DNA of 38,851 nucleotides, taken from a virus. Both the position numbers and the translations under genes were made by a program. How positions within the stretch are numbered: position 1 is the stretch's first letter; every line of letters begins with the position of its first letter. Below are positions 1 to 38,851 of the stretch, one piece after another. The stretch spans positions 1 through 38,851 of the IMG/VR virus record IMGVR_UViG_3300046511_000319, one strand, 5' to 3'. Below the pieces are notes generated by a model. The model did not search any database and had not been told where the DNA came from. It saw only the letters and a list, made by a program, of their open reading frames with translations.

Positions 1-578
1 CTACAGCGGGCACCACAACGACCCCGACGCCAACTCGAGCATGAGCGGCGTCGAGACCCAGGTGGTCATCGAGAGTGCCAGCGGCTTCGAGATGATCCAG
101 AACACGACCTCGTACCACGAGGACATCGGCGACTCGAAGACGGGCAAGTACACGACGTTCACCGGCACGGGCATGGACCTGATCGGCGGCGGCACCAACT
201 TCACGATCGGCGCCAGCGGCCGCACGCTCGCAGCCGGGGAGCGACCGCAGCGGCGCCATCGCACCGTCGACCAGTTCGGTGCCGTCGGTGCCTGGTCCGC
301 GTGGGTGGCCGGCGTGGTCGGGTCGGGCACATTGCCGACCGCCATCCCCGACCCGAGTGCCAAGCAGGACGACCTCACGCCGCTCCTGGGTGCGAGCTAT
401 TCGGAGGCGATCACCGGGATGATCGTCGAGGCCTACGGCTCCAACGACCTCACGCAGCTGCTCTGGCAGCCCGCCGAGAAGGTGGTCGCATCGGTGACGT
501 CGGCGACCCGCGAGTACGGCACGAACAGCGCCGGCGTGCCGCTCCAGTGGGGCCAGCCGCTCTGGATACGGGCCGCGG
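1..578. repeat. Overlap with the right end of the window (circular closure, variant allele)
   Basis: Bases 1-63 are identical to 38268-38330, and bases 452-578 are identical to 38725-38851 (127 bases). Between them lie 388 versus 394 bases of clearly homologous but diverged coding sequence. An exact 127-base end match is what a k=127 assembler leaves when a contig runs back into itself, so this is most simply a circular genome with two alleles present in the sample. A real direct repeat is less likely, because joining through the match restores one continuous gene. Confidence 0.85.
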
Positions 579-1996
579 TGAGGGTGGCGAGCACAGGCGG
601 GCTGACCGGCTGGACGGACCTCTCGTTCGTTGACCTGAACAGCCTCCCCAACGCGCCAACGCTGTCGATCGATGGCTCGACGGTCGGCAACGACGGGATC
701 CTGCGGGTCGGCTCATTGGCGCCGCGGATCAACATGCCCTTCTCGGACCCGGATCTTCCCGGCGATTCCCCGTCGAAGCAGATCGCCACGGTCACCACGC
801 CGGGCGGCGTCGCGGTCTACTCGGCCACGGCGACGTCGGGCATCGAGGCCTTCGCGGACATTCCGACGTCCGCGGGGCTCGCGTGGGAGACGCCCTACGT
901 GGCGTCGGGCCAGTACGCCGATACGTCAGGCCAGACCGGGCCGGTCGGGTTCCTGGCGTTCACGACGCACCGCCCACCGTCGCTGGCGCTCGGCACCGCG
1001 CCGGTTGCAGCTGACCCGACGCCGACGCTCAACTGGACGCCCACCTTCTATGGCGGGGCGACGCAGAAGGGCTACCAGGTCGTCATCACCGACGTGACCG
1101 GCGGCGGCTCGGACCAGGTGTTCGACTCCGGGTTCGTCGCCGATACCGCCGCTACGTCCTACGTTGTACCGGCCTACGAGCTCGTTACCGGGCGGTCCTA
1201 CCAGGCGGCGGTCACGATCACTGACACGCTCGGGATCGCGGCAACGCTGAACGGCATCACGATCGTCCTCTTCACCGGGTCGGCGGCCTTCTCGATGACC
1301 GCCACCGCCCACCTTACGGTCACGGACGCGCTGCCGACGGATACGTTCACCCGCTCCGTCACGGACGGCTGGGGCACGGCGACGAGCGGTTCCGTCTGGA
1401 GCCTGCTCAACCACCCCGAGGACTTCGACACGACCGGGACTACGGGCACGATCGCTCTGTCCACGGCTGGCGCGACCCGCAAGTCACGGCTGATCGGGCC
1501 GAACTATTCGTCCATCACCGCGCTCGCCGAGGTCAAGACGGACAAGCTCGCCGTCGGCGGCACGATCACGGCGGCGGTCGCGGTGGTGAGCATCGACCTG
1601 TCGAACGCCTGTCGGGCCGAACTCGTCATGAATACCGACCAGACGATGGACCTCAAGATCGTGCAGATCAACGCCGGCAGCCGGGCCATCCTGGCCACCT
1701 TCCGCACGGCGCTCACGCACGCGGCCAACCAGTTCTACTGGATCAAGGTCAACACCGCGCCCGGGCAGACGACCGGCGGTCCGTGGACCTCGTTCGTCCA
1801 GGCGAAGGCTTGGCAGGACGGCACGGGCGAGCCCGGCAGTTATCAGGTCTCGGCGCAGGCGAACCTCGCCGCCGGATCGACCGGGCCGAACAACTTCACG
1901 AGCGGCAGCGTCGGCCTCGACGGGCTAGCCGGGTCCGGCATCGCGAACGCGCCCGTCCTGTTGACCTGGGACGCTCTCTCATCGACCTCACCGTAA
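1..1996 (+). CDS. Minor tail protein, C-terminal part (5' end cut by window edge)
   Basis: The frame is open from base 2, so the methionine at 41 is not the true start. The same protein begins at 37252 at the other end of the window, and the two pieces join in frame through a shared identical 127-base block to give about 1005 residues. This part holds beta-rich, Gly/Thr-rich sequence with fibronectin-III-like segments (a Pro-Thr-Leu strand motif near 1018-1045) and a C-terminal lectin/laminin-G-like stretch from about 1330 on. No catalytic motif is visible. Its place after the tape measure gene and before other tail genes points to a tail-tip or receptor-contact protein. Bases 64-451 differ from the copy at the right edge, with a two-codon indel. 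The tail-protein role is inferred from position; the domain calls are by eye. Confidence 0.75.
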   Translation, partial: YSGHHNDPDANSSMSGVETQVVIESASGFEMIQNTTSYHEDIGDSKTGKYTTFTGTGMDLIGGGTNFTIGASGRTLAAGERPQRRHRTVDQFGAVGAWSAWVAGVVGSGTLPTAIPDPSAKQDDLTPLLGASYSEAITGMIVEAYGSNDLTQLLWQPAEKVVASVTSATREYGTNSAGVPLQWGQPLWIRAAVRVASTGGLTGWTDLSFVDLNSLPNAPTLSIDGSTVGNDGILRVGSLAPRINMPFSDPDLPGDSPSKQIATVTTPGGVAVYSATATSGIEAFADIPTSAGLAWETPYVASGQYADTSGQTGPVGFLAFTTHRPPSLALGTAPVAADPTPTLNWTPTFYGGATQKGYQVVITDVTGGGSDQVFDSGFVADTAATSYVVPAYELVTGRSYQAAVTITDTLGIAATLNGITIVLFTGSAAFSMTATAHLTVTDALPTDTFTRSVTDGWGTATSGSVWSLLNHPEDFDTTGTTGTIALSTAGATRKSRLIGPNYSSITALAEVKTDKLAVGGTITAAVAVVSIDLSNACRAELVMNTDQTMDLKIVQINAGSRAILATFRTALTHAANQFYWIKVNTAPGQTTGGPWTSFVQAKAWQDGTGEPGSYQVSAQANLAAGSTGPNNFTSGSVGLDGLAGSGIANAPVLLTWDALSSTSP

Positions 1997-2006
1997 GGAG
2001 CGACCG

Positions 2007-2429
2007 ATGGCCAACATGCCGCAGTACCTCACCGATCAGCTGCTCAACTGGCTGAAGCACACCGCCTTCGCCACGACCCCGGTGACGGGCTACCTGGCGC
2101 TGCTGACCACCGCCGGCACTCTGAGTAGCGGCGGCACCGAGGTGACAGGTGGTTCCTACGCCCGCACCGCGATCACGATGGCGAGCGGATGGTCGGCCAT
2201 CTCGACCGTCAACGGCGCCCGCCAGATGACGAATGCGGGTGACATCGTCTTTGTGACCGCCACCGCCGACTGGGCGACGAATGCATCCCCGGTCGTCGCG
2301 TGGGCGTTGATGGATGCATTGACGGTCGGGAACCGCCTCGCCTTCGGCAACTTCGATGCGCCCTTCCCAGTCCTGAACGGCCAGACCGCCAAGGTGCTCG
2401 CCGGCGCGCTGGCGCTCGCGGTGAACTGA
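2007..2429 (+). CDS. Small tail/virion structural protein
   Basis: This 140-residue protein has the pattern of a common small phage structural family: an N-terminal helix ending in Asn-Trp-Leu, a 'GYLALLTTAG' strand, then 'GGTEVTGGSYAR', an 'ATADWATN' segment, and a C-terminal beta strand after a 'GQTAKVLAG' motif. Members usually lie among tail or fibre genes and are annotated as tail fibre or minor structural proteins; their exact role is not settled. A good GGAG ribosome site lies just upstream of the ATG, and the gene follows the preceding tail gene by 10 bases. It has no signal peptide and no membrane segment. Confidence 0.65.
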   Translation: MANMPQYLTDQLLNWLKHTAFATTPVTGYLALLTTAGTLSSGGTEVTGGSYARTAITMASGWSAISTVNGARQMTNAGDIVFVTATADWATNASPVVAWALMDALTVGNRLAFGNFDAPFPVLNGQTAKVLAGALALAVN

Positions 2430-2430
2430 C

Positions 2431-3129
2431 GTGGCGATCTGGTCCTACGCCTGGACGAGCGCGTTCGTCGCACCGAGCGCGCTTGGCGGCCTGACGGTCA
2501 CCGCCGACGCCGATTCGATCGCGCTGGTGGTGGCGTGGACCGCCTCGGCGGACACGTATCACTACGAGACGCTCGTAGAGGCGCAGGTGGGTGACGACGA
2601 CTGGGCGGAGATTGGGCGCGCATTGGGCTCGTTGGCGACCTTGACCTACTACCTCGCGCCGCTGAACCAGACGGTGCGCGTCCGCATCAGCGACTCGAAC
2701 GGCTCGCAGTACAGCGCCACCACCGAATCGTCCGGCATCCTGCCCTTCGAGCGGTGGGCGATGAGCGCGACCGACGGCGACGACGACTACATCCAGGAGC
2801 TTCGGTACGTCCGCCCGCAGGAGACGACCGACCTGCCGCTCGACCAGGTCGTCATCCAGCCGCTCTCGGGCCCGGACACCGACACGCAGCTGCCGATCGT
2901 CATGACCGGCCAGTGGCAGGGCGAGCGGATCGGCTTCCAGGTGCAGATCACGCCAGCCGACCGCTTCCTGATCGGGGTATTCCGGCGAGCCGCCATGGAG
3001 CCGCAGGGCAAGATCGCGCTCAAGGACCCGAAGGGCAACGTCTACATCGTCCAGCTCGGCTCGTTCCAGTTGACCGACCTCGGCGCCGGGCAGCAGCTCA
3101 TCAGTTTCGGCGCGATCCGGATCGCATGA
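2431..3129 (+). CDS. Putative minor tail protein with N-terminal Fn3-like domain
   Basis: A 232-residue protein starting at GTG one base after the previous stop. Residues about 15-100 look like a fibronectin-III-like beta sandwich: '[19 protein letters not shown]' followed by '[15 protein letters not shown]'. The remainder, including '[17 protein letters not shown]', is beta-rich and looks like a distinct small domain. I do not recognise a named family. Position between virion genes implies a tail-tip structural role. Its stop overlaps the start of the next gene (ATGA), so translation is probably coupled. Confidence 0.6.
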
Positions 3130-3506
3130 CGTCCTTGAACGAGGCGCGAGCGTGGTTCGTCTATGAAGGCGCGCGTCTCGCCGCGAAGGCCGCGAAGGCG
3201 CCGATCGTGCCGGAGGCGTGGGAGGCTCGCGAGCCCGCCTTCCGAATGCAGTTCCTCGACGTGATCGAACGCCAGTGCGGCCCCGACCGCAGCGACGACG
3301 CGAAGGCGCTCCACGAGGACTGGGTGCGCGCCTATGAGGCGATGGGCTGGGTCTACGGACCTGTCCGTGACCGCGAGGCCAAGACGCATCCAGACATGGT
3401 CCCGTACGAAGATCTGGGCCAACTCGAGCGCGACAAGGACGCCGTGTTCGTAGCCTTGTGCGAGATCGCCCGCCAGTGGATCTACGACCTCGGGCCTGCG
3501 ATATGA
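3126..3506 (+). CDS. RyR-domain protein
   Basis: A 126-residue protein whose ATG overlaps the previous stop. Residues about 60-115 match the RyR repeat pattern: His-Glu-x-Trp, then '[18 protein letters not shown]', then Val-Pro-Tyr-Glu-Asp-Leu and a Lys-Asp pair. RyR domains are named from ryanodine receptors and also occur in bacterial and phage proteins, where they have been suggested to bind small nucleotide-derived ligands. The N-terminal half is helical and unassigned. It lies inside the tail operon between two minor tail genes, so it could be a virion component or an accessory protein made late. The domain call is good; the function is unknown. Confidence 0.7.
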
Positions 3507-4612
3507 GCCTGCCAGCGGACGCCGGGTACTCGGTTGCCGCCACCGAGGGCCACACGTACACGCGGCAGCTGCTCGTGGGCGACGTGGCGACCGGCGCGAT
3601 CCTCGGCGAGGTCAAGATGGACCCCTCGAGCGCGCTCCAGGTGGGCTCCGGGCTGATCCGGCGATCGGGCACGCTTGTCATCTCCAACCAGAACGGCAAC
3701 GCGCCATCGAGCGACGGGCTGATCGGCTTCGGGCGCTACTTCCTGGTCCGCTTCGGCATCCGCCAGGCGGACGGTTCGACGCTCACCTGCGACCAGCCGC
3801 GGTTGTTCCCCGATTCGTTCGCCAACGACATGGCCAGCCGGAGCGTCTCGATCGCGGTCAGCGACGGGATGCGCATCGTCTCGGCGGACGCGACGCTCGG
3901 CGCAGCATTGTTCTTCCCCGACGGATCGCCGCTCGAGGAGGTCGTGCGAAGCATCCTGGTGGCCTGCGGCGCTTCGGACGACGACGGGAACTTCGACCTC
4001 GACGCCGGCGGCGCGCACCTCAACGGCGACCACGGCTACGAGGTCGGGTCCTATTTCGCGCAGATCCTCGACCAGCTGCAGCAGGACTACGCCATCGACA
4101 TCTGGGCGGCGCCACCGAACGTCTACACGCTGCGGCCCATCCCGGACCCGACGATCGCGACACCGGTCGCCACATGGCAACTCGGGCGCCAGGTGCGCAT
4201 GGTCGGCCTGACCGAGACATGGGTGTCCCTGGCGCGCAACCACGCAATCGTTGATGGCCTCGACCAGTGGGGCAACCCGTTCACGCAGGAGGCCTTCGAC
4301 CTCAACCCCGATTCGCCGGTGCGCTATGGCGCTCCCGGCGTGGGCGACCTGGTCGTGCGCGTCCGGTCCGACGGCATCACCACGCCGGCACAGGCGCTCG
4401 AAGTCGCGCAGTCCCTGCTCGTCACACGCGGCGTCCAGCGCAGCTTCGACGCCTCGGTCCCGATCGACGCCTCGCTTGACCGGCGCGATGTCGTGCGCAT
4501 CGTCAACCCCTACACGTCGACCGACAGCCTCGCGATGCTGGACGCCTTCCCGCTTCCGCTCGCGCCCGGGTCGCAGCAGGTCAGCGTGATCGAGGCACGA
4601 AGCCTTGTCTAG
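3503..4612 (+). CDS. Putative minor tail protein (tail hub-like)
   Basis: A 369-residue protein. The start at ATG 3503 overlaps the previous stop as ATGA; a GTG 45 bases upstream is less likely because it would lie deep inside the RyR gene. The sequence alternates beta strands with acidic loops, has '[20 protein letters not shown]' in the middle and a '[12 protein letters not shown]' segment later. This resembles the hub or baseplate proteins that follow the distal tail proteins in actinophage-type siphoviruses (gp37-like), but I cannot name the family with certainty. The next gene overlaps by 8 bases. Confidence 0.55.
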
Positions 4613-7496
4613 GGCACTTGCCGCCCAACTGCAGGGCGAGATCGATGCCCGCGCGCTTGCTGCGGTGCGAGCTCGACAGTCGACCCTGGACTGGCGCGTG
4701 GTGACGGCGGTCATCAACCCGACGATCGCCGGTCGAGGCGGCACTGCGACGGTCACCGACGGCAGGGGCAACGCCACCTTCGGCTGGCGCTGGCTCGAGC
4801 GCCGGCCGCTCGTCGGCGATGTGGTGCTGGTCGAGATCCCCCCGCCGGGCGGGACGCGGCGCATCGTGGCGATCGACCGCGAGATCGTCGACACCCCGGT
4901 CAAGCTCCCGATCTTCTCGGCCGACTATTTCGGGATCGCAGGCGACGGGTCGACGATCGACACCCAGACGATCAACCAGGCGCTGGCGGCCATCGGCGGC
5001 GAAGGTGGCGGTATCCTCATGGGCACGCCGGGCGGGGTCTACGCCGTCGACCAGGCGCTGAGCTTCATGTCGGCGCTCACGCGCTTCGACCTCAACGGCG
5101 GGCACCTCCAGCGGGTCGGCCCGAGTACGGACCCGGTCGTCTGGATACACACCCCCGGACCGACCGAGGCGGCCCCCAACGGCGCGGCCACGAAGATCGT
5201 CCTCGCGGGTCTGTCGAACGGCTCGATCGACGGCGGCGGGGTCGCCCAGTACGGCGTCAGGGTCACGAGCGTGAACCAGGCGTCGCTCCAGTCGCTACGG
5301 ATCTCGGGTGGCACCGCCTGGCAGGTCTATATGGACTGCTGGGATGTTCGACCGGGCGGTGGCGACCCCCGCGACAACCAGGTCAACGCACTGCGCGACC
5401 TGTTCCTCGATGCGACCGGGATCACGCTCGCGACCGGGCTCCACAACCAGGGCGGGCTCTGTCTCACGGGCAACCCGTCGGCGATCGACGCCAACTCGTC
5501 CCTGAACCGCTTGGATAACGTGTGGGTGGACGCCCAGGACGGCGACGCGGTGTTCCTCCAGAACGCCGATGGCAACATCTTCTCGCACCTTCGTACCAGC
5601 CGGTTCGCCGGAGCAGGGCGTGGACTGGTCATGGCCGGGTACTCGGTCGCTGGCAAGGGTCACGCGCGCCATAACCAGTTCTTCGGCATCCAGATCGCCA
5701 ATAGCGCCGGGATCTACCACCTCACCAACACCCAACCCGCCGGACCCAACCTGATTCTCGGGAACAGCCTCGGCAACAGCGGCGGCACGATCACCGACTC
5801 GACCGGCACGCTCTCGTACCTGAACGACGACGGCACCGGCAACATCGGGGGTGGTGGTGGCGCACCGAGCGGGCCCGCCGGCGGCGACCTGGGATCGAGC
5901 TACCCGACCCCGACCGTGCTCCAGGCGAGCACCACATTCGGGTTCTCGGGCACGACGGTGACCGACACCAGCACCGGCAACATCGTTGACCTGGCGATCA
6001 CCAACAGCCGCTACCGCTGGAACGGTGCGAGCGCGGCGACCCTGTGCGGCATCGCCGGCGGCACCGCCGGTCGGATGGTGCTCGTCCAGAACATGACCGC
6101 GGCGCAGGTACTGACGCTCGCCAACCAGTCGGGCACCGAGGCGACGACCACCAACAGGATGACCATGCCGGGCGCCGTCGACCTGGTCCTCAACCCGGGC
6201 GACGCGGTCATGCTCTACTACACCGCCGCGAGCCGATGGGCCGCGCTCGCGCCAGGGCTGGCGGCGGTGGCTCGGTCGGGGTCGGCCTCCGACCTCACGA
6301 CCGGGACCCTGCCGGCAGGTCGTACGCCGGCCTACAGCGGCGACGTGACGTCGAGCGCCGGTGGCACCGTCAACACGCTGGCGGCCGGGAACGCAGGCAA
6401 CCTCAACTCGGGGACGCTCCTGGCGGCCCGGATGCCCGCGCTGACCGGCGATGTGACCACGAGCGCCGGCGCGGTCGCGACCACGATCGCGGCTCGGGCG
6501 GTCACGGCCGCCAAGCTGTTCGCGGCCACGGCGACGTCCAGGTTCCTCCTCCGCAAGACCGCCAGCGGCGGCGACTGGGAGGAGGGCACGGCGGCCGACG
6601 CGAAGACGATCCTGGCCATCACCGAGTCGGATGTTGCCAGCCTGACGACGGACCTGGCCGCCAAGGCGGCTACCGGGCGCGTCGCTACGTCTGGCCTCAC
6701 CACCGCGACGGCTACCGTTGTGGGCCGCGCCACCGCTGGGACCGGGGCACTCGAGGAACTGGCCACCACCGGCACCGGTTCGGCGGTGCTTGCAACCGGC
6801 CCGACGCTCTCTGCCCCCGTCCTCGGTACGCCAGCATCCGGCACTCTGACCAACGCCACCGGCCTGCCCACGGCGGGCACGACGTTCACCAACACCGCCC
6901 GCGTGCACGGGCGACAGACGGCTGGCGGCGGCGCTGGTGAGGAGTTGACCGCGGCGAACCTCAAGACGCTGGCGGGGTACTACACGTCCGGCGACTCGCC
7001 GAGCTTCGATCACGTCACGCTCACCGGTGCATACATCTCGTTCCCGGCGACACAGGCGGCGTCTGCGGGGGCCAATGACCTCGATGACTACGAGGAGGGC
7101 ACCTTCACCCCGGTACTCGCCTACGCGACCGTGGGTTCATCGACGTGGGCGATCACCACGCAAGCTGGCTTCTACACCAAGATCGGCCGCGAGGTAATCA
7201 TCCGGGGCGTCGTCAACGAGGTGCCGACAAACGGCACCGGGGCCGGCAACCTCCAGATGACCGGCCTTCCCTTCACGTCGAACGCCACGTCCGGCTCCGG
7301 TCCCGCGATCACCGTGGCGATGCAGGGTTGGACGAAAGCCACGTACAGCCAGATCACCGGCATCATCGCCGCCAGCGCATCCCTGATGCTGTTCCGCGCC
7401 AATGGCACCGCCGTCGCCAACTTCACCCTCACGGTGACCGAAATCCCCTCTGCCGGAACTGTGATCGCGCAGTTCAACGGCAGCTACATGGTCTAG
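4605..7496 (+). CDS. Tail spike/fibre with pectate-lyase fold and fibre repeats
   Basis: A 963-residue protein starting at TTG 4605, overlapping the previous stop. Residues 1-100 look like a small virion-attachment domain ('WLERRPLVGDVVLVEIPPPG'). From about 105 the 'DYFGIAGDGSTIDTQTINQA' segment is the classic start of a pectate-lyase-like right-handed beta helix, running to about 410; such spikes often bind or cut surface polysaccharide. A glycine linker (about 415-425) leads to fibre repeats of the type 'LTGDVTTSAGAVATTIA' (about 560-640). The C-terminus 'DLDDYEEGTFTPVL' onward is a widespread tail-fibre tip domain. Catalytic residues are not evident by eye, so depolymerase activity is only a possibility. 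This is probably the main receptor-binding protein. Confidence 0.8.
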   Translation: MSRALAAQLQGEIDARALAAVRARQSTLDWRVVTAVINPTIAGRGGTATVTDGRGNATFGWRWLERRPLVGDVVLVEIPPPGGTRRIVAIDREIVDTPVKLPIFSADYFGIAGDGSTIDTQTINQALAAIGGEGGGILMGTPGGVYAVDQALSFMSALTRFDLNGGHLQRVGPSTDPVVWIHTPGPTEAAPNGAATKIVLAGLSNGSIDGGGVAQYGVRVTSVNQASLQSLRISGGTAWQVYMDCWDVRPGGGDPRDNQVNALRDLFLDATGITLATGLHNQGGLCLTGNPSAIDANSSLNRLDNVWVDAQDGDAVFLQNADGNIFSHLRTSRFAGAGRGLVMAGYSVAGKGHARHNQFFGIQIANSAGIYHLTNTQPAGPNLILGNSLGNSGGTITDSTGTLSYLNDDGTGNIGGGGGAPSGPAGGDLGSSYPTPTVLQASTTFGFSGTTVTDTSTGNIVDLAITNSRYRWNGASAATLCGIAGGTAGRMVLVQNMTAAQVLTLANQSGTEATTTNRMTMPGAVDLVLNPGDAVMLYYTAASRWAALAPGLAAVARSGSASDLTTGTLPAGRTPAYSGDVTSSAGGTVNTLAAGNAGNLNSGTLLAARMPALTGDVTTSAGAVATTIAARAVTAAKLFAATATSRFLLRKTASGGDWEEGTAADAKTILAITESDVASLTTDLAAKAATGRVATSGLTTATATVVGRATAGTGALEELATTGTGSAVLATGPTLSAPVLGTPASGTLTNATGLPTAGTTFTNTARVHGRQTAGGGAGEELTAANLKTLAGYYTSGDSPSFDHVTLTGAYISFPATQAASAGANDLDDYEEGTFTPVLAYATVGSSTWAITTQAGFYTKIGREVIIRGVVNEVPTNGTGAGNLQMTGLPFTSNATSGSGPAITVAMQGWTKATYSQITGIIAASASLMLFRANGTAVANFTLTVTEIPSAGTVIAQFNGSYMV

Positions 7497-7508
7497 GGAG
7501 GCGGCGAC

Positions 7509-7901
7509 ATGACGATCAGCAAGCGAGTGGTCCTCAGCCAGCTCGAGGTCCAGCCGGACGGCACGATCCAGGTGCGGCTCGACAAGCAGGTGGTCGAGGA
7601 CGACAACGTGTTGTCCCGCGAGTACCACCGGACCGTCCTGCCTCCGGGCATCGAGGTCGACCAGCAGATGGCGCTGGTCAACGCGCACCTCGAACAGATG
7701 GGCTGGCCACCGGTCGAGACGGAGGCGCTGTCGCGGATCAAGCGCATCGTCGGCGTCGAGCACACGTCGGGCGTGAAGCGGGCGTATCAGGAGCGGCTCG
7801 AGGCCGAGCGGAAGGCGCTGGCCGACGAGGAAGAGCGGCAGGCGGCGCTCCTGGTCGAGCAGCAGGCGGCTTCCCATGCGGGAACTCCCTCGACGCCATA
7901 G
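7509..7901 (+). CDS. Hypothetical protein, last gene of tail operon
   Basis: A 130-residue protein with a strong GGGAGG ribosome site. Residues 1-60 form beta strands ('VVLSQLEVQPDGTIQVRLDK'), and the rest is a long charged helix rich in Glu, Arg and Ala (about 85-118). Proteins of this shape often follow the fibre gene in phages and may be fibre-assembly or tip proteins; no family was recognised. It is followed by a strong terminator, so it closes the late operon. Confidence 0.6.
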   Translation: MTISKRVVLSQLEVQPDGTIQVRLDKQVVEDDNVLSREYHRTVLPPGIEVDQQMALVNAHLEQMGWPPVETEALSRIKRIVGVEHTSGVKRAYQERLEAERKALADEEERQAALLVEQQAASHAGTPSTP

Positions 7902-7953
7902 CTGGCGATCGCGCTGCTACGATCCCGTTGCGTTCCCGTCCCAACGGCGCGCT

Positions 7954-7992
7954 GGCCCCGCTCTCTGGGTAAGGCGAGCGGGGCCTTTCTTT
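7954..7992 (+). terminator. Rho-independent terminator of the late operon
   Basis: A perfect 9-bp stem, GGCCCCGCT at 7954-7962 and AGCGGGGCC at 7977-7985, with a 14-base loop, is followed by TTTCTTT. It lies 53 bases after the last tail gene. Confidence 0.9.
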
Positions 7993-8052
7993 GCTTAGGG
8001 CGTCGCGATCTCACCTCCGCGCGGCGTCGGACCGATTCGAACAAATGGGCGG

Positions 8053-8072
8053 TTTTCCACAGGTAATCCACA
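8053..8072 (+). promoter_or_regulatory. Two tandem DnaA-box-like 9-mers
   Basis: TTTTCCACA at 8053-8061 fits the bacterial DnaA-box consensus TTWTNCACA exactly. TAATCCACA at 8064-8072 has one mismatch. They are 11 bp apart, about one helical turn, in the non-coding gap after the late terminator. Two short matches can occur by chance; a role in replication or host DnaA binding is inference. Confidence 0.35.
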
Positions 8073-8174
8073 CCCGGGCCGGTATTTAGTGGAGCGCCAT
8101 CCCTCACGAACACAACATGCAGTGGCGAACGTCCTTGACATGGGCAAGAAACGCCGCTTGAATCGAGGAGCAAC

Positions 8175-8245
8175 GCCCCCGTGCGGATGGAACCGCTCCT
8201 GGTTTCGTAGCCAAGGCCTTCCGGGTTCGAATCCCGGCGGGGGCG
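8175..8245 (+). tRNA. tRNA-like gene with irregular anticodon arm
   Basis: A 7-bp acceptor stem (GCCCCCG at 8175-8181, CGGGGGC at 8238-8244), a 4-bp D stem (GCGG/CCGC) with a GG-containing loop, and a perfect T arm (CCGGG-TTCGAAT-CCCGG, 8221-8237) are clear. The anticodon arm is abnormal: CCTGG and CCAAGG (8198-8216) pair only with a bulged A and leave an 8-base loop TTTCGTAG. The anticodon could read CGT (Thr) or TCG (Arg), but neither gives a regular 5-bp stem and 7-base loop. CCA is not encoded. It may be a decaying tRNA, an unusual functional tRNA, or a piece of host tRNA taken in by recombination. Confidence 0.5.
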
Positions 8246-8267
8246 CACCGCTCCCGAGAACGAAACA

Positions 8268-8284
8268 CCTAGCACTGTGCTAGG
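8268..8284. promoter_or_regulatory. 17-bp perfect palindrome, candidate operator
   Basis: CCTAGCAC-T-GTGCTAGG is an 8+1+8 perfect inverted repeat. It is followed 10 bases later by TTGACA (8295-8300), a perfect -35 box, but no good -10 lies at the usual distance. No U-run follows, so a terminator is unlikely. It could be a protein-binding site or a recombination core. Confidence 0.35.
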
Positions 8285-8387
8285 ACCCGACCACTTGACA
8301 GCCTCCACCGGTCGGTCGCAGACTCCACCTCGCTACGAAGCCGGGAGCACGGATCCATCCCCCTCCGGGGGTTGGAAACGGACCCGT

Positions 8388-8446
8388 ACAAAGCCGGCGA
8401 TCCTCCCCACGTCACATCGACGGGGATGCGGTCGCCGGCTTTGTCT
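8388..8446. terminator. Bidirectional terminator-like hairpin
   Basis: ACAAAGCCGGCGA (8388-8400) and TCGCCGGCTTTGT (8432-8444) form a perfect 13-bp stem. Inside it, CCTCCCC and GGGGATG can extend the pairing. The 3' sides end in TTTGTCT on the plus strand and TTTGTAC on the minus strand. It lies between the rightward late operon and the 3' end of the leftward accessory cassette, where a two-way terminator is expected. From 7993 to 8537 no protein-coding gene is convincing. Confidence 0.65.
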
Positions 8447-8537
8447 ATCTCCCCGATGGAGAAGGAATCAAGCCGAACGCGCGTTCGGAATCGGCACCAG
8501 GAGGTTCCTGCCCGCCGGGGCCAGCCTCGTCTCTGCT

Positions 8538-8789
8538 TCACGCATCGCCAGGTGTGGGGATGAGCGCGTGGTTCAAGGAGCCGCAGCTCCAACACCGAAT
8601 CACGAGGTCGACGTGGTTGGTCGGGTTGAGCCCGGAGATGAGTAGCAGCGAGCACGTCCCGCACACGTAATCGGGGCCGTCGAAGTTGCCTAGGATCGCA
8701 GGGGTCGTTCCTTCCGTGGGCGTGAGCACGGCAACTTCCTTGGTATCGACCGAGCTAAGGACGCGCAGTCGGAAGGTCGCTCGCTTCAT
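8538..8789 (-). CDS. Small zinc-ribbon protein
   Basis: An 83-residue protein. The ATG at 8789 overlaps the stop of the gene before it (ATGA). Two Cys-x2-Cys pairs, 'VCGTCSLL' at about residue 41-48 and 'RCWSCGSLN' at about 64-72, are spaced as in a zinc ribbon. The N-terminal 35 residues form beta strands. It is the last gene of a leftward cassette that encodes membrane and secreted proteins. The function is unknown. Confidence 0.6.
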   Translation of the reverse strand: MKRATFRLRVLSSVDTKEVAVLTPTEGTTPAILGNFDGPDYVCGTCSLLLISGLNPTNHVDLVIRCWSCGSLNHALIPTPGDA

Positions 8790-9040
8790 TCGAGCGGCAC
8801 CAGGCGCACCGTCGTCACGCCGCCCACCGTCTCGAACACGCTGACCGCCCACTCCCCCGCGTAGGCATCCTCGAGCAGCCGGCGCAGGCCGCCGTGCGAG
8901 CTCGCGATCGAGGCGATGCCGCGGATCCGCTTCTCCATCGGGCTGAACGCCGGCAGGTCAGCGTCGACGAACACCTCGAGCTGTCGGGCACCGTCGTGAG
9001 GCCAGAGAATCGTGAAGGTGGGGCGACGCTCCGCGGTCAA
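8786..9040 (-). CDS. Hypothetical protein
   Basis: An 84-residue protein read from TTG 9040, which overlaps the stop of the secreted-protein gene (TTGA); the frame stays open further upstream, but that part would lie inside the neighbour. The sequence 'TILWPHDGARQLEVFVDA' and 'EWAVSVFETVGGVTTVRLVP' suggests a small alpha/beta domain. It overlaps the next gene by four bases. No family was recognised. Confidence 0.5.
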   Translation of the reverse strand: MTAERRPTFTILWPHDGARQLEVFVDADLPAFSPMEKRIRGIASIASSHGGLRRLLEDAYAGEWAVSVFETVGGVTTVRLVPLE

Positions 9041-10119
9041 GGCAGCCGCGTCAGCGTCACCGTCCAGCTGCAGGAGGTCGTCGCGCCGATGTAGAACTCC
9101 GACCCTTCCGGCACGTTGTTGAGGTAGTTGGTGCCGCGCTGTGTCCCATGCACTGAGGTCGACGCGACCGTGCCGTAGAAAGCCGCATCGTCGTTTTCGA
9201 CGTTGAGACCCGCGTAGCACCCCGCGCTCGTGTCGCTGTCGTCCGTTGCAGTCCAATCGGCTTCGTAGTCGCCTCCGACCAGGGCGAACTTCAACGACTC
9301 TCCGCTGCCGTATCCGCTCCGCGTCACGATGTCTGTGGCCAGTCCGCTCGGGACCGGGGTGGGCGCGGGAGTGATCGGAGCAACAGTCGGCAGCGCAAGG
9401 GTTGGGGTCGGCGTCGGCTCAGGGGACACAAGCGGCACCGGAACATTTGCCTGCCGGGCGATCAGCACGCTTGCTTTGCCGCCTGGAGTCTGCCCCATGC
9501 GGAAATAGAAGCCTCCGCTGGTCGTTGCCTTGTTGACCGTCAGAAAGTCATCCGGCGCCAGGTGATACGGATCCAAAGCGGACAACACTGCGTTGCGCGC
9601 CTCGTTGGGCAATCCCGTGGCGGCGCTCACGAGCGTATCCATCATCAGGACTTCGCCGAGAGCCTCTAGTCCGCCAGAGATGGAACCCAGACCAGGGGTC
9701 GGCGCGTAAAGCGATGCCATGGACACGAGCTTTCCATCTGGGGCGACAACCCCAAGCAATCCGTACGGCCGGTTGTCCCGACCGGTCCAGTAGTGCTCGG
9801 CAGTTTTGTAGCCACCCGAGGATGGGGTCAGCTTCCACTTACCACGCAGCTTCGTTGAGCCCGGCTCAGCATTCCATGCCAGGGTGAACTGATTGAGAGT
9901 CATGCCCAGGGTTCCAGACAGCGTCAAGTCGTCGGTGGTATCCGTGAGAGGCGTGAAGGCAACGGGCGCGGCCGAGGCTGTCGGGCTCGGCGATGGGGAA
10001 GAGGAAGGAGAGGGCGCGCCCTCTGGCGACGGTGAGGCACTCGGGCTCTGGGCGACGACGTTCGGGGTGGCGAATGCAAAAACCAACAGAACGGCGACGA
10101 GCCCCATGAACCGACGCAT
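9037..10119 (-). CDS. Secreted protein with Pro/Ser/Thr-rich linkers
   Basis: A 360-residue protein. ATG 10119 was chosen because GGGGAGAGG lies just upstream. Residues 1-23, two Arg then 'GLVAVLLVFAFA', form a signal peptide with likely cleavage after Val-Val-Ala. A low-complexity Ser-Pro linker follows (about 24-50), then a globular alpha/beta domain (about 52-230), a second Thr-Pro linker (about 233-265), and a beta-rich C-terminal domain with two Cys residues, possibly a disulphide. No catalytic motif is recognised. A secreted protein on the strand opposite the lytic genes is typical of a prophage-expressed accessory gene that changes the host surface. That role is inferred. Confidence 0.75.
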   Translation of the reverse strand: MRRFMGLVAVLLVFAFATPNVVAQSPSASPSPEGAPSPSSSPSPSPTASAAPVAFTPLTDTTDDLTLSGTLGMTLNQFTLAWNAEPGSTKLRGKWKLTPSSGGYKTAEHYWTGRDNRPYGLLGVVAPDGKLVSMASLYAPTPGLGSISGGLEALGEVLMMDTLVSAATGLPNEARNAVLSALDPYHLAPDDFLTVNKATTSGGFYFRMGQTPGGKASVLIARQANVPVPLVSPEPTPTPTLALPTVAPITPAPTPVPSGLATDIVTRSGYGSGESLKFALVGGDYEADWTATDDSDTSAGCYAGLNVENDDAAFYGTVASTSVHGTQRGTNYLNNVPEGSEFYIGATTSCSWTVTLTRLP

Positions 10120-10151
10120 CCCTCTCCCCTTCCCTTGCCTCGTTATCCAGC

Positions 10152-10182
10152 CCACTCGCCTTCGGGCGGGAGGGTCTTTTTC
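10152..10182 (+). terminator. Plus-strand terminator opposing the leftward cassette
   Basis: CCACTCGCC (10152-10160), a TTCG tetraloop and GGCGGGAGG (10165-10173) form a stem with one mismatch, followed by TCTTTTT. The U-run is on the plus strand although the genes here run leftward, so it would stop antisense read-through. It sits in the 64-bp gap between two cassette genes. Confidence 0.65.
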
Positions 10183-10183
10183 G

Positions 10184-10423
10184 TTACAGCCAACCCATGC
10201 TTTTGGCGATCGTCACCACGACCACCAGGACGATCAGCACGACGGCGAGGATGGCGAACGCAGTCCGGTACTGCGCCCAATCCTCCCCGCGCTCGTAGGT
10301 GACGATGAAGCCCTCGGGCGTCCATTCGGTGCGGCGGACGCGCCAGTCACGAATCTCCATGCTCCGGCGATCGACGTCGGCAATGCTGGTGTTGGGGTAG
10401 GCGCGGCGCTCGGTCTCGCTCAT
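10184..10423 (-). CDS. Small membrane protein, C-terminal anchor
   Basis: A 79-residue protein with a charged N-terminal domain ('RDWRVRRTEWTPEGFIVTYE') and one hydrophobic helix at about 55-76 ('FAILAVVLIVLVVVVTIA') close to the C-terminus. ATG 10423 is preferred over ATG 10432 because GAGGG lies about 10 bases before it and only 1 base before the other. It is likely a tail-anchored inner-membrane protein exposed to the cytoplasm. It belongs to the leftward accessory cassette and its function is unknown. Confidence 0.6.
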   Translation of the reverse strand: MSETERRAYPNTSIADVDRRSMEIRDWRVRRTEWTPEGFIVTYERGEDWAQYRTAFAILAVVLIVLVVVVTIAKSMGWL

Positions 10424-10457
10424 CTGGCGCATTCCCTCGTGACAGACAGCTCGGCGA

Positions 10458-10991
10458 TCAAGGCAAGGCTGGGCCGCTGGTTCTCGCGGAAAGCTCCGGA
10501 AGCAGCACCCCGGCCAGTCCTGCCACGCCGCCGGCGAACATCAGGAAGATCCCGATACCGACGCTCGTCGTCGCCCCGCCGGTCAGGCGGCTCTGACCGC
10601 CCGTCGCGTTGGCGATCTCGATGATCGATCCGATCACCGCCAGCGCCGCGACAATCAGCACGGGGAGGCGCACCTCCTGGCCCGCGATCAGGAGCAGGCC
10701 GAGCACCGCCAGCGCCACGCCGCCGAGAAGTACCACGTAAGCGTGAGCGTGGAAGACCCCGGTCATATCGGATACCTGCATCCCTGTGACCGTCAAGGTG
10801 ATTCCGCCCGATGTGAGCGATACCCAGGGCAGGAACGGTGCGACCGCGATCGCGGCTCCGCCAGCGGCCGTGAGCCAACCCCAACGCCGATCTTGAACGG
10901 CCCTGGTCGCGGCGATCGGCACGTGAGGCTGCTCTGGCTGCAGCTGGGGCGGTTCTGGTGGTTCACTCCAGACCCGTGGCGTATTACTCAA
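10458..10991 (-). CDS. Four-helix membrane protein
   Basis: A 177-residue protein starting at TTG 10991 with GGGGAG six bases upstream. A Pro/Gln-rich cytoplasmic N-terminus (1-35) leads into four membrane helices: about 38-58, 84-104, 109-128 and 142-164. The loop 'LPWVSLTSGGITLTVTG' after helix 1 is seen in small membrane proteins of high-GC bacteria of unknown function. It is the first gene of the leftward cassette. It may alter the host envelope or exclude other phages; nothing in the sequence decides this. Confidence 0.65.
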   Translation of the reverse strand: MSNTPRVWSEPPEPPQLQPEQPHVPIAATRAVQDRRWGWLTAAGGAAIAVAPFLPWVSLTSGGITLTVTGMQVSDMTGVFHAHAYVVLLGGVALAVLGLLLIAGQEVRLPVLIVAALAVIGSIIEIANATGGQSRLTGGATTSVGIGIFLMFAGGVAGLAGVLLPELSARTSGPALP

Positions 10992-11057
10992 AGCGACTCC
11001 CCTTCCCCGACGTTCTCCACATCCCTCGCCAACCTACCTGTCACAGGCGCGGCGGGC

Positions 11058-11066
11058 TTGTCCACA
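11058..11066 (+). promoter_or_regulatory. DnaA-box-like 9-mer
   Basis: TTGTCCACA equals the preferred DnaA box of high-GC actinobacteria. It stands alone in the control region between the accessory cassette and the repressor, so it may be chance. Confidence 0.25.
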
Positions 11067-11116
11067 GCAAATCTCTACGGCTCGTCAACTGGGCGAAAAC
11101 TTCGTCTCGCGGGCCC

Positions 11117-11146
11117 TTGCGCATAGAACGTTTGTTCTAGTACTTT
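11117..11146 (+). promoter_or_regulatory. SOS (LexA) box overlapping a rightward promoter
   Basis: TAGAAC-GTTT-GTTCTA at 11124-11139 is a perfect inverted repeat with the GAAC-N4-GTTC core of Gram-positive-type LexA sites. A possible promoter surrounds it: TTGCGC at 11117-11122, an 18-base spacer, and TACTTT at 11141-11146. LexA bound here would cover the spacer. Downstream on this strand is the small gene at 11200. The leftward cassette begins 130 bp away on the other side and could also be affected. The LexA match is strong; the promoter match is moderate. Confidence 0.65.
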
Positions 11147-11199
11147 CGACTGCCAGGTCGGAGATGCGCTCCGTCGGCGCCCACGGGAGAACGCCCGCA

Positions 11200-11406
11200 A
11201 TGGCCACACCTGTCACGGATCCGCGAGTGACTGAGGTCCTCGATCGCCTCGAGGCCGATTCGGCCCGAGCAATGGAGAGAGCGCTCCGCAGCCTCATGCG
11301 GCTCCCCGCTTCCGTGCGACGCGAGATAGACCCCTTCGCGCTCCTGCTTCAGCCGATGCCCGTAGCCGCTCGGCGATCGGACTCACCGGCGACTCAGGCG
11401 GGCTGA
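11200..11406 (+). CDS. Small protein, possible SOS-induced antirepressor
   Basis: A 68-residue protein; ATG 11200 follows GGGAGA by 9 bases, while an earlier in-frame ATG at 11164 has no room for a ribosome site. The N-terminal two thirds look like a real helical protein ('VTEVLDRLEADSARAMERAL'). The last 38 codons overlap the 3' end of the repressor gene on the other strand. It lies just after an SOS box and promoter. In coliphage 186, a LexA-controlled gene (tum) makes an antirepressor for a repressor that cannot cleave itself, and the arrangement here is similar. No homology to Tum is claimed; function is inferred from context only. Confidence 0.45.
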   Translation: MATPVTDPRVTEVLDRLEADSARAMERALRSLMRLPASVRREIDPFALLLQPMPVAARRSDSPATQAG

Positions 11407-11719
11407 TCAAGAGGTCGGCTGGCGCGTCAAGGATCTCCGCGAGCATCACCAGATCGAACGCTGAGGGAGTCGCCTTCCCAGTCTCCCATCGGGAGAGCGC
11501 TGCCTCGCTTCGGTTGACTCGCTCAGCCAGCGTCGCCTGGGTGATCCCACGAAGCGTTCTCAGCTGAACGATCGCGTCTCCGAGACGCTTCCGGTAGGTC
11601 GCCTCAGCGGTTGATGTGGACACGGGAACGAGTGTCAGACCGCGATGGCGTAGCGACCATGCCGCGAGTGATGCCAAGCTCTCGCTATCGCTTCTGACTT
11701 TCTGTCTTGACACCATCAC
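11294..11719 (-). CDS. HTH (XRE-type) repressor, probable lysogeny repressor
   Basis: A 141-residue protein. Residues about 47-105 form an XRE/Cro-CI-type HTH domain: 'LRTLRGITQATLAERVNRSE' followed by 'ALSRWETGKATPSAFDLVML'. The N-terminal 45 residues and the short C-terminus are unassigned. There is no S24 self-cleavage domain and the protein is too short for one. The GTG at 11719 lies 7 bases after a TACGCT -10 box, so the mRNA may be leaderless; ATG 11716 is an alternative start. It is divergent from a small HTH gene across overlapping promoters, the usual layout of a phage genetic switch. Confidence 0.8.
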   Translation of the reverse strand: MMVSRQKVRSDSESLASLAAWSLRHRGLTLVPVSTSTAEATYRKRLGDAIVQLRTLRGITQATLAERVNRSEAALSRWETGKATPSAFDLVMLAEILDAPADLLISPPESPVSPIAERLRASAEAGARRGLSRVARKRGAA

Positions 11720-11753
11720 AGCGTTAGCGTAACTTGCGGGCCGTGAACGTCAA
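11707..11753. promoter_or_regulatory. Overlapping divergent promoters of the genetic switch
   Basis: Rightward: TTGACA (11707-11712), 17 bp, TAACTT (11730-11735), then 7 bases to the GTG at 11743. Leftward: TTGACG (read on the minus strand at 11753-11748), 16 bp, TACGCT (11731-11726), then about 6 bases to the GTG at 11719. The two -10 boxes overlap, so the polymerases would exclude each other. GTTA-GCG-TAAC (11723-11733) is a small inverted repeat across both -10 boxes and may be part of an operator. Confidence 0.7.
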
Positions 11754-11955
11754 GAGCAGAGCCGAGCAGATCGTCGAAGCAAAGATCGGGGAGACGATCG
11801 AAGCGGCCATTCGCCGGATGTACCTGGAAGATGGGCTGACGCAGGCAGAGGTCGCCGTTCGACTCGGAGTCAGTCGCCAGTCAGTCGTCAACTGGATGGG
11901 CAAGTACGGCATCGAGAGCCGCCACACGCCGACGCCTTCCGAGGCCGTCGCGTGA
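11743..11955 (+). CDS. Small HTH protein (Cro-like position), first early gene
   Basis: A 70-residue protein with an HTH at about 31-55, 'LTQAEVAVRLGVSRQSVVNW'. GTG 11743 was chosen because it sits where transcription should begin, 7 bases after TAACTT, with no room for a ribosome site. A TTG in frame at 11734 lies inside the -10 box and is unlikely. It is the first gene of the rightward early operon and is divergent from the repressor, so by position it is the Cro-like or early regulator. Confidence 0.75.
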   Translation: MNVKSRAEQIVEAKIGETIEAAIRRMYLEDGLTQAEVAVRLGVSRQSVVNWMGKYGIESRHTPTPSEAVA

Positions 11956-12125
11956 CCCGCACCCGCCGCGTCCATCGCCTCCAGGTCGAGCCGCACCCTG
12001 AGCCGACTCAGCTCGTACTCGGCCTTCCGGTCGGCTTCGTCCTGCTCGGCACACGCTCCCGCGCCAAGGGGAAATACGTTCCGGGTGGCTCGTTCACCGA
12101 GCAACGGAAGCGGGTGGCAGCGTGA
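11952..12125 (+). CDS. Small hypothetical early protein
   Basis: A 57-residue protein starting at GTG in a GTGA overlap with the HTH gene, and ending in a GTGA overlap with the next gene. It is basic, with 'QLVLGLPVGFVLLGTRSRAK' in the middle. The family is not recognised; tight coupling on both sides supports it being translated. Confidence 0.55.
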   Translation: MTRTRRVHRLQVEPHPEPTQLVLGLPVGFVLLGTRSRAKGKYVPGGSFTEQRKRVAA

Positions 12126-12334
12126 GCACCATGCTGCCGTCAGTCGCCAGCATCTCCCGCGAGCGGCGAATCCGCGCAATCAGGCGGGTGCTCGAGGAGC
12201 ACGGGCCGCTCTTCTCCGCCGACCAGATGCGCATCGTGGGCTGCAACTGTGGCTTCACGGTCCCGCGCGCGGTCATGTTCGGCACGGCTGCGCACCGCGA
12301 CCATCTCGCAGCGCGACTGGTGGACGTGGCGTGA
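12122..12334 (+). CDS. Small hypothetical early protein
   Basis: A 70-residue protein starting at GTG 12122 (GTGA overlap). The N-terminal half is helical and basic ('RERRIRAIRRVLEEHGPLFS'), followed by a Cys-Asn-Cys motif and 'AAHRDHLAARLVDVA'. It resembles small phage proteins that often occur in actinophage early operons, of unknown function. Confidence 0.55.
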   Translation: MSTMLPSVASISRERRIRAIRRVLEEHGPLFSADQMRIVGCNCGFTVPRAVMFGTAAHRDHLAARLVDVA

Positions 12335-12480
12335 TCCTGATCATCCTCGCCGGCTGCGCGTTCCTCCTGATGGTCCTCGCGACCGCCTTGCTGGAGGCAT
12401 GGGCCCGCCATCGGAAGTGGCCTGGCTACGACGACCGGGACGTGCGGTGGGAGCGGCGATGGCCTGGGAGGCCGTGGTGA
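12331..12480 (+). CDS. Small single-pass membrane protein
   Basis: A 49-residue protein from GTG 12331, GTGA-coupled to the gene before. One membrane helix (about 2-24, 'LIILAGCAFLLMVLATALLE') is followed by a basic, Trp-rich cytoplasmic tail. The function is unknown. Confidence 0.5.
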   Translation: MILIILAGCAFLLMVLATALLEAWARHRKWPGYDDRDVRWERRWPGRPW

Positions 12481-12641
12481 GCGTGACCTGGCGTGACGAG
12501 CGGAGGCGCTCCATCGACCTCTACGGCGTCGTGCGCGGTGCGATCGCTCTCCTGATCCTCGGCGTCGTCCTGCTGGTCATCGCTGTACCGACGTACATCG
12601 CGATGCAGGTCGCCTTGACATTCGTTGGGGTGAATCCGTGA
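12477..12641 (+). CDS. Small single-pass membrane protein
   Basis: A 54-residue protein from GTG 12477, overlapping the previous stop. A charged N-terminus (1-18) is followed by one hydrophobic helix (about 20-45, 'GAIALLILGVVLLVIAVPTY'). It is the second of three consecutive small membrane ORFs in the early operon. The function is unknown. Confidence 0.5.
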   Translation: MSVTWRDERRRSIDLYGVVRGAIALLILGVVLLVIAVPTYIAMQVALTFVGVNP

Positions 12642-12838
12642 GCGCACTCCGCATTGCCGACCATGCGATCACCGACGAGGAACGGGCCGACCTCCTGACG
12701 CTGCTGGACGAACCTGCAGATCGGCACCACTCGAACACCTGCGACTGCCACTGCGATTGCTATGCGACCTCGATTGGTGGCGGCATCTGCCGTCAGTGCA
12801 AGGCCGGCGATCACGTATGGCCCGAGGCGACGTCGTGA
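12638..12838 (+). CDS. Small Cys/His-rich protein, probable zinc binding
   Basis: A 66-residue protein from GTG 12638 (GTGA overlap). After an acidic helix it has 'TCDCHCDCYATS' and 'GICRQCKAGDHVW', that is six Cys and nearby His that could bind one or two zinc ions. The function is unknown. Confidence 0.5.
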   Translation: MSALRIADHAITDEERADLLTLLDEPADRHHSNTCDCHCDCYATSIGGGICRQCKAGDHVWPEATS

Positions 12839-12993
12839 AGCTGCGTCTCGCCCTCGTCGCTATGGCAGCCGCTGGATGGCTGGTGGCTGGCGTGCTGTTC
12901 TGGGTCCTGCCGACAGAAGACGAGTGGGATGCCGAATACGAGCGCGGCTACGACGCCGGTGAGGACTCCCATGCGATGAGGGCGGGCGCATGA
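12835..12993 (+). CDS. Small membrane or exported protein
   Basis: A 52-residue protein from GTG 12835 (GTGA overlap). Residues 3-27 ('LRLALVAMAAAGWLVAGVLF') are a membrane anchor or uncleaved signal, followed by an acidic tail with 'YERGYDAGEDSH', a tail type seen in other small phage membrane proteins. The function is unknown. Confidence 0.5.
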   Translation: MKLRLALVAMAAAGWLVAGVLFWVLPTEDEWDAEYERGYDAGEDSHAMRAGA

Positions 12994-13262
12994 CGCCCTT
13001 CCGTCCGCCGCTCGCCGCTGAGCTGATCCACGAACGGGACGGTGCGTGCGCAGTGATCGCGTACGACGAGCGCACGGAGCGGTTCCTGGCCGTCGACCGT
13101 GCTGGTCAGCTGCACGCCCCGACGATCGACGAGCTGCGCATCGTGGACGACTCAGTCCAGGCAGCCGCCATCGCCGCGTCTGAGGTCATCAAGCGGCGCT
13201 CGACTGCTATCACCAGAGGTGAGGCCGTCGAGTTCGGCGCGCCTGCGGAGACCGCGGCGTGA
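12990..13262 (+). CDS. Hypothetical early protein
   Basis: A 90-residue protein with ATG 12990 overlapping the previous stop. It begins with strands ('ACAVIAYDERTERFLAVDRA') and ends in a helix with Lys-Arg-Arg. It immediately precedes the exonuclease gene with a GTGA overlap. No family was recognised. Confidence 0.5.
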   Translation: MTPFRPPLAAELIHERDGACAVIAYDERTERFLAVDRAGQLHAPTIDELRIVDDSVQAAAIAASEVIKRRSTAITRGEAVEFGAPAETAA

Positions 13263-14353
13263 GCGCGATGGCGATCGCCCCCGCCTGGTACGCCGAGCGG
13301 AAGACGTACCTCGGCGGCTCGGATGCGCCGGTCCTGACTGGCGACGACCCGTGGCGCAGCGAGTTCGACCTCTGGCTCGAGAAGACGGGCCGCTCGGAAG
13401 GGTTCCAGGGCAACGCCGTCACGCGCTGGGGGCAGCGAGTCGAGCAGGTCGCCGCCGACATCTACGAGGAAGAGACCGGCCGGCGGCTGCATCGCTTCGG
13501 TCGGGTCGAGAACGGGGTCTTCGTCCCTCGGGTCGTCCGCCACAAGCGTTGGCCGTTCATCGCCTGCAACCCGGACCGCGAGGTCATCGGCGGGGCCAAG
13601 CGCGGCGATCGCCGCCTGGTCCAGATCAAGAGCGCGTGGCGCATGTGGCCGCGCGATCCGGACACCGGCAGGGTGGTCGTGCCCGACCGGGTGATGGTCC
13701 AGGAGCAGCAGGAGATGGGCGTCGTGGGGGCCGACGTTGCCGACGTCGCGCTGCTGGTTGGCTTCGGCGAGTTCGAGATCGTCGAGATCCCACGCAACGA
13801 CGTGATGATCGAGCAGCTGTTCCGCATCGAGCGCGGCTGGTGGCAGCGCCACATCGTCGACGGCATCGAGCCGGAGAGGACTGGACGTCACCTGCGCGAC
13901 CTGCGCGGCGAGGCCGTGATGAACGCGGCGTCAGAGCTCCAGCTCGAGGCAGCCCGGGCGTACACCGACCTGGGCGGTGAGATCAAGGCGCTCGAGGCGA
14001 AACGCCGCAACGCCCAGGAGTGGCTGAAGCGGTCGCTCGCCGGCGCCAAGAAGCTCGTCGACGTCCCGGCCGGCCTGTCTATCACATGGACGCCGTGGGA
14101 GAAGACGGTCGACGAGACCGACTGGAAGCTTGTCGCCGAGGCGTACGCCCATCTCATCGAGGACGAGCACGGGCAGAACCCGAGGTCCGAGGCGGACGCC
14201 CTCGTCGACCTTGGGCTGCCGCTCGACATGGACCTCGTCGAGGCGCTCGGCGCCATCCGCTCGCTCTACACCCGCCCCGTCATGAAGTCAGGCGAGGCGT
14301 GGTCCGTTCGTTGGAAGGACGCCGATGCGGCGTCAGAGGAGGAGGCAGCCTGA
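13259..14353 (+). CDS. YqaJ-type viral recombinase exonuclease
   Basis: A 364-residue protein. It shows the YqaJ/lambda-exonuclease pattern: 'YLGGSDAPVLTGDDPWRSEF' near residue 16, 'LWLEKTG', 'WGQRVEQVAADIYEEETG', then the nuclease core 'CNPDRE...VQIKSAW' at about 102-124 and 'VQEQQEMGVVGADVADVALL'. The usual Glu-x-Lys is Gln-Ile-Lys here, which may affect metal binding. The C-terminal 130 residues form a helical extension. The enzyme would chew double-stranded DNA ends to leave single strands for the annealing protein encoded next. Start is GTG 13259 (overlap) or ATG 13268. Confidence 0.8.
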   Translation: MSAMAIAPAWYAERKTYLGGSDAPVLTGDDPWRSEFDLWLEKTGRSEGFQGNAVTRWGQRVEQVAADIYEEETGRRLHRFGRVENGVFVPRVVRHKRWPFIACNPDREVIGGAKRGDRRLVQIKSAWRMWPRDPDTGRVVVPDRVMVQEQQEMGVVGADVADVALLVGFGEFEIVEIPRNDVMIEQLFRIERGWWQRHIVDGIEPERTGRHLRDLRGEAVMNAASELQLEAARAYTDLGGEIKALEAKRRNAQEWLKRSLAGAKKLVDVPAGLSITWTPWEKTVDETDWKLVAEAYAHLIEDEHGQNPRSEADALVDLGLPLDMDLVEALGAIRSLYTRPVMKSGEAWSVRWKDADAASEEEAA

Positions 14354-15315
14354 TGGCAATCGCTAACGCGCCCGAGCGGGCGACGGCGTCGACCGCGCTG
14401 ATCATCAACGACCCGCAGGACACCGCGGCGTCGAAGCTCGAGAAGGTCCTGATCACCGGCGACCTGGCCGCGCTGACGCCGGACCAGCGGGTGTTTTACT
14501 ACCGCGAGGTCTGCGCGTCGCTCGACCTCAACCCACTGACCAAGCCGTTCGACTACCTCTCGCTGAACAGCAAGCTCGTGCTGTATGCGAATCGCTCCTG
14601 CACGGACCAGCTGCGCGCAAGCCGGCGGATCGAGGTCACGAAGCTCGAGCGCGAGCGAGCCGATGACCTGGCGATCGTCACCGCCTACGGGCGCGACCGG
14701 ACCGGCCGCCAGGACAGCGCGATCGGGGTGGTCAACGTCAAGAACCTCCAGGGCGAGGCTCTGGCCAACGCGCTGATGAAGGCTGAAACGAAAGCCAAGC
14801 GCCGCCTGACGCTGTCGCTGTCGGGCCTCGGCCTGCTCGACGAGGTCGAGGTTGACGCGGTCCCCGGTGCGTGGCGCGTCTCGGTGGATCCGACCACGGG
14901 CGAGATCACCGACGGCCTCGCGCCCGAGCGTGCACCCAAGAGCCTCGAGGACCGGCTGGCGGCCAAGGCGGCCGCGCTGGACCCCGAGGCGCAGACCACA
15001 TCCCAGCCCGTCGACGCAGGGCACGTTGCGCCTGACGGGTCCGAGGCGGCCGGATCCCCGGCACCCGAGGCGTCCGCCGAGTCGGAAGAGTCAACGGGGC
15101 TCCATTCCGGCTCGGCAGACGTGGTCGAAGGCGAGTTCACCGAGCAGGTCACTGAGGGGCTGGGCGCCGGCGAGCTCCGTACCTGGCTGCGCGAGCACCG
15201 CATCGATTTCGCGTCGGCGGCCACCGCAGCGCGGGAACGCTGGGGCGACCAGGTGACGCTCGACAACCTCACTGACGGTCAGCGCGGTCAGCTGCGCGAC
15301 CAGCTCGCGAAGTAG
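14353..15315 (+). CDS. Probable single-strand annealing/recombination protein
   Basis: A 320-residue protein with ATG overlapping the previous TGA. Residues about 35-180 match a common phage family with 'CASLDLNPLTKPFDYLSLNS', then 'LYANRSCTDQLRASRRIEV', and 'ALANALMKAETKAKRRLTLS' with 'GLGLLDE'. These genes lie next to YqaJ-type exonucleases, and the pair would act like lambda Exo-Beta or RecE-RecT. The C-terminal third is acidic and low in complexity (about 200-260), then a small helical domain, a layout also used by single-strand DNA-binding partners. The family assignment is from pattern memory; the recombination role comes from context. Confidence 0.65.
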   Translation: MAIANAPERATASTALIINDPQDTAASKLEKVLITGDLAALTPDQRVFYYREVCASLDLNPLTKPFDYLSLNSKLVLYANRSCTDQLRASRRIEVTKLERERADDLAIVTAYGRDRTGRQDSAIGVVNVKNLQGEALANALMKAETKAKRRLTLSLSGLGLLDEVEVDAVPGAWRVSVDPTTGEITDGLAPERAPKSLEDRLAAKAAALDPEAQTTSQPVDAGHVAPDGSEAAGSPAPEASAESEESTGLHSGSADVVEGEFTEQVTEGLGAGELRTWLREHRIDFASAATAARERWGDQVTLDNLTDGQRGQLRDQLAK

Positions 15316-15327
15316 AGGAGGCTCCGA

Positions 15328-15627
15328 ATGCCCGCTGCAGTCGACCAGCTCGCGCTGGACGAGCGAGCCATCGAGGATCCCGCGTTGGAGTCGCTGCTCA
15401 ACCAGTGGCTCAACGCACGCGAGGACGCATCTTCCGCGAGCGCCGATCTTCGCGCGACTCGCAAGCGCATCGAGGCCGAGGCGGAGAAGCTCGACATGGG
15501 CATCGACACCGCGATCCGCATCGGGCGCTTCCGGATCGAGCGGAGGATGCGGGCTGCCCGTGACGTCGAGTTCCACACCGAGGCCAAGGACCAGCTCTCG
15601 ATCAAGCTGATCGAAGACGCGGCCTGA
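15328..15627 (+). CDS. Hypothetical helical protein next to recombination genes
   Basis: A 99-residue protein with a strong AGAGGAGG ribosome site. It is mostly charged helix, 'EAEAEKLDMGIDTAIRIGRF' in the middle, and ends with a short basic strand-helix segment. It sits directly after the annealing protein, so it may assist recombination. No family was recognised. Confidence 0.55.
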   Translation: MPAAVDQLALDERAIEDPALESLLNQWLNAREDASSASADLRATRKRIEAEAEKLDMGIDTAIRIGRFRIERRMRAARDVEFHTEAKDQLSIKLIEDAA

Positions 15628-15636
15628 GCGGCCGTC

Positions 15637-15855
15637 ATGGAGAGGAAACCGCGCGTCGCCGCGCGCCCGACGCATGTGCATCGCGAGCCGCAGCTCAAGG
15701 ATCCTGTCGTCGTCGACGGAACCAAGTACCGGATCCGGTCGATCGACGACGGACTCGCCGGTCTTCGCAAGAGCTTCGGCGGCGATCAGACGTCGGCCGC
15801 GATCGCATCTCTCCGATGGGACGACGTTGCCGGCGTCTGGCGGGTCGCCCGATGA
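15637..15855 (+). CDS. Small hypothetical early protein
   Basis: A 72-residue basic protein with small beta strands ('KDPVVVDGTKYRIRSIDDGL') and a C-terminal Trp-containing strand. Its ATG follows the previous stop by 9 bases, and its end overlaps the next ATG (ATGA). Confidence 0.5.
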   Translation: MERKPRVAARPTHVHREPQLKDPVVVDGTKYRIRSIDDGLAGLRKSFGGDQTSAAIASLRWDDVAGVWRVAR

Positions 15856-16049
15856 CCGCCGATCGCATCGAGCCGTGCGCCTGTGGTGGCGTGATCGTCG
15901 TCGGTGAGAACGCGACCGACGTTCAGGTCGAGTCAGCTGTCGTATCGCACAACCGGACGCGCCGGCACTGGCTCTGGCGTCAGGAGACGTCACGCCATGA
16001 GGGAGCGCGGTTCGTCGTCGAGCACGGCTACTGGCTGAGGGTGGCGTGA
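15852..16049 (+). CDS. Small hypothetical early protein
   Basis: A 65-residue protein from ATG 15852, overlapping the previous stop. It has a Cys-Ala-Cys motif near residue 9-11, then strands and several His and Trp residues. Only two Cys are present, so zinc binding is doubtful. The function is unknown. Confidence 0.5.
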   Translation: MTADRIEPCACGGVIVVGENATDVQVESAVVSHNRTRRHWLWRQETSRHEGARFVVEHGYWLRVA

Positions 16050-16471
16050 TGGCGCGTTTCGCGGAGGGCACGACCGTCACCGTTCACTCGAGTCGAGGCG
16101 AGATCACCGGCATCCTCGCCAAGCACGGCGTCGACACGATGGCCTGGGGATCCAGCCCGTCGGGCGACCAGCTGCAGTTCGAGCTCGACGGCTGCAAGTT
16201 CCGGTTCACGATCCCGCGGCCGACGCAGGCCGAGGTGTATCGGCTGTTCCCCAACAGCCGACGGTCCGTCGAGGAACTGATCGAGGCTGAGTGGCGCCGT
16301 CGCTGGCGAGCCCACGTTCTGCTGATCAAGGCGAAGCTCGAGTTCGCGTCGGGCGGTGACACGACCGTCGCCCGCGAGTTCATGCCCTACCTGCTGGTCG
16401 GTGGCGGCGGAACACTGGCCGACTGGCTCGAGTCGGGGTCCGGTCAGAAGCTCTTGGCGGCTTCGGCGTGA
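16049..16471 (+). CDS. Conserved phage early protein of unknown function
   Basis: A 140-residue protein; ATG 16049 overlaps the previous stop (TGATG). The order of motifs, 'SRGEITGILAKHGVDTMAWG', then 'FELDGCKFRFTIP', then 'WRRRWRAHVLLIKAKLEFAS' and 'TLADWLESG', fits a widespread phage early-gene family that is found near recombination and replication genes. The biochemical role of that family is not known to me. Confidence 0.6.
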   Translation: MARFAEGTTVTVHSSRGEITGILAKHGVDTMAWGSSPSGDQLQFELDGCKFRFTIPRPTQAEVYRLFPNSRRSVEELIEAEWRRRWRAHVLLIKAKLEFASGGDTTVAREFMPYLLVGGGGTLADWLESGSGQKLLAASA

Positions 16472-16665
16472 CGGTCAGCATTCGGCCCGAGGGCTGGACG
16501 ATCCCGGACGGCTACACGTTCGACAACCTTGGCCACTGCAAGGCCTGTGATGCGCCGATGGCGTGGTGCACGACCAAGGCCGGCAAGCGTGCGCCGCTGA
16601 ACGCTGACGGCACGAGTCACTTCGCCACATGCCCGGACGCCCAGCGGTTCCGGAAGGCTCGCTGA
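16468..16665 (+). CDS. Small zinc-binding protein
   Basis: A 65-residue protein from GTG 16468 (GTGA overlap). 'CKACDAPMAWCTTKAGKRAP' followed by 'HFATCPDAQRFRK' supplies Cys and His ligands for one zinc ion and is a recurrent small-protein pattern in phages of high-GC bacteria. It directly precedes the replication-initiator-like gene. The function is unknown. Confidence 0.6.
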   Translation: MTVSIRPEGWTIPDGYTFDNLGHCKACDAPMAWCTTKAGKRAPLNADGTSHFATCPDAQRFRKAR

Positions 16666-17468
16666 TGTCACGGACCGATCGACCGTACTCGCGCGTCTAT
16701 TGGGAGATCGTCGACGACGAGAAGTTCACGACCGTCTTCGACGACGACCACGCGCTCGCGTGGTGGCTCCGGCTCCTGATCGCCGCGGACCAGGCCTTTC
16801 CGACGTCGGCGGTCCTACCGGCCGGAGTCCATCGCGCAGCACTCCGGAAGCTCGTCGACACCAGGTTGGTCGACGTCGCAGGCAGCCGCTACCGAATCCA
16901 CGGCCTTGACTCCGAACGCGCCCGTAGGGCTCGTCAAGGGACCGTCGGCGCCGCCGCTCGCTGGAACCAGCCGCCGGTGCCGGGAGACCTTGACGCACCC
17001 GATGACGTCGAGCCTCCGCTGAACCGACGCAGAGCAGACGCAAATGCGGTTGCGATGCGTTCGCATACCGGTCGCTTTGCTAGCCAAGAAGAGGACGAGA
17101 CGAGGACGAGACGAGACGAGACGAGCACCGCGCGCGCGACCAACGGAGTCAGCGACGACCTGACGACCGCCCTCGTCCTGGTGCGTGACCTGACCGGCCG
17201 GTACCTTGCGCCGCACTCCGCGAACGGCGACCGGATCGGGCGGTGGATCACACGGTTCGGACTGCCGAAGGTTGAGGCCACGCTCCGAGAGGTCGCCACC
17301 GATCTCGGCGACTACCCCGGCCAGAACCAGCTCCTGAACTCGACGGAGAACTACCTCGAGCCGCCGGTGTCCGCCAAGCGAGAGACACCGGCGCAGCGGG
17401 AGGACCGCGAGATGCGGGAGCGGGCAGCGGCAATCAATGCCCAGTACGCCAAGTCCGGGAGCCGCTGA
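16665..17468 (+). CDS. Replication initiator-like protein
   Basis: A 267-residue protein with ATG 16665 overlapping the previous stop. Residues 1-95 ('YWEIVDDEKFTTVFDDDHAL' onward to 'LVDVAGSRYRIHGL') look like the winged-helix N-terminal domain of phage replisome organisers. A variable, charged linker (about 100-170) contains 'DETRTRRDET' encoded by short DNA repeats. The C-terminal part (about 175-250) is helical and may load a helicase. No phage helicase, primase or polymerase is visible, so host replication proteins are probably recruited. The domain call is by eye; the position after the recombination genes supports it. Confidence 0.6.
   Translation: MSRTDRPYSRVYWEIVDDEKFTTVFDDDHALAWWLRLLIAADQAFPTSAVLPAGVHRAALRKLVDTRLVDVAGSRYRIHGLDSERARRARQGTVGAAARWNQPPVPGDLDAPDDVEPPLNRRRADANAVAMRSHTGRFASQEEDETRTRRDETSTARATNGVSDDLTTALVLVRDLTGRYLAPHSANGDRIGRWITRFGLPKVEATLREVATDLGDYPGQNQLLNSTENYLEPPVSAKRETPAQREDREMRERAAAINAQYAKSGSR
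17055..17124 (+). repeat. Inverted repeat and pentamer iterons, candidate replication origin
   Basis: Inside the initiator-like gene, ATGCG-TT-CGCAT (17055-17066) is a perfect inverted repeat. 27 bases on, six copies of GACGA (17094-17124, with one extra G after the second copy) run in tandem. Phage lambda has its origin as iterons within the linker-coding part of its O gene, and the position here is alike. The repeats encode the charged linker, so a protein-level cause is also possible. Confidence 0.45.
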
Positions 17469-18007
17469 TGGATCGCTCCACGCCGTACGACCTGGCCAAC
17501 CAGAAGCATCGCAGGGAGCTCGACCAGCTGGGTATCGATGCCCTGATCGGCATCTTCGGCGAGCCAGAGGTCATCCCCGAATGGGACACGCCCAGGCTCC
17601 GCAACTGGCAGCCCGGAGACCCCCGACCGCTCTTCGCCAACGACGATCCGGCGGTCATGCAGGCCATCGGCCGGTGCGCCGCGGCCCGCGTCTACGGCTC
17701 GCTCAGGACCGGCCTGGCACAACTTGGCAGCGTCATCACGAACGCCCACCCGGCCGAGTGCGGATGGTGCTCCGACGAGCTCGAGGAGCTGCTCGCGGCT
17801 TGCGATTGGGCGACGTTCGAGGGCCGCACGCAGACCGGCGAGTGGCTGACCTGGAAGCAGGAACGCAACGGTGAGCAGGCCACCTACCAACGCCGCATGT
17901 CGATCGGTGTCCGCAACCAGCGCCACGCCGAGTTCTGGGCGCTCTCGTGGCGCGAACGCTCGGAGCGAATCAGTCGGGCGCAGTACCCGACGGCGGTGCC
18001 GGCATGA
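17468..18007 (+). CDS. Hypothetical early protein
   Basis: A 179-residue protein; ATG overlaps the previous stop. It is mostly helical, with 'LGIDALIGIFGEPEVIPEWD' near the N-terminus, a Cys pair in 'ECGWCSDELEELL', and a basic C-terminus ('WALSWRERSERISRAQ'). It lies between the initiator-like and resolvase genes. No family was recognised. Confidence 0.55.
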   Translation: MDRSTPYDLANQKHRRELDQLGIDALIGIFGEPEVIPEWDTPRLRNWQPGDPRPLFANDDPAVMQAIGRCAAARVYGSLRTGLAQLGSVITNAHPAECGWCSDELEELLAACDWATFEGRTQTGEWLTWKQERNGEQATYQRRMSIGVRNQRHAEFWALSWRERSERISRAQYPTAVPA

Positions 18008-18342
18008 CTGAGCCACGCACGGCAGCGGGACGCGCACTGCTCCGCGATACCGCCGACAAGCGTCTGTGGGTCGGTCCCTTCGATACCGTCCTTGACGCCA
18101 TCTTTGCCATCGAAGCCGAAGCCGAAGCCGAAGCCGACGCCCTCGCCGCCACGCCACCCGCCAGCGCGCAGCGGGATGCGGTGGTGGAGGCAGCACGCCA
18201 CGAGCCGATCGTATTCGCGCCAGCAACCGACCAGATCACGATGCGCTGCACCTGCGGTGCGCTGAACACGGCTGTCCGCGAGGGCGGCTACATGGCGCAT
18301 GTTCTTGATGCCCTCCGCGCAGCCGAGGCCCGCGATGAGTGA
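18004..18342 (+). CDS. Hypothetical protein with Glu-Ala repeat
   Basis: A 112-residue protein from ATG 18004 (overlap). It has an acidic Ala-Glu run at about 37-45 encoded by four CGAAGC hexamers (18111-18134), and a single 'RCTCGAL' Cys motif near 80. The hexamer tract could change length by slippage. The function is unknown. Confidence 0.5.
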   Translation: MTEPRTAAGRALLRDTADKRLWVGPFDTVLDAIFAIEAEAEAEADALAATPPASAQRDAVVEAARHEPIVFAPATDQITMRCTCGALNTAVREGGYMAHVLDALRAAEARDE

Positions 18343-18736
18343 CCTCCGCTCCGTCGAGATCCGCATCGCCGGTCGGCCGCCCACGCCTAACGATCACCGG
18401 CACTACCGCGTGGTCGCCCAGGACAACAAGCGCTGGAAGGGCGTCGCGCAGACGGCCGCCTGGCACGCGATGGGCGAGCAGTTCGGCCCCCCGATGCGCG
18501 CCGCAGACATCGAGGTCGAGTTCATCGTGCCGACTCGGGCCCGGCACGACCGAGAGAACCTGATCGCCTCGATCAAACCATGTACCGACGGCATCGTGTC
18601 GGCCGGCGTGCTCGTGGATGACAGCGACGAGGTCATCAACGACTGGCGATTCCCTCGAGCTCGCCACGTCCCCGGCGTGACAGCCACGATCTACCGGATC
18701 ACGGAGCTCGATGCCGGCCAGGAGCTCGGTCTGTGA
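18335..18736 (+). CDS. RusA-like Holliday junction resolvase
   Basis: A 133-residue protein; ATG 18335 overlaps the previous gene by 8 bases. 'RHDRENLIASIKPCTDGIV' at about 68-87 followed by 'GVLVDDSDEVINDW' gives the acidic residues and Lys of the RusA active site (Asp in Arg-His-Asp, the Lys-x-x-x-Asp, and the Asp-Asp pair). N-terminal 'GRPPTPNDHRHYR' also fits. It would cut branched DNA made during replication or recombination before packaging. Confidence 0.8.
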   Translation: MSDLRSVEIRIAGRPPTPNDHRHYRVVAQDNKRWKGVAQTAAWHAMGEQFGPPMRAADIEVEFIVPTRARHDRENLIASIKPCTDGIVSAGVLVDDSDEVINDWRFPRARHVPGVTATIYRITELDAGQELGL

Positions 18737-18746
18737 GTGGAACGCG

Positions 18747-18778
18747 GAGCCCGTCCAGTCGTGCAACCGGACGGGCTC
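18747..18778 (+). other. 10-bp stem-loop between early genes
   Basis: GAGCCCGTCC (18747-18756) and GGACGGGCTC (18769-18778) form a perfect stem with a 12-base loop. No U-run follows, so it may slow transcription or protect mRNA ends. The 151-bp gap 18737-18887 also contains a weak GTG reading frame (18733-18891) that does not look like a real protein. Confidence 0.5.
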
Positions 18779-18887
18779 GACGCGCTTGCCGGCCATCCCC
18801 GGGCGCGGGAACCGGAACGCAGATGGTGGCTTCGCGCAATGTACGGACCCAGACCCGCGGCGCAAGTAGTTCGTTCAGCGGAGCCGC

Positions 18888-19727
18888 GTGACCGTCCCGC
18901 TTTCACCGACCAGCCCGCGTCGCGATGCCGCGCGCCGTTTCGGTGTGGAGCTGCGCAAGGCGATGGTCAAGCGCCAGGTCGGCCAGCATCGTGTCGCGGA
19001 GTTCGCCCATGTCGCGAGCTCTGCCGTTGCCAACTGGAAGGCCGGCGGCAACCTCCCGACACTCGCCACTGCGATCCGCCTTGCGGAGACGCTCGACTGG
19101 CCGAAGCTCGCCGAGATAGCCCGCGACGCCCGCCGCTCCGAATGCCAGCAGTGCCATCGCACGTTCCTCAACGAGGGCGGCCAGCTCAAGCTGTTCTGCT
19201 CGGCTGAATGCCGCGAGGAGGCGGCGCGACGGCGCGCGGGCAAGCTCGCCGGGCGTCGTGACGCGATCGCGCTCCTCCAGGGCGAGATGCTCCGCGTGGG
19301 CCCCGCCCGCAAGCAGTCGATCGGCAAGGCCCTAACGCTGATCGAGGCGGACAGGTCCGTCGAGCGGGTCGATCGCCTGGCCATGCACCGCGACGCCGTC
19401 GCGTCGATGTGCTCGACGTGCGAGCCGCTCGGTTACTGCCGGACCGCCGACTGCCCGCTCCGATCCGTGTCGCCATTGCCCCTGCTCATCACGGACAAGG
19501 AGGGCGAGCCGGTCTCGAAGGCCCCGGGTGCGTGGGCGCCGGAGAACCGCGAACGGATGCAGGAGGCGATCCAGGCCGCCAACGCCGAACGTTGGTCACG
19601 CCCGGGAGAGCGCGAACGAGCCTCAGCCCAGACGTCGCGCATGTGGGACGAGAACCGCGAGGAGCTCACCCAGAAGGTCCGCGCCGGCGTCAAGCGACGT
19701 GACGCGCGGCGGCGGAGCGCGGCGTGA
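18888..19727 (+). CDS. HTH and zinc-finger regulatory protein
   Basis: A 279-residue protein from GTG 18888. Residues about 18-75 form an HTH similar to XRE proteins ('VAEFAHVASSAVANWKAGGN', 'LATAIRLAETLDW'). At about 84-105 'CQQCHRTF' plus 'FCSAECREEAARRR' is a treble-clef-like zinc knuckle, and a second Cys cluster 'CSTCEPLGYCRTADCPL' follows at about 175. The C-terminus is helical and very basic, with Glu-Asn-Arg repeats. It probably binds DNA and may control late genes or integrase expression. No single named family covers the whole protein. Confidence 0.6.
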   Translation: MTVPLSPTSPRRDAARRFGVELRKAMVKRQVGQHRVAEFAHVASSAVANWKAGGNLPTLATAIRLAETLDWPKLAEIARDARRSECQQCHRTFLNEGGQLKLFCSAECREEAARRRAGKLAGRRDAIALLQGEMLRVGPARKQSIGKALTLIEADRSVERVDRLAMHRDAVASMCSTCEPLGYCRTADCPLRSVSPLPLLITDKEGEPVSKAPGAWAPENRERMQEAIQAANAERWSRPGERERASAQTSRMWDENREELTQKVRAGVKRRDARRRSAA

Positions 19728-19888
19728 AGATCAATCGCGTCCGCATGGGTCGACCCGAAGCGGCCTTCTGTGGCTGCGCTCTATGCGAGGCGTACCTCAA
19801 GGCCATCGTCGCGGCCGAGTCGAACCGGCAACGGGCGCGCGGTAGGCTGCGAGTCGTGAAGGGCGGCAAGGGCAGAGCAGCTGCGTGA
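19724..19888 (+). CDS. Small basic protein upstream of integrase
   Basis: A 54-residue protein, GTGA-coupled on both sides. It has 'FCGCALCEAYLKAIVAAES' and a very basic C-terminus. Its size, charge and place just before the integrase would suit an excisionase-like accessory factor, but nothing specific supports that. Confidence 0.4.
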   Translation: MKINRVRMGRPEAAFCGCALCEAYLKAIVAAESNRQRARGRLRVVKGGKGRAAA

Positions 19889-21402
19889 CCAGGCTCCCGC
19901 GCACCGTCGACGAGCTCCGCGGCCTTCGTGCCGCGCGCTGGATCCGTGAATCCACGCAGGGCCAGCACGATCACTTCGGGCCCGACAGCCAGCTGCGCCA
20001 GCAGGACGACGCGATCGCACGGTACGGACTCGTCGACACCGGCCTGTCGTGGTCGGTCGCGCACTCGGGCTGGAAGAGCCTCGATCGACACCCGGCATGG
20101 GCGGAGATGCGCACCGCCATCGGCCGCCAGTACGACGTTCTGCTGGTTGGCTACGTCAGCCGCTGGTCGCGGAATCTCAAGCTCTCGATGAATGCCCGCG
20201 ATGAGTTCCATGCGGCGGGCGGGGCGCTGCTGTTCTGCGATGAGCGAATCCTCTCGTCCGATGAGGAGCAATGGGACCAGTTCGTCCGCGAGGCGCATGA
20301 GGCCGAGTCGTACAGTCGGAAGCTCTCACGCCGCATCGCGCAGGGCTACGAGGCGAAGTTCCGACGCCACGCCGACCAGGCCGGGACCGCGCCGCTCGGC
20401 TTCCACCGAGAGGCACCGGAGTTCAGGCTGGCGATCGACCCCGCCACGATCGGTCGCGCGATCCGTGCCTTCCAGCGGTATGCCACCGGCCGGGTCAGCC
20501 TGCGTGAGCTCGCCGTGGAGTCGGATATCGCCGAAGCCGCGCTGCGGTCGATGCTGGCGAACCCGGTCTACAACGGCTGGATGCGGCGCCACCGCCGGCA
20601 GCACGACGAGCAGCGGCTTGCGGCTCCGTGGCGCGATCACCCACCCGTCTCGGACGAGCTCTGGGCGCGCGTACAGGAGGTCCGCTCCGAGCGCTACCAC
20701 GGCGGCGGGAGACCGACACCCGTCGTCACGCACCTGCTCTCCGGTCGCGTGTTCTGTGCCGGGTGCGGCGCCCGGATCCGCGCGGAGCCACGTCGATACC
20801 GCCACTTCGAGCCCTGTGAGGCGTGGTCGAAGTCGACGCGCACCGCCAGGGCGATCGAGGAGCCGATCGCCGTGCAGCTGCAGAAGGTCCGCTCGGACGC
20901 CGCGATGATGATCAGCCTGCGGAAGATGGCCACGGCTCCGCGGCCGGATTCGATCGCGCTCCGGAAGCGACAGCTCGAGCGCGAGCTCGCCGACCTGGCA
21001 TCCCGTCACGCCCGGCGTGCGCTCTCGACCGACGCCTACCTCGCCGAGCACGGCCGGATCACCGGCCTCATCGACTCGCTAACGGCGTCAGGCAGCGAAC
21101 CGACCGTGGATCCGGACGTGGCGATCGCCTACCTGCGCGCGCTGCCGAAGCTGTGGCGCCAGACAGATGACGCTGGTCGCCGCGCGATTGCCCTGGGCAC
21201 TTATGAGCGCGTGTGGATCACATCGGACGGGATCGTCGACGTCGAGCTCACGGCTGACGCGATCCGTCATGGAATGCTCGCGGCGCTCCCCGAAAAGGTG
21301 TTGCTGGCGCGCCCGGCAGGAGCCGGGATCACTTCCAACATCATCCGGGTGCGCATCCGCGGCCAGCGTGAGGCACGCGCGGCGATCCGGCGGACCGCGT
21401 GA
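19885..21402 (+). CDS. Large serine recombinase (phage integrase)
   Basis: A 505-residue protein from GTG 19885. The catalytic domain has 'RWIRESTQGQ' with nucleophile Ser about residue 23, 'VSRWSRNLK' (equivalent to the Arg-rich active-site motif) near 95, and the long alpha-E helix region. The recombinase domain ('PLGFHRE...AIRAFQRYATGRVS') spans about 165-270. A zinc beta-ribbon 'LLSGRVFCAGCGARIRAE' lies at about 285-320, then a coiled-coil segment (about 350-390). These enzymes join attP to attB without supercoiling or host factors. The gene is translationally coupled to the early operon, not isolated beside an attachment site. Confidence 0.9.
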   Translation: MTRLPRTVDELRGLRAARWIRESTQGQHDHFGPDSQLRQQDDAIARYGLVDTGLSWSVAHSGWKSLDRHPAWAEMRTAIGRQYDVLLVGYVSRWSRNLKLSMNARDEFHAAGGALLFCDERILSSDEEQWDQFVREAHEAESYSRKLSRRIAQGYEAKFRRHADQAGTAPLGFHREAPEFRLAIDPATIGRAIRAFQRYATGRVSLRELAVESDIAEAALRSMLANPVYNGWMRRHRRQHDEQRLAAPWRDHPPVSDELWARVQEVRSERYHGGGRPTPVVTHLLSGRVFCAGCGARIRAEPRRYRHFEPCEAWSKSTRTARAIEEPIAVQLQKVRSDAAMMISLRKMATAPRPDSIALRKRQLERELADLASRHARRALSTDAYLAEHGRITGLIDSLTASGSEPTVDPDVAIAYLRALPKLWRQTDDAGRRAIALGTYERVWITSDGIVDVELTADAIRHGMLAALPEKVLLARPAGAGITSNIIRVRIRGQREARAAIRRTA

Positions 21403-21416
21403 CGGCCCCGATCAGG

Positions 21417-21746
21417 TCAGTTGGCGGCCGCCTGCACGCGCCCGTCGAGCTCGAACCTCTCCCCATCCGGGAAGACGGCCGAGACCTCGAGCGACCCACC
21501 GAGAGCCTCGATGTAGTCGCGAACGCTCGACAGATACAGGTCCGTCCTGCGTTCCATCTGGGAGACGTTCCCCTGGGTGGTTCCCAGGATCGCGGCTACC
21601 GCGTTCTGGGTGACGCCGCGAGACTGCCGAACGGCAGCCAGCGCGATGGCGTCTTCCATCGCTGCTTTGATTTGTGCGACCCGAGCTTCACGCTCAGGGT
21701 TGCCGCGCGCCGCGCTCACGTCGCGGAAGTTCGTGTGTCCAGCCAT
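21417..21746 (-). CDS. HTH antitoxin (HigA/XRE-like)
   Basis: A 109-residue protein. ATG 21746 was chosen because AGGAGA lies 8 bases upstream; a longer frame from 21779 lacks this. Residues about 45-80 are an HTH ('GVTQNAVAAILGTTQGNVSQ'), and the C-terminal 'YIEALGGSLEVSAVFPDGER' is typical of antitoxins paired with RelE/HigB toxins. It lies downstream of the toxin gene, the order used by HigBA. It should neutralise the toxin and repress the shared promoter. Confidence 0.8.
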   Translation of the reverse strand: MAGHTNFRDVSAARGNPEREARVAQIKAAMEDAIALAAVRQSRGVTQNAVAAILGTTQGNVSQMERRTDLYLSSVRDYIEALGGSLEVSAVFPDGERFELDGRVQAAAN

Positions 21747-21815
21747 TCCGATGTTCTCCTTCGCGAGGCCGCCAGCCATTCCAGCTCCAGCGACGCCCGT
21801 GCCTTGCTCGGAGAC

Positions 21816-22196
21816 CTAGAGAAGTTTCTCCTGCCTCAGCTCCGCGAGATAGATGTCATAGCGAACGGCCGCTGTCGGAATCGCCTCGCGGTACCAGCGA
21901 TTCCAGTCGCCGCTCTTGTCACCACCGTGCAGCAGGATTGCCGACCGGCGGGGGTCGAAGGTGAACAGGATGCGAACGCTATTGGTCGGGCGAAGCTCCT
22001 TCAGATGCTTGCCGAACAGCGCCGTGAACTTGCGGTAGTCGGGTTCGAGGGTGATTTCGGCGGCAACCGGTCGACCGAGAGCCGGGCCCCGCTCTTCAAG
22101 AAGCTGTATCGCCGCCTCGATCGCATCCTGCGTCGTTTCGGCGAGGCCGAGATACCAGTCCCGGCATTCGTCCGTGATTTCGACGTCCCATCCCAT
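21816..22196 (-). CDS. RelE/HigB-type toxin
   Basis: A 126-residue protein of the phage-derived Gp49-like HigB type: 'WYLGLAETTQDAIEAAIQLL' helix, 'GPALGRPVAAEI', 'KHLKELRP...RILFTFDPRR', then 'AILLHGGDKSGDWNRWYREA'. Such toxins cut mRNA at the ribosome. ATG 22196 is exactly 7 bases after a TAATAT box, so the mRNA is likely leaderless. Toxin precedes antitoxin by 69 bp. On a prophage the pair may stabilise the element or exclude other phages. Confidence 0.8.
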   Translation of the reverse strand: MGWDVEITDECRDWYLGLAETTQDAIEAAIQLLEERGPALGRPVAAEITLEPDYRKFTALFGKHLKELRPTNSVRILFTFDPRRSAILLHGGDKSGDWNRWYREAIPTAAVRYDIYLAELRQEKLL

Positions 22197-22202
22197 GCCC
22201 AG

Positions 22203-22249
22203 AATATTAGCTCCTGCTATTGCTGGTGTCAATAGCTATGGCTAATATT
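22203..22249. promoter_or_regulatory. Toxin promoter within nested dyad operator
   Basis: On the minus strand, TTGACA (22232-22227), exactly 17 bp and TAATAT (22209-22204) form a near-consensus promoter. The same DNA holds two nested inverted repeats with one centre (22226): AATATTAGC (22203-22211) with GCTAATATT (22241-22249), and GCTATTG (22216-22222) with CAATAGC (22230-22236). The outer right arm lies within the first codons of the divergent MazG-like gene. This is a strong candidate for antitoxin autoregulation. Confidence 0.8.
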
Positions 22250-22537
22250 GCCACTCGCGGCGTTACCCGGATTGTGGACCAGCCGGCCCCGGAGCCGACA
22301 GCCGGCGTCCCGATCTGGGAGCTCGTGATCGCCGACATGCAGGAGCGCGATCAGGTCGGCCGGGAGCGTTACGGCACGCCCCTCCAGGCGCACAACGGCC
22401 GCGATCCGCTGGTCGATGCCTATCAGGAGGCGCTCGACCTGGTTGTCTACCTTCGCCAGGCGATCGAGGAGCGCGATCACCCGGAACGACCCGGTCTCTT
22501 GCCGATCGCCGACGACGTGCGAGGCATCCTCGCGTGA
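22238..22537 (+). CDS. MazG-like nucleotide pyrophosphohydrolase (putative)
   Basis: A 99-residue protein. ATG 22238 was chosen over a TTG 18 bases upstream because the protein pattern starts here. 'RYGTPLQAHNGRDPLVDAYQ' in related proteins (here with Glu-Arg-Tyr-Gly) followed by 'EALDLVVYLRQAIEERD' matches a compact all-alpha NTP-pyrophosphatase-like family common in phages, with Glu and Asp residues spaced for metal binding. Possible roles are removing odd nucleotides or lowering alarmone signals. It is divergent from the toxin gene and shares its operator region. Confidence 0.55.
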   Translation: MANIATRGVTRIVDQPAPEPTAGVPIWELVIADMQERDQVGRERYGTPLQAHNGRDPLVDAYQEALDLVVYLRQAIEERDHPERPGLLPIADDVRGILA

Positions 22538-22722
22538 CCCTCTCCGACCGGCTCCGGTCCGAGATCACGATGCTGATCGGCAATCAGCCTGTCGGCGAGG
22601 TGGCGCGCGACATGAAGATCAGCCGGATGGCGCTGTGGCGCTTTCTCTCCGGAAAGACAGTCAAGTCGGACACGCTGGACTCGATCGACCGTTGGCGGCG
22701 CACGCAAGTGTTACGAAAGTGA
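22534..22722 (+). CDS. Small HTH protein
   Basis: A 62-residue protein from GTG 22534 (GTGA overlap). 'GEVARDMKISRMALWRFLSG' is an HTH with the recognition helix at about 33-42. It is coupled to the MazG-like gene and may regulate the lysis or late region that follows. Confidence 0.6.
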   Translation: MTLSDRLRSEITMLIGNQPVGEVARDMKISRMALWRFLSGKTVKSDTLDSIDRWRRTQVLRK

Positions 22723-22931
22723 ACGCCTGAGCGCTTAGAGAGCCGGTCGGACGCTCAAATCGCCGTTTCGACAGCTACGCTCGGGAACCGATGCACCTTG
22801 CGAGCGGCGCCTGCCGGGCCTCCTCCCGGCAGCAGAGCCGCCTGGCCCCCGGAAATGCAGCCTGATGTTTGCTGCGATCGGGCGGGCGACCAGGCGCTCC
22901 GAACATACGCCCAGCTGCGTATTGACCGCCG
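22723..22931. other. 209-bp intergenic region with hairpins
   Basis: No convincing gene is present. CTGCCGGG (22811-22818) and CCCGGCAG (22825-22832) form a tight stem with a 6-base loop. A second, wider inverted repeat is CGCCTGG (22839-22845) with CCAGGCG (22890-22896). No U-run follows either. This gap before the lysis genes may hold a late promoter or the phage attachment site, but I see no specific signal for either. Confidence 0.4.
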
Positions 22932-23186
22932 ATGACGCCGGAGACGCTCCAGGGCTGGCTCCAAGTCGGCGTGTCAGGGCTGCTGCTCGCCGCGCTCTTC
23001 CTCGGCGGCCGGCGGCTCTGGGTCTTCGGCTGGCAGTTCGCTGACATGGCGAAGCAGTACGAGGACCGCATCGCGGCGCTGGAGAAGGACCGCGACGAGT
23101 GGAAGAAGCTCGCCATTCACAACCTGCAGCTCACCGCGAAGCTCACGGAAGTCAGCGAGCGCATCGTCCAGAGGACAGGCGAATGA
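22932..23186 (+). CDS. Small membrane protein with coiled coil
   Basis: An 84-residue protein: one membrane helix at about 9-28 ('LQVGVSGLLLAALFLGGRRL') and a C-terminal coiled coil of about 45 residues ('YEDRIAALEKDRDEWKKLAI'). Similar small proteins are found at the start of phage lysis cassettes, as holin partners. The cytoplasmic or periplasmic side cannot be told. Confidence 0.55.
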   Translation: MTPETLQGWLQVGVSGLLLAALFLGGRRLWVFGWQFADMAKQYEDRIAALEKDRDEWKKLAIHNLQLTAKLTEVSERIVQRTGE

Positions 23187-23187
23187 C

Positions 23188-23379
23188 GTGCGGCGTCTGC
23201 GCCGGATGATCGGGGACTGGCTGGATGCCGGGAGGTCGCTTTACCCCCGTCCCGATGACCGAGCGCCCGACCCTGACCTGGCAGATACGCAGCGCCAGAT
23301 CGCAGCACTCGAGCGCCGCATCGACCGGCTGCTCGACGCCTACCGGCGTGCAGGGGAAGCGTATGCGCGCCGCCGATGA
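23188..23379 (+). CDS. Small hypothetical protein in lysis region
   Basis: A 63-residue protein from GTG 23188. It has a basic N-terminus and an Arg/Asp-rich helix ('QRQIAALERRIDRLLDAYRR') that may form a coiled coil. It lies between two membrane-protein genes and overlaps the next start. Confidence 0.45.
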   Translation: MRRLRRMIGDWLDAGRSLYPRPDDRAPDPDLADTQRQIAALERRIDRLLDAYRRAGEAYARRR

Positions 23380-23681
23380 TCCTCATCGTTGCGCTGGCGG
23401 TGCTCGTTGCCGTCGATTGGATCGCGGTTGCGCTGCTGACCGGTGTCATTCGCAGGGCCCATCGTGAGGGCACAAAGCTGCCGGCTGCCGTGGACCGCAG
23501 GCGCGCCGCCGGTGCCATCGCCACCGGATCGACGCTGCTCCTGCTGTGGAGCATCAATCGTCAGATCGGTTCGCCCGTCACGGGGGATCTCGTGACCGTG
23601 GTCGCAATCCTCGCAGTGTTCGTCCCTTCGCTGGCAAACCTGCTGTTCCTGCTGGACGTGCTGAGAGGCGTGTACCGATGA
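23376..23681 (+). CDS. Membrane protein, candidate holin
   Basis: A 101-residue protein (ATG overlap) with three likely membrane helices: about 3-22, 46-64 and 71-94. Charged residues lie between helices 1 and 2. It lies just before the RlpA-like and lysozyme genes, so a holin role is plausible; no family motif is seen. Confidence 0.5.
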   Translation: MILIVALAVLVAVDWIAVALLTGVIRRAHREGTKLPAAVDRRRAAGAIATGSTLLLLWSINRQIGSPVTGDLVTVVAILAVFVPSLANLLFLLDVLRGVYR

Positions 23682-24013
23682 GGCGCATCGTCGCGCTCGC
23701 ATTCGCCGTCGTGTTCCTCCTGCCGGCCCCGGCCAGCGCGGACACCTGGAACCACACCGCGATGACATGGTACGGACCCGGCTACTACGGCAACCGGACC
23801 GCGTGTGGGCAGGTGATGACCCGCAAGCTCATCGGCGTCGCCCATCGCTGGCTGTCGTGCGGCACGCGCATCGAGATCCGCTACCACGGCCATCACCGAA
23901 TCGTGCCCGTCGTGGATCGCGGGCCCTACGGCGTCGCGGGACTCGACCTCCACCTCACCGGCCATCCGCCTCACTCGATGCGCAACGTGCGCTGGAGGGT
24001 TGTTGCACCGTGA
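23678..24013 (+). CDS. RlpA-like double-psi beta-barrel protein
   Basis: A 111-residue protein from ATG 23678 (overlap). Residues 1-21 are a signal peptide ending Ala-Ser-Ala. The mature part is a single small RlpA-type double-psi barrel: 'MTWYGPGYYGNRTACGQVMT', 'GVAHRWLSCGTRIEIRY', and 'VPVVDRGPY' with the Asp that is catalytic in RlpA lytic transglycosylases. Two Cys residues may form a disulphide. With the lysozyme encoded next, it probably opens peptidoglycan at lysis. Being exported by a signal peptide, it could act before the holin fires. Confidence 0.75.
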   Translation: MRRIVALAFAVVFLLPAPASADTWNHTAMTWYGPGYYGNRTACGQVMTRKLIGVAHRWLSCGTRIEIRYHGHHRIVPVVDRGPYGVAGLDLHLTGHPPHSMRNVRWRVVAP

Positions 24014-24858
24014 CCGCAACCGTTGTGGACGTAAGCGCATACCAGGGAACCGGCGGAGCACCCATCGCCAAGCTGGTCAAGGCCGGGGCGAAGGCCATCA
24101 TCATGCGCGCCAGCATCGGCACGCAGCCCGATGTGGCCGTGGACGAGAACGCGCAGGCCTGCATCGCGGCCGGCATCCCGTTCGGCTTCTATGCGTTCGC
24201 CTATCCGGGACTCGCTGCGCCCGACCAGGCTCGGGCGTTCTGGAAGGCGTGCAGCAAGTATGTCAAGCCCGACACGGCGCTGGTGTACGACGCCGAACGC
24301 GGGCAGGCTGCCGCTCGAGCGGACAACTTCGCCAAGGAACTGCGCCAGCTCATCGGGGCGGATCGCCAGCTGACGCTCTACACGTCGTATGGCTACTGGC
24401 GCAGCAAGGGCAATCCCGATGCGACCGGTGACTACGACGCGCTGTGGCTGGCGTACTACACGGAGCGCGGGCAGAACCTTGACGCCAAGCTCGACACGTC
24501 CAGTGTTGACTTCCGGGTTCACGGGCTCGCCGGCTTCCGCCTCGCCGCGATGGTGCAGTTCGGCCCGCTGCGACTGGACGGGCACGCCTACGACGGCGAC
24601 CTGTACGGCCTCGACATCTCGACGTGGCGCAAGGTGCTCGGCGATGGTGATCCGTCACCGGTCCGCCCGCCCGTCGACCAGCGTCCGCGCTATCGCCTCG
24701 GTGCCAACAAGTACCTGGACGCGCTGATCGCCAACGCCAAGCTGCTCGACGTGCCCGACCCCGGCAACGGTCCGGCGTGGGAGGTCGGCGTCGGTGACGC
24801 CAAGGCCGACGCCATCGACGCGCTCACGCAGCTCCACATCGCAGATCCGTTGCCGTGA
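24010..24858 (+). CDS. GH25 lysozyme (endolysin)
   Basis: A 282-residue protein from GTG 24010 (GTGA overlap). The GH25 pattern is clear: 'VVDVSAYQG' at the start, 'IPFGFYAFAYPG', 'ALVYDAERG' with the Asp-x-Glu pair at about 94-96, and 'YTSYGYW'. The C-terminal 60 residues after a Pro-rich linker ('VRPPVDQRPR') have helices and could bind the wall. It lacks a signal peptide, so it needs a holin. Confidence 0.85.
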   Translation: MTATVVDVSAYQGTGGAPIAKLVKAGAKAIIMRASIGTQPDVAVDENAQACIAAGIPFGFYAFAYPGLAAPDQARAFWKACSKYVKPDTALVYDAERGQAAARADNFAKELRQLIGADRQLTLYTSYGYWRSKGNPDATGDYDALWLAYYTERGQNLDAKLDTSSVDFRVHGLAGFRLAAMVQFGPLRLDGHAYDGDLYGLDISTWRKVLGDGDPSPVRPPVDQRPRYRLGANKYLDALIANAKLLDVPDPGNGPAWEVGVGDAKADAIDALTQLHIADPLP

Positions 24859-24968
24859 GTAACGACATGAGCCGCCCGTCTCGCCGCGTCGTGCATCACT
24901 CCGCGCTCGCCTTGCGGGATGCCGACCAGCCGGCCGGCGGGCGGCGACTACCTGGCGGCATTCGATGA
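24855..24968 (+). CDS. Very small ORF in lysis region
   Basis: A 37-codon frame, GTGA-coupled to the lysozyme stop and overlapping the next ATG. The peptide is basic and without clear structure. It is listed because the overlaps on both sides fit the operon style, but it may only serve coupling or be chance. Confidence 0.3.
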   Translation: MSNDMSRPSRRVVHHSALALRDADQPAGGRRLPGGIR

Positions 24969-25105
24969 CCGACCCCGTCCCGTCCAGCGCATACGACCCC
25001 GACGAGCGGTTCGTGGATGACGTCCTCGTGGACGAGCCGCCGCCTCCGCTCAGGGATGACGAAGACGGCGAAGCAGACATGCCAGAAATCGGAGGCGAAG
25101 GGTGA
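24965..25105 (+). CDS. Small acidic protein
   Basis: A 46-residue, strongly acidic protein rich in Asp, Glu and Pro ('FVDDVLVDEPPPPLRDDEDG'), starting at ATG 24965 and ending in a GTGA overlap. Probably unfolded. The function is unknown. Confidence 0.45.
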   Translation: MTDPVPSSAYDPDERFVDDVLVDEPPPPLRDDEDGEADMPEIGGEG

Positions 25106-25248
25106 CCACCGGGGTGCTCATTGTCGTGCTGATCCTCATCGGGCTGCTGCTGGCCGCGGTTGACCAGCTCAAGGCCAGGGGCCAGTCGGTGACCGATTGG
25201 GCCGTCATCGCGGCAAGCCTGGCGCTGCTGCTGTGGAGGCTCGCGTGA
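25102..25248 (+). CDS. Small two-helix membrane protein, holin-like
   Basis: A 48-residue protein from GTG 25102 with two hydrophobic helices (about 4-20 and 32-47) joined by a short polar turn ('DQLKARGQSVTDW'). This hairpin form is common in small holins. Its stop overlaps the next start. Confidence 0.5.
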   Translation: MTTGVLIVVLILIGLLLAAVDQLKARGQSVTDWAVIAASLALLLWRLA

Positions 25249-25619
25249 TGGAGTGGCTCACCGCGTTCTTCGCCGCCCCGGCGGGCATCGCCGCGAAAGC
25301 TCTGCTGCTGGGCACGATTCTGACCTTCGTGCTCGGCGTCCTTGCCGCGGTGCGCGACGGTACCTTCGGCTGGTCGTACGTCGATGCCTTCGTCAAGGAT
25401 CCGCTGGCGCTCAAGGTCGGCCCGGTGACGGTGGTCCTGCTGGCCGCCTATTTCGCCAACGATGCGACCGTGCTCGCTCCCGCTGTCATCGCTGCGGGTG
25501 CCGTGGCCGCGGGGATGCTCAACGCGATCATCGACTCGCTGCGTCAGCTGACGATGACGAAGCCTGCGAGTGCCTCGGCCAACGTGTTGCCCGGCACGCC
25601 ACCGCCAGCGAAGACGTGA
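25248..25619 (+). CDS. Membrane protein, candidate holin
   Basis: A 123-residue protein from ATG 25248 with three hydrophobic segments (about 13-34, 58-70 and 75-96) and a flexible Pro/Ala-rich tail. It is coupled to the two-helix protein before it; the two may be a holin-antiholin set. The gene closes the lysis region. Confidence 0.5.
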   Translation: MEWLTAFFAAPAGIAAKALLLGTILTFVLGVLAAVRDGTFGWSYVDAFVKDPLALKVGPVTVVLLAAYFANDATVLAPAVIAAGAVAAGMLNAIIDSLRQLTMTKPASASANVLPGTPPPAKT

Positions 25620-25665
25620 ACAGCCCGAAGCGGATGGTGTCCGCCGGAGTCGTGCCCGTGTCCTG

Positions 25666-25821
25666 ATGTCTCGCCGCCACGTGGTGCGTCAGCTCAGCGA
25701 TGGCCGCTACGTCTGCAAGGCGTGCGCGTTCAGCTCGCGCACCGTCGACTCGGCAACAGCTCACGCGCTGGCCACCACGCAAAGGACGCAGCTGCATACC
25801 TCGCGTACCGATCGGGCCTGA
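25666..25821 (+). CDS. Small zinc-finger-like protein
   Basis: A 51-residue protein. 'YVCKACAFSSRT' and two His further on ('ATAHALATTQRTQLH') could bind zinc like a C2H2 finger. Its stop overlaps the ATG of the HNH gene. No other candidate for a small terminase subunit lies here, but it is too small for that. Confidence 0.5.
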   Translation: MSRRHVVRQLSDGRYVCKACAFSSRTVDSATAHALATTQRTQLHTSRTDRA

Positions 25822-26081
25822 TGGCGTTTCGGGATCGACCGCGCGGGTGGGAGCGCACGACCCTGCGCATCCTCGCAAGGGATGGTGGCGTCTGCTACCT
25901 ATGCGGCAAGCCTGGCGCGACGTCGGTCGATCACGTCGTGGCTCGGGCGAATGGCGGTAGCCACGCTGACTCCAACCTCGCGGCCGCGCACGTCCGGTGC
26001 AACTCGCGGAAGGGCAACGGGCCCGCGCCCGCGTCGACCCCACGGACCCTGCCGCATGCCAGGGCGTCGCGATGGTCCTGA
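25821..26081 (+). CDS. HNH endonuclease
   Basis: An 86-residue protein from ATG 25821. 'CYLCGKPGATSVDHVVARAN' gives the zinc Cys pair and the catalytic Asp-His, followed by Asn and 'HVRCNSRKGN' with the last Cys and His. HNH proteins next to the large terminase are needed for cos cleavage and DNA packaging in several siphoviruses. It overlaps the terminase start by 10 bases. Confidence 0.85.
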   Translation: MAFRDRPRGWERTTLRILARDGGVCYLCGKPGATSVDHVVARANGGSHADSNLAAAHVRCNSRKGNGPAPASTPRTLPHARASRWS

Positions 26082-27685
26082 TCGACGCATTGCCAGCCCG
26101 GAATGGGCGCCCTTTTTCTAGTAGACGCCACACTGTTGCTGACCCTGACTCCGAAATAAAGCGAATCCCGCAGATCCTGGTCAAGCGACCCCGAACACGC
26201 CGGACTGCGCCCGGGCCGCGATGGGAGACGCCGACACCGCCCGGTGTGGCCGGCTCCTACGGCAAACAGGTCATGGCCTGGTCCGAACGGAAGCTCCGAC
26301 GGTGCTTCGGTCCCTGGCAGTCGTACGCGACGCGACAGATGCTGCGTCACGACGCGAACGGCGAGCTGATCGCCCGGATCATGCTCGAGTCGACCGGCCG
26401 GCAGAACGGCAAGACGGTCATCGTCCAAGGACTGTGGGGCTGGCTGCTCGACGAGGGCCGCGAGCTCGCGCCGTTCGCCGGGTGGACCGAGATGCTGGCG
26501 GCAGCTCACGACGCCGGCCAGGCGCGGAAGATGTACAACCGGGTCCGGGCGGACATCGAGGGGTCGCCAGCCCTCATGGCCCGGATCAAGACGACTCAAT
26601 GGGCCGGCATCACCGCCGGGCCCATCGAGTTCAACACGGTGACCGGACAGCCCGGATCCGCCCGAGGTTCGACGGCTGGTGCGATCGCCTGGGACGAGAT
26701 GCTCACCCAGCGCGACTGGGACATGTGGGAAGCGCTCGGGCCGACCCAGTCGGCTCAGCGGTCGCCGATCATGCTGCTCACTTCAACCGCGGGGCACTCC
26801 GACAGCGTCGTGCTGCGCGCCTTCTACGACCGCCTCGTGCGCATGGCCAGCGGTGACGAGAAACCGGACCCCAAGTTCTACGGCGCCTGGTGGCAGTCGG
26901 ACCACCTCGAGGTCGGCTACGACGCCAACGGCGAGCGCCGCCCGCTGAATCGTGAAGACTGGATCCAGATCGGCAAGGCCAACCCCGGCCTCGGTGACGG
27001 CAGGCTGACCCGCGACGCGATCGTCCTCGACCACGCCATCCTCCCGCGCGAGTCCTGGTTCCGCGAACGGCTTAATCACTTCGTCGACGTCGTCGCCGAC
27101 GGCGCGCTGCCTCCGGGCGCATGGGCTGGCAACCGCGTCAGCGATGGTCCGCTCGACGGACTGACCGGTCCGTATGCACTCGGCGTGGACGTCCAACCGG
27201 GCTGGGAGCGGGCCACGATCTGCGTCGCCGGGATCCGATCCGACAACCGGGTTGGCGTGGAGGTGTATCGTGATCTGCGCAGGTCAGAGGGCGAGCCGGT
27301 AACGGCAGCCCGCATCATCGCCGATTGCGTCGGCTTTCCCGAGATCGATCAGGTGCTCGCAATCGCCTTCGATCAGGTTTCGGGTGCTGCACCTGCATTC
27401 CTGCGTCACCACGAAGAGACGGGCTTGCCCTGGGACGGGCTGAAGCCGGCCGCGATGGTGGCCGCCTGCATGGACGTCACCGAGCAGATCCTTGCCGCCA
27501 CTCTTGCCGTCAACGACCCCCTGCTTGATGCGCAGATCGCGCTGGTCGCGAAGCGACCCGTTGGCCAGGACGGCGCATTCCGCTTCTCACGCCAGGCAAG
27601 CACCGGCCCGATTGACGCCGTGATGGCGATGACGCTCGCCGCTCACTCCATCAGCGAGTTCGGCACTGGGCCGCTGGTCGGATGA
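26072..27685 (+). CDS. Terminase large subunit
   Basis: A 537-residue protein. ATG 26072 is preferred to an upstream frame inside the HNH gene; the first 60 residues are weakly conserved, so a later start is possible. 'STGRQNGKTVIV' (about 106-117) is the Walker A, 'GAIAWDEM' (about 203-210) the Walker B with catalytic Glu, and 'LLTSTAG' the coupling motif. The C-terminal nuclease has 'GVDVQPGWERAT' (about 371), 'AFDQVSG' and 'PIDAVMAMTLA'. It drives DNA into the prohead and cuts it. Bases 26110-26165 are notably AT-rich compared with the surroundings. Confidence 0.9.
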   Translation: MVLIDALPARNGRPFSSRRHTVADPDSEIKRIPQILVKRPRTRRTAPGPRWETPTPPGVAGSYGKQVMAWSERKLRRCFGPWQSYATRQMLRHDANGELIARIMLESTGRQNGKTVIVQGLWGWLLDEGRELAPFAGWTEMLAAAHDAGQARKMYNRVRADIEGSPALMARIKTTQWAGITAGPIEFNTVTGQPGSARGSTAGAIAWDEMLTQRDWDMWEALGPTQSAQRSPIMLLTSTAGHSDSVVLRAFYDRLVRMASGDEKPDPKFYGAWWQSDHLEVGYDANGERRPLNREDWIQIGKANPGLGDGRLTRDAIVLDHAILPRESWFRERLNHFVDVVADGALPPGAWAGNRVSDGPLDGLTGPYALGVDVQPGWERATICVAGIRSDNRVGVEVYRDLRRSEGEPVTAARIIADCVGFPEIDQVLAIAFDQVSGAAPAFLRHHEETGLPWDGLKPAAMVAACMDVTEQILAATLAVNDPLLDAQIALVAKRPVGQDGAFRFSRQASTGPIDAVMAMTLAAHSISEFGTGPLVG

Positions 27686-28911
27686 ACCTCCGCACCTTCT
27701 TCGGGATTTCAGCCGTCAGTCAGCGCGACACGCTCACGACACCCGTGAACATGGTCGGGTTCCCGACCGATGGCGGGCTCATCTCGGGCGGCGTAACCGC
27801 CGGCACCGTGCTTTCGCTGTCGTCGGTTTGGCGCTGCGTGGACATCCTCAGCAACGGCGTCAGCCAGCTCGACTGGCGTGAGCGACGCGGAACCCTGGAC
27901 CTGCCGCTGTCGCGCCTCGTGGTCCGGCCACAGGCGCAGCGCACACGCCGGGAATGGGTCAGCCTGGTCGTCTCCACGCTCGCCCTGTTCGACGTCTGCT
28001 ACCTGCTCAAGACCGGTGGCACCGACAGCGAGGGCGTAACGCTCGGTCTCTGGTACCTCGACCCGACCATCGTCCAGCCCATGACGCAGGACTTGTTCAC
28101 CCTTGCGTTCCTCCTGCCGCCCGAGTGGTTCTTCGTCGCCGGCGCGAAGGTTCACCGCGACCAGCTGGTGATCCTGCACCGAAGCCCGCAGCCGACCGTG
28201 TCCGACGCGCTCGGTGGAATCATCCACCTCGCCCGCACCACGTTCGCCGCCGCGCTGGCGTCGGAGCGGTACGCGTCCAGGTACTGGCAGTCAGGCGGGT
28301 CGCCGACGACGGTCCTCGAGACGGACCAGCGCCTCACGCAGCCACAGATCGACGACACCTCCGAGCGGTGGGCGGAGAAGCGAGCCAAGGGTCCCGACTA
28401 CGCTCCCGTGCTGTCCGGCGGGCTCAAGGCACGATCGTTCGGCGCCGACCCGACCAGCGAATCGGCGGTCGAGGCGCGGCGCGAGCTCGTCGCCGACATC
28501 GGCCGCTATTTCGGTATCCCCACCCGCATCCTCAACGCACCCACGGGCGACTCGGAGACGTACAGCTCGACGCCCGCCGCAAACGGCGACCTGGTCCGCT
28601 ACACGCTGCAGAACTACATCGGCGCGCTCGAGGACGCCATCACCGACCAGCTGCCCGGTGGGCGTCGCATGGAGATGGACGTCCGGAAGCTGACCGCCGG
28701 CACGCAGTTCGAGCAGGCGCAGGCGTACCAGCTGGCGACTGCTGGCCGAGCGTGGATGAAGCCCGAAGAGGTCCGCGACGACATCGGCCTGGCGCCGGTC
28801 GAGGACATCACCGACCTCGAGCCGCCGGTGAAGGTCACGGAGCGATTGAACGAGCCGCCGCCGACCGGGCCGGTCGGCACGGAGCCGCCGCAGCTGGGAG
28901 CCCTGCCATGA
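27682..28911 (+). CDS. Portal protein (HK97 type)
   Basis: A 409-residue protein; ATG overlaps the terminase stop. It has the HK97 portal pattern: 'TVLSLSSVWRCVDILSNGVS' near 45, 'LYLLKTGG' type segments, 'VIHLRS'-like 'LVILHRSPQPTVSDALGGI', and 'RYFGIPTRIL' followed by a Ser-Ser-Thr stretch near 290. The ring of portal subunits is the DNA gate of the head. The C-terminal Pro-rich tail is variable. Confidence 0.9.
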   Translation: MNLRTFFGISAVSQRDTLTTPVNMVGFPTDGGLISGGVTAGTVLSLSSVWRCVDILSNGVSQLDWRERRGTLDLPLSRLVVRPQAQRTRREWVSLVVSTLALFDVCYLLKTGGTDSEGVTLGLWYLDPTIVQPMTQDLFTLAFLLPPEWFFVAGAKVHRDQLVILHRSPQPTVSDALGGIIHLARTTFAAALASERYASRYWQSGGSPTTVLETDQRLTQPQIDDTSERWAEKRAKGPDYAPVLSGGLKARSFGADPTSESAVEARRELVADIGRYFGIPTRILNAPTGDSETYSSTPAANGDLVRYTLQNYIGALEDAITDQLPGGRRMEMDVRKLTAGTQFEQAQAYQLATAGRAWMKPEEVRDDIGLAPVEDITDLEPPVKVTERLNEPPPTGPVGTEPPQLGALP

Positions 28912-29084
28912 CCGACGCCGTATTCGTGAAGCCGTACCCGGGTCTGATCCTGCCCGACGTCCCACGCAGCGGCACACGGATCCCGAAGGCCCTCGCCGAT
29001 TCATGGCTAGCCAACGGCCTTGTCGTGCAGATCACCGTCCCGACTCAGCCCATAGCCACCCCGACACCACGGAGGAAGCGATGA
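28908..29084 (+). CDS. Small hypothetical head-region protein
   Basis: A 58-residue protein, ATG 28908 overlapping the portal stop. 'VKPYPGLILPDVPRSGTRIP' and 'SWLANGLVVQ' fit the small proteins of about 60 residues, with one short helix, that often follow the portal in phages. The role is unknown. Confidence 0.5.
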   Translation: MTDAVFVKPYPGLILPDVPRSGTRIPKALADSWLANGLVVQITVPTQPIATPTPRRKR

Positions 29085-29299
29085 CCAGCGACACCACCAA
29101 GGCCGACCAGAAGGCCGAGCTCGAGCGACAGGCGCACGTCATCGCGGCCGTCGACCGCGCCAATGCCGAGGAGCTGCCCGGCCTCGGCGATGACAACGGC
29201 GTGCCGAAGGAAGAGTCCGAGCCGAAGCCGTCCGGTGCGATCAGGTCGGTGACGACCGGCCCGGTGCGAACGACTGAACTCGCCAAGGAGCGACCCTGA
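29081..29299 (+). CDS. Small acidic hypothetical protein
   Basis: A 72-residue protein with GGAGG upstream of ATG 29081. Charged and probably partly unfolded, with a helix at about 8-32. It overlaps the protease-capsid gene by one base. No family was recognised. Confidence 0.5.
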   Translation: MTSDTTKADQKAELERQAHVIAAVDRANAEELPGLGDDNGVPKEESEPKPSGAIRSVTTGPVRTTELAKERP

Positions 29300-31218
29300 T
29301 GGCCACCCCCGACGCGATGTGCCTGCTCTGCAATCACTCATCCGGTTGCGACTGCGCGGACTGCACGTGCGCAAACCATCCGGTCGACGCGAACATGCCG
29401 GCAGCGCGTGATGTCGACTTCCGTCGCTTCCGGCACACCGAGGCGATGACCAGTGTCCGCCAGTCGGTGGACGACCCCCGGATCATCGAAGGCATCGCGC
29501 TTCCGTACGGCGTGCTATCAGGCCAGGTCGATCTTGACGGCCGCGGTGACATCGGCCAGGAGGTCCATTACCCGCACGCCGCCCGCTCGTCGGTCGCGTA
29601 CTGGATGGGGCGCCAGGACGGGGCAAAGATGCCCTTCCGACCGCGCCATGGTGAGCGGCCTGTCGGCACTGTCCAGCTGCTCGAGGACACGCCGGATGGC
29701 GTGGCCTTCCGGGCACGTATCCGCGCCACCCCGGAGGGGGACGCTTATCTCGCCGACGTTGCCGATGGGATCAACGGCGTGTCGGTCGAGTTTGGACCGG
29801 GTTCGGTCCGTTCGAGCCGGATGCGCGACGGAACCGTTGTGCACCGGGACATCAAGTTGCATGCCATCGCCGGCTCGGACATCCCGGCCTTCGATGGCGC
29901 TCGTGTCGCGCTCCGCGACATGGAAACCGACGCACCGCCGATCGAGGCGGCCCCCACCGAACCCGAAGGAGATCCCACCGTGTCCGAGACACTGAAGCCG
30001 ACCGCGACCCCCGAGCCCGAGCCGGAGCCCACGCCGGAGGTGACCCCTCCGGTCCCTGGCGCAATCGTCATTCCACCCGGCGCGCTGAGCGCGCCACTCG
30101 CACCCGCACCGGCACCAGCGACCCCGGCCCAGCGCGACATGCTCGTGCAGGCGCGCGAGTCGACCGATCCGGTCGTGCGGGACGCGGCCGAGCGGCTGGG
30201 CGTGCTGCTGCAGATGGGTGGTCACACGGCCCCCATCCGGATCACCGCCCAGCCCTCCGTCTACAGCCGCGACTCGGGGAACAGCTTCCTGCGAGACCTC
30301 CAGTCGGCTCGCCAGGGCAACAGCGCGGCGATGGACCGCCAGATGCGCCACCAGGCGCACCTGACCGACATCGCGGTCAACATCGAGCGGGCCGGCGACC
30401 TGCTCCAGTCGGAGATCCCCGGCGCCCTGCCGAACGACTACCTGCCGGGGTTGCTAACCCCGCGCATCCTGAAGGGCCGCCCGATGGGCAGCTTCTTCGC
30501 CCGCATCCCGATCAGCGACTCCCGGCCGCGCATCTTCGCCAAGGTGACCACGTCGAGCTCGGTCGCGGTGCAGTCGGCAGAAGGTGCCGCGCTCACGGCG
30601 ACGGATATCGCGACCACCGCCGTGACGGCCACGCCGCTCATGTACGGCACGTACATCGACGTGTCCCGCCAGGTCATCGACTCGGCCGACCCCGGCGCCG
30701 AGGGGATGGTCATGCAGGACCTCCAGGAGGCGTACGCGCAGGCGTCCGAGACCGTCATCAAGACGGCCGTCGAGGCAGGCGCTTCCGCATCCGGCACCGC
30801 GATCACGGCGGCAACGCCGTATGCCGGTGTCCTCGGCAACGTGATCAAGTACTACGCCACCCGGTTCAAGCCGGCACAGGGCGCGTTCATCCCGTCCGCG
30901 CTCTACTCGGTCCTGCTCGCCCAGGGCGACACGACGGGCCGGCCGTTCCTGCCCATGATCGGCTCGATGAACTCGGACGGCACCGTCGCGGAAGGCGGCA
31001 TCCAGGCGAACGTCCTGGGCGCGGCCACCAAGCTCTCGTACGCCTCAACGGCGAACGTGTGCGTCTTCGCGGTGCCCACCGACTACGTGATCTACGAGTC
31101 GTCCATCGCGTCGTTCTCGTATGACCAGGTCGTCGGGCCGCAGGCCGTGCGCATCGGGCTGTGGGCCTACCTCGTGGTCGGCACGCGTCTCGGTGGTCTC
31201 TCGGTCACGGCCGCCTAA
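29299..31218 (+). CDS. Prohead protease-major capsid protein fusion
   Basis: A 639-residue protein. Residues 7-27 hold seven Cys ('CLLCNHSSGCDCADCTCANH'), perhaps a zinc site. Residues about 55-215 are an S78-type prohead protease: 'RPRHGERPVGTV' with His about 116 and 'GINGVSVEFG' with nucleophile Ser about 161. A Pro/Glu-rich linker (about 230-265) leads to a delta-like helical part and then the HK97-fold capsid domain (about 330-639; 'SFFARIPI', 'YIDVSRQVIDSAD', 'GTRLGGLSVTA'). Protease and capsid are usually separate genes; here one frame encodes both, with a good internal start. Confidence 0.85.
   Translation: MATPDAMCLLCNHSSGCDCADCTCANHPVDANMPAARDVDFRRFRHTEAMTSVRQSVDDPRIIEGIALPYGVLSGQVDLDGRGDIGQEVHYPHAARSSVAYWMGRQDGAKMPFRPRHGERPVGTVQLLEDTPDGVAFRARIRATPEGDAYLADVADGINGVSVEFGPGSVRSSRMRDGTVVHRDIKLHAIAGSDIPAFDGARVALRDMETDAPPIEAAPTEPEGDPTVSETLKPTATPEPEPEPTPEVTPPVPGAIVIPPGALSAPLAPAPAPATPAQRDMLVQARESTDPVVRDAAERLGVLLQMGGHTAPIRITAQPSVYSRDSGNSFLRDLQSARQGNSAAMDRQMRHQAHLTDIAVNIERAGDLLQSEIPGALPNDYLPGLLTPRILKGRPMGSFFARIPISDSRPRIFAKVTTSSSVAVQSAEGAALTATDIATTAVTATPLMYGTYIDVSRQVIDSADPGAEGMVMQDLQEAYAQASETVIKTAVEAGASASGTAITAATPYAGVLGNVIKYYATRFKPAQGAFIPSALYSVLLAQGDTTGRPFLPMIGSMNSDGTVAEGGIQANVLGAATKLSYASTANVCVFAVPTDYVIYESSIASFSYDQVVGPQAVRIGLWAYLVVGTRLGGLSVTAA
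29968..29982 (+). promoter_or_regulatory. Internal ribosome site and GTG start for capsid
   Basis: AGGAG at 29967-29971 lies 8 bases before GTG 29980, in frame with the fusion at codon 228, between the protease and capsid parts. Translation from here would make a separate capsid precursor of about 412 residues in large amounts. The preceding codons read Glu-Pro-Glu-Gly-Asp-Pro-Thr, a natural linker. Confidence 0.65.
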
Positions 31219-31229
31219 CAGCGGTCCGG

Positions 31230-31257
31230 GTGGGGAGGGCCTCAGAGCCCTCCCCAC
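31230..31257 (+). terminator. Strong hairpin after capsid gene
   Basis: GTGGGGAGGGC (31230-31240) and GCCCTCCCCAC (31247-31257) form a perfect 11-bp stem with a 6-base loop, 12 bases after the capsid stop. No U-run follows, so it may be a partial terminator or a 3' stabiliser that raises capsid mRNA over the genes downstream. Confidence 0.65.
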
Positions 31258-31279
31258 ACTTACCTGAAAGGACGCGCCG

Positions 31280-31648
31280 ATGGCCACCATCGCTGCACCG
31301 GGCAACCTCCAGAACGCACAGACCGGCAACGCCGACAGCACCAACGTCATCCAGGACACGAAAGCGACGTTCGTCGACACCGGGAAGCCGGCTGTCATTC
31401 GCATCGTGTCCACGATCGGCGCGACCCCGACCGTCACCGTCCAGATCCTGGGCAGTCAGGACGGTGTGACCTTCACGAAGATCCCCTACGCCCTATCCGG
31501 GACGCCGACCGTCTACACGACGGCGGACATCACGATCACGACGGCCACGACCGCCTACTACAACCTCCGACCGGGGTTGGCGTGGCAGTACGTCAAGCTC
31601 AACATGGCCGCGAACACGAACGTCACGTTGACGTCGGACTACCTGTAG
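31280..31648 (+). CDS. Putative capsid decoration or head protein
   Basis: A 122-residue protein with a GAAAGGA ribosome site. It is a beta sandwich rich in Thr and Val ('PTVTVQILGSQDGVTFTKIP', 'YYNLRPGLAWQYVKLNM'). Position right after the capsid gene suits a head decoration protein; no family was recognised. Confidence 0.55.
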   Translation: MATIAAPGNLQNAQTGNADSTNVIQDTKATFVDTGKPAVIRIVSTIGATPTVTVQILGSQDGVTFTKIPYALSGTPTVYTTADITITTATTAYYNLRPGLAWQYVKLNMAANTNVTLTSDYL

Positions 31649-31652
31649 TCCG

Positions 31653-32249
31653 ATGACCCAGCCCCTGCTCTGTTCGATCGCCGACGTGAAGGCCCGAGCG
31701 GCCGTCTCGATTAGCGACCCGGCGCTGACCGCCCTGGTCACCGCCATTAGCGACGAGATCGAGGACTACTGCGGTGCGTGGCTCGCGCCTCGACCTGCGC
31801 AGACCCTCCTCTTCGACGTCGAACAGACGGGGTGCCTGCTCCGCATGCGACTCGCCAACCGGGCGCTCAACCTCCGTACCCTGTCCGCTCTCGGCACGGC
31901 TGTCGTGGGCCAACCCGAGAGCGGCGGGGTCTACACCACGGTGCCCTTGGCGAGCGCGCTGGTACGCCCTCGGGCGACCGACGACGTGCAGGCCAACAGC
32001 ATCGTCCTGGTGGCGCCCTACGTCTTCACGAAAGGGTTCAACACCGTGCAGGCGACGGGTGACTTCGGTCCCGCCGCGGTCCCGCCGAAGGTCCAGGAGA
32101 TCGCGATCCAGCTGGCGCTCTACGGACTGTCGAATAACCAGAACCTGTCCGCCGAGTCGGGTACGCAGTGGAGCCTGGCGTACGCGGGCGACACCGCTCG
32201 AGCGGACATCTTCTCGGGCCTCGACGACCTGGCGTTCATACCCGTATGA
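31653..32249 (+). CDS. Head-tail connector protein (gp6/gp15-like)
   Basis: A 198-residue protein. The N-terminus 'SIADVKARAAVSISDPALTA' with 'AISDEIEDYCGAWL' fits phage head-tail adaptors of the gp6/gp15-like type, all-helical at both ends with a beta insert. 'PPKVQEIAIQLALYGLSN' forms the last helix. It would sit below the portal. Confidence 0.7.
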   Translation: MTQPLLCSIADVKARAAVSISDPALTALVTAISDEIEDYCGAWLAPRPAQTLLFDVEQTGCLLRMRLANRALNLRTLSALGTAVVGQPESGGVYTTVPLASALVRPRATDDVQANSIVLVAPYVFTKGFNTVQATGDFGPAAVPPKVQEIAIQLALYGLSNNQNLSAESGTQWSLAYAGDTARADIFSGLDDLAFIPV

Positions 32250-32680
32250 GTGTCTACACCCTCCAGCCGCTCGTGGCCGCCGGCGCAGCGCTCATCGTCC
32301 TACCTTCGGGCGTCGCGCTCGATCCCAACCTGGGCGTCCAACCAATCGTCTACGCGGCGGTGGACATGCTCTATGGCTGGCCGGTCACCCAGGACCTGAT
32401 CGGGATCGACACCGGCGGCGGGAACCGGGCCGACTTCACGATCCGCTTCGCCTACTGCCGCCTGAACCAGGGCGAGGCCCAGCGTCGCCTACGCACGGGC
32501 TCGATCTCAACCCTCGAAGACGCCGGGGTCGATGCGATCGTCCATGCGTTCGTTACCAACCGCACGACCGCTTTCTGGGACTGGGTACACCCCGGCCATA
32601 TCGAGTACGACGCAGTCCAGGCGCACGACGTTCGGGGCGCCTACGTCGACGTCACGGGCTATCGCATCCTCAACGACTGA
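32246..32680 (+). CDS. Head-tail joining or tail completion protein
   Basis: A 144-residue protein; ATG 32246 overlaps the connector stop. It has alternating strands ('YRILND' at the C-terminus, 'RADFTIRFAYCRLNQGEAQR') and sits in the slot of head closure or tail terminator genes. The specific role cannot be told from the sequence. Confidence 0.5.
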   Translation: MSVYTLQPLVAAGAALIVLPSGVALDPNLGVQPIVYAAVDMLYGWPVTQDLIGIDTGGGNRADFTIRFAYCRLNQGEAQRRLRTGSISTLEDAGVDAIVHAFVTNRTTAFWDWVHPGHIEYDAVQAHDVRGAYVDVTGYRILND

Positions 32681-32695
32681 GCAAGGAGACCGACC

Positions 32696-32884
32696 GTGGA
32701 ACACCCCGCACGCCAGGCCGAGCCCGGCACCGAGATCAGCTTCACCGACTCGACGGGCGTGCCGCGTGTGGTCAAGGCCGACGCTCACGGTCGCGTCGTC
32801 GTTCATGACGAGGAGGAGGCCGCGCAGACCGCAGACCTTCCACTGTTCCGCGACAAGCCGGCCGCTCCGGCGAAGGAGGACTAA
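32696..32884 (+). CDS. Small hypothetical protein before tail tube gene
   Basis: A 62-residue acidic protein with an AAGGAGA ribosome site and GTG start. 'VPRVVKADAHGRVVVHDEEE' is a small beta unit, and the ends are flexible. The role is unknown. Confidence 0.5.
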   Translation: MEHPARQAEPGTEISFTDSTGVPRVVKADAHGRVVVHDEEEAAQTADLPLFRDKPAAPAKED

Positions 32885-32887
32885 GCC

Positions 32888-33904
32888 GTGCCGACCTATC
32901 GCCAGAACGACACCATCATCGGGATCGGCAAGCAGTCGGCGAAGGGCACGCCGATGACGACCCCGGACGTCCAGCTGTGGCTGACCAGCAACTCGGTCAT
33001 CGCCCCCGACGTGGTCAAGAACGACCTGATGGAGACGAACGCGTCGCCCATCCCGCTGGACTCGTTCATCGCCTCGATCGAGGGCAAGGGCGATACCCAG
33101 TGTTTCGTCATGCCGGTCTCGATCGGCTACCTCCTGAACGCGATCCTCGGTCGCGACACGAAGACGGGCGCGGGCGACCCGTGGACGCATACGATCGACT
33201 GGGGCGCGGCGCCAGGGCCGGTGGCGCAGCCGTACTACACCATCCTGGTCTCGAGCTTCGGCTCCCTGTACCAGATGTACGTGGACTGCCGACTGTCCCA
33301 CCTCAAGATCGAGGGCAAGTCGCACGACATGCTCCTCGCCACGGCGACCTGGGCAGGCGGCGTCCCGCAGTTCAAGACCAGTACGACCCTCACCGCAGCG
33401 TCGGTCGAGAAGACCAACCGCATGCGGTTCGCCGACGGGTTGGCGGCGCTGAAGTTCGGCGGCGCGGCACTCCCGCTACCGAGCTCGTTCACGTACGACA
33501 TTGACCGAGGGGTGTACGTACCCGACTCGGACCAGGTGACCCCCGCGGACACGATCTACGGGGCGATGAGCGTGGACCTGAACTTCGTCTACACCCCCGC
33601 CTCGCATGACATCTTCCTCAACACGCTGTACGCCGCGAGTTCGCCGGCCGACGCGGCGCCGGTGACGACGATCCCCTACGAGCCCGCCTCGGGTATGGAC
33701 TTCAAGTTCACGCCGGTCGCGGCGACCCGATCGCTCCAGCTGCTCATGCCACGCGTCCAGGTCGACCCGTTCGCCGACCAGCCCGACACCGCCGCCCAGG
33801 CGCTCATGCGCACCGTCAACGTCAAGTCCTACGGGGCCGCCACGGGTGCCGGCACGTCGCCGATCTCCGCAGTGGTCCTGAACGGCCAGACACTCGCCTA
33901 CTAG
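32888..33904 (+). CDS. Major tail tube protein
   Basis: A 338-residue protein from GTG 32888. The N-terminus 'GIGKQSAKGTPMTTPDVQLW' and the repeated strand motifs ('HLKIEGKSHDMLLATATWAG', 'FTYDIDRGVYVPDS') are typical of siphovirus tail tube proteins of the phage-tail-tube type that start with 'Lys-Gln-x-x-Lys-Gly-Thr'. A longer C-terminal half suggests an extra beta domain on the tube surface. It polymerises around the tape measure. Confidence 0.75.
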   Translation: MPTYRQNDTIIGIGKQSAKGTPMTTPDVQLWLTSNSVIAPDVVKNDLMETNASPIPLDSFIASIEGKGDTQCFVMPVSIGYLLNAILGRDTKTGAGDPWTHTIDWGAAPGPVAQPYYTILVSSFGSLYQMYVDCRLSHLKIEGKSHDMLLATATWAGGVPQFKTSTTLTAASVEKTNRMRFADGLAALKFGGAALPLPSSFTYDIDRGVYVPDSDQVTPADTIYGAMSVDLNFVYTPASHDIFLNTLYAASSPADAAPVTTIPYEPASGMDFKFTPVAATRSLQLLMPRVQVDPFADQPDTAAQALMRTVNVKSYGAATGAGTSPISAVVLNGQTLAY

Positions 33905-33934
33905 GCGGCACCAACCCAACAAGCGAGGCCCAAC

Positions 33935-33967
33935 ATGAGACGAAACCGACCGCCGAGGCTTGGCTAG
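33935..33967 (+). other. 10-codon leader ORF before tail chaperone
   Basis: ATG 33935, preceded by GCGAGG, opens a frame of 10 codons ending TAG at 33965. The start of the next gene (TTG 33960) lies inside its end in another frame. It may couple translation of the chaperone, or mark a small frame error in the assembly. Confidence 0.35.
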
Positions 33968-34559
33968 GGGCGTTACCAGTAACCCCGCGCTCGAGGCCTG
34001 GAAGGCGCGAGCGCTGCAACCCTGCCGACTACCGTCCGGCGCCTGGGTCAAGGTCAAGGTTCCCGATGCCGAAGCGCTCATGCGGGCCGGGGCGATGCCG
34101 ACCGAGCTACTCGGGGTCCTGACGGCCTTCGTCGGTAGCGGGGTCGACACCGAGACGCTCGATGCCGCCGAGCTCCAGTCGTGGATCGCGTTCATGCGTG
34201 ACCTGGCCGCCAGGTCGGTGAAGGCGATTACACCCGAGACGAGCGACACGATGACGCCACCTGGCGGGTGGGAGGACGTCGAGCTCACGCCCGAGGACTT
34301 CGATGAACTGCCGGTCGTCGACCAGCAGGCGCTCCGCGTGATCGCACTCCGTCGATCGACACCGAACACCGTGACCGTCCAGACGCTCCTCGACGATGAG
34401 ATGATCGAGGACCAGAGGGCCGCATGGGCGAAGGCGAGGGAGGCGGGCGGCACCGTAGACGCCTGGACCGACTTTCGTGACAACGGACCGGGCCCTGTCG
34501 CTGGCGATGACCGCGAGGACGTTCGGCCAGAGCCCGTCGCTGTCGTACCTGGGACTTGA
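33960..34559 (+). CDS. Tail assembly chaperone, first frame (gpG-like)
   Basis: A 199-residue protein from TTG 33960. 'PSGAWVKVKVPDAEALMRAG', a helical middle ('AELQSWIAFMRDLAAR') and acidic 'DVELTPEDFDELPVVDQQAL' fit the tail chaperones encoded between tube and tape measure in siphoviruses. The end overlaps another frame (34477-34559) that has the pattern of the second chaperone part. Such pairs are usually made as a frameshift fusion. Confidence 0.65.
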   Translation: MARGVTSNPALEAWKARALQPCRLPSGAWVKVKVPDAEALMRAGAMPTELLGVLTAFVGSGVDTETLDAAELQSWIAFMRDLAARSVKAITPETSDTMTPPGGWEDVELTPEDFDELPVVDQQALRVIALRRSTPNTVTVQTLLDDEMIEDQRAAWAKAREAGGTVDAWTDFRDNGPGPVAGDDREDVRPEPVAVVPGT

Positions 34560-34683
34560 GGACCCGGCGATGGCGTTCATGGTGGACGAGGCCCTGGCGC
34601 TACGTCTCGTGGCCGATGCGACGCCAGGTCCCGACCCGACGACGGGCGTCCAGGTAGCCCCCGAGTCGGCGTACGAATCGTGA
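34477..34683 (+). CDS. Tail assembly chaperone, second frame (gpT-like)
   Basis: A 68-residue frame from GTG 34477, or entered by frameshift from the gene before. 'TARTFGQSPSLSYLGLEDPA' and 'MVDEALALRLV' match the short second chaperone domain, which is helical and linked to 'Leu-Gly-Leu/Ile-Glu-Asp'. Going from the first frame to this one needs a +1 or -2 shift within the overlap 34477-34559. It ends in a GTGA overlap with the next gene. Confidence 0.6.
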   Translation: MTTDRALSLAMTARTFGQSPSLSYLGLEDPAMAFMVDEALALRLVADATPGPDPTTGVQVAPESAYES

Positions 34684-35063
34684 ACACGAGCGAGACCTGG
34701 TATGACCCCACGCCGATCCTCCAGCGGGCCGCCGGCGCGTTCGACCATTCGTGCGATGAGGTCGTCGCTGAGGTCGCCGGGCGCGAGCCGCACCGCACGG
34801 GTCGACTCGCCGCGGGTTACGGAATCAAGCCCCTACCTGGCGAACAGACGCGCTGGTGGGCCGGGATCGTGAACCCCGTCATCTACGCCCGACCAGTCGA
34901 ACGGGGCGCCTGGGTCAAGGGTCGAGGACCCCACATGCGCGGGAACTTCACCGTCAAGAAGACCGTACAGGCGCTGTACGGGCCGGCGATGCGTAGTGCC
35001 ATGCCGGCCGGATTCAAAGCGCGTCGGACGACTGTACGTGCCCGTAGGACGACCCTACGATGA
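34680..35063 (+). CDS. HK97 gp10-like tail/head-tail protein
   Basis: A 127-residue basic protein from GTG 34680. 'VAGREPHRTGRLAAGYGIKP' and 'NPVIYARPVERGAWVKGRG' with a C-terminal helix-basic segment resemble HK97 gp10-type neck or tail proteins. Those genes more often precede the tail tube gene, so its place after the chaperones is unusual. The C-terminus is a run of Arg/Thr codons repeated twice. Confidence 0.6.
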   Translation: MNTSETWYDPTPILQRAAGAFDHSCDEVVAEVAGREPHRTGRLAAGYGIKPLPGEQTRWWAGIVNPVIYARPVERGAWVKGRGPHMRGNFTVKKTVQALYGPAMRSAMPAGFKARRTTVRARRTTLR

Positions 35064-37255
35064 CCGACGCTGTTGGCGGCACGCTGTGGAAGGTCGGGGT
35101 TGACACCTCCGCCGTCGAGAAGGGCCTGGCGAGCACCGCGGCGAAGTCCCAGGCGATGGGCAAACAGGCCGGCGGGTTCTTCGACACCCTCAAGGGCAAG
35201 ATCGGCGGACTGACCACATCGCTCAAGGACCCGGCGCTACAGAAGGGCGTACTCCAAGGCGTCGGCATCGGAACGGGGGTCCTCGCGTTCACGGGTATCG
35301 CGACCGCGATCGAGGGCGCCGCCAACATCGTCGGAGACTTCATCAAGGGCAGCGAAGCCGCGCAGGTCGTCGACACAAAGCTGGCCGCGGCCCTTCGTGC
35401 GAACGTACCCGACTGGCAAGCGCATACCGCCGAGATCGAGTCCGCTGCGAAGGCTGGCGAGAGGCTCGGGTTCACGGCCCTGCAACAGAAGGACGCGCTC
35501 GCGCAACTGTTGCCACGAACCCACAACGTAGCCGAGGCGGAACGACTACTCAGCCTTTCGATGGACGCCGCCAGGTTGAAGGGTCTCGACCTGGTGAGTA
35601 CGTCCATGGCACTCGGCAAGGTCTACTCCGGTAACACCGGCGCCGCCAAGCGCCTCGGCTTCGTCATCGACAAGAACGCAACGTCGACCCAGGCCCTAGC
35701 GCAGATCCAGACCGCCGCCGCCGGCCAGGCGGTCGCGTACTCCAAGACCGCCCAAGGCGCCCAGGCGAAGCTCGAAGCGTCGCTGTCGGGCTTCAAGGAG
35801 AAGGTCGGTCAGGACCTACTGGGTCCGTTCACGGACGTCGTCAACTTCATCGCCGGCCCGGTGCTCGATGCGGTCGAGCACATGATCACCGGCCTCGGCA
35901 ATATCGGCGATGCGTTCAACAACCTGCACCGCTCGATCGACCCCAACTTCGCCGCGATCCAGGACTCCAACCAGGCGCTGATCGACCTGGCCGACACGCT
36001 CGGGATCTCGTCGGACGCGCTCATCGCCGGTGCCGACAAGAACCGAAACTACGCCAAGGCCGTGGCGACGGTGACGGACGAACAGGGCAAGCAACTGGTC
36101 ATCGCCGACCTCCTCGCGGCGAAGCAGGCCAACCAGGCGGTGGACGCCGGCGCGCTGGCGGACAAGTACAAGCAATACGGCATCACGACCGACCAGGTGC
36201 TCCAGCTGGAGTCGGACGTCGCCAACGGTACGGCGGTCCTGACGAAGTCAACCGACGCACAGACGATCGCAGTCGAGAACGCGTATCGCGCAGCCCTCCC
36301 GTACCTGCTCAACCTGGGCCTCACGCGCACCCAACAGCTCCTGAACGCCCAGGCGGCCGACACGAACACGACGGCCACCTACGCCTCGAAGGACGCCTAC
36401 TACGCCCAGGCCGAAGCACTTAAGGCGGCCGAACACGCGCACGCGCTCGCCAACGGTACGCTGGCCGCCTCGACCGATGGCTTCGGTCGGCTCTTCACCG
36501 CGCTCGACGACCTCCACAAGCCGCTCGACCCGCTACAACGCCAGTTCGGCGGTATGGGCGACGCACTCGCCGGGGTCGTGAAGCCAGCGCGGTCGGCGGC
36601 CGGCGCAATGCACCACGTCGGGGACGAGCTCGGGGGCGCGGGCGCCGCAGCGACCGCGGTCGTGTCCCAGTTCGACTTCATGCAGGGCGGCGTCATCGGC
36701 GCCTTAAAGTCAACGAGGACGGACGCCAAGAGCGAGATCAATCAGCTCTGGTGGGACATCAAACACCCCGGCGAGCTGGACAAGAACCGGAACGCGCTCA
36801 AGCACCAGATGGAGCGCGCACAGAAGGCCCTCCACGCGGCCGAGAAGACCGGCGACGCCAACGTTATCCAGGAGGCGCAGGCGCTGGTCGACGACCTCAA
36901 TACGAAGTGGCAGCAGCTCAACGGCACGATCACCATCACCGCCAACGTCGACGCGTACAACCAGTCGCACCACGCGCTCCTGAGCGGCGGTCGCGCAGGC
37001 GGCGGGCCGGTCTGGCCGGGTACCTGGATGGTCGGCGAGAACGGGCCCGAGAAGCTCACGCTCGGTCGTAATGGCACCGGCTATGTAACGCCCAACAGTG
37101 GCGGCCGCGGGGGTAACTCGATCGGGCCCATCACGGTCAACGTCATGGGTAGCGTGGCCGCGGGCGAGGGGCGCGCGATGGGGCAGGGCATCGTCGCGGG
37201 CCTCCTGGTCGAGCTCGGTCGCATGCGCACGCTGCCGATCGGGAGGGCGGCGTGA
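35060..37255 (+). CDS. Tail tape measure protein
   Basis: A 731-residue protein, the longest complete one of the tail-tube region, ATG overlapping the previous stop. It is largely helical and Ala-rich, with an N-terminal 'LWKVGVDTSAVEKGLASTAA' typical of tape measures, a hydrophobic patch at about 75-100, and the family's C-terminal 'GRAGGGPVWPGTWMVGENGP' Gly-rich motif at about 640-660. It sets tail length and may help DNA ejection. With about 1.5 angstrom per residue the tail would be about 110 nm long. Confidence 0.9.
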   Translation: MTDAVGGTLWKVGVDTSAVEKGLASTAAKSQAMGKQAGGFFDTLKGKIGGLTTSLKDPALQKGVLQGVGIGTGVLAFTGIATAIEGAANIVGDFIKGSEAAQVVDTKLAAALRANVPDWQAHTAEIESAAKAGERLGFTALQQKDALAQLLPRTHNVAEAERLLSLSMDAARLKGLDLVSTSMALGKVYSGNTGAAKRLGFVIDKNATSTQALAQIQTAAAGQAVAYSKTAQGAQAKLEASLSGFKEKVGQDLLGPFTDVVNFIAGPVLDAVEHMITGLGNIGDAFNNLHRSIDPNFAAIQDSNQALIDLADTLGISSDALIAGADKNRNYAKAVATVTDEQGKQLVIADLLAAKQANQAVDAGALADKYKQYGITTDQVLQLESDVANGTAVLTKSTDAQTIAVENAYRAALPYLLNLGLTRTQQLLNAQAADTNTTATYASKDAYYAQAEALKAAEHAHALANGTLAASTDGFGRLFTALDDLHKPLDPLQRQFGGMGDALAGVVKPARSAAGAMHHVGDELGGAGAAATAVVSQFDFMQGGVIGALKSTRTDAKSEINQLWWDIKHPGELDKNRNALKHQMERAQKALHAAEKTGDANVIQEAQALVDDLNTKWQQLNGTITITANVDAYNQSHHALLSGGRAGGGPVWPGTWMVGENGPEKLTLGRNGTGYVTPNSGGRGGNSIGPITVNVMGSVAAGEGRAMGQGIVAGLLVELGRMRTLPIGRAA

Positions 37256-38851
37256 TCCAGCGCACGTTCGACTGCACGAAGGACACCCGCCTGGTCAATA
37301 ACTCGGGCACCTTCTCGGGCAACGGCCAGGGCCCGTCGCTGTCGGTCGGGTTGATCGCCGGGAACCAGACCCGGTCGGAACTCGAGATGCAGCTGGACTT
37401 CACCGGCGCCCTGTCCGTGTCACAGGCGCTCCTGCGGATGATGGCGTCGACAAAGTGCGGGGCCTTCGGGGGCAACGTCATCTTCGTGGTCGAGGAGGCC
37501 GCGACCGGATTCCAGGAGGGCCAGTACGCGGGCACCTGCGACAGCTCGACCAGTAACGCCGAGAAGTGGCCCGGCCAGACGACCGTGACGACGAACAGGG
37601 CCGTCTATAACCACACCCCCGCCGATGGCGACCTGGTCTCGGTCGACATAACCGCAATGGTCGAGGCGGCACGGGCGGCGGGGAAGAGCAAGATCCGCCT
37701 GGTGCTCTTCGCGTCGGACGGCACCGGCGCGCACGACGAGTCGAACGCCGTCCGGTTCGTCGGCCTCTGGTCGAAACAGGGCGGGAACTACAAGCCGCGC
37801 ATCGAGGCGGTGCTGGACGACAGCTACGCCCCTGACGCGCCATCCGACATCTCCCCGGCAACAACGAACTACCAGGCGCAGGGGCAGTCGGCCACCCGCG
37901 TGGATGCGTCATTCATCGTCACCGGGCGCTTCACGGAGCAGGCCGTGGCGGGCAAGCCCGCGCCATCGCTCAACGCTTCCCAGTTCCAGCTCTACACCCA
38001 GTACGCCGCGGACGCCGGCGGCAACACGGTCACCGGCGGGACGAAGCTCATCGACACGGTGAAGGCTAACTACCCGCCAGGGTCGCTGGACATCGCACAC
38101 CCGGTCACGATCACGTCGCCGGTCGGTACCGAGGTCCGCGGTCGTATTCGGGTCCAGGGCAACAACGGCAAGTGGAGCCCCTGGACGCTCATCGCGGCGA
38201 TGCGGCTCATCCCCAACAACCGCCCGACCGCACCCACGAACCTCTCGAGTGACCCCGAGTGGACGACCTACAGCGGGCACCACAACGACCCCGACGCCAA
38301 CTCGAGCATGAGCGGCGTCGAGACCCAGGTCGTGATCGAGAACGCCGCGGGCTTCGAGATGGTCCAGAACACCACGTCCTACCACCCCGAGCTCGTACCG
38401 CCCGACTCGGCGACCGGGAAGTATTCGACCCTGAACGGGACGGGTATGGACCCGGTCGGCGGCGGCACCAACTTCATCCTCGGTGCATCGGGTCGAACGC
38501 TGGCGACCGGGGAACGTCCCCAGCGACGCCACCGCACGGTCGACCAGTTCGGGGCCGTGGGTCTGTGGTCCGACTGGATCTCGGGCGTGGTCGGGTCGGG
38601 TACCCTGCCGACCGTCATCCCCGACCCTGGTACGAAACAGGACGACCTGACGCCGTTGCTCGGTGCGAGCTACAGCGAGGCGATCACCGGGATGCTCGTC
38701 GAGGCGTACGCGACGAACGACCTGACGCAGCTGCTCTGGCAGCCCGCCGAGAAGGTGGTCGCATCGGTGACGTCGGCGACCCGCGAGTACGGCACGAACA
38801 GCGCCGGCGTGCCGCTCCAGTGGGGCCAGCCGCTCTGGATACGGGCCGCGG
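37252..38851 (+). CDS. Minor tail protein, N-terminal part (runs off right edge)
   Basis: A protein starting at GTG 37252 in a GTGA overlap with the tape measure stop; 533 codons lie in the window and the frame is open at the edge. Residues about 1-185 resemble a DNRLRE-type or carbohydrate-binding-like beta sandwich: 'DTRLVNNSG', 'QALLRMM', 'SVDITAMVEAARAAGKSKIR' and a closing 'YKPRIEAVL' strand. After a Pro-rich linker come further beta domains with 'RPTAPTNLS' Fn3-like joints. The gene continues at position 579 of the window on the circle. It occupies the distal tail position, between tape measure and tip genes. Confidence 0.75.
   Translation, partial: MIQRTFDCTKDTRLVNNSGTFSGNGQGPSLSVGLIAGNQTRSELEMQLDFTGALSVSQALLRMMASTKCGAFGGNVIFVVEEAATGFQEGQYAGTCDSSTSNAEKWPGQTTVTTNRAVYNHTPADGDLVSVDITAMVEAARAAGKSKIRLVLFASDGTGAHDESNAVRFVGLWSKQGGNYKPRIEAVLDDSYAPDAPSDISPATTNYQAQGQSATRVDASFIVTGRFTEQAVAGKPAPSLNASQFQLYTQYAADAGGNTVTGGTKLIDTVKANYPPGSLDIAHPVTITSPVGTEVRGRIRVQGNNGKWSPWTLIAAMRLIPNNRPTAPTNLSSDPEWTTYSGHHNDPDANSSMSGVETQVVIENAAGFEMVQNTTSYHPELVPPDSATGKYSTLNGTGMDPVGGGTNFILGASGRTLATGERPQRRHRTVDQFGAVGLWSDWISGVVGSGTLPTVIPDPGTKQDDLTPLLGASYSEAITGMLVEAYATNDLTQLLWQPAEKVVASVTSATREYGTNSAGVPLQWGQPLWIRAA

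What the first reader, a model, noticed from the sequence alone, without database searches (positions are those of the whole stretch)
11117..11406. SOS box in front of a small gene convergent with a non-cleavable repressor: possible antirepressor switch
A perfect GAAC-N4-GTTC palindrome overlaps a promoter-like pair reading into a 68-residue gene. The neighbouring repressor has no S24 peptidase domain, so it cannot be induced by RecA-stimulated self-cleavage. Phage 186 solves this with a LexA-controlled antirepressor gene. The small gene also runs 113 bases into the 3' end of the repressor gene on the other strand, so its transcript could in addition act as antisense RNA. This would be a compact induction module with no named family.
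Basis: partly seen in the sequence, partly recalled or inferred. Interest (0 to 1): 0.7.

Follow-up and report, generated by a model that had tools for sequence, protein, structure and literature searches.

The report
Predicted DNA-damage trigger beside phage repressor
In a soil virus of bacteria, a small protein gene sits behind what looks like a DNA-damage (LexA) switch and runs head-on into the gene for a repressor that cannot cut itself, so it is probably the trigger that wakes the dormant virus when its host is damaged; this is a compact version of a strategy already known from Salmonella and E. coli phages.

Summary
TAGAAC-GTTT-GTTCTA (11124-11139) fills the 18-bp spacer of a weak promoter pair reading into a 68-codon frame (11200-11406) that overlaps the 3' end of an HTH-only repressor gene by 113 bp. 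Only one other phage found (IMG/VR 3300046809_000255) carries the module. There the box, promoter spacing, start codon and frame are kept, while DNA upstream of the -35 is unrelated. Where the small gene does not overlap the repressor, 8 of 10 substitutions are at third codon positions (dN/dS 0.09), so it is very probably a gene. The repressor faces a divergent HTH gene across overlapping promoters and has no room for an S24 domain. Best reading: a LexA-controlled antirepressor, working like Gifsy GftA/GfoA or phage 186 Tum, but adjacent to and overlapping its target gene. LexA binding, damage induction and repressor inactivation are inferred. The host is unknown, the box lacks the CG flanks of actinobacterial SOS boxes, and by count alone such a palindrome is expected by chance. 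The small protein has no relative beyond the sister. The antisense idea is untested and unnecessary.

The parts
11117..11122 (+). putative -35 hexamer TTGCGC (TTGCGA in the sister phage)
   Evidence: sequence and alignment; weak match to consensus, 3 of 6
11124..11139 (+). SOS (LexA) box candidate TAGAAC-GTTT-GTTCTA, perfect 16-bp palindrome filling the promoter spacer
   Evidence: identical in the sister phage within a 20-base invariant run
11141..11146 (+). putative -10 hexamer TACTTT (TACCTT in the sister), TANNNT type
11185..11189 (+). possible ribosome-binding site GGGAG, 10 bases before the ATG
   Evidence: sequence; GGGG in the sister
11200..11406 (+). 68-aa small protein gene, predicted antirepressor; one long helix (residues 8-33), two short helices, disordered tail
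   Evidence: 90% identical in the sister, dN/dS 0.22 overall and 0.09 in the non-overlapping part; model pLDDT 76; no database relatives
11294..11406 (.). 113-bp convergent overlap of the small gene and the repressor gene
   Evidence: substitutions shared between the third positions of the two frames (4 and 5)
11294..11719 (-). HTH-only phage repressor, up to 141 aa (ATG at 11716 gives 140), no S24 domain
   Evidence: 94% identical in the sister
11726..11753 (-). putative repressor promoter TTGACG-N16-TACGCT, leaderless ATG at 11716
   Evidence: inference
11707..11735 (+). putative rightward lytic promoter TTGACA-N17-TAACTT, with GTTAGCGTAAC (11723-11733) as operator candidate
   Evidence: identical in the sister; inference
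11743..11955 (+). second small HTH protein, first gene of the rightward operon (Cro/CII-like position)
   Evidence: 97% identical in the sister

Best explanation
This is the damage-responsive induction cassette of a temperate phage. In the lysogen, host LexA sits on the box at 11124-11139, between -35 and -10, and keeps the small gene off, while the HTH-only repressor holds the rightward early promoter shut. After DNA damage LexA is cleaved, the 68-aa protein is made, binds the repressor and takes it off its operators, and the early operon fires. Shown: box, promoter layout, coding nature of the small frame, HTH-only repressor, linkage of box and gene in two phages. Inferred: LexA as the binder, damage induction, repressor as the target.
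For: The box fills the promoter spacer and is unchanged in the sister phage, where upstream DNA is unrelated from window base 11112 leftward. It scores within the range of real Streptomyces LexA sites (14.5 bits; known sites 3.1 to 16.3) and is the best site outside the tail genes. The small frame is under purifying selection. The repressor is HTH-only, with NCBIfam similarity to RstR (best) and DicA, both below cut-off. Both have literature links to antirepression: RstR is the target of antirepressor RstC, and DicA belongs to the non-cleavable GfoR/GtgR group whose Gifsy members are inactivated by small LexA-controlled antirepressors (PMC3121763). The phage is temperate: serine integrase at 19885-21402.
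Against: GAACN4GTTC is expected 0.58 times in the window by chance. The box has A/T where actinobacterial LexA boxes have C/G (tCGAAC-N4-GNNCGa, PMC9380542). The host, and so its LexA motif, is unknown. Promoter hexamers are weak. Only one relative is known. No sequence link of the small protein to any antirepressor. Gifsy antirepressors lie far from the repressor gene, so gene position is not itself a defining sign.
Confidence: 0.5

Rival explanations
1. The small gene is LexA-controlled but does something else during damage, such as acting on the host cell cycle, DNA repair, integrase direction or superinfection; the phage is induced another way or is not SOS-inducible.
For: SOS-controlled accessory genes are common in prophages (established knowledge). 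The protein has no relatives with known role. The flanking leftward cassette is accessory and largely replaced in the sister.
Against: The gene lies on the immunity side of the recombination breakpoint and is carried with the repressor and early HTH gene, not with the accessory cassette.
Confidence: 0.22
2. The palindrome is not a LexA box but an operator for the phage's own repressor or another host regulator; the small gene is then an early or lysogeny-linked gene under phage control.
For: The CG flanks of LexA boxes are missing; palindromes of this shape are not rare (18 perfect 6+6 repeats with 4-base spacer in the window).
Against: No second copy of the motif lies near the repressor's own promoters: allowing 3 mismatches only two other sites appear, at 26865 and 36534, in the structural gene region. 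The inverted repeat at the repressor promoters is different (GTTAGCGTAAC).
Confidence: 0.2
3. The transcript itself acts, by antisense pairing or transcriptional collision with the repressor gene, and the small protein is secondary.
For: 113-bp convergent overlap with no terminator found between the two genes.
Against: Substitutions show protein-level selection. RNA acting only over the 3' end of the repressor message would not remove existing repressor protein. The leader is not unusually structured.
Confidence: 0.06

Closest known systems
GftA/GfoA antirepressors of Salmonella Gifsy prophages (Lemire et al. 2011, PMC3121763)
   Same: small protein under LexA control; short, non-cleavable repressor of the DicA type; about the same size (Tum, 146 aa, is described there as nearly twice as large)
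   Different: Gifsy antirepressor is in a dinI operon spatially separated from the immunity region; here it is next to the repressor, convergent and overlapping it. No sequence similarity found.
Tum of coliphage 186
   Same: LexA-controlled antirepressor that binds a repressor and blocks operator binding
   Different: 146 aa with a DinI-like half; not overlapping the repressor gene (general knowledge); no sequence similarity found
AntC of phage N15
   Same: antirepressor in the SOS regulon acting on a non-cleavable repressor
   Different: [quoted passage not shown] different arrangement
TF-smORF modules of Vibrio phages (Silpe et al. 2023, PMC10432266)
   Same: small, homologue-less protein next to a regulator inactivates the phage repressor
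   Different: driven by a phage transcription factor, independent of DNA damage; small gene is divergent from the activator, not convergent with the repressor
RstR/RstC of CTX phage and its satellite RS1
   Same: RstR is the best NCBIfam similarity of the repressor (below cut-off); an antirepressor acts on it
   Different: RstC is encoded by a satellite and is not required for induction; LexA acts on rstR itself

Membership tests
LexA-controlled antirepressor system (Gifsy/186/N15 kind) | LexA box in the promoter of the antirepressor gene | tested here: inconclusive
   perfect GAACN4GTTC in the spacer, conserved in the sister, high matrix score; CG flanks absent, host unknown
LexA-controlled antirepressor system (Gifsy/186/N15 kind) | repressor without self-cleavage domain | tested here: met
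   HTH at 46-103 of 141 residues, 38 residues left, no S24 match in Pfam or NCBIfam
LexA-controlled antirepressor system (Gifsy/186/N15 kind) | small protein that is really made | tested here: inconclusive
   purifying selection in two phages supports it; no expression data
LexA-controlled antirepressor system (Gifsy/186/N15 kind) | antirepressor binds and inactivates the repressor | not testable with these tools
GftA/GfoA, Tum or AntC protein families by sequence | sequence similarity | tested here: not met
   no match in the phage collection at E up to 1, nor in PHROGs, Pfam or NCBIfam; only a chance-level PDB match. Direct pairwise comparison with these proteins was not made.
RstR family repressor (NF041951) | score above the curated cut-off | tested here: not met
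   36.6 bits against a cut-off of 80

The most novel reading that the evidence does not exclude
A minimal single-locus induction module in which one SOS-inducible convergent transcript both encodes an antirepressor of a new protein family and, by running into the 3' end of the repressor gene, cuts new repressor synthesis by antisense pairing or transcriptional collision.
Probability: 0.12. Interest if true: 0.6.

Novelty: new variant of a known kind. Interest (0 to 1): 0.4.

Why it matters
Many temperate phages carry short repressors that cannot cut themselves, and how they sense DNA damage is known for only a few well-studied examples. A recognisable layout (SOS box filling a promoter spacer, small gene running head-on into the repressor) in a high-GC soil phage would extend antirepression to another, possibly Gram-positive, host group and give a simple search pattern for other hidden triggers.

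Tried and rejected
80-aa start at ATG 11164: rejected, it is ACG in the sister and a 1-base indel lies between it and the 11200 ATG. Minus-strand frame 11085-11297, whose third positions coincide with those of the small gene: rejected, it is broken in the sister. Second GAACN4GTTC at 8473-8488: identical in the sister, but in a 97%-identical block, so uninformative, and not placed as a promoter. Search for the box plus GTAC in viral contigs: 19 hits, 18 in low- or mid-GC unrelated contexts, one is the sister. Distant repressor relatives (L004-L019, Thermobifida phage P1312, Paenibacillus phage Neutron): no equivalent module seen; a GAACN4GTTC lies 152 bases upstream of the repressor match in L017 and L019, not followed further. 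Phage with 82% identical terminase (L041/G001): shares packaging and head genes and one tail protein only and has no HTH_3 match. Host by terminase profile in genome contigs: nothing. An idea that the repressor starts near 11623-11629 was dropped after a leaderless promoter for the ATG at 11716 was seen. Fold search of the small protein was not run: a single long helix gives meaningless matches.

Full report
What is in the sequence. The window is a virus record of 38,851 bases and 68% G+C. It codes for a temperate tailed phage: terminase, portal, capsid and tail proteins, a serine integrase at 19885-21402, RecE-like and RusA-like recombination proteins and a GH25 endolysin. Its two ends overlap by 578 bases at 84% identity, so it is probably a circular genome assembled from two strains.

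The box. GAAC-GTTT-GTTC lies at 11126-11137 and extends to a perfect 16-bp palindrome TAGAAC-GTTT-GTTCTA at 11124-11139. It fills the 18-bp spacer between TTGCGC (11117-11122) and TACTTT (11141-11146). The hexamers are weak and a consensus scan finds no promoter. Count alone is not significant: two GAACN4GTTC in the window, 0.58 expected, 13 of 100 shuffles as many. With a matrix built from 17 published S. venezuelae LexA sites (PMC9380542) the box scores 14.5 bits and ranks 3rd of 77,676; the two better ones (1112, 3265) are in the tail-gene region. Its reverse strand scores only 9.5, because the published sites are asymmetric. The published motif is tCGAAC-N4-GNNCGa; here the C/G next to the core is A/T, a real weakness.

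The sister phage. One relative carries the module: IMGVR_UViG_3300046809_000255 (L003, L020, G002). Homology over 11112-12993 is 81%. It begins at 11112, five bases before the -35; everything to the left for about 2 kb, an accessory cassette read leftward, is unrelated. The -35 TTGCG, the box and GTAC after it, the 18-bp spacing and the TANNNT -10 are kept. So the box belongs to the small gene, not to the leftward cassette. A run of 20 unchanged bases in this leader is only suggestive by itself.

The small gene. From ATG 11200 the frame is 68 codons and 90% identical in the sister. In the 93 bases that do not overlap the repressor, substitutions fall 1, 1 and 8 on codon positions 1, 2 and 3 (dN/dS 0.09; binomial p 0.003). 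The other frame with the same third positions, on the minus strand, is broken in the sister. In the 113-base overlap the substitutions are spread over both frames' third positions (5 for the repressor, 4 for the small gene), whereas elsewhere in the repressor 21 of 23 are at its own third positions (Fisher p 0.016). This is what two coding frames sharing a relaxed end would give, though relaxed selection on the repressor tail alone would also fit. The start at 11164 is ruled out by the sister. The predicted fold is one long helix (8-33), two short ones and a loose tail, mean confidence 76. No relatives in Pfam, PHROGs, NCBIfam, phage records, genome contigs or, beyond the sister, IMG/VR; the PDB hit at E 4.8 and the plasmid hit at E 0.8 are chance level. 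These searches find mainly close relatives, so distant ones may exist.

The repressor and its promoters. The convergent gene codes for a 140-141 aa protein with one HTH domain and nothing else. NCBIfam's best similarity is the RstR family (36.6 bits, cut-off 80), and DicA is also listed. Between it and the next, divergent HTH gene lie two overlapping face-to-face promoter candidates: TTGACG-N16-TACGCT for the repressor (leaderless ATG 11716) and TTGACA-N17-TAACTT for the early operon (start at GTG 11743). GTTAGCGTAAC overlaps both -10 regions; the two hexamer pairs are kept in the sister. This is what an immunity region looks like, which supports calling the protein the lysogeny repressor (inference).

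How it most likely works. HTH-only repressors cannot be induced by RecA-stimulated cleavage. Gifsy prophages, 186 and N15 solve this with a LexA-controlled antirepressor (PMC3121763). The same parts are present here. I give about 0.9 that the small frame is a real gene, 0.65 that LexA controls it, and 0.5 that it is an antirepressor controlled this way; these are judgements. Antisense action is possible but has no evidence of its own.

What is new. The kind of mechanism is known. The protein sequence is new, and the layout differs: in Gifsy the two modules are described as spatially separated (PMC3121763), here the trigger overlaps its target gene. The host group is unknown; the distant terminase matches are mostly to phages of Microbacterium, Arthrobacter, Mycobacterium and Gordonia, under 30% identity for the best ones listed, which hints at, but does not prove, an actinobacterial host. 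From memory, Chloroflexi (Dehalococcoides) use the same GAACN4GTTC core, so that host group would fit too.

Limits. Two genomes, no host, no expression data, and no complex prediction available.

Noticed in passing
8473-8488: A second perfect GAACN4GTTC palindrome, CCGAACGCGCGTTCGG, with the CG flanks the first lacks; it lies about 50 bases past the 3' end of a small minus-strand reading frame and next to a long hairpin, in a block 97% identical to the sister, so its meaning cannot be judged.
   Followed up: partly
8175-8246: tRNA-like element with an unusual four-base anticodon call (tcgt) by ARAGORN, also present in the sister phage; no Rfam match at gathering score, so perhaps a decayed tRNA or an integration-site remnant.
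   Followed up: partly
1-578 and 38268-38851: The two ends of the record are homologous at 84%: a circular genome closed through a second strain, so the last roughly 580 bases may belong to another variant.
   Followed up: yes
8786-10991: Leftward cassette of probably secreted and membrane proteins next to the module; its larger part (from about 9040) is replaced by unrelated genes in the sister, with the breakpoint at 11112.
   Followed up: partly
11707-11753: Two overlapping face-to-face promoter candidates, both apparently giving leaderless messages (repressor ATG 11716, HTH gene GTG 11743).
   Followed up: partly
18888-19727: 279-aa protein with an N-terminal HTH just before the serine integrase; possible second regulator (Pfam E 0.0019, below cut-off).
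   Followed up: no
L017 and L019, 152 bases upstream of the repressor match: A GAACN4GTTC lies near a distantly related HTH protein in two isolate-derived viral records; possible independent LexA control.
   Followed up: no
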